Source: Prorocentrum cordatum (taxonomy: Eukaryota > Sar > Dinophyceae > Prorocentrales > Prorocentraceae). Taken from it: a stretch of DNA of 64,000 nt. The DNA is taken from NCBI GenBank assembly GCA_963575745.1, contig CAUYUJ010014542.1, positions 1 to 64,000 of the forward strand. Reading direction: 5' to 3'. The notes beneath the pieces were generated by a model. That model had not been told where the DNA came from. It saw only the letters and a program-made list of their open reading frames with translations, and did not search any database. A program made the translations under genes and the position numbers. Below are positions 1 through 64,000 of this stretch, piece after piece; the stretch's first letter is position 1, and each line of letters begins with the position of its first letter.

Positions 1-1
1 G

Positions 2-1552
2 TCGCGCCCCAGCGGCTCCAGCCCTGGGGCCGCGTCGGGCCCACCACGCACTTACACGTCAGGCACAGCCCTGGCGCACAGCCCAGACCGCTCATCGACG
101 TCATCAGGAGCCGACGAACGCCGTACGCCTTCCCCCATCAGCGCGGCCGCCGCCCTCGCCCGAGGCCGTGCCCGCCCACGGCGATCTGCCTCTCGCTCGT
201 CACGACAGAGTGGCGGGACCTCCACCTCAGACAACAGTGGCATCGAGACGTGGGAGCACATTGTGACGGAAGAGGAGCCGACTGCCTACCACGTCCTCGC
301 CTACCACGTCCGTGATGTGCGGACCCGTGTCAATGCCCCTGGCATCGAGGTCTGGCTTGACCCTGGTGATCACCACGACGGTGCCTACTTACCGTGGGGG
401 ACGACAGTCATGGCCACCGCGTTATAGACCCTGCGGTGGCGGGGCGGGACGGCTGGGTCATCCTCCACCACGACCACGGCGACACCACCACTAAGCTCTG
501 GGCACCGACCCAAGTCCACGTCAAAGCGGACGACACCTGGCGCACCGTCATGGTACCAGCGGACATGGGGCCCCAGTGGATCAGGTGCCATGCCGAGGAC
601 GCTCGCCTCCCCGCCGAGGTTGTCCGCACTACAGGCCAATCATGGTTTGCTGACGTCTGGCCCTTGTGGGATCGCCCGCGACCCCACCCAGACGACCCAG
701 GCACAAATGAGCATGCGCTCCCGCCTTTACCAGGACGCTGGTCTTGCCTACAGTGTCGATTCCAATGCTGTCAGTACTGTGCGGCTCGCCGCAACACGCA
801 GCTCGGCACCTCGGGCCAACCAACGTGCCCAGACTGCGGCCGCAGCGGGCTGCGTACACTCATGGACTGGTCCACGGACTACTCGTGCAACAGTTGGACG
901 TGTGCATACAGCACCAACAACAGGGACTCCGACACATGCTGCCTGTCCAGCAGGTGCCCCCATCCACCCAGTCCACACAGCCTGCTCGACGTCCGTGCCA
1001 CAGGGATGCCGCCGCACATCCTTGCCCGCCAATTCGGCAACGCGCCAGCCCTCCACGACCTTAAGGAACCCCCCCGAGCGCCTTCAGGCCCCGGGGGGGG
1101 AACCTCCACAACCAGGGCAAGCAGGCTACCAGGGTCAATGGTACTTCCCACCGCAGCCGCGGCGCGTCCCCAGGCAGGGACTGCCTGACGGCACAAGGCG
1201 GCCACCTGGAGTCACAGGAACGGGGATGCCCGAAGAACCTTCCCCCGACCAACCGCTTTGGAGGGAAGGCTACGTGCTCTTCAGTCCCCACCAGGCCCTC
1301 AAGGAGGAATTCACCTTCAACAAGACGGTCCGCCGACCCTACTCCCTAGCCATTACCAACATGTACAGGGATCGTGTCACGGTCAGGACCGTCTGCGAGT
1401 CGATCGCCGAGCGCATCCACACTTCCCGCACCCGCTGGCGAGATGTGGTACTGTACTGGGACGCCGAGGGTGGTCCTGGGCCTCAAGCCCTCGACTACGA
1501 CATGCGACTCTGCGACGCCATGGTGAGCCGTGCACGACCGAAGCCGAGCTAA
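2..1552 (+). pseudogene. LINE ORF1-like region, frameshifted
   Basis: A plausible protein runs from base 2 to a stop near 425, then continues in another frame from about 394 to 1,188, and in a third from about 1,200 to 1,552. Stretches such as WLDPGDHHDGAYLPWG (near 350), the DDTWRTVMVPADMGPQW region (near 530) and FNKTVRRPYSLAITNMY (near 1,320) look like ordinary protein rather than random translation. A CPDCG motif near 830 and other cysteines could be zinc-binding. I recognise no domain. Position upstream of the endonuclease suggests the RNA-binding or gag-like part of the LINE. The frame changes are best explained by indels. Confidence 0.5.
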
Positions 1553-4500
1553 ACCACGACCGCAGCAACCGTGGTAGTTTCTGCCTCTATGGACCAGCGC
1601 ACCAGCGAGCCGTCAACATCACGGCGATCTCCGAGCCGCAGAACATCGACTACATGGAGCATGTGCGGCGATACTCACCCGTAGGGGGGACCTACCCTGA
1701 CCACGCCATCGAGCACGTCTATCGGGGCTGGCAGCGGCCCGACGTGCCCACCATCCTCCCCGACACCCGTCCCCTCTCGAGAGCCGACTGGCAGCGACAC
1801 CAACAGCACCAGCAGCGCATCCAGCAGCGGGACCAACGTGACGCAGGACAGCAGGGCACGCCACGCTACCGCTCCCCCGCGCGAGTCCCGACAGGCGGTA
1901 ACACGGCCTACGACGGGGTTGCCGCCTACTACCGTGGCCCCATAGGTGCCAGGCCCGCGGCTGCTGGAGCAGCCGCCTCCAGCTACGGCCACGCCCCCCA
2001 CGCCAGGGTACACCCAGCGGTCATCGGCTACCCGCGTGCACCCGTGCAGGCCCTAAGGGCCACCTCGCCAGTGCCAGGGTCCACGCGCGCCTGGGGCCTT
2101 TACTCAGGCCGACATGATGGCACCTCCAGCAACCAGCCCGCAGTGAAAACCCCTGCGGCTTCAGCCCAGGGGGCTGCAACAAACCGTGGCAGGGCTGGGC
2201 GCCCCGAAGGATGGCGTGATGCGAACGTGCGCGCTTGGCAACCGCGCCAGCACACGCCCCCGCCAAACGTGGCTGCAGCACTGCGCCCTGCCCAGGCAAA
2301 ACCTGCCCCACCTGAGCGGGAGAGGCAGCCGCTTACCCCGCTCGTCCTCACGCACATCCAGGCGCATCACAGCGCCTCCCCGCGGCACAGCGAGGGAAGC
2401 GCCCACCACGTCAGCCCCCGCCCCGACGCTGTCGACCCTGACCAGGCCACAGCCACGGCGGAGGGCGGCACAAGCGCCTCTCGCCAGCCCAGCCCATCAC
2501 CCTGCGCGGCGCCGATCCGATCCCCGAGCAGGGCGGATTCCGAGCGCGCTAATGCCCAGGCGACCTCGCCACGCGACCGCCACACGGGCGGGCGCGTCCC
2601 GCGCAGCAGGACCTGCAGCCGCCACAGTTCACGCAAGGCCCCAGGGAGCTCCACGAGCTCGCCGCCTCGCGAGACTCAGGCTGATGGCCGAGCCCCCGAA
2701 GTGGTGCCACGCTTCGGAGCCAGCGTCATCGAACCTGGCCAGGTCGACCTCGAGCCGACGCCGTCCACGGACCACGAGCCGCCGCTGCCCACCCGCGTGA
2801 TCGTCCCCATCGACGAGGCGCCAACCTTCGACCCGTTCAAGAACAAGTACCGTGTCAAGAACCTTGTGGCGGGTTTCGGCGGTGGCTCACCGCTCTCACC
2901 TCAGAGTCGGGGCGGAGCCCCCGCCACCTCAGCCGCTGCCGCGGCAGCGGCGGCCCCGCGGGGAATCAGCCCTGTCCGCAACGTGGGCCTCACGGCAGCG
3001 GGCATGGACGAGGCCCAGCGCCAGGCCTCCGACCGTGCTGCTGGAGCTGTTCCACCAGATGCTGCTCATCAAGATACTGACGGGGCGGGCGCGCCACCGC
3101 AGGAGGGACCAGCGGTGTCGCGTGCGCAGTATATGCGCGTGCGTTGTGCCGCCGCCGCGCCTAGCCGCCGCCGCTGGTTCGCTTTTGTTTTTGTGTTCGG
3201 CAGGACGGATCGAGGAGTCGCCTCCCTCTCCCTCTGCTGCCGTCTCACCTCTCCTCCCCTCGTCCCCTACGGTACTGGAGTGAGGAGGATTTTTCGTGAC
3301 ATTTTTACTGACGTTTATGAACCCCCCCTGGCGCAGTGCCGACCGTGTCCCGCCTATACTTCTGGCCTGACGGCGGCTTCAGCCCCGGTCAAGCTAATCC
3401 ATAGGAACGCCATGAGCTCCTACTGTGGCCAAGCCTCCTACCTGGGCGAAGGTCAGGCTGACCTTCACCGTGCGGGGCGTGCAAACCCCAGTTCCACCGA
3501 TGGAGACGGGCCAGGTCGCTCCATACACCTCGTCAGCCTTAACATAACCAGTCTCTCAGCGAATTGGCCAACCATCACCGCCCTTGGTGTCGACCACAAC
3601 GCCGCAGTCATAGCACTGCAGGAGACCCGACATGCCAAGCCGACTAGACAAGCCATCGCTACCAGCGCCGCCAATCCACTCCACGGAGGATACCACGCCA
3701 GTCTTGGACCTGACCTAGATCTGGCGCGAGCCCAGCGCAGAGCTGCCCACGGCGGCACAGACCACACCGTTGTGGGCAACACTGGCGCCTCGGGAGGGGT
3801 CGCCATCCTCTCTAAGGATGCCATTGTCGACTCCACTGTCGACGACAATGCGCCCTGTATCGTCGCCCTCAAGGCCAAGAAAAGATGGCACGAGGTCTTT
3901 CTCCCGCTCTGCACTCAACACCGCCGCAGGCGGCGACGAAACAACCACGGGCCCGCGGGGATCTACATAGCGAGCCTCTACGGGATTGCTGGAGGAGACA
4001 GCACAGCTCTTTTTCGGCTCGCTGACTGCGCCGCCGCTAGGGTCGGCTCAGCCCCCTACTTCATCTGCATGGACGCCAATACGAACATCGACGACAATCC
4101 ACACCTTCTGCACATGTTGCAGCACGGATGGTTCAACGTTGCTGAGGGCACACCAGACCACACCATGCACACATACGGCAATATCCCTGACTGGGACCGC
4201 GTCACCAAGTGCCCCCGCACTTCGCGCATCGATTATATCATTGCCAACCAAGCGGCGCGATCCCTTGTCACCGACTTCTGCTACCTTCGCGACTTGCCAG
4301 CGAAGTCTCATGTTGGCCTGCAGGTCACGCTAGACCTCAGTCGCCTCGACCATACGGCCCGACGTCTTCTTGCCCCCACGCCCTACCCTCCCGACGATGG
4401 AGCTCATGAGGGTCACGAGCTGCAGGCACTAGGGACCCTCATCGCTGGGCGATATCAGGACCGCATGGAACAGGCCGACACACGCGACGACGTGGAGCGC

Positions 4501-6110
4501 ATGTTCGCCCTGGCTAACGAGGCCAGTCATGAGTACCATCTCACCCGTCTGCGCGACCTGCCACCTCCACCGCCCGACCACCCAAAAAAGAAGCCCCCCA
4601 CCATGCACGGGCTCACGCCCACGTTCGAAGAGCGACCAGTTGTCCCCCGCGCCTTCCCCACCTACGGAGCTTCCACGATACACATGAACCGACTGCGCAA
4701 GCTCCATCGGCAACTCTGTGAGCTCCGTTTCATCGGACAGCACCATCATTTGGATTGCCGTGCTATCCCGCCGTACCTCGCGCAGCGCATCGACTGCACG
4801 TGGACCGCGGCCCGCCTCTTATGCCACAAGCTGCGCCCCACGGTTCTCCTAGACTTCCCCGAGGCCTGGACCCCCGACGAGCCAGTGCCTCACGGAGAGC
4901 ACCTTGACGTTTTGATCCAACACCTCGACTTGGAGCTGGCGCGACGTGCGAACCGTGCCAAAGCTGAACGCATCAAGATATGGGCTGAGGGCGTCCGCGA
5001 GCCAAGCGGGCGAAAGGCGGCCATATACGCACGGGCTGCTGACAGCTCGCCCACGGCGTATCTCCGCACGCCTACCACACCTGACGATACGCAACTCCAC
5101 TGCGACACCAACGCCTTTAAACCTGACGAAGCTAGCACGGACGACAGCGACGCTGACACCGAAGCTGGCGGCTTCAGCCCCAGCGACGGTAGTTCGCCCG
5201 ACACGGACAGCGACGAAGACCACACTCGTGAACCACCACCTGCGCAAGTCCCCGACATCCTCCCTGCCAACGCCATTGTTGCTAACACCAAGGACATGCT
5301 GAAGCTCATGGTCGACACCTGGGAGCCCATCTTGGGCAGGTACCGTGCACGCGCGGGACATGACGCCGAAGCCATGCCGACGTGGGCCGACTTCTACGAC
5401 GAGTACCGACAGGAGCTGCCTACGCCATCACCAGCTACCCCTTTCCACCTCACCGACGACCAACTCATCCACTTCATTCGCACCCGTTCACCGCGCCGCG
5501 CGGGGGGACTGGACGGCTGGACTACTAAGGAGGCTAAGGAGTTACCCGACGACATTCTTCGCCTCTTCGCCAGCGTCCTACGCGCTATGCAACGCACTGG
5601 CACCATCCCAGAACCCCTCCTCCACGTGCCAAACCCGTGCCTCCGAAAAGGCCGAGGCGAACTCCCAACGGACCAACGACTTCTCTCGGTGCTTTCCGTT
5701 TGGATGTATGCGTGGGAAGCGCCAGCTTACCGCAGCCTCACGGACTGGCGGAAAGGATGGACCCACGCCACGAGTTTTGGCGCTGTCCCCAAAGCTACCA
5801 TTGGGGACGTCAGCACCTCTCTTGCCCTGCGCATCGAACACGCCAGGGCCTTACTCCTTCCCTTAGCTGGAGCTGCCCTGGACCGACAGAAGTGTTTCGA
5901 CTACCTCATCACGGACATCTGCCTTAACCTTGCACTTCACGCGGGGTGTCCCCAAGACATCGTTACTGTCCGCAGAAACTTTTACAGTCGCCACAAACGC
6001 TACATCCGCATGAACGGTGCGTACTCTAAGGAACTGGCCAGGACTAACGGTCACCTCCAGGGAAGCTCTTGGTCCCTGGACGACATTAAGCTGCTCATGT
6101 GTGTGTGTGG
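1531..6110 (+). pseudogene. LINE ORF2, 5' part: endonuclease and N-terminal RT
   Basis: One frame stays open from 1,258 to 6,813, but the family-like sequence runs from about 1,535 to 6,108. The first ~2 kb is a Pro/Ala/Arg-rich linker. The endonuclease-exonuclease-phosphatase domain spans about 3,520-4,350: SLNITS, the catalytic LQETR, IASLYG, MDANTN, SRIDYII and SHVGLQ in place of the usual SDH. The RT domain starts near 5,480 (GGLDGW), with motif A ALDRQKCFDYL near 5,875 and motif B NGHLQGSS near 6,047. A (TG)6 run at 6,098-6,109 throws the frame out just before the catalytic YVDD-type box, so this copy cannot make a continuous RT without recoding. Downstream of about 6,110 this frame is noise. 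Confidence 0.8.
1957..1976 (+). repeat. Perfect 8-bp hairpin in LINE linker
   Basis: GCGGCTGC-TGGA-GCAGCCGC is a perfect inverted repeat. Its loop TGGA is the complement of the TCCA loop found in the dispersed LINE hairpins, but it lacks the unpaired C, so membership in that family is uncertain. Confidence 0.5.
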
Positions 6111-9100
6111 ACCAAGAGACAGCATCGATACGTTCCGCGATCACTCAGCACTACCTTTGTTGACGACAGCAACTCCACTACCCACACCGCGCCTGAGTTG
6201 CAGAAATCTCTTGATGAAACCGCCAAGTTTGATCGATTTTCTGGTCAACGCATTCACCCTGGCAAAGTGGCGGGGTGGGCGCTCACCGACGAGCTTCACA
6301 CCGCCGTTACCCAGCTCACTCTGGCGGAACGGCCCTTACGCGTGGTCGACTCCTTTAAGCTCGTCGGGAGTTACATCAACGCCGAGGCAGCGCCGGCTCC
6401 AGCCGCGCTTAACCTCACGGCCACCGCTGACGCCCGTGTTCGCAGGGCGACTAGTCGCCTGCCGCGCATTGGCAAGCTCCCATCACCGATGCTTATTAAG
6501 GCGCGGCACGCCCGTTCCCTTGCTGCCAGCGTCTGTACCACGGGCACCGACATTCAAGCCCCATCAGGCCCCGTCAAAACTGCCTACAACCATGCCCTTA
6601 AGGCGGCTATCCGCCCCAAGGGAAACAGGTGGGTCGAGTTTTGGACTCTCATGGCCGTGTGCGTCCCAGGACACGCCCTGGAGATTGACGCCATTATGCA
6701 GCGTGAAGTCTTCCTGTGTCTGCGGCGACAGGTTAACCGCGACGCTACTCTCTGCGGTCTCGTCAGGGATCTCCAACACCATGTCCAGACCCTTTTCGGG
6801 GGAGGACCTGTAGGACGACTTGTCCAGACGCTTCAGCAGCTCCGTTGGACCTGGCCCACATTTGGCATCATGTACGACGACTGGGGCTGTCAGATCAGTT
6901 GGCTGAACCTACCCCAAAACGCCTTCCTTCACATGCTGCGAGCCTCACAACGCAGAGCCTTTCTGAGAAAAATCAAGCCACGGCGTCATGACCTTGGACA
7001 CCTGGCCTCTGTCAGACAGGGCCTCGACCTCTTCGCCAGCACGTGGCTCGCCCGAACGAAAGGAGCAGCCAAATGCAACGCATGGCAGCTGGCGCTCCTC
7101 CTTAACTACCTGTCGGGCGGGGACCACACCCAACAGCGACGATCCCGATCAAACACGTCCGCTGACCCCAGCCCCATCTGCCGATACTGCGACGAGGAAG
7201 AGGAAACTCAGGAGCACACTGTTCGCGACTGCAAGTGCTGGGCCCGAGAAAGAGTCCCTCTTACCACCCTCATCAGTGACGAGCAGTGGGCCCGTCTTCC
7301 GCCGCACACAAGACACTGCGGGCTCTTCGATGAAGACCCAGCCCTCCTCGACCTGCAGGCCGACCTCGCGAGGGACCCGCTACCTCAGCCCATACCGCGG
7401 CCCCCACCTGAGGGAGATCCTGCGGCTTCAGCCCAGGACTCCTACACCACCTACCTTGACCATGACACTGGTTGGACATGGGTCTACGCTGCCACGGACG
7501 GTGCATGCACCAACCAAGCCATCCCATTGCTTGCACGAGCGGGCTACGGCGTCTACTACGGCATCGACCACCGCATGAACTACAGTGCACGCGTTCACGG
7601 CATCACGCAGAACGCACAGCTTGCGGAGACCCTCGCCATTGTCCACCTCACGGCATGTGCTGAACGGCCCGTACACGTTTTCGTGGACAACCAGGCGGTG
7701 GTTGATGGGTTCCAAAGGATCATCGACGGACACTCACCACCGCAGGGCACGCACGTGGAGCTCTGGGAAAAGATCCACCGATGCGTCATGGCCAAGCCCA
7801 ACATGTTCCGCGTCGAGAAAGTCGCTAGCCACCAGGGCGACATGGGCATCGACCTCGGGCTCATCGGGCCCATCGCGGAGGAGTTCAATCGTCAGGCTGA
7901 CGCCCTCGCCACAACGGCGGCACGTACTCATAACCTTCCAGACGACATTGTCGAAGCTGCCAAATCACGACATCGCCAAGCGACCGTGCTTCATGGAGTC
8001 GCTGTCGCCATCTACGAGCGTAGACACCGTACACTCCCCCTCCCACACCGCAGGGCTGGGTTCACAGCTGCGGAACTAAACAAAATGGAACCAAATCCCC
8101 TGCTGTCTGACCAGGCACCACCCGCGGCTGGACCAGACATCCCACAGAACCCGGACGAGCTCTGGGCCGAGGCCCAACGGGCGATATTCGACGAACAGGA
8201 GGACGACCCGTTCGGCTTTGGTGGGGGCCTGGACTTCCTGGGCGACGGGCCAGCCAGCGCCAACCCTGCCCCGTCGGGTACCCGCACGGCGCCCCCGACT
8301 CCGCCATTGAGAGCGGCAGCGCACCCACATGACAACGCCGCTCATTTTCAAGACGCTGACGAACAGGAGGATGACCTGTTCAGCTTCGGTGGGGGATCGG
8401 ACGCTTTGGACGACGGACCAGCCAGCGAAAACCCCGCCCCGTCGGGAAACCTCTCGATCCCTACTGCGACTCCGTCCCCGAGAGCGATATCGCCCACATA
8501 CGATGATATCGGCCACCGCCAAGACGCCGACCATGACCTGGGTGACCCCCGCGGACTGAGTGGCATGGAGGACGCACCGCCGATACCACACGCTGCCGAC
8601 CATGCCGCCCTACCGAGACGCCAACCTTCTACGCGACCGACCTCAGAGCCCTTGCACGGCATCACGACTGGTCCCACCGCGCAAACCACTCCGCCCCCCC
8701 ACCGCCGGCAGCCCGCGGGGGCGGCTTCAGCCCCCCCGCAGGGTACTAAACCAGACAGGCCCTCGTGCCCCATCCACGCTTCCATCGTTGCTGAGCGAGA
8801 GGAAGCGGCTCTCCCGACCTCTCGGGGCGTGGCCCTAGCGGCTCCAGCCCTGGGGTCGCGTCGGCCCCTCCAGTCACCCTTCAAGGGTGACGGACGTCAG
8901 CGTACAGGGTCCCGCACTACGCTAGTCCACCATTTGGACAGGCGTATCGAGGACCTCGCCTCTGTCTCGAGGCCCTCGGCTGCTGGCACTGAGCAGCCAC
9001 CCCTCACCGACCGCGAAACCGAGCTGTCACAGGCTATGGCTGCCCTCCAGCAGAGGTGCTTAGCTCTCGCCGCGGACCTCGCCGCCGCCCAAGCTCGTCA

Positions 9101-9245
9101 AGGCCCTCTACTCCAGCGCCTCCACAGCGCTGGGCGAGCCTTTGCCGAGCTGCTCACGGCCTCGCCCGATGGTGCCGTGCCGTCACTCAACATCCAAGCT
9201 ATGTTGTCATCGTTCCGCGGCGCTCCACCTGGTGCCCCGCGCTAA
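6099..9245 (+). pseudogene. LINE ORF2, 3' part: RT palm, zinc knuckle, RNase H
   Basis: Continues the RT in a new frame: the catalytic box reads TFVDDS near 6,155. It is followed by the thumb-like region, a CCHC-type cluster (C-x2-C-x9-H-x4-C, about 7,177-7,236) typical of LINE RT C-termini, and an RNase H domain at about 7,480-7,930. RNase H carries ATDGACTN, ELAETLAIV with the Glu, FVDNQAVVDG and a final NRQADALA Asp. The C-terminal ~430 residues are Pro-rich and contain a 56-codon tandem duplication. The stop TAA is at 9,243-9,245. Apart from the junction at 6,100 this 1,048-codon frame is intact, so the frame damage may be recent. Confidence 0.82.
8190..8525 (+). repeat. 168-bp in-frame tandem duplication in LINE C-terminus
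   Basis: Two adjacent 56-codon units begin with EQEDD(P/L)F(G/S)FGGG near 8,193 and 8,361 and share the GDGPAS/DDGPAS and NPAPSG blocks. The shift is an exact multiple of three, so the reading frame is kept. Confidence 0.75.
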
Positions 9246-9610
9246 TCTCCTCCTTTCTGCCTGCCCGTGTGTACGCGTGGCTCCGCGTCCACGGTGTCAG
9301 GGCGTGGGGGCGGGGGGTGCCCCGTCACTGCGCGCCGCTTTGCGGCCAAGCGCCCAACTGGCGGTCTGCCAAGCCGCCTAGCCACGTGTCAGCACGTCGC
9401 CTTTCTTGTTGGGGCCTTTTTCCTCACGCGGTCTGACAGGTGAGATCATCATCGTCTGTCCGCCGTCTGTAGCGTCTGTCGCACTGCGCCGGGGGAGGGG
9501 GTTTTTGTTGCCCGCCCTCGTATCTAAAGGCTGCACCGCCGCAAATAGTGCATGCGAGTTGTCGCACCGCAGTGCGCCTCGCGGACGGACCCTGGTCCGC
9601 CTACTTGTCC
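9246..9610 (+). other. LINE 3' UTR and junction
   Basis: Non-coding GC-rich sequence between the ORF2 stop and the (CT)n tract. I see no poly(A) signal or second gene. Confidence 0.5.
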
Positions 9611-10126
<516 letters not shown>

Positions 10127-10130
10127 GGCC

Positions 10131-10400
10131 TCTGAAAAAAAGGCGCCTGTCCAGATTTTCCAGTTTTTCCCATATTTCCCCAGAAAACACATTCTTCAAA
10201 AGCGCCGTGCGTGTCCATGTTTTCCATGTTTCCCCAGACACGGACCGTCGAAAAACGATGCGTTCTCAGGTTTTCCACATTTGCAAAGTTTTCCCAGACG
10301 CTGACCGTTGAAAAACGCTGCGGTTGCCAAGTTGTCCAGACGCCCCAAATTTCTCCAGGCGCGGACCGTTGAAAAACGCTGCGTCTTTCAAGTTTTGCCC
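10131..10400. repeat. ~60-bp degenerate tandem repeat
   Basis: The phrase GACCGT(T/C)GAAAAACG recurs at about 10,243, 10,303 and 10,364 (spacing 60 and 61), with a more diverged unit near 10,183. The units are T-rich around TTTTCC. Confidence 0.75.
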
Positions 10401-10829
10401 TTCCGTTCGATGGCCCTCCAGGCGCGGCGCGCGGGCCCGTGGTCGCCGAAGCTGCGCCAGCTTGCCTCGGCGCGCTCGCGTGCCCAGAAAAAAGGCGCGC
10501 GCCGCGTTGTTCCACGGGGGCGTCGCGCAGCTCGGGATCGTCCGCGGCGACATCTTCGCAGAACGAGCAGACGGCGTCGGCGTCAGTGCCTGGATCGACA
10601 CCCGCTGCTAGGAATACCCCCTACGCCAGCGACGCCAGGCTGGCGTTGTCGGCGGCTGCCGGCGCGGGCGGGCTCGGCGCCGCCCCCGGCGCACCTGGGC
10701 CCATGCTGCCCTGGCCCGATCCGGCCACTGCGCCACGGGCACCGCGGGCCTGACCTCGCGCGGGCGCACCCGCGAGGAGGTGCGCCATTGGGCAGAGTGG
10801 ACCGCCGAGGCGAGGCTGCCCGGCGACCC

Positions 10830-11795
10830 CTCAATCGCGCGCCCGAAGCTCCGCAGCGGGCTGCTCTGCGTTCGCGGGGCAGGCCACGTCGCAGCGCTGC
10901 GAGAACATGATCAGCAGGATGCTCTACGCGCCAAAGGCGCGCAGCAGGAGGAAGCTGAGGCCGTCGCGGCCAGTCATGAGTTGACCAGCTTGCTGCGCTC
11001 GGTTGCGGGGGATGTCGAAACGCGCCAGGAGGTTTTCAATGCGCTCTTGCGGCCGTCGGTTGCAATTCATCAGTGCCGACGCTGGCGGAATGCACTCCCT
11101 CTCTCCCAGTTGGCCCCACCTTTCGGCCAAACTGCGCATCAGGAAAATCATCGGTGGCACTGGGTCGCCGTTCCTCCCTGGACCAGGACAGCCGGCGACC
11201 ATTCGCTCACGCGCTCGCGCGCAATGCCAGCGAGGCGTGACGAGACGCAGGCCGTCCGGCGAAGCTCGTTAAGGACTGAGTTCGCCACTGACCTGATCAC
11301 CACCTCGCGCGCCCACCTCTGGAAGGGCGCGCGAGCTTGCTGCTCGGCCCCCAGGGGCCGAGGTGACGCACGTCGCCGCTGCCGCCGCACGCATGCCCAC
11401 TCCGATGACACTCCATCTGGAGTGTAGTTCCCTCCGCACGTCGTAGAGGCGCTGGAGCGGGGGGTCCACCAGCGGCGGCTCGGGCAGGGTGCCGCAGAGC
11501 CGCCGCAGAGCCGCCGCAGATACTTTCCCCAAATGTGTTCCTCCTCGTCTGCGTATTGGGTGCATGCTTCCGTTGCGTACTTGCGGTGCTCTCGGTACTC
11601 GGCCTCCTCGTGCGTCGCGTTGCCACTGTACTCAAGACTGTCAACTGCACGATCGTCAGGCGGAGTGCGCAGTGGGATCCAGTCCTGCAAGGCTGCAGGA
11701 ATACGCGGGTAAGATGAGGCCACGTTCCAAGAGATCGAAGACGGGTTCTCCCATATCAATTTCGCTGTCCCTCGGAACGCTGGTATGTAACACAA
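10830..11795 (-). pseudogene. Retroelement gag-like remnant
   Basis: Reading the - strand, 11,795 to about 11,480 gives a plausible protein stretch (PAFRGTAKLIWENP, YREHRKYATEACTQYADEEE). A second frame, about 11,160 to 10,924, gives MRSLAERWGQLGERE, ERIENLLARFDIPRNRA and LLLRAFGA, and continues past a TAG as SILLIMFSQ. The pattern of a single alpha-helical domain with an (E)RIxxxLxRFxxxRxxA block resembles gag-like regions I associate with dinoflagellate retroelements. It is broken by a frame change and a stop, and no pol region follows. The region from 10,400 to 10,830 holds no gene I can support. Confidence 0.4.
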
Positions 11796-12470
11796 GTGCC
11801 AGGTCCTCCATTGCCTCTGTTGGTCCTATCTACCTGTACCTCCAAAGGTTCTGGCGACACAGTCACCAAGAGTTCGGGACCTTTGACCGACACCGTACAT
11901 GTCAACGTTGTACTGAGCAAGTGTCCGACATTGTGGTTATGCCCACAGACGGGCGCAACAACAAAAATGCAGGGTCCACGAGCTGCGCCGACACAGTCAA
12001 CGCAAGCCCGGGGGGGGGCTCTCCAACAGAGCCAGCGCGTGGCCAGGGCACTGGTTGTGCACGTTCCCCGTCACGGTTCCTGGGGGCGGAGGGGCGGCTG
12101 GCCCGAAGGTGAGCAGGTAGAAGTGCGCGAACGCGATGAAGGCGGACGACCAACGTGGTGGACAGCTGGTTGTACGAACGCGGTCATGAAGGCGATGGAG
12201 AGCTGGAGCCTGTGCCATCGATGCGAAGCGAAAGCGAGAAGCCATTGGGGCCGTGGTATTTTGACTGATGCCTTGCTATCAGCTAGAAAAATGGACACAA
12301 AGTGTGAATATGAAAGCGGACCGTTTTTGGTGGACGGAAGGACGGAATGTAAACGGCGAGCGCGAGAATACACTGGGAAAGGTGCACGAATCAGGCCTTG
12401 AGCCAGGACAACGGCGGGCCCAGGCAAGGAAGGGGTGAAATGGTCAGAGCGGGCACCGTTCGAGCAGTGG
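11796..12470. other. No gene seen
   Basis: Mixed sequence with short open frames on both strands and no recognisable motif. Confidence 0.4.
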
Positions 12471-13330
12471 GAGGAGGAGGAGGAGGAGGAGGAGGAGGAG
12501 GAGGAGGAGGAGGAGGGGAAAAAGGAGGAGGAAGAGGAGGACGACGACGGCGGCCAGGAGCAAGAGCAAGAGAACAAGAGCAGAAGGAGGAGGAGGACGA
12601 CAACGACGACTGCATGGCGGGGAGGAGGAGAAGGAGCAGGGGAGGAAGATGAGGAGGAAGAGAAAGTCAAGGAGCGGGAGCAGCAGAAGCAGGAGGAGCG
12701 AGAAGCAGGAGGAGGAGTGTCCCTCCTCAGCCGCTCTCTCCGCGCCCTCCCGGAAGTGTCCTTGTCCCGTCCGTGTCCACCAAGGAGGCCGCATACACCT
12801 CCTGGGGCAACGGGCGTCCGCGAATGACGAAGTGGGAAATGGATAGTGTGGAGGGGGAAGGGCGGGAGAGGAAGGCGGAGGGAACACGGGGCGGAAGAGG
12901 ACATGGGGGGGAATAGAAGGAGTGGGGAGGGAGAGAGGGACAGAGGGAGGACAGGGAGGAGCGAGGAACGAGGACGGAGAAGGAAGAAGGCCGCAGTAAA
13001 GAGGGCGGAGGGAACAAAGGACATCCCAACCCCTCCACACTCCCCCTCCCATCTCCCATTCCCCTCCTGCTCAACCCATACCTCCAACTGCCCTGCGTAT
13101 GACCCCCAGCCCCCCCTCCAAAACCCCTCCCCCACCTCCCTCTCTGATTGGCCCTCTCCATCTTCACCTCCCTCCCACTCTCCCCTTCCCTGCCCCTCTC
13201 CCCTTCCATCCCTCTCTTCCCCATCCTAACCCACCCCGCCTCCCCGACAATCTCTCCCTCCTCCTCCTCCTCCTCCTCCTCCTCCGCCTTCTCATCCACC
13301 TCCTCCTTCTCCTCCTTGCCCTCCTCATAA
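12471..13330. repeat. Purine-rich (GGA)n and then pyrimidine-rich tract
   Basis: 12,471-12,760 is dominated by GGA/GAA trinucleotides on the + strand. 13,020-13,330 is C/T-rich. Acidic or Pro/Ser-rich open frames here are compositional. Confidence 0.85.
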
Positions 13331-14330
13331 TCACTATCAGCATCATCATCATCATCATCATCATCAGCATCATCATCAGCATGGTCATTATGATCATCAT
13401 GATCATCATCATCACCACCATCATCATCACCATCATCAGCATCAGCAGCATCTTCATCAGCAGCAGCATCAGCATCATCCTCATCATCAGCATCCTCATC
13501 ATCAGAATCATAAACAGTATCAGCATCACCATCAGCAGCATCATTATCAGCATCAGCATCAGCATCATCAGCATCAGCATCATTGCCAGCATCATCACCA
13601 GCATCATCATCACCATCATGATCACCAGCATCATCAGCATCATCAGCAGCATCATCAGCATCATCAGCATCACCACCATCAACAACAGCAGCAGTATCAT
13701 CAGCAGCATCATCATAATCAGCATCAGCATCACCATCATCACCATCATCATCATCATCACCATCAAAACAGCAATACTAACAAAATCATCATCAGCATCA
13801 GCATCATCACCGTCACCGCCACCGTCGTCGTCATCGTCATCATCATCACCTCCAACACAACCACCATCATCCCCATCAGCATCGTCATCATCATGAGCAT
13901 TACCATCAACATCAGCATCACTCTCGGCATCATCGTCGGCAACGCCATCACCCTTATCATCATCCATCATCACCACCACCAACCTTATCATCAACATTGC
14001 CATCGTCATCACCATAATAATCATTCAAAACACCAGCATCATCATCAGCAGCATCATCACTAACCACCACACTCACCATCACCATCACCATCGTCATCAA
14101 CTTCATCACCAACACCAACATCAACATCATCATAGTTAGCTTCCTCGTCGTCGTCGTCATCATGATCACCATAAGCAACAACATCGTCGTCGTGATCGTC
14201 ATCCTCCTCCTCGTCGTCATTCCCGTCAGCGACATCATCATCAACCTCATCAGCATCCTCATCATCATCAGCAGCAGCATCAGCATCACCATAATCATCA
14301 TCATCGTCGTCCTCATGTGTATCAATTGTC
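13331..14330. repeat. CAT/CATCAG microsatellite, about 1 kb
   Basis: Imperfect ATC trinucleotide repeat with interspersed CAG and CGT units. No coding meaning is apparent. Confidence 0.95.
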
Positions 14331-14880
14331 CTCGTCTTCATGTGCCCCAATCCTCCTCCTGATCCTCCTCCTCCTCGTCCTCCGCATCCGCCTGACCCTA
14401 ACCTAAAAACCTCTGTCGGCACCGCGCTGCGAGCCACGAGGCTGGGAGGCCATCCTCGCGGGTCTTCTCGCACATCCGCAAGTCCATCTTCTGTTGGACG
14501 TTCGGGTCCTGCAGAAAGCAGAGACCAGGCGGTAAGAGGAGTAGGAGGAAGAAGAGCTTGGGACGGAGGAGGAGAGGGAGAGTTGAAGAAGAGATAGAAG
14601 GATGAGGACAACGGCGACGATGACAGACTGTCTAGGCACAGCCAATTTTCAACCAAAAAACAACTATTTGATCGAGTGCCATTGTATGCAAACACGTGTG
14701 TACCCATATTTACAAATCTTTATATCTGAATAAATTAGAGATGTGCGTGCGTACTAGAACCATCACGCGCGCGCTTCGCGCGAGCTCAAATCCTAGTCGG
14801 TCCTCACGCCCATGGACACTCGGAGTCCAATCGCGTCCTCTTCGTTTCTCGAGCTGCCTCGGAGCTGTCTTGCAGGCCTC
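14331..14880. other. No gene seen
   Basis: Short CCT run, then unique sequence with a small AT-rich patch near 14,700-14,745. Nothing recognisable. Confidence 0.35.
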
Positions 14881-15060
14881 AGGATTTGCATGGGCTCCTC
14901 AGCCTTGGAATGAATCTACATGAGCACCTCGGCCTTAGAATTTACATGAATACGCGAATCTCATATTGTAGACGGGCACCTCGGACTCAGGAAAATGCAT
15001 GGGTACCTAGATTTCAGAATTTACATGGGAACCTCGGCCGTAGAATTTACATGGGCGCTG
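14880..15060. repeat. ~26-bp tandem repeat
   Basis: T(A/G)CATG recurs at 14,887, 14,917, 14,943, 14,996, 15,022 and 15,048, mostly 26 bases apart, with the consensus ATTTACATGGGNACCTCGG. Confidence 0.7.
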
Positions 15061-15129
15061 CGGCGACCTGGGGGGCGGAGGGCGGAGGCAAAGAAACACA
15101 CAAGATCTTATATTTTATCGCTTCGCTCA

Positions 15130-15420
15130 TTCCGCCGGCCCTGGAGCGCTCTTTGGGGCCTCTTGGGGCTCCTTGGCGGCGTCTTGGGGGCCCCTGGGGC
15201 CTCTTGGGGGGTCCTTGGGGGCCTCTTGGGGCGAGAAGGGGAGGCAGTCGATTGCGGCTCCCCCCTCGGAGGCCACGATCCTCGTGAGGGGAGGGGTGTC
15301 GAAAAATGGCCCTCCCCTGGGGCGTTCTGGGGGGATATCGCCTGGGAGCAGCCTGGGAGTGGACCGGGACCTGGCCGGGGTACTTCTCGTCCAGGGTCCC
15401 CCAGGGGCCGCCCCGCGCTC
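15130..15420. repeat. G-rich low-complexity repeat
   Basis: Repeats of GGGGCCTCTTGG type on the + strand, similar in style to 49,380-49,990. Runs of four or more G make quadruplex formation possible. Confidence 0.6.
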
Positions 15421-15483
15421 GCGAACTAGAACTATTGTTAATCAGTTGCCGGAGATCTTAGCACGCCTCTGGCCCGTTGGGCC

Positions 15484-15945
15484 GGCGAATTATCCTCCTC
15501 CCTCCTCCACCCCTTCCTCTTCCACCTCCGCCACCCTCCTCCTCATCCTCCTCCTGTCCCTCCTCCACCCCCCAGATTTGGCAGATCAGGAGTCATGATG
15601 CATTGCATGGAGTGTTGCAAAACAACTATTCGTGCAGGCGCTCATTCAATGGGTATGGGGTGTTGAGTGCGGTGGACCGGTGGCGGAGGGGTGCTGATGG
15701 AGTCCGTGAGGCGTTGGCGCACGTAGAGGATCAGGCAGTGCATGCCCCAAGGCTGTACAACGCTGCCAATGCAACCTCCGAGTCGTCCAGCAAACGTTGT
15801 AAACGGCTCTCGTCCCTCCTCCCTCCGCGTACTCCTCCTCCTCCTTCTCCTCCTCCTCCTCCTCCTCCTCCTCCTCCTCCTCCTCCTCCTCCTCCCCGTA
15901 GTCATCCCTGTCCTCCTCCTCCTCCTTCTCCTCCTCCTCCTCCTC
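15484..15945. repeat. (CCT)n tracts around a short unique stretch
   Basis: CCT repeats at 15,490-15,570 and 15,830-15,945 flank about 250 bases of unique sequence in which I see no gene. Confidence 0.75.
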
Positions 15946-15967
15946 CGCAGCCATTTTTGGCTCAAAG
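15945..15967 (+). other. Probable decayed spliced-leader relic
   Basis: The sequence matches the dinoflagellate spliced leader (CCGTAGCCATTTTGGCTCAAG type) with one substitution (T to C at the fourth base) and two single-base insertions, in the T run and in the A run. It lies upstream of the coiled-coil pseudogene in the same orientation. The alternative is coincidence at the end of a (CCT)n tract. Confidence 0.55.
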
Positions 15968-16042
15968 CAGCGGTGTCTTCCCCGCTGGTGCGCGGCGCGC
16001 CGCCCCCGTGCGGCCCTCTTTCCCCAGTCTCGCAATCGCGAC

Positions 16043-16912
16043 ATGGCGGCTGGGGGCGATGGCCACGGCCTCTGCAAGCTCCTTACGGAGCTTCTGGTGG
16101 CGCAGGCAGCCTTCGGTGCAGAACACGCGTGCTTTGGGGCAGGCCTCTCGGCAAAGGCCACGAGTAGGGTGGTGGCAGTGGTGGCGCGCGGGACGCTGCA
16201 GGGCCCGAGTGCGGGCGAAGACGGTGGAGGCAGTGCTGTGCTCGCAGTCGGGGCGCTCGACGGAAAGCAGCACATCCTGTCCGACGTGGAGGTCCTGGAG
16301 GTGTCCGAGGCGAAGGCACGCCTTCGCGAGGTTGGCCTTGCGGACCTCGCGAGCCGCCTGGGCAAGCACTCCAAGGTGCGCGATGGGGTCGCCCACCGCA
16401 ACGTCAGCCTGCAGGGCGACATCGAGGCGTCGATCAAGGACACAGACAGGTGGCCTCCCGTGTCGGCGAGACCAAGCAGGAGGGCAAGACCACCACTGTG
16501 AAGGATGTGCAGAAGCAGCACGAGTCCAAGCTCCAGGCACTCGAGGCCCAGATCTCGAGCTACGAGGCGGACAAGCAGCGGCTCGAGCAGCGCGTAGTGC
16601 AGTGAACGAAGCTTGAGAAGGACTACCAGCTGAAGGAGAACGACTGGAAGGACCACCAACAGAAGATAAGGACATTGGACATTGGCGTAGCTGATGGAGA
16701 CGGTGCGGCTCCAGGGGGTCAAGATCCAGCAGTACCAGAAGGAGGCCACCGCCGCGCGGGACGAGAAGGATTCGCTCAAGTTCACGGTCCAGGAGATCGG
16801 CACCATCATGACCCATGCACCATCTGTCAGCGGCATGAAGGACGTCGACGATGGCATGCCCGTTCTGGGCCGAGCGCTTGTACTCACCAAGAGCAACAGT
16901 GGCAAGACGTGA
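16043..16912 (+). pseudogene. Coiled-coil protein pseudogene, probably retroposed
   Basis: An ATG at 16,043 follows the leader relic. A frame open to about 16,448 (SLQGDIEASIKDTDR) shifts to one reading QVASRVGETKQEGK, then KQHESKLQALEAQISSYEAD with heptad spacing. It meets an in-frame TGA near 16,602, continues as TKLEKDYQLKENDWKDH, and shifts again at about 16,690 to KIQQYQKEATAARDEKDS, LKFTVQEIGTIMTHAP and LGRALVLTKSNSGKT before a stop at 16,910. The helical, charged composition suggests a coiled-coil protein of unknown role. No introns, a relic leader and several disruptions fit a processed, decayed cDNA copy. Confidence 0.45.
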
Positions 16913-17420
16913 TTCGCGAACCCCCAGGGCGGCTCATCTCAGCCTGTCCGCTGTCGGGCTGAGCGCCTTGAGGTTGGCAGCAGTGCTCATCGTGGCGTTG
17001 CGACGCCTTGCGAGCGGGGATGAAGCCCCCTGGTCTCACGATCCCGTGGCTCAACATCGTCCCCTCGGCGGTTCACCATGACAGCAGTCGCCATGCGCCG
17101 TGCGGAGTTTGTCCGTGCTCAATGCGGCGGCTTCGGTTCCCATTGCCAGCTGCGCTGAATAGAGGCGGAACCTGCCCAGGCGACGCGGCCTCTCAAGGAC
17201 CAGACCAGTTCGAAGCTCCCTGCTGGTCAACTATGCCTGGGGGACAGACACTGTGTGGCAAATCATATTATCGATATTCGTCGCTGTCGCCATCTTTCGG
17301 CGGCGAGCCCGCGGGGGAAGTGAGAAGAGGTGAACCCGAGGTCGGTCGCGCTAGGGCTCCCGCCCCCGCGCGCGGCGGCTCGCCATGTGGCAGGATCTGC
17401 GGCTCGCAGGACTTCTGATC
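16913..17420. other. No gene seen
   Basis: GC-rich unique sequence with short open frames and no motif I can defend. Confidence 0.35.
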
Positions 17421-17749
17421 TGATCCTCCACCTCCACCTCCACCTCCTCCTCCTCATCCTCGCCCCCCTCCTCATCATCATCCATATCCTCATCCTCACC
17501 CGCATCCTCATTTTACGGAGGGCGGGCTTCAAGTGCTATGCTTGTAGCGTCCTCGCTGGAAAAAAGGGTGTAGCGCTTCGACTTAGAACTGGCGGCAACA
17601 AATGCAGGCTGTGAGTCAGCGCGGAAATACGTGAAGCGAATACAATTGGGGAAAGCAGGAGCGCCCGTGAGGGCGCGGAGTGGCTGAGCGAGCAGCCCGT
17701 GGCCTGCCTCCTCCTCCTGCTCCTGCTCCTCCTCCTCCACCTCACCACC

Positions 17750-17807
<58 letters not shown>

Positions 17808-18459
17808 GCATCATCATCATCATCATCAGCATCCGCATCAGCATCATCATCATCAGAATCGTCATCATCATGATCATGATCATGATCATGATCAACATCA
17901 CCATCACCATCACCATCACCATCACCAGCATCATCATCATCACCATCATCATCATCACCATCAGCATCATCATCATCATCGCCCACATCATCATCAGCAT
18001 CAGCATCAGCATCATCAGCATCATCGTCCTTATCATCATCAACATTATCATCCTCATCATCATCGTCATCGTCATCCTCATGCTCGTCGACTCGTCGTCA
18101 TCATCATCATTACCATCCGCATCAGCATCAGCATCATCAGCATCATCAACACCATCATCATAAGCATCATCATCGTCATTGGCATCGTCATCGTCTTCGT
18201 CATGCTCGTCGTCGTCACCATCATCCTTGTCATCAGCATCAGCACCAGCATCAGCAACATCAGCATCATCATCACCATCATCATCGTCAGCATCCTCTTC
18301 ATCACAATCATCAGCACCGCCACCATCAGCAGCACCAACATCACCATCAACACGCGCATCAACATCATCAACATCAGCAGCATCGTCATCAGCCTCATCA
18401 TTGTGATCAGCATCATCCTCACCGTCACCATGACCATCGTCGTCGCCATCATCATCATC

Positions 18460-18490
<31 letters not shown>

Positions 18491-18825
18491 ATAGCAATGT
18501 CATCTCCAGAATCAACAGCCTCATTACCAGCAGCAGCATCAGCATCATCAGCATCAGCAGCATCATCAGCATCAGCAGCGTCATCATTATCGTCATAAGC
18601 ATCAGCACCAGCACCATCAGCAGCAACATCAAAGTCATTATTCTTGTCATCAGCAGCGACACAATCATCATCACCATCATCACGATAATCAACAAAAGCA
18701 GATGCATCCCCATTTTCATCATCAGCAGCATCCTCACCATCAACATCATCATCATCACCATCGTCATCGTCGTCGGTATCATCGTCATCATCATCGCCAT
18801 CATCGTCATCATCCTAATCATCATT
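17421..18825. repeat. CCT then CAT/CATCAG microsatellite
   Basis: CCT/CAT transition at 17,425-17,510, a unique stretch to about 17,700, then a 1.1 kb imperfect ATC repeat to 18,825. It ends exactly where the B repeat begins. Confidence 0.93.
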
Positions 18826-18972
18826 GCTACAACTTCCGTTCGGGGGCCAGACGACGACGCAGGCACTTCTGATCTACAATGTCGCCACCGACCGGTGCGA
18901 ATGGGGAGGGGCCCAACCTGAACAGTCGAGACTCAACCAACACACGTGTGTGGCTACGGCCATACTCACTGC
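18826..18972. repeat. Repeat B, solo copy of DIRS-element end
   Basis: About 146 bases align with 42,549-42,694, sharing CTTCCGTTCGGGGGCCAGAC, GGGGAGGGGCCCA(A/G)CCTG and CCAACACACGTGTG blocks with scattered differences. The left edge (GCTACAACTTCCG) directly abuts the ATC microsatellite. It is best read as a solo end of an element like that at 42.5-48.6 kb. Confidence 0.75.
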
Positions 18973-19007
18973 TCCAGGTGGGTATATGACTATTTTACCG
19001 CGTCCGA

Positions 19008-19051
19008 CCTTGAGACTCCAAGGTCGATCTATAGTGCGGGGTCGAACTATA
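19008..19051 (+). repeat. Left terminal inverted repeat
   Basis: Begins CCTTGAGACTCCAAGG, itself a small hairpin (CCTTG/CAAGG), then GTCGATCTATAGTGCGGGG and TCGAACTATA. It matches the reverse complement of 28,259-28,302 with one difference. Confidence 0.85.
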
Positions 19052-19236
19052 ATGCGGGGGCTATACTTTTCTGCGGGTCGATCTATAGTTCGGGCGCGCC
19101 GAAAATAGTTCGACCCGCCGTTTTGGGGCAAACGGGGCTTCAGCGCCCATGCTCGCGCTCGCCCCACTGGGAGGGGTCCAACATATATTTGAGCCGACAG
19201 CAACGAATGACAACGATACACACAGAAGCGTTCTTT

Positions 19237-21113
19237 TCAATGCATGCGCACAATCGGCTGGCCGCAGAACTTAGAGATGCATGCCGCTGAAAACGCTCTC
19301 ATGGACCTCCTTTGGCCCCTCCTTCGGCCAAATGCAGCTACAGATCCACCGAAATCCTCATCCCTATAGTTCCAGTGCTTCGCTGGTTCACCGCCGCCCA
19401 TGCACAGCTCCAGAAACATGTGCATTTTAGGCTTCACTTTAAAATGGGCAGGAAGCGCGTCTTGCAAAGCGGCCGTCTGCGTGGCAAACTTACTTGAATG
19501 CTCTCTAAGAATGTCCACAGCAAATGGGCGATTGTCAGAGAGTGCCTCGTAACACCGAGATAAGCTTTTCATCCCTGCGTGAATGGACGATTCTACAGCT
19601 GCCCGCTCGTCGACGCCATTCCTCCTATCAAGGAAAGCCTCCGCCATCTCCAATGCCCATGGAACCATGTGCCTGAGCATCCCCGCGCCGCACCTCATCT
19701 TAGCCGTCGTTGCTTTTTTTCCTTTCACAACGCCCCGCGTCAGTCTCGATAGGCGGCTGGTCTTCTCACCTGGCGGCTGCCTGTCGTAGAACGCCATCAA
19801 ATGACCATGTAGTGTGGAGACGCGGCCTTTCTGGGTAGTTCCAGCCACCTTTTTGCGCGTTGCAAGATACCATAGCAAGCCCCCTATGAAGTCAGCCGCT
19901 ACTCCAAGATCAACAACGTGTAACCAATCTAGCTTCAGCAACTTTTCGTTCGCATACGGCACTTGGAAGAGAGGGCACACCTGCTCGCCTGAAACGATAA
20001 TCTTCGCAAGGACTTCTGGCCATGTGCGTCGGTGCGTTCTCCACGGCGCGTCTCTCCCAGTCTGCGATTTCACCTGCGGGGAGTAGCCAAAAACACTCCT
20101 CCTCCTCCTCCTCCTCCTCCTCCTCCACCCCTCCTCCTCCTCCTCCTCCACCCCCCCTGGAAGGGGCCGCAAAACGACGACGACGCACCCCCTCCCAGAG
20201 GGGATTTCCATCCTCCCCTGATGTGTTGCGCTCCCATGGCCTCGTCCTTCTTGATGTTGCACAGGAAGCATACTTCGTCATCTTGCCAGCCAGGTAGCTT
20301 GAGCACCTCCTTCATCATCTTCCAGTCCCCTTTGATCTGGCAAAGCACTCCGCCAATTGGTAGGGTTGCATCGGCCACTTGTCGGCGCTTCCTCCATGCG
20401 TCCTGCGCGCCGAAGGGAGAGCCGTCGTGCCGTGCCGTCGGCCAGCGCTTCGCAGCCAAGTGAACAAAGCTCCACTGCACCACTGCAAAAACATCATCAA
20501 ATGTGTTGGGGCCCACGTGCTCTTTGAGGAACGCTGTGATTGGGGCCCGCAGGTTTTTCCAGCGCCCCGCAGCCCCTGGCAACATGAGGCTGATGATCTC
20601 TGCGCTCATCGATCGGTCCCAGAAGCAAGGGGCCCCGTCCTGCCACACGCCCAGGGCCACCAGGTCGTTGCAACCACTCTCCGCCCTGGCTCTTTGCACG
20701 TGGCGCAGAGACACGCCGTCGAGACTCGACGTCTCCAGTAGCACGCTCCGCTCGCCAAAATGATGAAGTTGATGAAGTATTTCGTGAGGAAGCATCATCG
20801 CTAAGTCCATCAGTTGTTCTGTTTCAGACTTGGGGTCCCAGCCCCTCACCTGGCAGTGATAGAGCGGAGGCCACCCTTTCCTGAAGAAATCCCGCCTGAA
20901 CTTCCTGGCAGCGTTTTTCATGCCCGACGTTGACTCCGTAGTGTGCAGGTCGGAGAGACCTGTCGCAGATGCAGAGACGCAGTCATTGATCAGCTGAGCG
21001 CCGCGCTGCCCGCTGACCACGTTGCTGCTTATCAGGTCCTGCACGTTCGCTCTCAGCCGCCTCTCCGGCGGCAAGCCCAACCTGTCATAAGGCAACCGCC
21101 GCCTGGAAAGCAT
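19237..21113 (-). CDS. Transposase-like protein, two exons
   Basis: ATG at 21,113. Exon 1 runs to about 20,220 and encodes FFRKGWPPLYHCQVRGWDPK, DGAPCFWDRS, HDGSPFGAQDAWR and DDEVCFLCNIKKDE. A ~150-base intron holding (GGA)n and CCCCT/AGGGG hairpins ends CCCCGCAG|G, and exon 2 starts at 20,073: GRDAPWR, KLDWLHVVDLGVAADFIGG, HFKVKPKMHMFLELC and HWNYRDEDFGGSVAAFGRRRG, stop TGA at 19,237. These blocks belong to a protein family I know as highly repeated in dinoflagellate genomes. Its DW..H..DLG and KPK.H motifs suggest an RNase H-fold transposase, which is inference. The exon 1 donor is unclear: no GT gives a phase that matches, so a non-canonical donor is likely. Confidence 0.65.
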
Positions 21114-21544
21114 CCCGCGGGGCCCGCGGGAGACAGGCGCGAGCGCGGCGGCCTTGAGCCACTGCAGTGGCTACGGACATGCGCGGCTGAGGCAAGGAGC
21201 CCTTGCCCTTTCCCGCGCCCCTCCTCCGCGCCCTCCTTCAATCCCTTTCATGCCCCTCCCCTCCTGCTACTCCCCTCCTGATGATACCAAGCCCCCCTCC
21301 CCCCCGCCCCCCCCCTCCCCCCACGCCCCTGCGATGAGGGGGGCTTCTTTACTGGCAAACCCAGAAACATGCGGCCCCTCACGAAGGGGCACCCCTGGCA
21401 GAGGAAGCGGCAAGTTCTCGTTTTCCCACGGGCGTCGGAAAGGCAGCGCTGCATGCGTGTCGTCGGGCGAGGCAGAGCATCTCAAACCCTACTGCATATA
21501 TGCATGTAAATACTGATATGTAGATGTAGATGTAGGGCCGCAGC

Positions 21545-22819
21545 TCAATTGAGGAACTTCTTGAAGCGCTTGACCGAGAGCTGAATGCCCTCGAACATGT
21601 GCTCGTGTGTGTTGTAGGCGGCCTGGACCTCATTCTTCAGCTTATCGTGCATGTCCGTGTCCTTGCCGACAGAATCAGCGCCCTCAATTTTCGCAATCAG
21701 AACCTCCATCTCCGTCTCGTGCTGGTCCGCATTGTCCACGCACTTCTTGCACTCATCGGCCCAGTTCTGGAAGCTCTGACGGTCCTTCTGATCCTGATCC
21801 CCAGCCTTCGCGAGCAACTGATTCTTCGTGTGCTTTAGGAACTTCAGCTCCTTCTGATACTTGACCAGCATTTGCCTTGGTAGGGATCATAAACAAGCAA
21901 TGCGCCGACATGCTTTTCAACGCAAACAACGCACGACAGAACGGATACGAACCAGTTTCTATCGCCATCCCCTCCAGGAGGGGCGGCGGGGGCGTGGCGG
22001 GGGAGAGGGCCCCCCTCTGGGAGGGGTCTGGCAGAGCACCAGAGATGGAAGGGCAGGGGGCGGCTGCCGAGGACGGCGCGCGATCTCGTCCTTCTTACTC
22101 ACGATCTCTGGCCAGTGCGGATTCTCGATCTTCACCTCGCCGCCCCCACCCGACCCCGAAGCGCTGGACGACGGGAGCTCGGCCATCCTGATGCCTGCAG
22201 CTTCGAGTTGCTTCAGGTTCTTCAGGTTGGACGTCCCCTTGAAGGTGCGCGAGTCCTTCGTCACCAGCTGGTCATCGTCCATGTTGCGCTCGACGAAGTA
22301 CCACTCCTTCCACAGAGGCCTGTCCTTGACATCTTCCTTGATGGGGAATTCTTCTTTGGTGCCATGCTCTTCGCTGTTCTCCTCCCACCATTCCTGCGCG
22401 AAGGCAGTGGCTTCCTGGATGTTCGCAAAGTCTTTGATGGTGAGGTTCTTGAGGGCCAGTGCCTGCGATACATTCCGGTGCCCTTTCTTGGCAGAGCGCG
22501 CGTGCACCTCTTCATTCGTGCATCTCTCTTCGAAGGTGGCCAACCAGTCAAGTGTCTTGTCCTTGTCACTCGCGAAGGTCTGCAAGAAACGCTTCCGATC
22601 GGCTGGGTCCTTCATCCCGTTCCAAAGCGCCTGGGCTGCTCTGGCGGATTCTGCTGTGCTCGTAAGTTTCCCGCTGCCGTCCTTCTTCTCCGACTGGTAC
22701 TTGAGCCACGCCCTCATCTTGTCGGCCTCCTGCTTGTCGAGCCCGTGCCCCTTCGGGGCCGCCTTCGACTTCTTCGCCGCTGGTGCGCCCTGGCCCTCGA
22801 TCTTCTTCTTCGGTGCCAT
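21545..22819 (-). CDS. MAPKKK-start accessory protein of the transposon, two exons
   Basis: ATG at 22,819 opens MAPKKKIEGQGAPAAKKSK, a basic start. Exon 1 ends at 22,103 (HWPEI|GTGAGTAAG), giving 239 codons exactly in phase. The intron (22,102-21,860) contains two CCCCT/AGGGG hairpins. Exon 2 starts YQKELKFLKHTKNQ and ends KRFKKFLN with TGA at 21,545. The ~343-residue product is charged and helical. The central region (ALWNGMKDPADRKRFLQTF, DWLATFEERCTNEE, DRPLWKEWYFVERN) resembles proteins repeated in dinoflagellates, but I can name no domain. The Lys-rich start could be nuclear or nucleic-acid binding. Its place just upstream of the transposase suggests a partner role. Confidence 0.62.
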
Positions 22820-23611
22820 GCTGCGCAACGGTGTGAGGAGAGTGCCCAGCAGGAGCAGAGGAGGGACTACTCCTGGGGCGGGCATGGCTGCCGCGGGACT
22901 GACCCCTGAAATTTGGGATACAGCAGCAAAATCGAAATGCCCTGCGGCAGCCGAAACGCCTGCGAATGGCAAGTAGATCGTCGGGGGCCTTCCCCGCGCA
23001 CTTCAGTGGTGCGTGTGGGTGTGGTGTGGTGCTGTGGGTGTGGCGTGTGTGGTGGTACATTTCAGTATCGTCGAGCCTTCCCCTCAGCCAGGGGTTCGTT
23101 TCTCTCCCCTCGAAGGGGCTCGCAACCCACGCGGTCGCCTCCTCCCCCTCGAAGAGAAGGGGTGCTACCTCATCAGCGGTGAGGCGGGGAGGGGGAGGGG
23201 ATGTGCCAGGGCCCCCCCCTCAGTAAGGGGTGCGCGCCCCCTCAAAAAGGGGCACCCCCCTCTCTGGATTGCTTTGCGCGGCAGGCAAGCACAGGGGCCC
23301 GAACGACTCACCCATGATGCAATGCTACTGCTCCCCCCTGCTGCCCCTGCTCACACTGCCCCCCCTCATTAAAGGGGCTCACCCTCAGTAAAGGACGGTG
23401 GTGCCCCTCCGCAAGGGGCCCGTCAAAGATGTTTCAGGGGCTCCCCTCAATCAGGAACACCGCGCCCCCCAACCCCCCTAGGGGGCCCGTCAGATACGGT
23501 TCCCCCCCCCCCCCCCCCCCCCACCCTCAGCCAGGGGCGTTTCGCCCCTCAGCGGGACTCGTCTGGCCCCCATGCAGCGAGGGGGGGTGCACTGCAAGCG
23601 ACCTTTACGAG

Positions 23612-23790
23612 AGAGATTCTCTTAAGAGAATTCTCTTAAGAGAATTCTCTTAAGAGAATTCTCTTAAGAGAATTGTTGGTTTTGCCTGAGACATCCACAC
23701 AATTCTCTTAAGAGAATTCTCTTAAGAGAATTCTCTTAAGAGAATTCTCTTAAGAGAATTCTCTTAAGAGAATTCTCCAAAGAGAATTTC
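23612..23790. repeat. Two arrays of a 14-bp perfect palindrome
   Basis: The unit AATTCTCTTAAGAG repeats head to tail with period 14: about four units at 23,614-23,674, a 25-base unique spacer, then five full units and two decayed ones at 23,699-23,790. Each unit is self-complementary, so the whole region can pair in many registers. Confidence 0.93.
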
Positions 23791-24123
23791 CCCTTAAGAT
23801 AATCGGTTTCGTGATCGCCCGCCCCCTCTGCCAGGGGCAGCCGCGCGCGCCCCTGCAATGAAGGGGCCACAGTCAAGCAGAGCCCCCTTAACCCGTACCG
23901 CCTCTATTCTGGCGCGAGAGGCCGCGCAAATGTATATGGATGTCGGCGCCGTCGCCGACGCGGTCGCCCCGCGGCTCAGGGCGCGCCGTCCTGGGGCGGA
24001 TGGGGGTGCAGGAGGAAGATTGACAAGGAGGAAGAGCAGAAGCAAGAGGGATATGGACAAGGAGGAGGGCGGGCGACAAGCAGGAGCAGGAGGAAGAGTG
24101 ACCAGGAGGATGGAGAAGCGGTC

Positions 24124-24885
24124 CTAGCCCCTCTTAGAGGTCGCCTTCGGGCGCTTGCCATTGCCCTTGTCCTTCTCAGTGTCCTTGTCCTTGTCTTTGT
24201 CGCCCCTCCCCCCTTTCGAGGGTCTGCCCCCCGCCTGGTCCGCGCGGGGCCTTTTTTTTGCTTTGGGGTCCTTCTTTTTGTTGTCTGCGTTCTCCGCGTC
24301 CGCCCTGGCTGCGTCCGCCGTTGCTGCGCCCGTCTCTGGCTGCTCTGGTGTTGCCGCTTCTGGCGCTGCCGTCTCTGCCGCCTGCCGCTCCTCTGCCTCT
24401 CGTTTCTGTTTCTGCTCCGCTTCCTCCTTGGCCCGCGCTGCGTCCTCCGCATCCTTGGCAGCCTTGGCCGCCTCTTCCGCCCTCCGTGCGGCCGCTTCGG
24501 CAGCCAGCAGCCTCGTCCTCGCCTGCGCTTCGGCGGCCTCTGCTGCCCTCTGCAGCTCCAGGCGGGCCTCTGCCTCCCGCCTCAGCGCGGCGTCCCTCTG
24601 CTGTTGTTGCGCCCGCCTCAGGCGGATGATCTCCTGCTCTGCCCTGCGCTCCTGCTCCTGCCGAAGGCGCTCTTTGTGCCTTTCGACGCGCCTCTGTGCC
24701 GCCTCCGTGCGATTCAACGCCCGCAAGAGCCTCCGATGCTGCCTTGCGTGCTCTTCCTCTAGCCTCATCAGCTCATCAGGCTCCTCTGACTCCGCTTCCT
24801 CCTCCATGCCCTCTTCCTCCTCGCCCTCATCCTCCTCTTCTTCCTCCCCCTCTCGGGCTCCGTCGTCGGAGGCGTCAACCTGCAT
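24124..24885 (-). CDS. Coiled-coil protein or exon, Lys/Glu/Ala-rich
   Basis: ATG at 24,885, stop TAG at 24,124, 253 residues. It opens with an acidic segment (about residues 10-40), continues through a long Ala/Arg/Glu/Gln coiled coil (about 45-170), and ends with a Lys-rich tail (KDKDKDTEKDKGNGKRPKA). It may be the last exon of a longer gene that includes the Cys-rich exon at 25,330-25,664, since both are on the - strand and an AG|G acceptor lies upstream near 25,040. The product is unrecognised; low complexity makes homology unreliable. A degenerate CCCCT hairpin overlaps the stop. Confidence 0.45.
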   Translation of the reverse strand: MQVDASDDGAREGEEEEEDEGEEEEGMEEEAESEEPDELMRLEEEHARQHRRLLRALNRTEAAQRRVERHKERLRQEQERRAEQEIIRLRRAQQQQRDAALRREAEARLELQRAAEAAEAQARTRLLAAEAAARRAEEAAKAAKDAEDAARAKEEAEQKQKREAEERQAAETAAPEAATPEQPETGAATADAARADAENADNKKKDPKAKKRPRADQAGGRPSKGGRGDKDKDKDTEKDKGNGKRPKATSKRG

Positions 24886-25329
24886 TGCTTCGGCAGGTGC
24901 TGCCGCTGCCGCTGCTGCTGCGGGCGGCCTGCGAGCGGTGCTGCTGCGGGGGGTCCAGCCGCTGCTGCTGCTAACAGTGCTGCGGGTGGCGGGCCCCCCC
25001 CCCCCCCTGCGGGGGCGGCGGCTGCGCTGCTGTTTCGCTCTGCTGCTCCTGTCGGGGAACGAAGTAAGCTCAACCCCATGAGAGGGGCCTCTCCTTGCGT
25101 TTATTCGCCCCCCCCTCGTTTATCCCCTCAAACAGGGGCCCTCCCTTCTTGGCAGCGCGGGGCAGAGGGGGGGGCGCGGTCCTGCAGCAGGCCGACCAAG
25201 ACCGCCTCCCTGGCATCGCACCTCCGCTGCCAGTGCCTGGCAGGCGCAGAAAACTGACCAGGATAAACATTGAGAAAATCAAAACATCAAACCGACATAA
25301 CTTCATTCCTCAATGTTTGAGGGTTCCCC

Positions 25330-25664
25330 CCTCCCCACCACTTGCACCCTTGCGTTGCCTGGCTCTGGCGACCTCGCTCTTGCCGCCCCTCCACCTCCTC
25401 CCGTTGCGGTCGCGGTCGCCGTGCTCGTGGAACCACTGGGTCGCGTGGTGTTCCTGGCACGTCTTGCCAACGCACACCGAGAAGAAGGTGTGTTTGCCGC
25501 ACTGCCAACACTTCTTGCAGTTCATCTTGCGAAGCCACAAGCGGTGGGACGAGCGGGTGTACCGCTTCCTGTGGTCCTGGAAGTCCAGCATGAATTCCTC
25601 CTCCGCCTCGCTGTCGTCGTCGTCGACCTCAAAGACAGGCGCGTGCCCGTCCTGCAGGGTGTCT
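25330..25664 (-). CDS. Cys/His-rich exon, possible zinc-binding protein
   Basis: An acceptor TTTACAG at about 25,665 opens DTLQDGHAPVFEVDDDDSE, followed by HRKRYTRSSHRLWLRKMNC and a cluster C-x2-C-x2-C ... C-x4-C-x-x-HH in NCKKCWQCGKHTFFSVCV and GKTCQEHHATQWFHEH. The spacing suggests a zinc ribbon or finger. A possible donor follows RARQRKG near 25,340. Three further copies of the hairpin-plus-TTNACAG acceptor unit lie directly upstream. Function unknown; probably part of a multi-exon accessory gene of the transposon. Confidence 0.5.
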
Positions 25665-25676
25665 CTGTAAATCAAT

Positions 25677-25789
25677 CCCTTCAGGAAGGGTCACGGGTCT
25701 CTGTGAATGAATCCCCTCAGGAAGGGGAGGTTCTATCGATAAATCCCCTCTGGCAGGGGTCTCTGTAAACGGATCCCCTCAGGAAGGGG
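25677..25789 (-). repeat. Four tandem hairpin plus acceptor-like units
   Basis: Units 30-36 bases apart each hold a (C)CCCT/AGGG(G) hairpin. On the - strand the hairpin is followed by ATT(G/C)ATT(T/C)ACAGAGAC or a variant (one unit has ATTTATCGATAGAAC). The unit nearest the exon supplies the apparent 3' splice site of the Cys-rich exon. Confidence 0.7.
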
Positions 25790-26119
25790 CGCCTTAACCA
25801 CTTGTACCCCCAGCTCCTCGTGAGGCCGCTTGCCGCCGCCACCGCCTTCTGGAGGCAGCCCGCCGCCGCAGCCGCCCGACATCATCATGCCGGAAGCCTG
25901 GGGTCCAGAACGGTTGCGGCCGAAAGTTCTTAGTCAGACTCAAAAGGCTAAAATCTGGGGGCCTCGTGGGAGGCCCTTCGGGGGGTGAATGTAATGGAAT
26001 GTCATAGGAATTCGTCCAATTTTAGACACCCCTTTTTTTTGCTAAAAAAGGTGGGTCTAAAACTCGGCTGCTGGATTGATTTTCTATCGCCCAGATGGCC
26101 AAACAAGCGGCCGTCACTC

Positions 26120-26260
26120 TTACTTTTCTCCTCATCCTGCCCCAACTCCCCCCTTGCATTCTGCTTCCGCGCGGCCTGGAGCGCCGAGAGGCACATGATG
26201 AGCGCCCGCGTGGCCGCGAGCTCGGGGCGGGGGGCTGGCCCCCAAGCGCGCTGGGTGTCA
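26120..26260 (-). CDS. Tentative small exon
   Basis: LAATRALIMCLSALQAARKQ and NARGELGQDEEK read as plausible helical protein and are followed by a GTAAGAG donor near 26,125. No domain and no clear acceptor; listed with low confidence. Confidence 0.22.
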
Positions 26261-26617
26261 GCTCTGTCGAACGGTTGCGGATGAAGAACACGAGAGCAAA
26301 TGGGAGAGGGATGGAACGAGGAGGAAACGCAATGCCATACGCATAATGACTAAGCAGACTGCCGCACCTTTGATCCCCTCCCCGAGGGGCCCCCTCTCAG
26401 AGGGGGCCGCTGCCCTGTCTTATCGCGAGTGTGCTGAAGCCCCTCTTAAGGGGTCCCCCTCTTAAGGGGTTCCATCACTCGCCAATCCATCGCGCGGTCC
26501 CCTCACGGAGGGGCGCCCCTGCGATGAGGGGGTGTCGTCTAGCACTGGAGAGGGCGCTCTGCCAACGGGCATGGCGATGGCAATGGCGACGAAGACGGTA
26601 AGGACGATGATGAGGAA

Positions 26618-28021
26618 TTAGTCGCCCAAGCGCTGTGCCACTAAGCGCTCAGCCTCCGCCTTAGCAGCTTCCTTGGTGTCAGCCACGGCGCCGTCGACCA
26701 GGGCCTTCTTCAGCTCTGCGCCGATCTCCCTGAGCGTGGCCTCGTCCAAGGTGTCCTTGTACTTTTTCCCGCCGAAACTCACAAACTGGTTCTCCTCACC
26801 GTGCGTCCGCTTCAACCCGATAGAGTGGCCCCTCTTGCAGTGCATCACGCTGCACCCGCGGTCGGCGCGGCCAGCGGGGGGCCCAGCGCCGACCGAGGGC
26901 TCATCTGCAGCATCCACGGGCTCATCGAGTTCCAGCTGCTCTTCCTCCTCCCCCTCATCGTCCTGGTCCGTCTCCGTGTTCGCGGCGGCTGCACTGGGCT
27001 TTCTCATTGCAGGCTTCTTTGCCACTACATGTCCTGCTGGCTTCCCTTTTTTGCACGCTTTCGCCTTCGCCTGCGCGGCTGCCGCTCTTGCTGCCAGGAG
27101 GGCGTTGGGCTGCTCCGTCTTCTCCGTCCTGCCGTCGGGAAACACGGCATCCAAGAAACCATCGCCTCCTTTCGTCAGTGTTCCCCGCTCCTCCCTGTCT
27201 GCGAACTTCATCACCATGCACATCGGCTCGGAGTTGAAATCGAAATACGTGGCCAGGGGATCCTGGGGCGGGTCTCTCACTTGCCCCTCCCGAGCTCCCC
27301 TCCCGAAGGGGTTCGGTTACGCCGTGAAAAATCAAAACTGCCACCCCCCCCCCCACCCTGCCCGCCCCCTCCGATCCTCCTTCGGGGCCGCGGCGGGCGG
27401 GTCAGCGAGCTCGACGTCCTCCTGCGACGAGAACACCACCATCGGGCTCCACGTGGCAACCTTCTGTTTCTCCCCTGCCGGTTTCGGAGGCGGGCTGATG
27501 CCGAAGGCGTTCTTGATGACGTTGCGCCTGCTGCCCCCATCTGCGCTGGACGACGCGGCGGCCGTGGAAGATTTTGGAGGGTTCATCTCTATGTCGGAGC
27601 TGCTGTCGGCGCGTTTTTTGCTCTCTCCTGTGCTTGGGCTTGCCCTGCCAGGCTGCAGCCCCATTGCCACCCCAAGCATTTTTGCGTGCGCCTCCAGCTT
27701 CCCCCCCGTCTTGGCGATGTAGAACTTGTTGCAAACATGGCTGAAAGCGTTGGCCACCTCCTGGCAGAAACGCCTACACTCTTCCTGGTGCATGTTCGGC
27801 TTCTGCTTCAACACGACATCCTGGAGGTTCTTCCATTTGACGCGTGTGGTGAGCTGCGCAAGCGGCAAGAGAAACGGCATGTTGTTCTTCATGAAGTCAT
27901 CTATGCCCCCTTGCAGTTGGCATTTTTCGATGAGATCAATGTGCTGTTTCACGAGCGGCTTCAACTGTTCCTCAGTCACAGAAGAAGCCCGTATCTTCAC
28001 CTCCGTCTTGCCCTTGACCAT
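26618..28021 (-). CDS. Transposon accessory protein, two exons
   Basis: ATG at 28,021 opens MVKGKTEVKIRASSVTEEQL. Exon 1 includes DDFMKNNMPFLLPLAQLTTR and RRFCQEVANAFSHVCNKFY, and runs to about 27,360, where a G-rich donor seems to start the intron. The intron carries a CCCCT hairpin at 27,297-27,311, and exon 2 starts near 27,280 (RDPPQDPLATYFDFNSEP), ending VAQRLGD with TAA at 26,618. The C-terminus (FGGKKYKDTLDEATLREIG, LVDGAVADTKEAAKAEAERL) has the same layout as the end of the protein at 29,440-30,567. An Ala/Lys-rich and an acidic linker lie between. No named domain; DNA binding is a guess. Confidence 0.58.
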
Positions 28022-28258
28022 TGCCCACCCCCCGCGCAGTGCGCGCAAGCAAGAGTAGCGCTATGTGCCCTCGAGCCTTCGCAGCTGCGGGATGTTGTAA
28101 CATGCGCGCAATGTGATGCAGCCGATGCCCCTCGCTCAGGGGACGCATGCCCCCTCACTCAGGGGATCCTTAACAATGCGCGAGCGAAGAAAAGTACGAC
28201 CTGGCCAAAAATCATGGGTTGGACTATAGTGCGACCCAAGGAAAATGCCAGGTCGATC

Positions 28259-28302
28259 TATAGTTCGACCCCGCACTACAGATCGACCTTGGAGTCTCAA
28301 GG
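28259..28302 (-). repeat. Right terminal inverted repeat
   Basis: Reverse complement of the left repeat over 44 bases with one A/G difference. It is immediately followed by a GTGTCCGG minisatellite. Confidence 0.85.
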
Positions 28303-28985
28303 GAGAGTGTCCGGGGGTGTCCGGGTGTCCGGGAGTCCGGGTGTCCGGGGGATCGGCGTCCGGGTGTCCGGGTGTCCGGGTGTCCGGGAATGTGCGGGTG
28401 TCCGGGGGTGTGCGGGTGTCCCGGGGTGTCCGGGGGTGTCCGGGTGTCCGGGTGTCCGGGTGTCCGGGAGTCCGGGAGTCCGGGGGGAGTCCGCGGGGGG
28501 TGTCCGGGTGTGTCACGGGGTGTCCGGGGGTGTCCGCGATCTCCGGGGTGTGTCCGGCCGGGGGGGTGCCCGGAGTGTCCGGGCGCCCGGGTGTCCGGGG
28601 GTGTCCGGGCGTCCGGGTGTCCGAGTGTCCGGGCGTCTGGGTGTCTGGGTGTCCGGGCATCTGGGTGTCTGGGCGTCCGGGTGTCCGGGCGTCCGGGTGT
28701 CCGGGGGCGTCCGGGGGTGTCCGGGTGTCCGGGGGTGTCCGGCCCGTGTCCGCGGGGGTGTCCGGGTGTCCGGGTGCCCGGGTGTCCGGGAGTGTCTGGG
28801 GATCTGGGGGGTGTCCGGGTGTCCGGGTGTCTGGGTGTCCGGGGGTGTTTGGGGGTGTTTGGGGGTGTTTGGTGGTGTTCGGGGTGTTTGGAAGTGTTTG
28901 GGGGTGTTTAAGGGGTGTCTGGGCGTCCAGGCGTCCAGGTGTCCGGGTGCCCGGGTGTCCGGGCGTCCAGAAGTCCGGGGGGGGT
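28303..28985 (+). repeat. GTGTCCGG(G) minisatellite, array 1
   Basis: Repeats of GGGTGTCC and GGGGGTGTCC on the + strand, giving runs of GGG spaced by about five bases. It starts at the right TIR of the 9.3 kb element. Confidence 0.95.
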
Positions 28986-29029
28986 CCGCGCCCCAGTAGC
29001 TGGTAATCGCAAGGAAATCATCAAGTGAA

Positions 29030-29160
29030 CTAATTCCGCAGGAAACATAAAAAGATAATTACCTTATAGAAACTTAACTTATATTATAAATATTTAATAT
29101 AATATTAACTTTTAGTATGTTTTAGTATACTAGCTTATCTTCCGCGAACCACAGCTGAAT
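29030..29160. other. AT-rich island
   Basis: About 130 bases with long A/T runs in otherwise GC-rich DNA, between the minisatellite and the next gene. No coding capacity. Confidence 0.6.
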
Positions 29161-29367
29161 TTAGATTCACTGATCGTATCATAGCATGTCCGCCACCACC
29201 ACCAGAGGGAAGAGGGAGTGACAGAAGGGAGAAGGGGAGTGGATAGCAGGGGGGGTAGAAGGGGAGAGGGGGTTGGAAGTGGGAGATTGTAGTGGAGGTG
29301 TGTTGGGAGGGGGGGGGAGAGAAAGGTTCGCCCTTCCCTCCAATCCTTCTCCTTCACCCGAAGTAGC

Positions 29368-29385
29368 TAGCCATTTTGGCTCAAG
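29368..29385 (+). other. Spliced-leader relic in genomic DNA
   Basis: TAGCCATTTTGGCTCAAG is an exact match to the last 18 bases of the dinoflagellate spliced leader. It lies 55 bases before the ATG at 29,440 in the same orientation. A weaker CCAGTTTTGGCCAG at about 29,389 may be a second, older leader copy. A leader in genomic DNA is known in dinoflagellates as a mark of mRNA copied back into the genome. Confidence 0.88.
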
Positions 29386-29439
29386 GTACCAGTTTTGGCC
29401 AGTTTCGAGCTTGCGACTGCGGGTGAGATTGCCATCGCA

Positions 29440-30567
29440 ATGGGGGAGCAAGCGAAACGAGTGCCTCGGCCATTGACTGGCTACTTCAAGGACACGCAAC
29501 TATTGAAGGCTTGGAGAGAATTGCTTAACCTTCGTGACCCTGGTTTTCTTTGGGACGGAAGCCGATGCGAGAAGTCGCGCGGCACGGCTGCGAACATGAA
29601 TGGCCTCAAGCTCCACGCAAAGCCGTTGAGAGCCCTACTCGAACTTTGTCCGTCTGGCTCCCCGTCGCACGCCGATCTGCGCAAAGGCTTCCTCCTCATC
29701 CACAAGAAGTTCCATGTGTTTGATTGCTCCGAGGCAAACTTAGACAGAGTTGCAGCAGACTCGGCTAACATGTGGCGAACCATGACCAGAGACATCTACA
29801 TGCTGAAAAAAAGCTCGGAAGAACTGGAACCCGATCTGAAAAAGTTGGTGGACTTGGTCATCTTGAGGCCTGTGGCGCCTGACACTGATATCTCGGAGGG
29901 TGGCATGGCTTCCAGCGCTGATGCGTCTTCGGAAGCGCGTCCAGATGCAGGCCTAAATGTCGCTGATGTGGAAGCCCTGTTCCCCACCTTCGGCGACGAC
30001 AGCGACGAGGAGAGCGTGCAGATGGTCGATGAGCACGTCCACCCTGGCCAGGAGCAGAAGTGCCACGTCATCGCCGACGCGATCGAGAGCGATGGGGAGG
30101 AGGCTATCATCGTGAAGGAGACCTGCAAGTGCCCCGAGTGCATGAAGGCTGGCGGCCCGGCGATTGCCGACCCCCGCAAGGGGGCGCAAAGGCTGGGGAC
30201 CACGATCGAGCGGAGGCGTATCACGGGAAAGACTGATCCGATGACGGCCGCCAGCAAGCGGATCAAGCTCCCGAAGATCGCTACCAAGGCCACCAAGCCG
30301 ATGAAGTCCAAGATGAAGCAGTCCGCAATGCAAGCATTGCTGGCGGAGATCGCGCTTCCAGCGAAGGTCGTGGTCCGCAAGACGGCGTCGGCAGTGAAGC
30401 CGAAGGAGGCGTACATTCTACAGAACACCCGCGTGTCGAGCTTCGTTTGCGGCCAGACCGAGAAGCAGAGCAGCCAGTACTTAACGAACAACAATCGCGT
30501 CTGTGAGCTAATTAACAAGGGCGTGATCAAGAGTAAGTTGCAGGCGCGCCAGTTCCTCCTGCCTTGA
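29440..30567 (+). CDS. Transposon accessory protein behind a leader relic
   Basis: ATG at 29,440, stop TGA at 30,565-30,567, 375 residues. The N-terminal ~115 residues form a helical domain (PLTGYFKDTQLLKAWRELLN, LRKGFLLIHKKFHVFDCS, NMWRTMTRDIYMLKK). They are followed by an acidic linker with a C-x-C-x2-C patch (ETCKCPECMKAGG), a Lys-rich region (KPMKSKMKQSAMQALLAE) and a conserved-looking C-terminus (SFVCGQTEKQSSQYL, INKGVIKSKLQARQFL). The layout parallels the 26,618-28,021 gene of the TIR element. The single exon and upstream leader relic suggest this copy passed through mRNA. No enzymatic motif seen. Confidence 0.62.
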   Translation: MGEQAKRVPRPLTGYFKDTQLLKAWRELLNLRDPGFLWDGSRCEKSRGTAANMNGLKLHAKPLRALLELCPSGSPSHADLRKGFLLIHKKFHVFDCSEANLDRVAADSANMWRTMTRDIYMLKKSSEELEPDLKKLVDLVILRPVAPDTDISEGGMASSADASSEARPDAGLNVADVEALFPTFGDDSDEESVQMVDEHVHPGQEQKCHVIADAIESDGEEAIIVKETCKCPECMKAGGPAIADPRKGAQRLGTTIERRRITGKTDPMTAASKRIKLPKIATKATKPMKSKMKQSAMQALLAEIALPAKVVVRKTASAVKPKEAYILQNTRVSSFVCGQTEKQSSQYLTNNNRVCELINKGVIKSKLQARQFLLP

Positions 30568-30649
30568 TTGTTCGGGAATAACACACACAGGGAAACAAGA
30601 AGATGGAGTCGTCACATCATCACTCACCGCTAAGATCGCGACCTAAATT

Positions 30650-30957
30650 GTTGTGTCATCGCATGCGAGCCTCACCCCAAACTGTTCTGATCAAAACCCC
30701 CCCTGAGGGTCCTTAAGAAGGGGGTTCTAAATCCCAGTTTTGCAAGTGCTCATGAGAACAGCCTCCTCTGTATTAGGCTTATCTCGTGGATCCCCACCTC
30801 CTATCCCTCCTCTTGAGGGTCGCGGGGCTCGCGTGGGACTCTGGGTTCGAGCGGGGCTCGCGTGGGGCCCCCGCAAAGGCCCTTGAGCGTTGTGACCTAA
30901 AGCGTTCGCAGGCCCACCTCACCCCAAACCGTGCTGACCAAAACCGCCCCCCACTGA
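30650..30957. repeat. ~60-bp imperfect direct repeat
   Basis: 30,650-30,708 and 30,892-30,957 share GACCTAAA..GTT, CCTCACCCCAAAC, TGCTGA(T/C)CAAAACC and a C run. They lie in the stretch between the two genes, the second ending just before the inferred exon start at 30,970. The rest of 30,568-30,969 holds no gene I can support. Confidence 0.6.
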
Positions 30958-30969
30958 TGATTTGCAAAG

Positions 30970-31901
30970 GAGACGAGGAAGTTCGTAGCGTCGAGTGGGG
31001 GTTCGCGAACCCAAGCTCGGATAAGCCATGCTCAGAATGCCTATGCGATCGGCATGGGCGTCCAGTTGCAGATCTTCAAGCGTCGGCGGCTTGGAGAGCC
31101 ACCGAAATCCAAGACAGGGCATCGTACAAAGATAGAGTCCAGAAGATGCATCCGCTTGTTGAGTCTGCGTATTTTACTCGATTTTGTTTTCCTTTAGACA
31201 GCATGCACATGCTAGAATGCAGGGGCGTTGCAAACTTGGTGTACGGCTCACTGCTGGTCAGGCTTCTCAGAGACCCCAGACTGGGGCGAAACCAGAAAGA
31301 CCGAATGGAGCGAATTAACGGCGAGATGCAGGCTTGGTATTCAACACGACCTGGCTGGAACAAGCTCCCACCACTGCTACTTTCACACGTCCGACTGGAT
31401 GGGTGGGCAAATCTCCACGGCCAAGCCATAAAAGCAGCCGCCACGAGGGGTGCATCAGGTTGTTTTGCAGAACTTGCAGGGCGATATTTGGTCGACCCTG
31501 GATATGACAGGTGCATGTCTTCTGTGGCTCATGATTTACACGCGTTGTACAATGTGTTCGAGCAGGAGCCAATGTTCATGTCTAGTGCAAGTGTTCGCAC
31601 GCTTTCTATTATTTGCATGCGTTTTGGTACCAACTACCAGCGGTGCCGCCAGTATGCGAGAAGCCTACGTGAGTTGGCGTGGGAGATCACGCCAAAAGTT
31701 CACAAGCTGATGCATCTCCCGATGCTGTCTCAATGCTTCAATCCGAGGCGCATATCATGCTACCCCGACGAGTCCCTTATTGGGACGACGTGTAATTGCT
31801 GGAAGCGGTCCATCTCAGGCAGATACAAACACGTTGCTCAAGGCAATGTGTTGGCCAAGCGTTTGCTTTCTGTGCTGATCCGTTTGCTCGGTGGCTTGTG
31901 A
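30970..31901 (+). CDS. Transposase-like protein, 5' part not seen
   Basis: The family-like reading starts at an AG|G acceptor near 30,970 (DEEVRSVEWGFANPS) and ends with TGA at 31,901. Key blocks are DRASYKDRVQKMHPL, FPLDSMHMLECRGVANLV, KLPPLLLSHVRLDGWANLHG, RYLVDPGYDRCMSSVAHDL, WEITPKVHKLMHLP and DESLIGTTCNCWKRS followed by YKHVAQGNVLAKRL. The DSMH..GV and TPK.H blocks parallel KLDWLH..LGV and KPK.H in the transposase at 19,237-21,113, so the two are probably members of one broad transposase group. No upstream exon is visible, so the copy may be 5'-truncated. Confidence 0.6.
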
Positions 31902-32900
31902 ATTGCACGGCCACGTGGAAGCAGATAAGACGGACGGGGTGAAACGGGGGGCAGTTGGATGGGTGGAAGTTGCAGTTGTACTCAAAAAGCCAGCTCTGAG
32001 CCACACGCGTGGGCAGCCACTGGGAGGGGGAGGAGGGAGAGGAGTAGGGGGAGGAGGGGGAGGAGGGGGAAGTAGGGGAGGAGGAGGAGGAGCTCCCCCC
32101 CCTCTCCCCATCGGGGCGGGGGCCCCCTCGGCCCCCCGCTTCGAGGCCCTAAACAACTTTGCTGATGCTGGCCTCTCGCCGTCTCGGTTTGTTTTTTCCC
32201 GTGGCCCTAAGAGGCCTTACGGCCAGAGGAAAACGTTCAGTTGCCGTGATCAGCGAATCGTCAGCCTCCAGTCTGTGCACCTGGTTTGTTGTGAAGCTCG
32301 CAATGCAGCAGCGATCGGCTGGAAAATTAATGATAGCTACGGGCTTCGCCTTCACTCTCATGTCTGCACTCAGGTCGCCGACCTGAGAACGTCTGGGGCG
32401 ACACCAGTCTGGACCTGCACTATATATGTATATATATATATACATATATAGCTTGGCTGGCGCCTCTCCGCTCTCCCGTTTTAGGGGTGAGTTTCGAGAC
32501 GTGGACCCTCTAAAGTATGTGTCTTGTCAGTGGCTCCTGCCACTTTCGCCTCACGTTTTATCTAATTAGGCTGCCGCTACTCCAGCCGCTTCTCGGAGCG
32601 GGCGCCTCGGCGGAAGGGAAAACGGCGAGGGCCCTAGTGCGAAGGCCCGCCAGGGAACCCAGGAGAAACCCCAACACACAGGCCCCGACCCGCCAGGAAT
32701 CAGGAAGAGCCCCACGCGCTCCTGTGCAACTTATTATGTTAGCTGGCGTTCTAACTAATATAACTTACTTCCAAGATAATTTTATGGATCAAGTGTTATG
32801 TTTAGTTATGTTATAATATGTGTAGTTATCTTTTTGCCACTCGAAGTAAACATACATATCTTTTCTATGTTTTTATTTTCTTGCTGCTGGGCAGCTACAG
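31902..32900. other. Non-coding: purine run, TA microsatellite, AT-rich patch
   Basis: Contains a (GGA/GGG)n run at about 32,015-32,092, a TATATA tract near 32,419-32,452 and an AT-rich stretch at 32,727-32,885 that ends at the next minisatellite. No gene recognised. Confidence 0.55.
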
Positions 32901-32902
32901 GG

Positions 32903-33605
32903 GCGGTGTCCGCGGGGGTGTCCGGGGGCGTCTGGGAGTGTCCGGGAGGTGTCCGGGGTGTGTCCGGGGGATGTCCGGGGGGTGCCCGGATGCCTGTGTG
33001 TCCGGGCGTCTTGGTGTTCAGGGGTGTCCGGGTGTCCGGGTGTCCGGGTGTCCGGGTGTCCAGGCGTCCGGGTGTCCGGGTGTCCGGGTGTCCGGGTGTC
33101 CGGGTGTCCGGGTGCCCGGGTGCCCTGGGGGGCCTGAGCCCATGTCTGGGTGTCCGGGTGTCCGGGTGTCCGGGTGCCCGGGTGTCCAGGGGCGTCCGGG
33201 GGGTGTCCAGGGGTGTCCATGGGGGTGTCCCGGGGTCCGGGGGCGTCCGGGGGTGTCCGGGGGTGTCACGGGGGTGTCCGGGGGATGACGGGATGTCTGG
33301 ATGTCCGGGTGTCGGGGCGTCCGGGTGTCCGGGGGTATGTCGGGGGGTGTCCGGGCGTCTGGGCGTCCGGGTGTCCGGGTGTCCGGGTGTCTGGCCGGGT
33401 GTCCGGGTGGTGTCTGGCGTCTGGCAGGGCGTCCGGGTGTCCGGGTGGTGGCCGGGTGTCCAGTTGGTGGCCGGGTGTCCGGGTGGTGTCTGGGTGTCCG
33501 GGTGTCCGCGGTGTGTCCAGGCGTGGCGTCCGGGTGTTCGGGTGCGCGGGTGCCCAATGAAGGAACCCAGGCGTCCGGGTGTCCGGACTCCCATGGGAGT
33601 CCGGG
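32903..33605 (+). repeat. GTGTCCGG(G) minisatellite, array 2
   Basis: Same unit and orientation as array 1, with a few diverged units (GTGTCTGG, GTGTCCAG). Confidence 0.95.
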
Positions 33606-33649
33606 CGTCCGGGTGCTGCTCCTCCCATTTCTGCTCTTCCCTTTCCTCC

Positions 33650-34245
33650 GTTTTCTCGCCGTCTTCTTCCTCCTCCTCCTCCTCCTCCTCCTCTTCCTCC
33701 TCCTCCTCCTCTCCTCCTCCTCCTCCTCGCTATACTCTCCTCCTCCTCCTCCTCCTCCCCTCCTCCTCTCCTACTCTCCTCCTCCTCCTCCTCCCCGCTC
33801 CTCCTTTTCCTCCTCCTTTTCCTCCTCCTCCTCCTCAGCCTCGCTATACTCCTCCTCCCTCCTCCTCCTCCTCCTCCTCCCTCCTCCTCGCTCCTCCTCC
33901 TCCTCCTCCTCCTCCTCCTCCTCCTCCTCCTCCTCCTCCTCGCTCCTCCTCCTCCTCCCTCCTCGCTACTCCTTTTCCCTCCCTCTCTCCTCCTCTTCCT
34001 CCTCCTAGTCCTCCACCTCCTCCCCTCCTCCTCCTCCTCCTCCTCCTCCTCCTCCTCCCTTGTCCTCCTCTCCTCCTCCTCCTCTCCTCCTCCTCTCCTT
34101 CTCCTCCTCCTCCTCCCTCCTCCTCCTCCTCCTCCTCCTTGTCCTCCTCCTCCTCGCCTCCTCCTCCCTCCTCTCCCTCCGCCTCCTCCTCCTGCTCCTC
34201 CTCCTCCTCCTCCTCCTCCTCCTCCTCCTCCCTCCTCCTCCCCGT
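33650..34245. repeat. (CCT)n microsatellite, about 0.6 kb
   Basis: CCT trinucleotides with rare TTC or CGC interruptions. Poly-Pro, Ser or Leu frames are artefacts. From 34,246 to 34,620 I see no gene. Confidence 0.93.
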
Positions 34246-34624
34246 CTGGCCCTCGGCCCCCTTCTGAGCCGAGCGGGCGCGCGGGGGGCCGCGGCCTTTT
34301 GCCGACCTCTCCGAGGCCGCGGCCTGAGCTGCCTCGGAGAACTCCCCCGCGCGCGGCCCTGGCTGTGACCCGGGGTCGATGCTGCGTCGCGGGGCCCTCC
34401 TGGGCCGTCTTGGGAGCGGTTTGGGGCGTCTTGGGGGGCCGCCTGGGCCGTCTTGGATCACCAGGGGCGCGTCGCCGGGACGTCGTCGACGGAAGAGGGA
34501 CGGGGGGGTCGGAGAGAAGAGGGAGGAATAGACAGGAGGGAGAGGACGGGGTGGAGGCGGGAGGGCGAGATGGGGAAAGGGGGAGGAGGAGGAAAAATGC
34601 GGAGGTGGAGCAGGATGATAACAT

Positions 34625-34763
34625 CTATTTCATCATAGCTGCTTTCTTCATAGCGGGTTTCTTCATGGCGGGTTTCTCCTCGCTCGGCCTCCCCGGACTG
34701 CTCCTCAGACAACGCTTGCCCTTGTTGTTCAACCGGCGCTTGACGATGGAGCAAGGCAGGTGG
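34625..34763 (-). pseudogene. Orphan C-terminal fragment, Lys/Ala/Met-rich
   Basis: On the - strand CSIVKRRLNNKGKRCLRSS leads into EEKPAMKKPAMKKAAMMK and a TAG at 34,625. KPAMKK-type tails occur in transposon-associated proteins that I associate with dinoflagellates. No upstream coding sequence is evident, so this looks like a detached terminal exon. Confidence 0.42.
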
Positions 34764-34899
34764 GGCGAGTGGGGCGAGCGGCACGGGCGGCGGAGAAGGC
34801 ATTGGAGCCCTCTTGGGCCATCTTGGGGCCCTGTGGGCCCCTACAGGGCCCTAGAGGGGCCCAAGAACGTCCCCAGGGAGCCCAAAGACGCGACACTCA

Positions 34900-35420
34900 G
34901 GGTTAAAATGGTTCGGGAGTTTTGCCGGTCACGTTAGCGTATCGTGACCGGCAAAATTCCCGAAAGGGGCCACGCAGAAATGCGAGCCCCAGGGGGGCTC
35001 CAACAGGGACTCGGGCCCTTCTCGGGGCCCTCTGCAGGCCGACAGAGCTCCAAGAGAGCCCCAAGAGTGGCCCAAGAGAGCCCCAACGAAACCTACCTCA
35101 ATGGGGTGCGAGGTAGGCTCCGCCAGTGCCGTCTTGGAGGGGGCCCTAGAGGGCTCCAGGAGGGCCCGAGAGGGGCCCAAGAGCGTCCGCAGGGAGCCCA
35201 ACGACGCGATTTCGGGATTCAAATTGTTCGGGGATTTCGCCGGTCACGTTAGCATATCGTGACCGGCAAAATGCCCGAAAGGGGCCACGCAGAAATGCGG
35301 ACCCCAGGGGGCTTCCAGGGGCGCTCGTGGGAGCTCGAAGATTCGTTAGGGTCCCCCTGGAGCCACCTCGGGCCTCCTCGAAACACCCTGGAGCCGGCAT
35401 CTCTGCGTGGCCCCTTTCGG
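34900..35420. repeat. MITE-like repeat: two direct copies with long palindromes
   Basis: Two copies about 313 bases apart each contain a long inverted repeat centred on TTAGC(G/A)TAT: CGGTCACG/CGTGACCG flanked by TTTTGC/GCAAAA and TTCGGGA/TCCCGAA (34,912-34,965 and 35,222-35,279). Each is followed by GAAAGGGGCCACGCAGAAATG. An inverted copy of the latter (TCTGCGTGGCCCCTTTC) closes the block at about 35,400-35,418. Confidence 0.8.
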
Positions 35421-35429
35421 AGATTTAGC

Positions 35430-35800
35430 TGCTCGCCACGACCTCCAAATCGAGGCTGGAGGTCGCGGCGAGCAGGAGCGCCCAGGAACCCCACAAGAAG
35501 GCTGAAAAAAAACGCCTCAGGCGCTCCAGGAGGACCTGGAGACGCCGCGACTTCCAGGTCGAGGCTGGAGGTCGTGGCGAGCAGGAAACCAGGACTCCCA
35601 TCAGAAGGCTCAAGAAGGCTGCCTCAGGCGCTCCAGGAGGACCTGGACCTCCAGATCGAGGCTGGAGGTCGCGGCGAGCTGGATTGCCCAGGAGTTCCAG
35701 AAGAAGGCTCAACAAAAAGCCTCAGGCGCTCCAGGAGGTCTTGGAAACGCCACGACCTCCAGATCGAGGCTGGAGGCCGCGGCGAGCAGGAGCGCCGAGA
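35430..35800. repeat. ~100-110-bp tandem repeat, about 3.5 units
   Basis: GAGGCTGGAGGTCG recurs at about 35,452, 35,561, 35,658 and 35,766, with GCCTCAGGCGCTCCAGGAGG between copies. The region from 35,800 to 36,105 holds no gene. Confidence 0.85.
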
Positions 35801-36104
35801 GAGAGGGGGGGCCTAAACAAGAGGAGGGGATTTTCACACCGGCATCGGAACGCGCAGACGCTGGCCCGCGCGCCAAAGTTGAGGGCGACGCGGAGCAAAC
35901 AAGGCAACCAACATCCGCGATGCACACGGCCTCCGCACGCGGCGGCAATGCGGCTATGCGGCGGTCAGCTGGCAGGGCACTCTTCGAGCGACGCCTGGCC
36001 GCTGACAAAGTGAGTCTAACATCCGCTCAACACGACGGGCCCGCGGAAAACGAGGGCGGCTGCGCCGGACATGCGAAGAAAAACGCCCGATCTGCAAGGC
36101 GATG

Positions 36105-39073
36105 TCACCCTGGCGCGCGCGGTGGCGGCCGCCGAACGACGACGCCAGGTCGCTTGCAGAGCTCGTCCAACCGACTCGGCACAGCCTCGCCGCGCAGACG
36201 CGGCCACCCGCAATTCTGCCTCAGCGGGGTCGCGTAGAGGGCCTCGCCCAGCGCCTCCCACGTGAGACACAACGGTCTCACGTCAAAGATGGCGCCCGCG
36301 CGCACGATGTCAAAAGAACGCGCGGGCCCCAGGAACTCCGCGAGTGGGCCGCGCAGATGCTCGGGCAACTCCTCGAGCAAGCGCTTGGCGTCGTCGGAAT
36401 TCACGTCGCGCTGCGCAGGGCCCGCGCACACAGCCACGCCCGCCACGAACGCGCTGCCAAACACAACGCGGGCACCAACGCAAGCGAGATCCAGCTGGTT
36501 GGTTGAATGCGCGCGATACGTCTGACATTCAAACAACTTCTCGCCAGACGCTGCGGCGTCTGCCCAGAATTGCTTCAGCTTGCGGCGAACTACGGGCACG
36601 GTTGGCGCCAGAAGTTCGCCGCCGCCTGGCACCGTGGCCACGGGGGGGTCCAGCGGGGGCCCCGGCGCTGCGGGCGCCGCGCGCGCGGCGCGCCGCTTGG
36701 CGCGAGCCTGAACGCGCGCCGCAGTCTGCGCCTTCAGCCCATTGTGGACGTCGACGCATTCAGAAACCATGAACAGGCACGCCCACCGGCCCATGTGGTG
36801 GATGGCATGGGACAACGGAGACAAATCGGTTGCACAAATCGGCGTGGGGAAAGTGCCCAACGCCGCCTTGTTCGCGGGAGCGTCTGGAAAGCAAAGCTCC
36901 CGGCAAGTCGAGTCAACGTGGCCCCTGCTATATGGGGGCCGATCGACTATGTACCTGAACTGGTCGAGACGAGCTGCCAAAGTGACTGGGGCCGCCTCCG
37001 CGGACCGGCACCGGGCAAACACCTGGACGTGGCAGGCGTCGCCATGAACCAGCATGCTCAGCTCGGGGGCCGCATGGGCCATCTCGGCGAGGAAGCAGTA
37101 CCGCTGCGAGAGCGTCTCCGCCGTGATGACTTCCTGAAATCCACCCGCGATCCCGCTCTCGCTCGCGGCCGTCAGAAACCCAGCGGAGCGAGAAGCAGTG
37201 CGCACGGCAGATATGGATTCTTTGTGGGTTTTGCACGTGCGTTTATCCCTGGTCGCGCTAGACGCCCAGTCGCCCAATATGAAACGGGGCGCTCGCCGCT
37301 CCTGGCCCCGTCGCCCCATCCGCGCCCGCTTGCGCTCCTGCACGACGGGCTCGGCGATGCGTGCGAAATAAGCCTGCACCGCCTCGCCCGCCACAGAGCA
37401 GGCAGGCTGCCACCCTGCGTTCCCTACCAAGCGAACCTCGACCTCGAGGGAAGCGCTGATGGAAAGGGGGGCGCGGACGCGATGCTCCTCGATCTCCTCG
37501 GGGAGGGTCTCGCGCGCGATCAACTCTTGGTGGCGGCGGCAAAGCACGAGACCCCCGCGCAAAGGAGTCTCGGAACAACCCCGGACGAGATGCATGTCCA
37601 ACATTTTGGAATACACAACCTCTGCGCAAGGAGTGCGGCACGTACGCCTGCAGAGCTTCGCGTTGCCGTCCATGGCGCACGCGTCCAGGCGGTCTCCGCT
37701 GGAACGCCACGCGCGCAGACGGCGCTCTGCCATCAGCGGGAGGTACCAATCGGCGTTGTCCCGCAGGAGATCCCAGGGGGGAGCGAGAGTTGGGGCCCGC
37801 TGCCTCCCATGACAGAGTGGCTCCACAGGCGACCAAAACCAAACAACTAATATTTGCAATCCGGTTTCCAGCCCCCAAGTTCTGAGGACATTAATAACGG
37901 CGGCCCGCCACTTGGGATTGGCAATTTTCAAATGGATGGGGCAGACGAAGGGGCGAGCAACCTCCAAGGTCGCGCGAGCGTTCCCTGCCCAAGGTCCTCC
38001 AAGGAAAGCTGCAGCAAAGAACCGGCCAACGCCGCCTGCCGACCAGGCACCTCCGAGGCCCGCAACCACAGCTGGCGGCGGACTCACGCTGACTCCAACT
38101 CCCTCTCCAAACGCTCGGCAGCAATGTCGGGCTCCAAGGCGCGTGCGATGGTGGCCTCGCCTTGAAAAGAAGCGCGGTGCGAGTACAAACGGTGCGCCCA
38201 CCGCTGCGCCCAAGACTCATAAACGCCGAACGATTCGTTCACCAGGAAGAAAGGAGCATGGGGTGCGTCTGCGTCGATGGCCTTGTCAGAGGCGCCGTGC
38301 ACGCTAGCATTGGGGGTCCCGATGTAGCCGCACCAGTACTTGCGAATATCGTCTTTCTCGCTGCACCGCGCGCAAATCTTCGCGTAGCGGTGCCTTTTGA
38401 TGCACTCAGGCTCGGCCATGATGAGGCATCTCACGGGGTTCCGTTGTTGCCAAGCAGTCAGCGGCCCCGAGCACCGCGGGCAGGATGAGCGGTACGAGCT
38501 TAATTCAGGCAGCAGCGGGGCGGACCCACCAAGAGCGGCCGCGGCAGACACTGACGATTCTGCGGTGCGTTCGCGTTGCGGCGCCAATGGTCTGGAGGCT
38601 GGCTGCGGCTGCTTTGGCGCAGGCTGCCCCGACGCTTTTGCCAGGGCAAGCCCCTGATCCCTGGCAGGCGCTGTTGGCGGGACAGCCTCTGGTGATGTCC
38701 CCCAAAGCGGCCGCACAGGTATCCATGAACGAACCTCAGCTGGAGCTGGCTGGTTTCTCTCATCGGTCCACAACGGATGCACCGCTTGCCAAGAAACCGC
38801 CTGGGACATCTGGACAAACGCAAGTCAAGCCTACTGTGGCCCAGGGCGCGCCCCGAACTCCAGTTCGTGCTGCTCAAGCACCACCGCCACTGGCACCCCT
38901 AGCGCCAGGAGGTTGAGCAAGCGCGCCGTCTCTGCCGCAGGTATTGGCAAAGTATGCCCCTGGTCTGGTGGGATCGGGCCCCCTAACTGAGGACGAAGAA
39001 GAGTGGTCGCGCTGGTAGCCAACCGTTTGAGTAATCGGTTTACCCTGGAGTCGTGTGAACGAAGTCGCTTCAT
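36105..39073 (-). CDS. KDZ-like transposase, probably three exons
   Basis: ATG at 39,073 (MKRLRSHDSRVNRLLKRL). Exon 2, about 38,805 to 38,088, has SCPRCSGPLTAWQQRNPVRC, CARCSEKDDIRKYWCGY and RASFQGEATIARAL, ending at a GTGAGT donor. The third part, from about 37,985 or from within 37,900-37,800, reads NADWYLPLMAERRLRAWRSS, CAMDGNAKLCRRTC, RGGLVLCRRHQEL, AGFLTAASESGIAGG, LVHGDACHVQVFA, YIVDRPPYSRGHVDSTCREL and NKAALGTFPTPICATDLSPL. The DGN, D.ACH, DR...GHVD..C and later Glu/Asp-bearing blocks fit the Kyakuja-Dileera-Zisupton (KDZ) transposase pattern, and Cys pairs could bind zinc. Exon joins do not all match in phase by eye, so either a donor is misplaced or the copy is damaged. Confidence 0.55.
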
Positions 39074-39169
39074 ATTCGCAGCAACCTTGAACCTGAACGA
39101 AGCAACAATAAAGAAAACTAGCAGACCACCTACTCCAGCTCAAGTTCTGAATCGCTCGCGCTCATCTTG

Positions 39170-39790
39170 CCCCTCATGCTGCTGCTCCTCCTCCTCGTTA
39201 TCATCATCCTTCCTTTCATCCTCCTCCCACCTGGTCGATATCCTCCTCCTCCTCCTCCTCCTCCTCCTCAGACTCCTCCTCTGCCCCCCTCCATCCTCTT
39301 CCTCGTCATCCTCATCCTGTTCCTCCTCAGTCCCCCTCCCCCCTCAGCCCTCCACCTCTTCACTTCTCTCTCCTCCTGCTCCTCCTCCTCCTTTTCCTCC
39401 TCCTCCTCCTCCTCCTCCTCCTACGCCTCCTCCTCCTCCTAATCCCTCCCCTCACGTTTGTCAACCCTTTAAAAATGTTGCACACTTCGAGCTTTCGGAT
39501 GATACGCTGCAAAGAACGTCAAGCGACCCGCCCGGCCCGGCCGAAAGAGGAGCAGCTATTTACTAGAAGAGGATGAATGAGGAGGAGAAGGAGAAAGATG
39601 ATGCGGAGAAGGGAACAAATAGAAGGAGGTTGAGCAGAACGTCAGGGCTAGCGGACAGCTATTTTGGAGGCGCAGGCAAATGGCTGGATAATTCCAAAGG
39701 ATGACACGGAGGGGGGCAGGAGGAGAGGATGAGGCGGACGCAGAGAGGAGGAGGAGGAGGAGGAGGAGGAGGAGGAGGCGGAGGAACATA
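39170..39790. repeat. CCT and GGA tracts with a short unique stretch
   Basis: CCT-rich at 39,180-39,440, GA/GGA-rich at 39,560-39,790. The intervening 100 bases and 39,800-40,085 hold no gene I recognise. Confidence 0.75.
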
Positions 39791-40089
39791 CGACGAGGGG
39801 ACTAGAGGGAGGATATCGGAGGTGAGGGGGTGAGATCGAAGTGGAACGGAGAGCCCCCCCTACCGGAAATCGGTTTCGGTTTCGTGTTCGTGCGTGCCGT
39901 GCGTGCGGGCGAAGCGAAACTGCGTGGGCGGGCGAGAAGAAAATATCCTCCGGCCGCGGCCGGAGCAAATGTTTCCAGACCGACGCCCGGTGACGCGCGG
40001 TGCCCCGCCGGTGTCCCGTGTCCCTTCGGTGGCCCGTCGTGAAATCGATAGTGCAAATCGAAATGCAAATCGACATGCAAATCTAACAT

Positions 40090-40340
40090 GCTAATCGATT
40101 GAGAGCGATAACGAGAGGGATAGTGAGATCGAGTGTGAGATCGATTGTGAGACCGATGGTGATATCGACAATGAGATTGATCGGGTGAGATCGAACGTGA
40201 AATCGATAGTGAGACCGATAGTGAGACCGTGAGATTGATTGCGAGATCGATTGTGAGATCGATAGTGAAGTCGATAGTGTCACCGAATGGGAGATCGATT
40301 GTGGGATCGATTGTGACATCGATGTCACAATCGATTGTGA
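40090..40340. repeat. 12-bp GATCGA(T/N)AGTGA-type minisatellite with a 30-nt palindrome
   Basis: Degenerate units of GTGAGATCGATA/T repeat about 20 times. 40,306-40,335 is a perfect palindrome with 15-base arms centred on CATCGATG, joining two units in opposite orientation. Confidence 0.88.
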
Positions 40341-41050
40341 TATCGGGTGTCCAGGTGTCCGGGTGTCTGGGTGTCCGGGTGTCCGGGTGCCCTGGTGCCG
40401 GTGTGTCCGGGTGTCCGGGGGTGTCCGGGAGTATTCGGGGGTGTCCGGGGGTGTCCGGGGGTGTCCGGGGGTGTCCAGGAGTGTCCGGGGGTGTCATGCG
40501 GTGTCCGGGAGTGTCTGGGGGTGTCTGGGGGTGGGGGTGTCCGGGGGTGTCCGGGGGGTGTCCGGGAATGTCCGGGGGTGTCCGGGGGTGTCCGGGGGTG
40601 TTGTCGCGGGGTGTCCGGGGGTGTCCAGAGGGGGGTGTCTGGGGGGTGTCCGGGGTTGTCTGGGGGGTGTCCGGGGGGTGTCCGGGCGTGTGTGTACGTG
40701 TGCCCGTGTGTCCGTGTGTCCTTGTGTCCGTGTGTCCGCGTGTCTGTGTGTCTGGGTGTCCGGGTATCCGCGGAGGTTTCCGGCTGTCGGAGTGTCGGGG
40801 TGTCCAGGCCGGGGCCCGGGTGTTGAATTCGTCCGGCCGACCCGGGTGTCCAGGAATGTCCGCGTGTGTCCGGGGGGTGTCCGGGGGGTGTCCGGGGGGT
40901 GTCCGGGGGGTGTCCGGGTGTCCGGGTGTCGGGGTGTCCGGGTGTCTGGATGTCCGGGTGTCTGGGTGTCTGGGCGTCCGGGCGTCCGGACGTCCGGGGG
41001 CGTCCGGGACTGTCCGGGTGTCTGGGTGTCCGGGTGTCCGGGTGTCCGAG
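40341..41050 (+). repeat. GTGTCCGG(G) minisatellite, array 3
   Basis: Same unit and orientation as arrays 1 and 2. A non-repeat insert around 40,775-40,855 includes CCGGGGCCCGGG. Confidence 0.95.
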
Positions 41051-41109
41051 AGAGCGTGATCCACCGCCGCTTTACTGTGGAAAATTGCAAACCTTTTCCT
41101 CTGGAGCCC

Positions 41110-42145
41110 GGGAATCGCCCCCCCCCCCCCCCCCCCTCCGAAAATCTCCCCCCCTCCCCCTGCTGGACCCCCCCCCCCTCCCCGGCAAAGTCCCCCCCTC
41201 CCCTAACCCCTCCCCCTCCCTCTCCCCCTCGAAAACGGGAGGGGGTCACTACCGGTTCGAACCCCCCCCCCCCTCCGGATCCGGAAAACCGAGGGGGGTC
41301 ACTACCGGTTCGAACCCCCCCCCCCTCGAAAACCGGAGGGGGATCACTCTCGGTTCGAACCCCTCCCCACCCCCTCCCACTCACCGCCAGCAAACGACTC
41401 CCGGTCCCTACCACCGTCCGCATCACATCCCCCACTGTTGTTCCCAGCACCACTGTCCTCACCACCGCTGTCCCCACTGTGTCCCCACCAGTGCCCCCAC
41501 CACTGTCGCACTGTCCCCACTGTCCCCACCACTGTTCCCACCACGGTTCCACTCTCCCCACTGTCTCCACGGCCCCAACCACTGCCCGACTATCCCCACT
41601 GTCCCCACTGTCCCACTGACTCCGCCGCTGTCCCACTGAGCTGTCCCACTGTTCCCACCACTGTCCCCACTGTCCCCACCACTGTCCCCACTGTACCTCT
41701 GTCCCATTGTCCCACCGCCGTCCTCGCCACCGCCTTCACCACTGTCCCCACCACCATTGTACCCTCCACTGTCCCACTGTTTCCACCTCATTCCCATTGT
41801 GCCCACACCACTGTCCCCACCACCACCGTCCCCACCACTGTCCACTGTCCCCCCTGTTCCCACCAATGTCCCCACCACTGTCCCCACCACTACCGGCCCT
41901 CTACTGTCCCACTGTCCCACTGTCCCCACCACTGCCCCGCTGTCCCCTCACCACTGTCCCCACCAACACCGTCCCCACCACTGTCCGCACCCCCACTCGG
42001 TTTTCGAGGCGGGGGGGGTTTCGAACCGGTAGTGACCCCCCCCCCCTTTTCATGATGAACGGGGAGGGGGGGTTCGAACCGGTATACCTATAGGGGGGGG
42101 GGGAGGGGTTCGATTAACCGGTAGTGACCCCCCCGGTTTTCCGCC
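41110..42145. repeat. CCACTGTCCC minisatellite flanked by inverted GGTTCGAACC units
   Basis: The centre (about 41,430-41,990) is a CCACTGTCCC/CCCCACTGT minisatellite. On the left, three units (about 41,235, 41,290, 41,335) read AAAACCGG..GGGGTCACTACCGG followed by TTCGAACCCC. On the right, three units (42,015-42,140) are the reverse complement, GGTTCGAACCGGTAGTGACC. No coding content. Confidence 0.82.
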
Positions 42146-42165
42146 AGCAGCGGTAAAACACGGTC

Positions 42166-42420
42166 TTTCGGGTGTCCGGGTGTCCGGGTGTCCGGGTGTC
42201 CGGGGGTGTCCGGGGGGTGTCCGGGTGTCCGGGAGTGTCCGGGGGTGTCTGCGGGTGTCCGGGGGGTGCCCGGGTGCCCGGGTGCCCGGGTGTCCGGGTG
42301 TCCGGGTGTCTGGGTGTCCGGGAGTGTCCGGGAGTGTCCGGGGGGTGTCCGGGGGGTGTCCGGGCCCGGGGGTGTCGGGGAGGTGTCCCGGTGTCCGGGT
42401 GTCCGGGTGTCCGGGCCGGG
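42166..42420 (+). repeat. GTGTCCGG(G) minisatellite, array 4
   Basis: Short array in the same orientation, ending about 60 bases before the DIRS-element repeat A. Confidence 0.95.
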
Positions 42421-42477
42421 GCCCGGGGACGAAATAGTCTGATTATGCTCAGGGTGGGCAGGGCGGGCGGGAGGGCG

Positions 42478-42547
42478 CCTTGAGACACAGCGGCTGAGGC
42501 GGCCCAACCCATTGCTGCTCCGCACAACACGTTAGGAAAACTACAAT
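42478..42547 (-). repeat. DIRS repeat A, second copy
   Basis: Aligns over about 70 bases with 48,522-48,590, sharing CGGCTGAGGC, GCCCAACCC, CTCCGCA and AACTACAAT. Confidence 0.82.
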
Positions 42548-42548
42548 T

Positions 42549-42694
42549 GATCCAGCTTCCGTTCGGGGGCCAGACGACGATGCAAGCACTTTGTACACTG
42601 CAGCGTCGCCGCGGACCTGCGCGAGCGGGGAGGGGCCCAGCCTGAACAGTCGGGACCCAACCAACACACGTGTGGCTACGGCCACACTCGCTGC
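42549..42694 (-). repeat. DIRS repeat B
   Basis: Directly follows repeat A across the CTACAAT junction and matches 18,826-18,972. Confidence 0.8.
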
Positions 42695-42780
42695 AAAACA
42701 TGCACTGTGCACGCGACTACGCCAAACTTGCGCAGGTGCCAACTGGCACGCCGCGCCCGCGTAAGATACTTGGGAACCTA

Positions 42781-43432
42781 TCAAATTTCAAAACGGTCCG
42801 CGACCTTAGTCCAGAGCGCCCCGTCTTGTCGTTGTCCTACCAGCTGCTGGACAAGTTGGCCAGAACGAACACGCACTCTGCGACTGCCGAGACACCTGCG
42901 AGAAGACAGCCCCGAGAGGTCCACGAAGAAAGAAACAAACGTAGTCGCTTTCTTCAAAGGCCCTGACCACGTGCAGAAATCTGCACACACGATGCTCACA
43001 TGCTTGCGTTCCGTCAAAGGTACGATCGAATTGCATAACCAAAGGCGAGAAGTGCGAGGATTCTCAAGACTCCAAGGGGCCCGCCTGAGGATCGCTTCAC
43101 GGAACAGGCGGCACGCGAAGCGAGTTATATCATTGGCCAGCGCCACTTTGCGCCGCAACGCGGGCGACAGCCCAGGCAGGCCCCGCGGGGAAGAATTGCT
43201 TCTGAGCGGCGGCGGGCCTCCTCCGCGGTCACGGGCGCGGGGGAAGGTCTGGCGCGGCAGAGCAACATGGAAGCCCGCCACCGGGCCCCCCGACTGCCAG
43301 CCCATCAGCATACTCTGATTCTTCGCCAGCGTCAGGTCATACGCAGGGCCGAAGGCGACGCCCCACAAGAGCACCTGCATCTTCTCATGAGCGACTGCGT
43401 GCCCGAGGCCCCCTGTTCCCGAGGAGATCTCA
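42781..43432 (-). pseudogene. Methyltransferase-like domain of the DIRS element
   Basis: EISSGTGGLGHAV (glycine-rich, about 43,430) is followed by WGVAFGPAYDL, ALPRQTFPRARDRGGGPPPL, FACRLFREAILRRAPWSLEN with PRTSRLW, and ADFCTWSGPLKKATTF. This order resembles a Rossmann-type methyltransferase with a GxGG cofactor loop, a PxQ block and an ENP block as in cytosine-C5 enzymes. If so, the catalytic Cys of PCQ is Arg here (PRQ). The ENP..W..DFC..G..KK.T run parallels EQP..W..DQC..G..KKPT in the copia element. Function is inference; this copy is likely inactive. Confidence 0.5.
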
Positions 43433-43539
43433 CTGAGCGCCAGCGCGCCCAGGGGCGCGCGAAGGGCTGGCCTCGCCCGGCCGCCGCGTCGCCGAGCGAG
43501 TCGGCGCAGCGCAGCGCGCGGGCCCGCAGCGGCGGCGCC

Positions 43540-44215
43540 AGCAGCTCGAGCATCTCGCCCAGCCGCGCCCCCTTCTCCTAGCGCCGCAGGCTGCTGTGCG
43601 CCCGCCAGCGCCCACGACGGCGGGTCTGCCCCAGCGCCCCAGCGCCGGTCGCCGCGTCGTGGCTGGCGCCGCCGTGGCGGAGCTGGCGGCGGGCGGTCGC
43701 CCCCGCGGCCTCAAGCTCTAGCGCCCTGGCAGCCCCGCTGACGGCCGCTGCTGCCTCCGCCGCCCCGATTTTGAAGAGGGGCGGCTGGGCGCCCCTGCCA
43801 GGGCGGCGGTGGATCTCGAACGTCAGCCAGGTGAGAAGCCCCTCCTCCCGCAGGTTGTGGAACCACATCCACATCGCCAGCGTGCGCATCACCTCGCACG
43901 GCACCCCGATCCTGGAGCCTCCAGTGGCCAGCCCTTCAGAGCCCTGCGACAGAGGGGCGCGCGAGCTCCTCCTGCCTTGCTGGGCCCCGCGCGAAAGAAC
44001 AGCACAGCGGCGAGCATCCGCTGCCCGAGGCTCAGGCGGGCTCCGTCGAGGTACATTGAGTCCAGGTGCGACGCCAGCGCCACGTCGGCGTCGGCCTCGC
44101 CATCGGGCGTCGCCCGGTCGGTCAGCATCAGCCAACGCCCGAGCGAGGCGTAGTCACTTAGTCGCCCTGGCAATGCCGCAACGTAGCGGGGCGGACCGAG
44201 TGGGTCTGCCACGCT
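43540..44215 (-). pseudogene. DIRS tyrosine recombinase with Tyr-to-stop change
   Basis: N-terminal half: YASLGRWLMLTDRATPDGE, DVALASHLDSMYLDG, RALKGWPLEAPG. After a frame change: CEVMRTLAMWMWFHNLREEG and PLFKIGAAEAAAAVSG, then RRQLRHGGASHD and RRRGRWRAHSSLRR. The next codon is TAG (43,578-43,580), where related proteins have the Tyr of a RYEK-type motif, and EKGARLGEML follows in frame. LRHGGAS and GRW..HSS correspond to the two later catalytic boxes of tyrosine recombinases, so the stop appears to replace the nucleophile itself. Confidence 0.62.
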
Positions 44216-44611
44216 GTGAAGCCGTCCGCGGTCGTCGCAGCCGCTCGCCGGCGGGCGCCCTCCTTCGCGCGGGCTGCCCTGGCGCCGCTCGACAGCGGCG
44301 GCCGCGCAGCCGCCCGGGGCGCCCGCCGAGGCGCCGCCGCCAAGGGGCCGCCGGGAGCCGCCCGCGAAAGAAACGCCTGCGACGAAGGCGGGCTCCCGCT
44401 CGCAGGCGTCCGCGCCAGGCCCCCCGCCGCCCGCGGCCCTGGACCCGGGCCGCTCCCGCGGCAGTCGCGCGACGCCGTGCCCCGCGGCAGCGTCCGCGGC
44501 GTCTGACTCGCGGGCGGCCCCCGCCTCCGCCGCGCGCTCGCAAGAGCGCAGCCGCTCGACCTCGCGAGGCTTCGAGAACGAGAGCGGCCACGGAAGGGAG
44601 GGGGCGACGCC

Positions 44612-44869
44612 GCCTCTCGAGGGGCCGTCGGCCACGTTCCATTCCGAAGGGGGCCGGCGACAGCGAGGCCCGCGGCCCGCGGCCAGACAGAGGGCGGCAA
44701 TGGATTGGGCGACGAGCAACATCGCTCTCGAGTCGGATCGGCCCCTCGACGCCGCGCAGGTCGCAACCAACGCGTCACCCAACGCAGCGATCCGCCGCCC
44801 GAAGTTCCGAGCGCTCCTCAAGGCGCGCCGCAGCGCGCACAGGATCGCGCGCCCCTCCAGGATAGGCAT
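44612..44869 (-). pseudogene. DIRS RNase H-like domain
   Basis: EGRAILCALRRALRSARNFG, AALGDALVATCAASRGRS and PSEWNVADGPSRG provide a Glu and two Asp in RNase H order, directly after the RT and before the recombinase. The region between 45,013 and 44,870 probably carries the domain's start in another frame. Confidence 0.6.
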
Positions 44870-45012
44870 CGGCTCCTCGAAGCCACGACCTTCCAGTCAT
44901 GCTTCAACAGCCTCAGAGGTAGTTCCCGAAAGAAACTAGCGCGGGAATCACCCAGACCAGATCCCAAGACGTCTGCAGCGCCTCCAGCACGCGGATGCCC
45001 TCCGCCGGCGCC

Positions 45013-46650
45013 CTAGAGGCCCCCAGCTCCGTTGTCGCGTGTCCCAGACAGCCGCTGATTTCCGGGCCCCCTGAGACGGCAGCAGCAGCAGCCGCCCGAA
45101 GACGCGGCGGAAAGTCGAGCATCTCGCGAGAAGCGCCGTCGTTCACAATGTCTCCCATGACCACGGGCCCCCTCAGGCGAGACAGCCGACGAGCACGCCC
45201 CGCGACCAGGGGGGGAAGCGTCCACGTCGCGCGGCGTCGGCCCCCACGAGGCCTTCAGGTTCCGCCATAGCAGCGGCGATGCCCCGCCCCTGATTTCGAG
45301 ATCCCAGATCGCGCTGCCCCGCGGCGGGGCCCCCTCGTCGTAGAAGCGGCGGATGAACGCGAACGGCGTGTCGAACGCGGACAGGGTCTCCCTGCGGATC
45401 AGGCGGATGAACCCCACGTGGCCCGCAAGCCTCTCGAGGGCCTTCCGAGAGACGCGACCGCAGCGAAGTATGGCACGAAAACACAAGCGAGCTCTCCAGA
45501 CACTGGCCCGAGCGGGCCTCCACGCGGCAGCGCGACAACTAATGCCCCATCCCAAGACCGCGCGATCGCGGGCGGCATCGTCGCCAGGCGCGTCGATATC
45601 AGCGGCCGCGACGAGCCCGGCCCCCCTCGCAACTTCGACGACGGCCGGGGCGAGGTGATAAACCTTCGAGGCGACCGTCGAAATGGCAGCTAAGTTATCG
45701 ACGTATTCCAAGTGACAGGACCCAGACAAAGAAGGAACGACACGTTGATCTTGCAGCCGCTCCCCAGGGCAACCACCGCATCTCTCAACAAGTCTCTCGT
45801 TGATGCGCTGGCGCCACCGCGGCGCCCGAGCCCGCCTCGTCGGGCACGCGCGCGGCCTCGGGCATGCCCAGGCTCCGTCGCGGATGGGCGGCCCCCCCAG
45901 CTCCGCCAGACCAACGCAACAGGCGCGCGCGCGCGACGCAAAGTGAAGAGATCACGGAGCTCAGCGGGCAACTCGAGATGATGAAACGCATTCGATATAT
46001 CTGCTTCAGAGATATACGCAGCGCCATCCTCCCCAACCCAAGATCCCCAAGGATCTCTTCAATGCGCAGAGTGACATTGTCGGGCTCTTCAAACCAAAGT
46101 CACTGCGACGGCAATCGCAAACAAACATCAATCTCTCGTCTTCTTTCGGCACGCAGAGGAATTCCACGGGCGCTCGGACGCGGTCGCGCGCAGATATCAA
46201 TCGGCCTACTGAGATGAAGTCGCGAAACAAAGTCGCTCCAAACACGTGGTCGGCCATGCGAGGGGTCGGAGCGGGGCCCCCATCGCGCCGCGCGCCCTGC
46301 CCCCCTCCGGCGCCAGCCCCGCAGGTAGCGCGCCGTCGCGAATGAACCCCGCGACGCGCCTGTGCCCGCCTGCTCTCCACAGCGCCAAAAGGCACCGCGT
46401 GGCCCCCCACGGCAGGTAGCGAAAGCAAGTCGGGATTGTAGCCCCCCAGGTTCACGCCCGCGCCCGAACCGTAGAAGTTGGGCGCCCGAGGCCTCCGCGG
46501 AGCTTCTGGGGTGTCGACGCCAGCAGGTGGGGCGCCCAACGCGGAGACAGACTCGCGCGCGCGCTCCATGATGCGATGCTGCACCAGCGACAGCGGCCCA
46601 GAGGAGACCTGGCCCTCGCCGCCCAGCATGGCGCCAGGAGAGCGGCGCAA
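45013..46650 (-). pseudogene. DIRS reverse transcriptase, frameshifted
   Basis: An upstream block NFYGSGAGVNLGGYNPDLLS is followed by FLCVPKEDERLMFVCDCR. Motif A reads ADISNAFHHLELPAELRD in another frame (about 46,010-45,965), and the catalytic box reads EYVDNLAAIS near 45,700, a YVDN rather than YVDD. It continues with RVSRKALERLAGHVGF and RLIRRETLSAFD to about 45,270. Three frames are used, so the enzyme is not encoded continuously. Order and motifs match DIRS-type RTs. Confidence 0.68.
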
Positions 46651-46860
46651 GGCACCGGGGGCAACAGTGCCCGATTGACATCTAGATCACGAGCGCACCG
46701 ATGCAGCGCGCGTTGCCGGCGCCCACGAGAGGAAGGGAGTTGCGAGCAACACCCCGCGAAGGCTCATCGCGCCCGAGGAGACCGATGGAGATCGCCACGC
46801 GGAGGCGCCTCCCGCCCGACGTGCGAGCGGGAGCCGCGGAGGGGGCAGCCCATGCCCCCG

Positions 46861-48472
46861 TCAGCCCTCGTCGTTATTCTTGCTCTTCTTGAGAGCCCCA
46901 ATCTCTTCGCGAGCATTGCGGGGGTTCGTCGCCAGGGCGGCTTCGCGCCCCGCTTCTTTCCGAATGTGATCGAGCAGGCCGGGGCAGACCATCGGGCTCG
47001 AGCGTAGCCGCGTCGGCCCTGAGAAGTGCGTCTGCTCCCCGATCGACAACCTGCCACTCTGGTTCGCTCCCTCTCGCTCGCGCACCTTCTCGAGGTACGA
47101 GTACTCTATCGTATGCATCCTAGCCTCGCACGCCTGGAGGTGGTTCGCGCCGTCGCGCTGGTCCGATAGCAGCAGGAAGCGAAAGAACTGACAGCGCTGA
47201 AAGTGCTCCTGCACCCCCCAATTGAGTCGGCTCGAGCTCGGCGACAACGCGAAATCGATCATGATGGCCATCGATCCCTATCCCCTCATTGTTGATGAAA
47301 TCGATACACCAGAGCGCTGCGCGACGCCCCGCCACCAGCCAGTCGCGGCCGAAGTCCTCCTCGCGCACGCGGGCGGCCATCGCGGCCCAGGTTGCCGCGC
47401 GACGAGTTCCACTCCGCATGATGGGCAGTACACGAGAATCGGCCGCCAGCGCGCGGCCCATGAAAGCCTCCAGCCTCGCGGGCGCGAGCTCCTCCACGAA
47501 AAGCGCGGCGCCGTCCACCAAGACGTGTAGGCCATGACCGTGCACCGCCGCGGCAGTCGGCATGTGCCCATTCACCACGTCGCCGTAGCGGTAGTCGCCG
47601 ATCGACCGATCAGCCCGCCAGCGCGCAGCGCCGTCGGCCACCTCCTGCTCCGCCGCAACACCCGGCAGCACGCCTGGCAAGGGACCTGCAAGCGCGGCCG
47701 CCGCCACCGCTGCGCCAGCGCCGCCAGTGGAGCGTCATGGCCACTAGTCACCGGCGGCACGAAGCCCACCACCGTGAGCAGGTCGGGCCGCCCGAACTGC
47801 GCGGCGATTTGCTGGCAGCGCTGCAGGGCCAGGGGCTCCACGTCACGAAGGTAGACCTGCTTCTCCGCAGCGCTCGGCTCCTGAGCAAACGGGTACACGC
47901 GGGCGGCGTGGATCCCACGCGGCACGATGTCCCAGCCAGCACTCCAGTAGACCAAGTCCACATCCTCGTTGTCGGTGTCGTCGTACTTCTCGATGTAGGT
48001 GTCGCCGTAGGGCGTGGTCCCCACGTATTCAGAAACCGATAGCGCCACGCGGCCGGAAACCCACCGCTGGTGCACTAGATCGTCCCCGACGTACCTGAGC
48101 CACCCCCATTGCATAGCTCACCGCCTTGGACACGACAAGGGAGTCGACGCCGCCAGCCACGACCCCGTACACGAGCCCCCGCAGGAAGGCGCCCCACGAG
48201 TCGCACCCCTCGCCCTCGCCAGCGCCCTCGCAGACGGGGCAGGCGGCGCAGGCGGAGCCTGCCGGCGGCGTGGGATCCCGCACGGGCCCGCGGCCTTCCA
48301 CCGCGACCGCCGGGCAGGTCAGCGACGGGCACTCGGGGCAGGTGACGCTCGCTGGAGCTGGACACGAGAAGGCGGGGCACGCAGCACACGCGAGCGAGCA
48401 CCTGGGGCACTCGGGCGCGCGCGGGCAGCGCTGCACGTAGGCCACAGTCACGTCGCGAGTGGCCCCCAACAC
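46861..48472 (-). pseudogene. DIRS gag-like region, frameshifted
   Basis: Reading from 48,472: a Cys-rich segment (CPRCSLACAACPAFSCP), then GWLRYVGDDLVHQRW and YVGTTPYGDTYIEKYDD in a second frame. A third frame gives GDVVNGHMP, GLHVLVDGAALFVEELAP and REEDFGRDWLVAGRRAALW, and a fourth gives YSYLEKVREREGANQSGRL and LLDHIRKEAGREAAL, ending at 46,861. The blocks are collinear with gag-like proteins I associate with dinoflagellate DIRS-type elements. The three frame changes are read as indels. Role: presumed nucleocapsid; no catalytic motif. Confidence 0.55.
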
Positions 48473-48521
48473 TCACCAGGGCCACATCCGACGGGGCCGC
48501 GGACCGCTCCCCCCCGCTCCG

Positions 48522-48590
48522 CCTTGAGCCCTAACGGCTGAGGCAGCCCAACCCTCTCCTTCTCCGCAAAACACGCAAGATAACTACAAT
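48522..48590 (-). repeat. DIRS repeat A, 5' copy
   Basis: Ends AACTACAAT immediately before the ATC microsatellite at 48,591. Confidence 0.82.
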
Positions 48591-48674
48591 CAGCATCATC
48601 ATCATCCTCATCACCAACATTAACTACAGCACCATCATCAACATCATCAGCAGCATCACCATCATCATCGTCAG

Positions 48675-48713
<39 letters not shown>

Positions 48714-48984
48714 CATCAGCATCATCAGCATCATCAGCATCAGCATCATCATGAGTATCCGCATCATCATCCCCATCTTCATCATCAGCAGCATCAGCAT
48801 CATCATCATCAGCAGCAGCAGCATCACCAGTATCATAATCATCATCATCATCATCATCATAATCATCATCATCATCATCAGCATAGTCGTTACCATCGCC
48901 ATCATCGTCATCGTCATAACCATCAACATCACGAACAACAACAGAACCATCATCATCACCATCAGCATCATCATCATCATCATT

Positions 48985-49028
<44 letters not shown>

Positions 49029-49071
49029 AATCAGCATCAGCATCAGCATCAGCATCATCATCATCATCATT

Positions 49072-49136
<65 letters not shown>

Positions 49137-49205
49137 TATCACATTCTCATCATCATCATCATCAACATCATCATCATCAGCAGCATCAGCAGCATCATCA
49201 TCCCC
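48591..49205. repeat. CAT/ATC microsatellite, about 0.6 kb
   Basis: Imperfect ATC repeat beginning exactly at the end of DIRS repeat A. Confidence 0.95.
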
Positions 49206-49379
49206 GTCGACGAGGTGTGGGGCTCTTTTGGCCAGACCTCCAAAACTTTCGCTTGCAGGCCTTTTGGGTGGGCCAGCTGTGCTGCCGAAGGCTTCTTGGC
49301 GGGCTGTCGGAGGTCACGGTCAGGAATCGTAAGTGAAGGGAGGGCCCGAAAGCTTCCCTGGTGGCGTTTTGGAAACAAT

Positions 49380-49990
49380 TTTGAAGCTTAATGGGCCTCT
49401 GTGGAGCCTTTCCGGACTCCCTTCTGGACCTCCTGGGGGCCCTTTGGGGGCCTCTTGGAGGCCTTTGGGGGACCTCTTGGAGACCTTTTGTGGGCCTCTT
49501 GGGGGCCTGATGCCAGCTTCGGAAACCTTCTGCGGTCGGATGGCTCCAAATGACAGCTGGAGTTCCCCATCTTGGGTCCCTCTTGGGGCCCTTTGGGGGG
49601 CCCGTTTGGGCCGCCTTAGGCGCCTCTTGGGACATCTTTGGGCCCTCTTGGCTCCTTCTTGGACTCCCTGGGGGTCTCTTGGTGGCCTCTTATGGGCTTT
49701 TTGGGGGCCTTGGGGGGGCCTCTTGGGGCTCTTATGGGCCTCTTAAGGACTCCTTGGGGCTGATGGCGGCCTCGGGGACCCTCTGGAGTCGGAGGGCTCC
49801 AAATGCCAGTTGTAGTTCCCCGTCTTGGGTCCCGTTGGGGGCCCCTTTGGGGGTCCGTTTGGGGCGTTTGGGCGCCTTTTGGACAGCCTTCGGACACTGT
49901 TAGGCCGTTTGGGGGCCCTCTTGTGGGCTTCTTGGGCCGTCTTGGGGCGATCCAGGGGGCCTCTTGGGATGATTCTGCTGCTGCGAAGGC
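49380..49990. repeat. G-rich CTTGGGGGCC repeats with a ~254-bp duplication
   Basis: GGCTCCAAATG(A/C)CAG, AGTTCCCC(A/G)TCTTGGGT occur at about 49,541 and 49,795, within a background of CCTCTTGGGGGCC units. No gene; 49,205-49,380 is non-coding. Confidence 0.7.
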
Positions 49991-50321
49991 TCCAGAAGCG
50001 AATAAAATACACGCCCTTCTCTGAGAGACTGGACGATGTTTACCACTCGGGGCTCTCTTGGGCGTTGTCTTGGAAAACTATTGGGGCGTCTTCGAGGCTT
50101 CTGGCAACATTCGAGACGCCTCGTTAACCGTCTGAGACTCCGGGAGGCCTTCTCAGGGGGTGACACGGGGTCCTCTGGAGCCGCCTAGGCGACGGTCTGA
50201 GCGCTAGGGAAGCGGACCTGGTGCCCCGAGGAGCTGACCAGGCCTCCGGAACCCACATTTGTGGTAATGGTCGTGGCCCCCGGACCCCCAGGCCCAGTCT
50301 CTTGTTATGTACACATACATA

Positions 50322-50425
50322 AAAAAGGAGAGAGAGAGAGAGAGAGGGAGAGCGAGAGAGAAAGAGAGAGAGAGAGGGAGACAGAGAGACAGAGAGACAG
50401 AGATAGAGAGACAGAGACAAGACGT
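50322..50425. repeat. (GA)n microsatellite
   Basis: GAGAGA-rich stretch with ACAGAGA units on the + strand. Confidence 0.85.
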
Positions 50426-51700
50426 AAGGGCTCGCTTCGCTTCGCCTCAAGTCTTGTTCCTGCGTCCAGGCGCTGTAGGGGGACTGCCGAAGGACTCATC
50501 GGAGCGGACAACGTCATGACCAGAAGGGGGGCGGGGGTCATGGGCCGGATGGAGCCCTCACGCCATGGGGAAAGGGCATGGTTGCGACGTGGGCGAAGGT
50601 GAGGATCTCGATGCCAGGGTGGACCCTGACCCCCAAAGGGGTGACGGTTGTGACGTCGAGGGTGTGTACGCCATGACCGCCAACGGGGTGAAGATAGTGG
50701 CAAATCGGGACCTCAGCAGTGGCCTCGAAGCCGATGGGCGGAAACAAAAAACGATGAGACGACCACGAGAGGGCCCGTTGAAGGCGCTGCTCGACTGAGA
50801 GCCGCACCCCCTGATCGAGACGGACTCCTCAATGAGGCTATCATCCTGTCGCTCGAGCAGCAGGCAGATGACCGCGAGAGGGTGAAGATCATGATCCGGG
50901 TTTGGTCCCAATCATGACCTTGACGGAGGTGGCATGGCCATGGTATGGGTGGAGATCATGACTGGGACGGGGCTGATGCAATACGGGGGGGTCACGGCGA
51001 TGATCATGAAGGCGCTTAGGTTGTAACAAGGTCATGAAAATGAGGGACTCCTAGTGTACACCGTGAGAGGTGAATGCGATGACCTCGAGGGAGGTCAAGG
51101 TCACGTCGGCTTAGCTATCCACAAGTGGTCGAAGGCAAAAATAATGAGTTTTACACACCGCCTGACGAAACTGTTCACACCGCCGACGATTCGCGTTTGT
51201 TGGGTCGCTGGCCCCCAGGCCATCGACTTCTTTCTCGAAGTTGTTTTTCTTGTTCATCCCACCTTCGACTTCCCAGCGCTAGACGGCCCTGGCATCTGGA
51301 AGCGGACTTCGGATGCCGAAAATTCGGAGGGGCCGTCGGCGGGGTGATGGTCACGACCAAGCGGGGGCAGTGAGTCGAAAGTGAGCCTGGTAACTCAAAT
51401 AGGGCATATAGCCTGGCAAATTGCATCCATCGCTCTGCTGTGAAGGTACAGTATGAGGGGTGGATGGGTAAGATAGGATAAGATCGATGTAATGATCTTT
51501 CCAGCACATAGCGAACACTCGCGGTGTCCGGGCAAATAGGGCGCGCGTGCCTTGAGCCCAAGGCAGCGGCGCGCGAGCTATGCTCCCGATACTGTAACAC
51601 CTCCCAAAGAGCTACCCTTAAAGTCGGGAGGGGAGGAGACGGAGAGCATAGTCGCACGCAAAGATCGCGCGCACGACTGCTTGCAAAGAAAAGAAAACAG
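50426..51700. other. No gene seen
   Basis: Contains loosely repeated GTGACGG/GATCATGA phrases at 50,580-51,070 and unique sequence to 51,700. Short open frames show no recognisable motif. Confidence 0.4.
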
Positions 51701-51933
51701 TGCGTACAGTCTGGTCAAACACCAGACTGTAAGGCGAGTTTCCTCGCAAAGTATTTCACGCAAATACAGGACAGCCCCTTCAAACAATGAAGGGCTATCG
51801 GCTTAGTTAGAAGTAAGCCAAAATTAGGCCATACCTCACCAAGCAAATGTGTATTAAGGCAAAGAGCCTGAGTTGTACAAAGCCGGCTCGTTGCCAGGCG
51901 TGAAATATAAGGCTCGTTTCCGAGCAGCTAAAG

Positions 51934-51956
51934 GGGCGCCTTTATAGTAGGCGCCC
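51934..51956 (-). repeat. 7-bp hairpin with TATAAA in the loop
   Basis: On the - strand GGGCGCC-TACTATAAA-GGCGCCC lies 39 bases beyond the final ORF stop, next to two GNRA-type hairpins. It could be a promoter or terminal element of an LTR, but no LTR boundary is visible. Confidence 0.6.
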
Positions 51957-51994
51957 GTGCTGGCAAACTGGACCGCGAGGGCAACAAGGACAGA

Positions 51995-54900
51995 CTAAAA
52001 TTGATTAGACTTAGGTTTGTCTCTGTCCTCGGGACCCCGAAAGGGAACAAATTGCTTCACGTCATACTTAAATGACTGAGTGCCTGACATCACTTCCAGA
52101 AGCAGCTCCCGATCGATGCTTCCCTTTGTGTGCCCATCTGCGGTCATATCCCTAGTATCACACCATTGCACATTATGTACTATACCTATATCCATGAGCT
52201 CACGTATCCAGCTGATATGTCCAAGCAGAGTCCGTTCTGTAGGTATTTTGAGATCCCTGCTTGATAAAGATTTGTAGACGGACTCAGCGTCTATGGTAAG
52301 AGAGACTTTGATAGCAAGGCCTCCAACTTCACGCATGTCTCGTAGTTGTCGTGGAGTCAAAGCCCCTGCCTTAAGCTCGTGGAGAGTAATGAGCGTAGGG
52401 TAACACTCATCAAGGTTATGTGCGGCTGCAAGTGCCTCCGCAGCATAACTGGACCTCACCTGTAATCGGTGTGATTTGCATAGTCCGTCACAGAGGTGAA
52501 CGACGGACTTGCCTTGAGGCGAGTTTCCTCGCCGTAGTACGTTGGCCCCGCGTATGCCGTAGCCCTTGGTCTCGTCATCCTCCTCCCCGGTAAGCTTCCG
52601 ATACCCCGAATCGCTATGGATGTCAACTTCATTCGTCGGCTTCATCCGAGGGAAGGTGATGCGTTTCGGGCTGCTGATCAGCTTTCGCGTCACAGCATTC
52701 AAACGTCTGACTTGCAAATTGGTGGGCTCTTGAATTTTCTGAAGAGAGACCACATATACCATGAGCCAGATTTGGGTAAGAAGGGCATAGGCGAGGGCTC
52801 CTCGCAGGCTGACGAACATGTCGGTAATGAGTTTCGTGGCTTTGGCGTCGGCCGCCGCTCCTGTAAGTTCTGGGTGTGTGATAGGACGTAGTTGTTTAAT
52901 GTATTCGTCCTGGTCCATGATCACATCTCCCTGATCATTCTTAGTGTAGCGAACGGCGCAGTTCGTATATGTGTGCTTGTTGAGCTTGCATTTGCCAAAC
53001 ACCTTTTCGACACGTTGTACATAGTCGTCTATATTTTTCTCTAGACCTGTCATATTAATATCATCGACATGTTTTGCCGTCAGAAGGTCTTGGCTGAATT
53101 CAAATTCAGGATCGTAGCTGGTCGGTGTAAGTCCTATAGCTCGTGTGGTCGTACGAAGTTTGAGAGAGAACGCTCTTGGAGCGTCCTTAGTACCCGTTCC
53201 TGGTTTGAGGCATCTAAGACAGCGTCGACTTTCGTCGTAGGATGAGAAGCCGGGTAATGTACGAAGTACCTGAGCGCTTCCTGGTGGAAGAGTAAAGCAA
53301 ACCATGCGAGTTTCCTCGCCGGTGGCATGGGCAAGTTCCTCATAGGTCAAACCCTTGAGGAACGCCTTATCGATATCCATGGATGCTAAGATCCACTCTG
53401 GATGGCATGCCGCTTCACTTGCCAGGAGTCGTTGGGACTGCCTTCGGGCGGTTCCCGAGAATGTTTCCACATCAAAAGCCTCAGTATCCATAAATCCACG
53501 AAGGACCAGTCTGAGACGAATGGTTTTAACGTTCTCGGTACCCATCTTTACGAACTTCCACTTGTATACATATCTGGATGTCATGATGTTGGAAGCTTTG
53601 GATAAATCGTACATCTCAAAGCATCGATTATCAATCCAGATTTTGAGCTCAGTATATAAGGCTTCACTAACCTCCTTTGGATGTGCTGTTATGTCGGCTT
53701 TGGTTAGTAGATCATCTTCTTTGACAACCAGAGCACGTTTAGCAGCAGAGGATACATATACTCTCATCGTTGCGACCATATCGGTATCGAGCTGTGCAAG
53801 TTGAGTCTGATCCAACACTATTTTAGACATTTCTGATGTAAAGCATAGTTCAACGTAAGGACCGTATTCATCACTGTCTAGAGAGTAGCTCTCGTCGGCT
53901 GTGTTTGAACAAAGAGAGACTAGACAGGACTCAAATGATTTCGGCTCGTCTCCGAGCATATCTGATGATATAATATCATCTTCGTCCACAAATGCTGAAA
54001 CCAAAACACACTGGTCGGGCAGCATAGTTGTTGGGACGCAATAAAGATAATCATCGGTAATCGTCGTAGGATGCAGGTCCATACGTAGCTCGTCGTACCA
54101 CTCTTCCAGCATCATAGCTTCAATATTGTGTTCCTCATTTTCCTCATAGATTGTCGACAGACGGCCTTCGCTCGGCGATGAAGCGTCTGGTGTGTCTGGA
54201 GAAGGCCTGTTTCCAGGCGACTCGTGTTCTCCAGACGTGTTGCTTGGATGCTGATATTTAGCCAAATCGTCGTGAAATCCTAAGGAAGGGACACGTGAAG
54301 TCAAGCATTGAATAAGTCTGGAGTGAGTGCTACCAGTGATCTGAGAAATGTTTAAGCCAGTGCCCACGCATTCGTAATAGTGGAACGCCGGGCTGATGTC
54401 GTTGTCATAGTGGATCAGCGTAGACCCGGTGGCGTACTTTACTGCAGGTAAGCTTGACACACTCTTAGCCAATCGAACTGCTACTACATGTTCTACTCGG
54501 AAGTAATTCCGTACGAGATACTGTAGTGCTAAGTGTACGCGCGGGTGAAACTTGCTGTCGTCTGACAGATTAAGGTTTCCCTTGTAATCGGGGATATACC
54601 CGAAAACTTTGGCAGGTTTCCCTGCGCTGAGGTGTGCCACATAAGCAAGGACGGTTTGCATGGCCATATTATCCATGCCAAGTTCCCGTGTGAGGAGACA
54701 TTCGATGTATAGTGTGTGACGAGCATCAGGATACATCACAATTACCTCACGAGATCCTGCCTTGACAACAATATGTCCTCTTTCAGGCACGTTTCGGATC
54801 ACCGGGAATGGGCCGTTCCAGCCTCCATGGTCGTCCTTGGTGGCAGTAGGTCGGTGGTAGTCGACCAAATCCCCTGATGAGTAGAGGCGAGCACCATCAG

Positions 54901-56383
54901 GAGTCGTCTTAGCCCTAAGAGCCCGATTTGTCTTGGCTACAGCAGTAGCCTGAGTTATGGCTTCGAGGCTGACTTCCCTTACACGACGTTCTCGTTCGTG
55001 TCCTGAAGTCTCGGGTCCCTTGGGAAAGTCAAGGGTATCGAGATCAGGAAGGAAGGAGGGCTGACGTCCTGTGTGTGCCTGATATGGCGATACTCCGTTA
55101 TAAAACGTAAACGCATTAGTAACGAAGATGCCTTCCGCCAATACTCTAGTGAATACAACAGGGATGTTGTGTCTATTCAATTCTTCCTCAATCATGTGGA
55201 GGACGCCTCTGAGAATGCCGTTTCGTGACTCAATTGAAGTCGCGTGTTGGCCAGGAGCACGGATACGAAGTTCCGTGCCCTTATTGGCCATCATGGTTTT
55301 AGCGGCATCGTTATTCAGGGCGCCTTCTCCGTCTGAGTATAAAACTTTGAAGGGTCCGCGATAGGCAATCCAGCAATAGTGGTAGGCGTCGATGATAGTG
55401 TCACGTTCTCTGTCGGAAATCTCTAGGCCTGCTGCCAGGCGAATACAACGGTCCATAACATGAAATATGGTCCGTTTCTTGTAAAACATGAGGTCCATTT
55501 CCCCTTCATCGAGCCAGTTACCAGGGAGGCTTATCGATGGTAATGTTGAGTTTCCTGGACGTTCCCATGCTCTACATTCCCGACAGGTATCGCAGATTTC
55601 CTTGATCATGTTCAGTCGAACGTTATCAAGCCCCACCTTTTCGAGGATTAGCCTCATCTTTGGCTCCTTCGCATGATACCATCGCAGATGCAGTTTTCGG
55701 AGTTCCTTTTTCACAACATGGGGTTCGTGACTACGGAGACTCTGTAGACTGTGTTGGATGTCAAATCTCGTCCAGTCGGGTAGTCGTGGAGCCCCAGAGC
55801 CGGTGGAGGCAAGAGGGTTCCTTGTAGCTCTCCGTAGTTGATCCCCTGTGTTGACTGCGTCTGGAGGTGGTGGTACGCCTTGTAGACGTCCGCGGCGGGC
55901 CGCTACCTGTGGCGTGTCACTAGAAGACGCAGAAGGCGTGTTTCCACGCTCGGGGGCGTCTCGTAGTAGGTCGTAGCTGCTAGTACCAGATGTCGGATCG
56001 ACGTTACCGAAGGATCGTGGTCGCGGTGGCCTGGCGCGTGCGCCTTGGCGGCCACCTGAAGCTGAAGCTTGGCCCTCACCAGGTTTAGGTAAGGGTTTCC
56101 ACCAAGCTGGCACGGCTTTGCCTTCGGGGTCGTGGTCGTCTGGTAGTTTAAATGGTTCAGCAAAACGACATTTACCAGGTTCGGTATCAAGGTGGTTCTT
56201 AACACCCTTGCTTCTCGTAAGATCCCTTTGACATGCTGGACATGGCCAATATACAGAGATGGAGTCATGATATTTGCACTGCGTAGGGTCTCTGTTATGG
56301 CTAGGACTGTCCTTTCGGACGTTGTCGATGCATGCCGGGCACGTAGCCACCTTTGGGATGATACGATCCCCGATGCGTCTCAT
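51995..56383 (-). CDS. Copia Pol: integrase, reverse transcriptase, RNase H
   Basis: Intact 1,462-residue frame, ATG at 56,383. Residues 15-75 hold Cys pairs (CPAC, CPAC, C-x-F) like a zinc ribbon. The integrase HHCC region includes LRKLHLRWYHA and CDTCRECRAW, followed by the catalytic triad EMDLMF (~296), YSDGEG (~350) and SIESRNG (~388). RT motifs are SMDIDKAFLKG (~1003) and KHVDDIN (~1105, for YVDD). RNase H shows DIHSDSGYRK (~1255), AAEALAAAH, TIDAESVYKSL and TADGHTKG (~1418). The order integrase-RT-RNase H is that of Ty1/copia. The ATG overlaps the previous ORF's TGA as ATGA, suggesting coupled re-initiation. Seven GNRA-type hairpins, one with a GCAG near-match loop, are translated within it. 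Confidence 0.9.
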   Translation of the reverse strand: MRRIGDRIIPKVATCPACIDNVRKDSPSHNRDPTQCKYHDSISVYWPCPACQRDLTRSKGVKNHLDTEPGKCRFAEPFKLPDDHDPEGKAVPAWWKPLPKPGEGQASASGGRQGARARPPRPRSFGNVDPTSGTSSYDLLRDAPERGNTPSASSSDTPQVAARRGRLQGVPPPPDAVNTGDQLRRATRNPLASTGSGAPRLPDWTRFDIQHSLQSLRSHEPHVVKKELRKLHLRWYHAKEPKMRLILEKVGLDNVRLNMIKEICDTCRECRAWERPGNSTLPSISLPGNWLDEGEMDLMFYKKRTIFHVMDRCIRLAAGLEISDRERDTIIDAYHYCWIAYRGPFKVLYSDGEGALNNDAAKTMMANKGTELRIRAPGQHATSIESRNGILRGVLHMIEEELNRHNIPVVFTRVLAEGIFVTNAFTFYNGVSPYQAHTGRQPSFLPDLDTLDFPKGPETSGHERERRVREVSLEAITQATAVAKTNRALRAKTTPDGARLYSSGDLVDYHRPTATKDDHGGWNGPFPVIRNVPERGHIVVKAGSREVIVMYPDARHTLYIECLLTRELGMDNMAMQTVLAYVAHLSAGKPAKVFGYIPDYKGNLNLSDDSKFHPRVHLALQYLVRNYFRVEHVVAVRLAKSVSSLPAVKYATGSTLIHYDNDISPAFHYYECVGTGLNISQITGSTHSRLIQCLTSRVPSLGFHDDLAKYQHPSNTSGEHESPGNRPSPDTPDASSPSEGRLSTIYEENEEHNIEAMMLEEWYDELRMDLHPTTITDDYLYCVPTTMLPDQCVLVSAFVDEDDIISSDMLGDEPKSFESCLVSLCSNTADESYSLDSDEYGPYVELCFTSEMSKIVLDQTQLAQLDTDMVATMRVYVSSAAKRALVVKEDDLLTKADITAHPKEVSEALYTELKIWIDNRCFEMYDLSKASNIMTSRYVYKWKFVKMGTENVKTIRLRLVLRGFMDTEAFDVETFSGTARRQSQRLLASEAACHPEWILASMDIDKAFLKGLTYEELAHATGEETRMVCFTLPPGSAQVLRTLPGFSSYDESRRCLRCLKPGTGTKDAPRAFSLKLRTTTRAIGLTPTSYDPEFEFSQDLLTAKHVDDINMTGLEKNIDDYVQRVEKVFGKCKLNKHTYTNCAVRYTKNDQGDVIMDQDEYIKQLRPITHPELTGAAADAKATKLITDMFVSLRGALAYALLTQIWLMVYVVSLQKIQEPTNLQVRRLNAVTRKLISSPKRITFPRMKPTNEVDIHSDSGYRKLTGEEDDETKGYGIRGANVLRRGNSPQGKSVVHLCDGLCKSHRLQVRSSYAAEALAAAHNLDECYPTLITLHELKAGALTPRQLRDMREVGGLAIKVSLTIDAESVYKSLSSRDLKIPTERTLLGHISWIRELMDIGIVHNVQWCDTRDMTADGHTKGSIDRELLLEVMSGTQSFKYDVKQFVPFRGPEDRDKPKSNQF

Positions 56384-58497
56384 ACCTTCGCCTGGTTCAG
56401 CTTGCTCAGGAAGGTCGGCAGGATAAGCATGTGCAGACTTATAGGCGCGTTTCCGCGCGTAGTGTCAATGGCTTTCGCCAGATAGACGGCTTCCACGAAG
56501 GCAGACTGCAGTCGTCGAGTATATCTTTGTGCTAGTGAAAGCTCGGTGTTGCACGGTTGTGCGTGCACATGCTGACCGTTGCACTTGAGTCGCTCAAAGG
56601 GTTTAAGAATTGTCTCGTCGTTGCTGGTGATATTTGTCGGCTTCTTAATATAGTCACCAGTCGTATCCTTAAGTCCCGTAGCGCATTGGTCAATGCGCAC
56701 GGTTGTAATGTGTGGTCGGTTGGCAAGCTTCGTCCATGGAGAGATATCGTCCACCCATGTTCCTGTAGGTTGTTCGCGTATAAACCACCTCTGAGCGTCA
56801 TCTTGGGTTACAGCAATTTTACCACAGTAAATTATGTGTGGTAAGTCTTCTCTGTGGTGCTGTTCCCAAGTGTTATAGTTGACTTTGTAGTTATAGTAAG
56901 ATGGTGGTCCTGTGGTGCGGCAGCTGGGTTGCAGCATGGCAACTCGTACGTAGCATATCTTAAAGTAATGATCTATAACCTGCTGCACCGAGGGGTCTCC
57001 CAGGTCGACATATGTAGTCTTGTCCAAGTTGCCGCCTGAGGAAAGTCCCCTTGAGAAGGCAAGCTCTGAGATGCCACCCTCGCCGCCACAAAGCTCCAAC
57101 ATATCCACGCAGTTGTTATGGCCGTAGCATAGTGTAGCAACTATGCTGTATATGTTAGCGTGTGTGTCGGGCATAGATGTGGGGAGGGTAAGGAACAGGT
57201 CATCGTCCTCGTCGGAGCTTATCAGCTCAACAGGGACGTCAGTACTCCAGATTGCCATAAGATCCTGTCCGAGTCCTGACAAGTCGTCGCCGCAATCGTC
57301 ATTTCCGTCTTCGACGTGCTTTTTAATGCGGCGAGGCTTGATGCCTGCTTCCTTTTCGGCTTTGAGCCTCTCCTTCTGTTTTATACGCGATTCAGTGGGT
57401 AAAGCTTGTTCGTCTTGTTCGTCGGTCTGTGTACTCATTGTCGTGGTTGAATGGGTACATGCGTCAATCGCCAGAGTCGGGAGGGGGAGAGAACAGTCAT
57501 CTATGATGACGCGTCGATGTTTCTGTGGTGATTGAGTCGGCTCGTTTCCGAGCAAGACCGGTTCCTCGGGTTGCCAATACAACCGAGTACTGATGTTGGC
57601 AACCCCTGCAGGTAATGGTGCATGCCAATCATACCCTGTTGGTTGATCGGTAACTGAGATATCTTGAATAACCGCGTTGGTATCCAGGTTGATTGTTACA
57701 CGTCGGATGACTTCAGACCATTTTGGTCCTCCCTTATGAGTCGTCACGTAGTGACGGGTATTATGGTCTGTACGTGTATACGTATTTAAGTATACGGGCA
57801 CGTTTCCGTGCGTGGTGGTGCTCCCCAGGATTTTGTCGTTCAAGTGACGGATGAGTATAGTGCGTGTCTGAGCCCGCCATTCAGCATGTCGTACTGTATG
57901 GCCGTACCAATCCAACACATGTTGTGGTATGGCCTGCTTACAGGTACATGTCCACAGCTTCGAGCTGATCGGTATAGATGATGCTACCTGCATATAGGTA
58001 CCGCTTGGTGTACTGTCTTGCATATTGAACCGAATACCGAAATGACACAGACGCATCCGTATTACTGACAACTTTAGATCTTCCAGGGTATCACGTACTG
58101 GAGATAACTTCCAAACATATCCTGGGGGACCAAATATTATAATCTTCATGCGGAGTTTCTTGGCTTTAATCAACAGGTTCTGGATACGTGACCAATGTGG
58201 GGCCACTCTCTTTCCTGGAGTTCGTACGTACCAGTCACCCGGAGTACTAATCCATATGAGAGTGTAATCTCCACTGATCACCGCACCTAGGTAGTTTGTG
58301 CCCACGCTTGTCATAAGTTCGTTGTGGGAAATACGATCACAAATATAACCTCGTGTGCGGAGGTCGGCACATGCCTCCCTCGTATCTTCGATGACAAAAG
58401 CCCTCTTACTAAGGCAGGTTACCCCGCTGTCCTTGTTACCCCCCGGCTTTTCAGCCAACAGGCAAGGCGACGAGGGGGCGACGTCGCCCTGCCATCT
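56380..58497 (-). CDS. Copia ORF with methyltransferase-like domain
   Basis: The frame is open from just after the TGA of the upstream ORF, in the same frame as it, to TGA at 56,380. No ATG lies near the start, so readthrough is possible. The N-terminal half has TLIWISTPGDWYVRTPGKR, KKLRMKIIIFGPPGYVWKL and RMRLCHFGIRFN. The middle is charged. The C-terminal third has DMLELCGGEGGISELAF (glycine-rich, SAM-loop-like), MLQPSCRTTGPPSYYN, GKIAVTQDDAQRWFIREQP, VRIDQCATGLKD, IKKPTNITSNDE and CNGQHVHAQP. I read this as a Rossmann methyltransferase-like fold with an EQP block in place of ENP/ENV. That is inference; the ORF is otherwise unrecognised. Three GNRA hairpins lie inside. Confidence 0.55.
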   Translation of the reverse strand, partial: RWQGDVAPSSPCLLAEKPGGNKDSGVTCLSKRAFVIEDTREACADLRTRGYICDRISHNELMTSVGTNYLGAVISGDYTLIWISTPGDWYVRTPGKRVAPHWSRIQNLLIKAKKLRMKIIIFGPPGYVWKLSPVRDTLEDLKLSVIRMRLCHFGIRFNMQDSTPSGTYMQVASSIPISSKLWTCTCKQAIPQHVLDWYGHTVRHAEWRAQTRTILIRHLNDKILGSTTTHGNVPVYLNTYTRTDHNTRHYVTTHKGGPKWSEVIRRVTINLDTNAVIQDISVTDQPTGYDWHAPLPAGVANISTRLYWQPEEPVLLGNEPTQSPQKHRRVIIDDCSLPLPTLAIDACTHSTTTMSTQTDEQDEQALPTESRIKQKERLKAEKEAGIKPRRIKKHVEDGNDDCGDDLSGLGQDLMAIWSTDVPVELISSDEDDDLFLTLPTSMPDTHANIYSIVATLCYGHNNCVDMLELCGGEGGISELAFSRGLSSGGNLDKTTYVDLGDPSVQQVIDHYFKICYVRVAMLQPSCRTTGPPSYYNYKVNYNTWEQHHREDLPHIIYCGKIAVTQDDAQRWFIREQPTGTWVDDISPWTKLANRPHITTVRIDQCATGLKDTTGDYIKKPTNITSNDETILKPFERLKCNGQHVHAQPCNTELSLAQRYTRRLQSAFVEAVYLAKAIDTTRGNAPISLHMLILPTFLSKLNQAKV

Positions 58498-61400
58498 TCA
58501 AGATGAAGAAGATGTGCCTACAATATCTGCCAGCATCTGGGCTTCCCTCAGATGCTGGAGCTCAGCACTGCAGCGCGCCGTGGCCTCAGAGGCGGATTGC
58601 TCCGCAAATGCTGTCAGCATCGATGGATTATCCATCAGCTGTTTCAGCACGCCTTTGGACCTAGCGTCGCTGACCGTATGCAATTCACGATTAGTGTATC
58701 CCATCACTATTTTACGGCGGGACTGCACAGCGTCCATGGGTACACTACCAACATGCAGGGCCAGTGTCCTGGCAACGAAACAATCGAACGTCTCGAGATC
58801 GTTGATGTTGTCGCCTCGCATGGTGGCCTTGGCGAGCGTCTCCATCAACCCCTGGGGCAGGTTTCCCTGCAATTGATTGCGCTCCTGCGCTGGGGTCGGC
58901 TCGCCTGTCAGCACTGTCTGGAAGGACGTGCTGCTTGAGCTCGAGGCGGGTTGCCCCGCAGCTCCAAAACAGTCACACCTGATCGACAGATGCCCTGACG
59001 GCAACTTTGTCGTCGGCATGATTTTGGAGCCTTCTGGGAGCTCCATTTTGACCTGCCCCTTACCAGGGAATATCAGCTTTTCCTGGCCTCGTTCAAGCAC
59101 GATGATCGTGCGTTTGTCCTGCATACTATCGAGACCTAGGATGGCCGGCAGGTCCTTACCACAGCCTGACACAATGTTCGTCTTGTATGAACCGAGTTGG
59201 GCCGACCCATGGTACTCGCAGGCAATACTGAATGTGCCTACGGTATCCGCTGGGGCCGACCCTTCTCCCACTCCGTTGATATTCAAACGAGAGCGGGGCT
59301 CGAACGTACAAGTACGGCCATGTGCCTCGGCAGCCTGGACGAACTTACGGCTCGTGTTCTCGCCCATGATGTTGATCTTCGAACCGACGTCGATGAGTAT
59401 GGAATTTCCACCATCATCCAAGAACGTCTTACTCGGCTGCTTGATGTGCACAATTTCTGAAGTGTCGGTTGTGTCGGTAGGCGGGTTTCCCCGCGGCACA
59501 TTCGTACTCCCTGGCGGGTTACCCCGCACGACACTGGCATGCGACTCGCTCTCGGCCATGCGTGCCAGGTCAATGTACTGGAAGTACGACACGTGCTGGG
59601 CGTGATCACCACGCTCCTCCCGCCAGTTGGCATACTCATCACGTATGCTCATATACTGCTCGCGGGTAGTGCGCCTTATCAGCGTTAGGTACGAGTGAAG
59701 GGCGATGTCTTGCAGCCCCTCGTTCGTGACGTGATCCCGGTACCGCAGCCACTCCTCGAACTCCTCATTCGTCGCTGAGATGTTGACGGCCCTGGCTGCT
59801 GTTGCTGCTGACGCCGCTGAGGATTCTGATAGGTCTAACGACGGACTATCAGTTTCAGGATTATTGGCATCTAGCATAAATGTTGTGTGCGTATTATCCA
59901 TCTGATTCTGGAAATGTCGTACACGCAACTCGCGCAGCTGATCAGGGCCCAGTGACATCTCAGCCTCGCCTCCACTCTGGGGAGACATCTGAGGAGTATC
60001 ATGCAGGTTTCCCTGCTGAGGCGCCGTCATCGGGATAAGCTGATCAAAATATCCCGTTTCCATAGGCGGCCTTACCTCTTCAGGCAGGTATCCCTGCTGT
60101 TGTGACGGAACTGTCTGCATAGCTAGCATCCTGGACGTCATCTCCTCCACCATGCTCCTCAGCTCCCGCAGCTCTCTCGCTGACTGCTCAGGAGTCTGAC
60201 TAAAGGAGCCGGTCCATGGGAAGGATGATGCTATAATGCCAGGTGCTCGACAGATAGCACATGGTGGCTGCTGGGGATCTCCCTCACGCTGATTTGCGAC
60301 GTGGCCCACCACATTGGAATTCCAGCATCCCTCGTGGAATAGGTGATTGCACCTCAGGCGGTAGACGCTATCCCTGGGCTGAAATTCTTCGAGGCATACC
60401 GCACAGGTATCTTCCATCCCAGTGAAGACTTCTACGTCTGCTACCCTGGGATATACCCGCCGCTGCCTCTCCAATACCGTCTCGGAGGGCATGAAGGCTG
60501 ATGGGGGTGTCCCCGTTGGATTCAGCACTTCCTGCACTTCGACATTTGGCATGGAAGTGGTAGGAGTCACGGCGGGCGAGTTTCCTCGCAAAGGTGAGCC
60601 CCTGTTCCTCACCACATCAAGTGCAGCTGCACGTGACTGATCCCGTACGCTTTGCACCGCCTGCCTCCTCCTGAAACATGCCTGCTGAGTGTGGTGTGTC
60701 TGTCTGATGTAGTCAGGCACGCCCCTACTGCCAGACGATATTGAATGGGCAGTGGGCTGAACAACCACCTCTGGTGATGTTGGTGAAGGCATAAAGGCCA
60801 TGTGCGGGTACATGGAATGGTCGCTGCAGCGCACATTAGTGAGGTTATGCATCTGATCCGCCAATTCACGAACAAATTTGTTCGGAACCCTTGACCCGTC
60901 AGGGTATAATGGCGAATTCATCTGCGTTGGTGGTGGCCTCTGGCCCTGAGACATGCTCGGATGGGCGTTGAACGCCGGGATAAAGGCTCGTTGCCGAGCA
61001 GGGTCCCGTGGGTTGGGACCCTCAGGTTCCCAGGACCAGGCTGGCCTCCACCTCTGCCCACTTGGGTGAGGCAGATTATGGTTCTGCACCTGCTGCACCG
61101 CGGCCGCCACTCTTGAGCGATAGTCGTCAGGTACACCCGCCCTGTGGTGGCTTGGTGTACCAGGCAGGTTTCCCTGCTGACTCGTTGGCGTGCCGGGCGG
61201 CATCATGTTGAGGAGGGCTGTGCTGTGATCAGCCCTAGCCGCAGCTATCCTCTCCATGAGTGTGCCGTTTGCGGCAGGGCGGACAGGTGTCCCGAATGGG
61301 GATTGTGCCGGTGGTGTGCCCAATGGAGTCATGCCCCTTGGAGTGTGCATGCTCTGAGTAGGGCTTCCATGCATTGGTTCAAACCGAGCAGGTCCGCTTG

Positions 61401-61836
61401 TAGGCAGGTTTCCCTGCATGGCCTGACGATTTCTCGTAGCCATAGCGGACATTGCTCCCTGGCCTGCGGCCCAGGGATCCTGCTGGTATAACCTGTCCGC
61501 CAGCTGTTCTACCTGGTCAGGGTTCAGCGCGGCTGCGATCTGATCCAGGTCCGAGGTACTAATGGCCTGCCAAGACACGGCACTAGGCCCTTGGCTTGGG
61601 GCACGGCTTGGAGCCGCGCTCCCGGCCTCACTCTCGGTGATCATGAAGATCCGAAAGATCTCAGGCTGGTTTCCCAGCTGGGTAGGGCTGTAGTGGTCCC
61701 CAACTTCCCTGTGGGGGTAGACCATGGGGGGGTCGACGCCCTCCTTGGTCTTGGGACCACTGGTACTTAACGCTGGAAGTACCAACGTCAGCCCACCTGT
61801 CAGGAGCAGACATCGTTGCGACAGAGACTCGCGCAT
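58498..61836 (-). CDS. Copia Gag-like ORF with RING finger and aspartic protease
   Basis: ATG at 61,836 in a good context; 1,112 residues. A Pro/Gln-rich N-terminal ~470 residues is followed by a RING-H2-like finger (CAVCLEEFQPRDSVYRLRCN, HLFHEGCW, then CAICR, ~residues 478-530). The protease region (~810-930) has ILIDVGSKINIMG in the position of D-T/S-G and AILGLDSM as the second signature, so the active site would read DVGS. Between them are helical segments (EFEEWLRYRDHVTNEG, YMSIRDEYANWREERGDH) that could be capsid. It ends DIVGTSSSS and TGA at 58,498. About a dozen GNRA-type hairpins sit in its linkers, read as QGNLP or RGNPP. Confidence 0.72.
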   Translation of the reverse strand: MRESLSQRCLLLTGGLTLVLPALSTSGPKTKEGVDPPMVYPHREVGDHYSPTQLGNQPEIFRIFMITESEAGSAAPSRAPSQGPSAVSWQAISTSDLDQIAAALNPDQVEQLADRLYQQDPWAAGQGAMSAMATRNRQAMQGNLPTSGPARFEPMHGSPTQSMHTPRGMTPLGTPPAQSPFGTPVRPAANGTLMERIAAARADHSTALLNMMPPGTPTSQQGNLPGTPSHHRAGVPDDYRSRVAAAVQQVQNHNLPHPSGQRWRPAWSWEPEGPNPRDPARQRAFIPAFNAHPSMSQGQRPPPTQMNSPLYPDGSRVPNKFVRELADQMHNLTNVRCSDHSMYPHMAFMPSPTSPEVVVQPTAHSISSGSRGVPDYIRQTHHTQQACFRRRQAVQSVRDQSRAAALDVVRNRGSPLRGNSPAVTPTTSMPNVEVQEVLNPTGTPPSAFMPSETVLERQRRVYPRVADVEVFTGMEDTCAVCLEEFQPRDSVYRLRCNHLFHEGCWNSNVVGHVANQREGDPQQPPCAICRAPGIIASSFPWTGSFSQTPEQSARELRELRSMVEEMTSRMLAMQTVPSQQQGYLPEEVRPPMETGYFDQLIPMTAPQQGNLHDTPQMSPQSGGEAEMSLGPDQLRELRVRHFQNQMDNTHTTFMLDANNPETDSPSLDLSESSAASAATAARAVNISATNEEFEEWLRYRDHVTNEGLQDIALHSYLTLIRRTTREQYMSIRDEYANWREERGDHAQHVSYFQYIDLARMAESESHASVVRGNPPGSTNVPRGNPPTDTTDTSEIVHIKQPSKTFLDDGGNSILIDVGSKINIMGENTSRKFVQAAEAHGRTCTFEPRSRLNINGVGEGSAPADTVGTFSIACEYHGSAQLGSYKTNIVSGCGKDLPAILGLDSMQDKRTIIVLERGQEKLIFPGKGQVKMELPEGSKIMPTTKLPSGHLSIRCDCFGAAGQPASSSSSTSFQTVLTGEPTPAQERNQLQGNLPQGLMETLAKATMRGDNINDLETFDCFVARTLALHVGSVPMDAVQSRRKIVMGYTNRELHTVSDARSKGVLKQLMDNPSMLTAFAEQSASEATARCSAELQHLREAQMLADIVGTSSSS

Positions 61837-62514
61837 GGCGGCTCCCCAAATACTCTGGATTACGCCATTGCCTTCCTGTGGTCAGATCCTCTACATGAGA
61901 GATGTAATACGGTTCAATGATACCGTTATCTCCCTCGGACAAGAGGACTCCGTTATCGGACCAACAGAACTTCATACCATCTTGTATGGCCTGACGCCAA
62001 TCTACGAAGATGATGATGTTGAATCTGGGTCCCACCCACTGTTCACGGCACGGCGGCGAACTGTCGGCACGAAGTGAATGTGCGAACGGCCTGTCCCCTT
62101 TTTCTTCGTGTTGTGCTCAGGTCTACAGGACAGGCCGTGCCACATAATACCTTCGAAAGCATGCCATCGAGTGCCATGCATGGCGACTTCAGGGTATGGG
62201 GCCGGTCTCCCGGCAGGTTGGTCGCACAGTACAATGTAGCTGTACAGCGACCATGGAGCTTTCAATGTCCATGAATGCCCCTGAGAGGCGCGGATGAAGA
62301 TAGCGGGCTCGCCAGAGTCCCGCATTAACACCTTGAACTGTAGGCGCTGTTTTTCTTCTCCGTCTGGTTCACGGACATGAACAACTGCCATCATGATGGC
62401 TGCCAGTTGGTCAACCGAGCGCCTACATATGCTCGTTGATGACCTTGGCCTCGTCATACTTTGGGCTATACCCAGCATGTCTTGATTGACCTGTGTTCCA
62501 CGGATAATGGTCAA
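61661..62514 (-). pseudogene. KptA/Tpt1 RNA 2'-phosphotransferase, middle and C-terminal parts in two frames
   Basis: The middle part (frame open 62,514-62,002) has KQRLQFKVL, FIRASQGHSW (62,300), MHGTRWHAFEGIMWHGL (62,180) and RSHIHFVP (62,090). The last part (frame open 62,035-61,661) has FNIIIFVDWRQAIQDGMKF and CWSDNGVLLSEGDNGI. These match the KptA/Tpt1 core: R.R..QGHS, HGT...I...GL, R.H.H, and S.NGV.LT near the end. Known members use NAD+ to remove the 2'-phosphate left by RNA ligation. The domain begins in the ORF that ends at 62,423 and crosses a +1 change at about 62,430 and a -1 change near 62,045, a compensating pair, so either this copy is damaged or both are recoded. Confidence 0.8.
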
Positions 62515-64000
62515 CGAGTTCCACTAGGTTAACCCAACCATCATGATCATCGAAAGATTCCAAGCGCCACACAGGACTGTGTTGCTTGTCTGGCGCATGT
62601 CTGCATATCCTGCTGAGAGCTTTGCTCAGCTGTTTGAGAATATCATTGGATGTGGGAAGGATTCCAGCTTTCCTGCATTCCTTCATGAATGTCTCATCCA
62701 CCGAGCGTATCGGTGGGAGCTTCCGAAGCGCAAGTCTATCCCTGATCACATTTGGAGTCCCACTAGTGAAGGACGTGTCACCTGGGTGGTGCAGCTGAAC
62801 CACTGGCGGGTTTCCCCGCATCGGAGCCTCTGTTGCTGAAGAGGCTGCGGCTCCAGAAGAGGAGGAAGCTGCGGCGGCAGCGCCTGGCGGGTTTCCCCGC
62901 GGAGATGCGCGACTGACGCTGCCCCTGATCTTCGGCACCCAGGTACCCCTCGACATAGCTCCTTCATCGGACCTCCTGGAACGAGCCGCCACAGGCGAAG
63001 CTGGCGCAGGTGCATGCCCGCTGCGCTCGAAAGCTGCCGCCCTTTTCGCAATGGAATTGCTGCGACTAAGCGGGCGTCTTCGTTCCTCCATAGGGTCCTG
63101 AGGTTGCTGCTTGGGCACAGACGCTTGTGGAGGAGTTGCGCCAATCGGCGGCTTCGGCGTCGCAGATCGAGGCACCTCCATATGCGCGTCTGGCCCAGGG
63201 TCCTGAGGGCTCGTCTTCGGTTTCGGCACCGGGGACGGCTTAGGTGTCGGGGGTTCACTCTTGGCCTTCGAAGTTAGTGGGAGTGGGGGCCTTGTAGCCC
63301 TCTTCATGTAGATCTTACTAGAATCTTCCAACATCTTGCGAGTTGCCTCGCGAGTGCGGTCTTCTGCTGCCCGCATACGCTCCTCATCCTCCGCCACGCG
63401 TTGAGCCTTTATCTCATCCTTGATTGTCGGTTCTGGTTGTTGGGACTGGCTAGAGACGCCAGGCGAGTTTCCTCGCATGCTAGGAAGACTGAAGAGCGCG
63501 TCTTTCTCTTCCTGGGTCATGGCTACCAGTCCCCTTGGAACCGGGGTAGGCTTTTCTTCTTCTTTCGGATCCAAGTGGCCCAAGATCCCGAGACGATGAT
63601 TCACTTCCGCGATCTCGTCCTGCGCCATCGGGATAAGTGGCGGATGGCCCTCTTTAGGAGGGGTTTTGCCCCTGTTGGGACTCAGGCCTTCGTTGTTGCC
63701 AACGGGGCATCCTGGCCTGTGATTCTGGAACGGCCGGGAACAAGGTCCGCATGCTGCGTGAGGCCTATACTGCTTGCGCGCCGCGATAATATCTTGCAAC
63801 TGAGTCCGCACTTCTGGAATTTCAGGGCGGCGGATGTTTGTTGCAAGCTGATAGCCTCCGCGGATGGGCTTGCCATCACTGTCCCTATAGGCAGGGTTGC
63901 CCTGGCCAAAGGCCGAGTGTTCCCCTTTTCGGCGTCTTGGGTCGTTGTACGGAAGTAGCTGGCCACCTCTCCTGAGAGCGTGTTCTTTTGGGCCAGCCTG
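62423..64000 (-). CDS. Pro-rich ORF ending in N-terminal half of KptA/Tpt1 domain (partial)
   Basis: The frame is open from the window edge (64,000) to TAG at 62,423, so the start is outside. Most of it is Pro/Ala/Lys/Arg-rich and low in complexity, with GN-type hairpin-encoded peptides (RGNSPG, RGNPPG, RGNPPV). A short Cys block (HAACGPCSRPFQN) lies near 63,760. From about 62,629 it becomes ordered: LSKALSRICRHAPDK and DHDGWVNLVELVDHYPW, the RH and DGWV..(D/E)L signatures that open KptA/Tpt1 proteins, then YDEAKVINEHM and the stop. The remainder of the domain follows at once in the +1 frame. Five clear hairpins are inside. Confidence 0.75.
   Translation of the reverse strand, partial: QAGPKEHALRRGGQLLPYNDPRRRKGEHSAFGQGNPAYRDSDGKPIRGGYQLATNIRRPEIPEVRTQLQDIIAARKQYRPHAACGPCSRPFQNHRPGCPVGNNEGLSPNRGKTPPKEGHPPLIPMAQDEIAEVNHRLGILGHLDPKEEEKPTPVPRGLVAMTQEEKDALFSLPSMRGNSPGVSSQSQQPEPTIKDEIKAQRVAEDEERMRAAEDRTREATRKMLEDSSKIYMKRATRPPLPLTSKAKSEPPTPKPSPVPKPKTSPQDPGPDAHMEVPRSATPKPPIGATPPQASVPKQQPQDPMEERRRPLSRSNSIAKRAAAFERSGHAPAPASPVAARSRRSDEGAMSRGTWVPKIRGSVSRASPRGNPPGAAAAASSSSGAAASSATEAPMRGNPPVVQLHHPGDTSFTSGTPNVIRDRLALRKLPPIRSVDETFMKECRKAGILPTSNDILKQLSKALSRICRHAPDKQHSPVWRLESFDDHDGWVNLVELVDHYPWNTGQSRHAGYSPKYDEAKVINEHM

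Follow-up and report, generated by a model that had tools for sequence, protein, structure and literature searches.

A dispersed array of GNRA hairpins under structural constraint in a Copia-type retrotransposon of Prorocentrum cordatum

Why would a retrotransposon carry one small hairpin motif some thirty times across its coding sequence, with the stem spelled differently from site to site? The question arises from an element in a 64,000-nucleotide stretch of Prorocentrum cordatum DNA (hereafter the window). It is a Copia-type LTR retrotransposon whose sense strand corresponds to the window's minus strand (Table 1). A domain search of the window pol ORF returned no match for an integrase; in the relative P0026, rve precedes RVT_2, both with scores below cut-off. 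The 5′-most window ORF gave no homolog at E <= 0.001, and Rfam yielded 0 matches over the whole window at gathering score. The probable 3′ LTR aligns over 274 columns, at 88% identity, with a sequence upstream of the 5′ part of another copy, C436, where it is probably the 5′ LTR; the comparison therefore sets one end of each of two copies side by side and not the two ends of a single element.

Thirty perfect hairpins of the form GCNNN-loop-NNNGC lie on the element's sense strand between 51734 and 63476. They use 12 distinct stems, and 27 of the loops are GNRA, a class that is not independent of the peptide at 19 of the 30 sites because the xGNyP frame favours GN in the loop. The initial annotation had listed 29 sites with 11 stems; the array stands, with its counts corrected to those given here when GC is required at the stem base, 58760-58773 being added. 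The outermost site, 63691-63704 (CGTTG-GCAA-CAACG), has no GC anchor and is probably due to chance. One further GC-anchored and paired site with a GACC loop (56683-56696) was left out of the thirty. The observation that the sites fall in different frames was borne out: 19 are read as xGNyP, six as AGKPA and three as GEETR, and two lie outside ORFs, the hairpins occurring in all reading frames and in untranslated regions.

Table 1. Features of the element, in window coordinates; hairpins are written in element sense
Feature	Position	Strand	Remarks
Pol ORF, Copia-type reverse transcriptase (RVT_2)	51998..56383	-	PF07727, 36.5 bits (cut-off 31.6)
ORF, 692 aa	56383..58458	-	fused to pol in relatives, e.g. 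P0003
ORF with RING finger	58501..61836	-	domain match; homolog P0001
ORF with KptA/Tpt1 RNA 2′-phosphotransferase domain	62005..62514	-	PF01885, 37.4 bits (cut-off 26)
5′-most window ORF, 462 aa	62426..63811	-	frame open to window end
Probable 3′ LTR	51373..51628	-	88% identity to L030:2168-2441; without hairpin motif
GCGAG-GAAA-CTCGC	63463..63476	-	
GCGAG-GCAA-CTCGC	63338..63351	-	REATR frame
GCGGG-GAAA-CCCGC	62887..62900	-	
GCGGG-GAAA-CCCGC	62806..62819	-	
GCCGG-GAGA-CCGGC	62201..62214	-	AGRPA frame
GCTGG-GAAA-CCAGC	61665..61678	-	
GCAGG-GAAA-CCTGC	61404..61417	-	
GCAGG-GAAA-CCTGC	61164..61177	-	
GCTCG-GCAA-CGAGC	60986..60999	-	
GCGAG-GAAA-CTCGC	60576..60589	-	
GCAGG-GATA-CCTGC	60084..60097	-	GCGGG/CCCGC in 4/20 copies
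GCAGG-GAAA-CCTGC	60003..60016	-	
GCGGG-GTAA-CCCGC	59514..59527	-	loop varies among copies, stem perfect 21/21
GCGGG-GAAA-CCCGC	59481..59494	-	
GCGGG-GCAA-CCCGC	58946..58959	-	AGQPA frame
GCAGG-GAAA-CCTGC	58857..58870	-	
GCCAG-GACA-CTGGC	58760..58773	-	loop non-GNRA; newly added
GCGGA-GCAA-TCCGC	58592..58605	-	
GCACG-GAAA-CGTGC	57798..57811	-	
GCTCG-GAAA-CGAGC	57540..57553	-	
GCGCG-GAAA-CGCGC	56445..56458	-	
GCGTG-GAAA-CACGC	55936..55949	-	
GCCTG-GCAG-CAGGC	55427..55440	-	loop non-GNRA
GCAGG-GAAA-CCTGC	54612..54625	-	AGKPA frame
GCCTG-GAAA-CAGGC	54205..54218	-	
GCTCG-GAGA-CGAGC	53944..53957	-	
GCGAG-GAAA-CTCGC	53306..53319	-	within RT domain, GEETR frame
GCGAG-GAAA-CTCGC	52519..52532	-	
GCTCG-GAAA-CGAGC	51912..51925	-	3′ untranslated region
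GCGAG-GAAA-CTCGC	51734..51747	-	3′ untranslated region

Perfect 5-bp GNRA hairpins number 28 on the sense (minus) strand of positions 51000-64000 versus two on the other strand. Positions 1-51000 hold three on each strand, near chance level, so that hairpins spread throughout the host genome are disfavoured as far as these 51 kb go. The scan against shuffled sequence proposed in the initial annotation gave a clear excess, both for the 28 hairpins in 51700-63999 (mean 0.43, maximum 3 in 1000 dinucleotide shuffles) and for the 26 within the five ORFs (mean 1.96, maximum 8 in 1000 synonymous codon shuffles). For a separate pairing test, sites were picked solely by the anchors GCnnnGnnAnnnGC, which leaves the inner pairing unselected; 29 of 37 such sites were fully paired in element sense, compared with 0/2 in antisense and 1/30 and 4/31 in the remaining window. 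These 37 sites (26 distinct) reached a covariation score of 0.507 versus 0.128 when shuffled (0/500 shuffles reached 0.507), and slid partners gave no more than 0.125; two weaker covariation measures were unremarkable (two-sided-change pairs 3 versus 2.5; further pair types 11 versus 8.8). Shuffles and anchored pairing together rule out a chance origin.

Twenty further copies of about 10 kb, 77-97% identical and from the same 4.13-Gb genome, provided a comparison set of 21 with the window. The earlier statement that the GNRA class fits only the sense strand holds in these 20 copies, with 371 GC-anchored GNRA hairpins in sense and 0 in antisense (383 and 15 when the GC anchor is not required). 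Fourfold-degenerate bases were compared within stems (8 differences in 881, 0.9%), in the flanks (1343 in 7814, 17.2%) and at loop position 2 (26 in 314, 8.3%); with five other reference copies the respective ranges are 0.7-1.1%, 18-40% and 12-24%. Stems are thus not conserved merely as peptide, with third positions free to break the pairing, which the initial annotation had named as a refuting case. Pairing is perfect in 418 of 451 copy-by-site cells. Beyond the window's end, copy C436 adds nine hairpins, with 0 in antisense, three of them approximately 217-323 nt downstream of the probable 5′ LTR. A 63-bp segment occurs in 8 of the 21 copies, with the motif perfect in one and mispaired in seven, and broken stems are also seen in the 5′ part (L030, L031, L032, L033).

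The claim that pairing is kept while the stem sequence changes was substantiated both between copies and in homologous proteins. Two-sided stem differences were found at three sites: GCAGG in 14/20 versus GCGGG in 4/20 copies at 60084..60097 and, at two sites compared in nine sequences each, GCTCG in two versus GCTGG in four and GCGAG in four versus GCGGG in four. Homologs display paired amino-acid changes (RGNSP/RGNAP, QGYLP/RGNTP, QGNLP/HGNVP; RGNAP/RGDTP), and the relatives carry repeated peptides specific to each family. Among nearer relatives, reverse-complementary codons are possible at 87 of 235 variable xG(N/D)y sites, compared with 43.0 when permuted (maximum 64, 2000 permutations), a count that overstates the hairpins because it includes some ordinary protein motifs (HFGDK five times, NGDV-like eight times). 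Several nearer relatives have one compatible xGNy site or none (none in P0004, P0020 and P0022), and far relatives are compatible at 13 of 89 sites versus 14.9 permuted. A search for the relatives' DNA found none among viral contigs and L001 only among genome contigs; this distant 5.5-kb contig (28% identical) has no GNRA hairpin with a stem of 4, 5 or 6 on either strand.

Taken together, the excess, the strand identity, the fourfold constraint, the two-sided changes and the occurrence in all frames and in untranslated sequence establish a structural constraint on the hairpins. Stem bases are near-constant where the protein code leaves freedom, and RNA-level tags are therefore likely. In local RNA folding predictions, 27 of the 30 hairpins exceed a mean pair probability of 0.5. 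Our tentative interpretation is that the roughly thirty GCNNG-GNRA-CNNGC motifs, kept paired against synonymous drift, may be dispersed RNA recognition sites for the element's own Gag nucleocapsid, selecting and condensing the genomic RNA. A protein would read the GNRA loop and the fixed pairs, leaving the two inner pairs free, and the putative reader would be the protein from the 5′ part of the element that combines an arginine-rich stretch with a CCHC knuckle. Outside the window, copy C436 encodes a Gag-like protein with a CCHC zinc knuckle (22.0 bits, cut-off 20.8); the arginine-rich stretch beside it matches L006 at 55 of 64 positions, against 62% identity in the protein's main alignment. 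On sequence grounds, this protein resembles a Gag nucleocapsid. The step served would be packaging or assembly of the element RNA, a full-length element may carry up to about forty hairpins, and hairpin sets could change from family to family, since every Gag would read the set of its own family. In a broader and more doubtful version, the lineage would label its RNA along the whole length with a hairpin code particular to each family (a constant GNRA loop, family-specific stems, some forty tags), which would evolve together with the arginine-rich Gag. Among the thousands of copies, each family would then package nothing but RNA of its own kind, and the sets would be rewritten as families diverge.

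A different RNA-level role, in which folding or dimerisation of the long RNA depends on GNRA loops docking into helices, or in which a host protein uses the hairpins for export, stability or translation, is somewhat unlikely but accounts for the same structural evidence as packaging. GNRA loops are known tertiary-contact modules, and dispersal across the internal region suits compaction; a host reader is less needed because a related copy encodes its own nucleocapsid-like protein.

The hairpins might instead act in single-stranded DNA (cDNA), or owe their perfect pairing to a mutational mechanism, for instance template switching from one arm to the other, rather than to selection on RNA. In keeping with this, arms are perfect although their sequences differ between sites, and 21 of the 30 hairpins are predicted to fold on the antisense strand as well. 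The 30 distinct alleles with imperfect stems contain 13 G-U, 11 A-C and seven other mispairs; since G-U is not clearly above A-C, wobble is uninformative as a strand test, and the loop class alone points to sense RNA. A perfecting process, however, would not account for a fourfold divergence of 0.9% in stems versus 17%, or for a loop whose position 1 is altered in 5 of 451 cells but position 2 in 26 and position 3 in 29, and we regard this explanation as improbable.

Still less probable is a mobile mini-hairpin of about 15-21 nt spreading as a selfish unit. The family-specific peptides of the relatives fit such spread, as do unit-sized stretches present in one and absent from another of two more distant relatives (P0016 versus P0017), and whole-unit gain or loss, which the initial annotation had suggested looking for, was thus seen at the peptide level. 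Among the 21 copies it was not: 23 sites are retained in 15-21 copies, and although 14 of 37 sites are perfect in just a single copy, for the most part in regions covered by few copies, none of five such sites inspected is a clean new insertion, shows a target-site duplication or forms an empty/filled pair differing by one unit. Two L018 sites reflect 3′ untranslated sequence aligned under coding columns, a third L018 site lies in unrelated sequence, the L028 site is a 33-bp tandem duplication, and the L029 site falls within the 63-bp segment that is present, mispaired, in seven other copies. Passive inserts, moreover, are not expected to be strictly conserved at free bases. Rickettsia palindromic elements and yeast mitochondrial GC clusters are longer mobile palindromic units within genes; the hairpins likewise lie inside genes but measure 14-15 nt, are mostly site-stable among copies and are strongly constrained. 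The initial annotation had proposed that the hairpins either function in the RNA or are mobile; a structure-level function has thus gained from the fourfold stems, the two-sided changes and the one-strand loop class, and mobility has gained little.

Conservation as peptide spacers (xGNyP) with pairing as a by-product can practically be dismissed: one reading frame is common to 19 of 30 sites, but nine sites use other frames and two lie outside ORFs, and selection on peptide alone is ruled out by the nearly frozen fourfold stem positions, set against varying flanks and loop position 2, and by synonymous shuffles that reach at most 8 versus 26 observed.

Hairpins read by a Gag nucleocapsid would have partial parallels. 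The phage lambda N peptide and boxB hairpin, reportedly treated by Legault in 1998, share the short stem and GNRA-type fold; boxB is read by an arginine-rich motif, and an arginine-rich stretch is encoded here, its role as reader being putative. BoxB, however, is a pentaloop present in few copies and serving antitermination, whereas the present hairpins are tetraloops in about 30 copies. The literature search for such hairpins in a retrotransposon gave no counterpart among the matches listed. Dispersed packaging signals, with the capsid protein as proposed reader, are described for MS2, picornaviruses and hepatitis B virus pregenomic RNA (PMC6281560); they too comprise many scattered hairpins per genome with a common recognition motif and a variable remainder, but here the motif is more uniform, the stems are perfect, the carrier is an LTR retrotransposon and recognition is putative. 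Among Copia-type elements Ty1 is the best studied: its Gag picks out Ty1 RNA, a feature that may extend to the present element, and the packaging signal proposed for it maps to +230-580, close to a 5′ pseudoknot (PMC8396678). Within the sections of that source consulted, no dispersed uniform hairpins are described, and the dispersal seen here counts against the packaging reading, as do the mispaired and broken stems in some copies, the predicted antisense folding and the nearer relatives with one compatible site or none.

One motif repeated some thirty times across a coding genome, its fourfold positions diverging at least about twenty times less than those around it, makes an unusually clear case, and the hairpin copies offer natural compensatory variants. 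If Gag reads the hairpins, a eukaryotic retrotransposon would have packaging signals scattered along its RNA, as has been proposed for RNA viruses, and these would be so uniform that they could be tested directly. The finding is also relevant to the way in which the element families of giant dinoflagellate genomes may tell their own RNA from that of many relatives.

A long LTR retrotransposon occupies the window's minus strand upward of about 51373; its 3′ portion, the larger one, is present here, and its 5′ end is visible in C436, a related copy. The host is probably the dinoflagellate Prorocentrum cordatum, which has a protein matching at 94% over 87 residues. Because a C436 segment is 88% identical by sequence comparison to the window segment at the 3′ end, both are probably LTRs; the comparison gives an element length of about 16 kb, of which ~3.3 kb lies beyond the window. 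The ORF with the RING finger (PF17123 and PF13639, both above cut-off) holds beside it a stretch that presumably resembles an aspartic protease, and the ORF between it and the reverse transcriptase has what we take, from its motifs, to be a degenerate C5 DNA-methyltransferase fold. PC and ENPxGS motifs are present in the distant relatives P0038 and P0039; the Pfam scan of the proteins examined, including the window ORFs, returned no methylase match. Methyltransferases are reported for other dinoflagellate retrotransposons, in a study that describes Copia elements there as having none (PMC5890265). Judged by eye, the KptA/Tpt1 domain appears split over two frames, by a frameshift or a programmed shift, with its N-terminal part in the ORF that overlaps it upstream. 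Folding of the 3′ untranslated region is much stronger than that of shuffled controls (z = -8.05), and this region also has longer hairpins, one with a 10-bp stem. Elsewhere in the window lies a tandem array of a nearly palindromic 14-bp unit, AGAGAATTCTCTTA.

Features of the retrotransposon and of the surrounding window
Feature	Position	Strand	Basis
Tandem array, 14-bp unit	23610-23788		
Probable LTR	51373-51628	-	Identity to C436 segment
3′ untranslated region	51590-51994	-	
Longer hairpin, 10-bp stem	about 51708-51732	-	
GC-anchored hairpin array	51734-63476	-	Perfect arms
Copia-type reverse transcriptase	51998-56383	-	Pfam
ORF, presumed methyltransferase-like	56383-58458	-	Motifs
RING finger	58501-61836	-	Pfam
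KptA/Tpt1 RNA 2′-phosphotransferase	62005-62514	-	Pfam
Upstream ORF, KptA/Tpt1 N-terminal part	62426-63811	-	By eye

The element's sense strand carries 30 hairpins that follow the pattern GCNNN-loop-NNNGC and have perfectly matched arms, the loop being GNRA in 27 (20 GAAA, 4 GCAA, 2 GAGA, 1 GTAA) and GATA, GACA or GCAG in the others. The array of 29 hairpins reported in the initial annotation is real, with a revised count. Left out of the 30 are 63691-63704, for want of the outer GC...GC of the stem (the GC anchor), and 56683-56696, for its GACC loop. GNRA hairpins of any stem within 51000-64000 number 28 on the sense strand versus 2 on the other. The excess over shuffled sequence that had been proposed as a check was found, with an average of 0.43 in dinucleotide-keeping shuffles and of 1.96, versus 26 observed, in shuffles preserving proteins and codons. 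Since hairpins selected for pairing pair by construction, sites were also chosen solely for an outer GC...GC and a loop starting with G and ending with A; the inner stem was fully paired in 29 of 37 such sites on the element's sense strand and in 0/2, 1/30 and 4/31 in three controls, and their covariation score was 0.507 versus 0.128 when shuffled. Local folding predicted a mean pair probability above 0.5 for 27/30 sites on the sense strand and 21/30 on the other.

In the 4.13 Gb genome, exact matches to GGCAGGTTTCCCTGC number 2668 plus 2581 (reversed control, 0 plus 3); among the places listed, most are groups of several spanning roughly 10 kb, and a few are isolated. A search with part of the reverse transcriptase gave 11119 first-look candidates; the best 114 of these, which were scored, are 97-100% identical, and 112 of the 114 have no internal stop. 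Twenty copies of 10 kb each, chosen non-randomly from the first listed places for differing spacing, share 77-97% identity with the window element across aligned parts. Each carries 16-21 GC-anchored GNRA hairpins, in total 371 on the sense strand versus 0 on the other (383 versus 15 when no anchor is required).

The hairpins are very likely constrained as nucleic-acid structure. The copies reach 23 of the window sites, stretches less than half identical locally being left out. When stems are compared with the window, fourfold-degenerate third positions have changed in 8 of 881 cases, versus 1343 of 7814 for such positions in flanks within some 60 bases, which upholds the earlier contention that peptide selection alone does not explain the sites; because the copies are related, Fisher p-values for this comparison should not be read literally. 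The second loop position, the N of GNRA and fourfold degenerate in the main frame (translated as xGNyP), differs in 26/314. Restricting the comparison to the seven copies with less than 87% identity gives 5/297 in stems, 914/2604 in flanks and 16/107 at loop position 2. Counted by column across the copies, 0/45 columns in stems, 190/401 in flanks and 3/16 at loop position 2 vary in at least three copies. Five other copies used as reference in turn gave the same outcome, removing the bias of picking sites in the window. Loop changes (451 comparisons) number 5 at position 1, 26 and 29 at positions 2 and 3, and 10 at position 4, as expected for GNRA; it should be noted that main-frame changes are synonymous at position 2 and often Asn to Asp at position 3. 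A wobble test in the stems did not single out RNA. Counter-cases exist, such as a 63-bp segment in 8/21 copies, of which one has the motif intact and seven have it mispaired.

Paired changes are seen directly at 60084-60097, where the 20 copies have GCAGG/CCTGC in 14, GCGGG/CCCGC in 4 and an intermediate in 2. Among nine sequences of the 5′ part, one site is GCTCG/CGAGC in 2 and GCTGG/CCAGC in 4 (the stem is broken in L030, L034 could not be aligned there, and the window does not cover it), and a second is GCGAG/CTCGC in 4 and GCGGG/CCCGC in 4 (L030 has no coverage). Homologous proteins extend the comparison: at aligned positions P0001 (41% identical) has RGNAP in place of RGNSP, RGNTP in place of QGYLP and HGNVP in place of QGNLP, P0003 (74% identical) has RGDTP replacing RGNAP, and each change could be encoded by reverse-complementary codons. 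Because main-frame residues flanking GN need such codons, codon compatibility was scored; in nearer relatives 87/235 variable sites were compatible versus 43.0 expected (maximum 64 in 2000 permutations), at least 13 of the 87 being plain protein motifs, and conserved sites gave 19/96 versus 14.1. Variable sites of far relatives gave 13/89 versus 14.9. The excess remains when shuffling is confined to aligned places (72/190 versus a mean of 54.7, maximum 67 in 1000).

The hairpins, which occur in every frame and also in untranslated regions, span the element from about 217 nt past the probable 5′ LTR (C436) and stop about 106 nt short of its 3′ counterpart (window); none lies in the LTR segment, which at under 300 bases carries little weight. 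The best fit would be a signal acting in cis on full-length sense RNA. The motif can be read as GC followed by two pairs that vary freely, a G-C pair that hardly changes and the GNRA loop. The C436 protein encoded outside the window has a CCHC knuckle and an arginine-rich stretch, the latter identical to that of the copy L006 at 55/64 positions, compared with 62% in the main alignment, the two falling in different frames in L006. An arginine-rich Gag-like protein with GNRA hairpins would resemble lambda N and boxB, in which an arginine-rich protein recognises a GNRA fold. The dispersal may likewise be compared with RNA viruses and hepatitis B virus, whose capsid proteins are proposed to read many dispersed hairpins (PMC6281560). 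From these observations comes a tentative reading, to which we give slightly less than even credence, that the Gag-like protein reads the hairpins as scattered signals for packaging or assembly. No counterpart appeared among the open-access literature matches listed, where absence is not proof of absence.

Other relatives have repeated peptides of their own: eight PG(N/D)R(I/T) sites in P0016, four PG(N/D)R(I/V) in P0017, HGNVH-like repeats in P0011 and TGNG in P0015. Hairpins behind them, and hence family-specific hairpin codes, are predicted from the peptides; DPGNRIP in the P0016 polyprotein, for instance, could be encoded by a predicted 7-bp stem around GAAA (GATCCGG-GAAA-CCGGATC). Gain or loss, which had been suggested for scrutiny in whole hairpins, is seen for whole units at the peptide level, units of P0016 occupying places that are empty in the 76%-identical P0017. 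L001 (5.5 kb, 28% identical), the sole distant relative readable as DNA, has no GNRA hairpin; this related pol fragment lies on a contig of a Planctomycetota MAG (NYVR01000130.1) and is probably a eukaryotic contaminant. The P0016/P0017 differences and the hairpin-free L001 thus suggest that the hairpin array is peculiar to a single clade, with units gained, lost and rewritten slowly.
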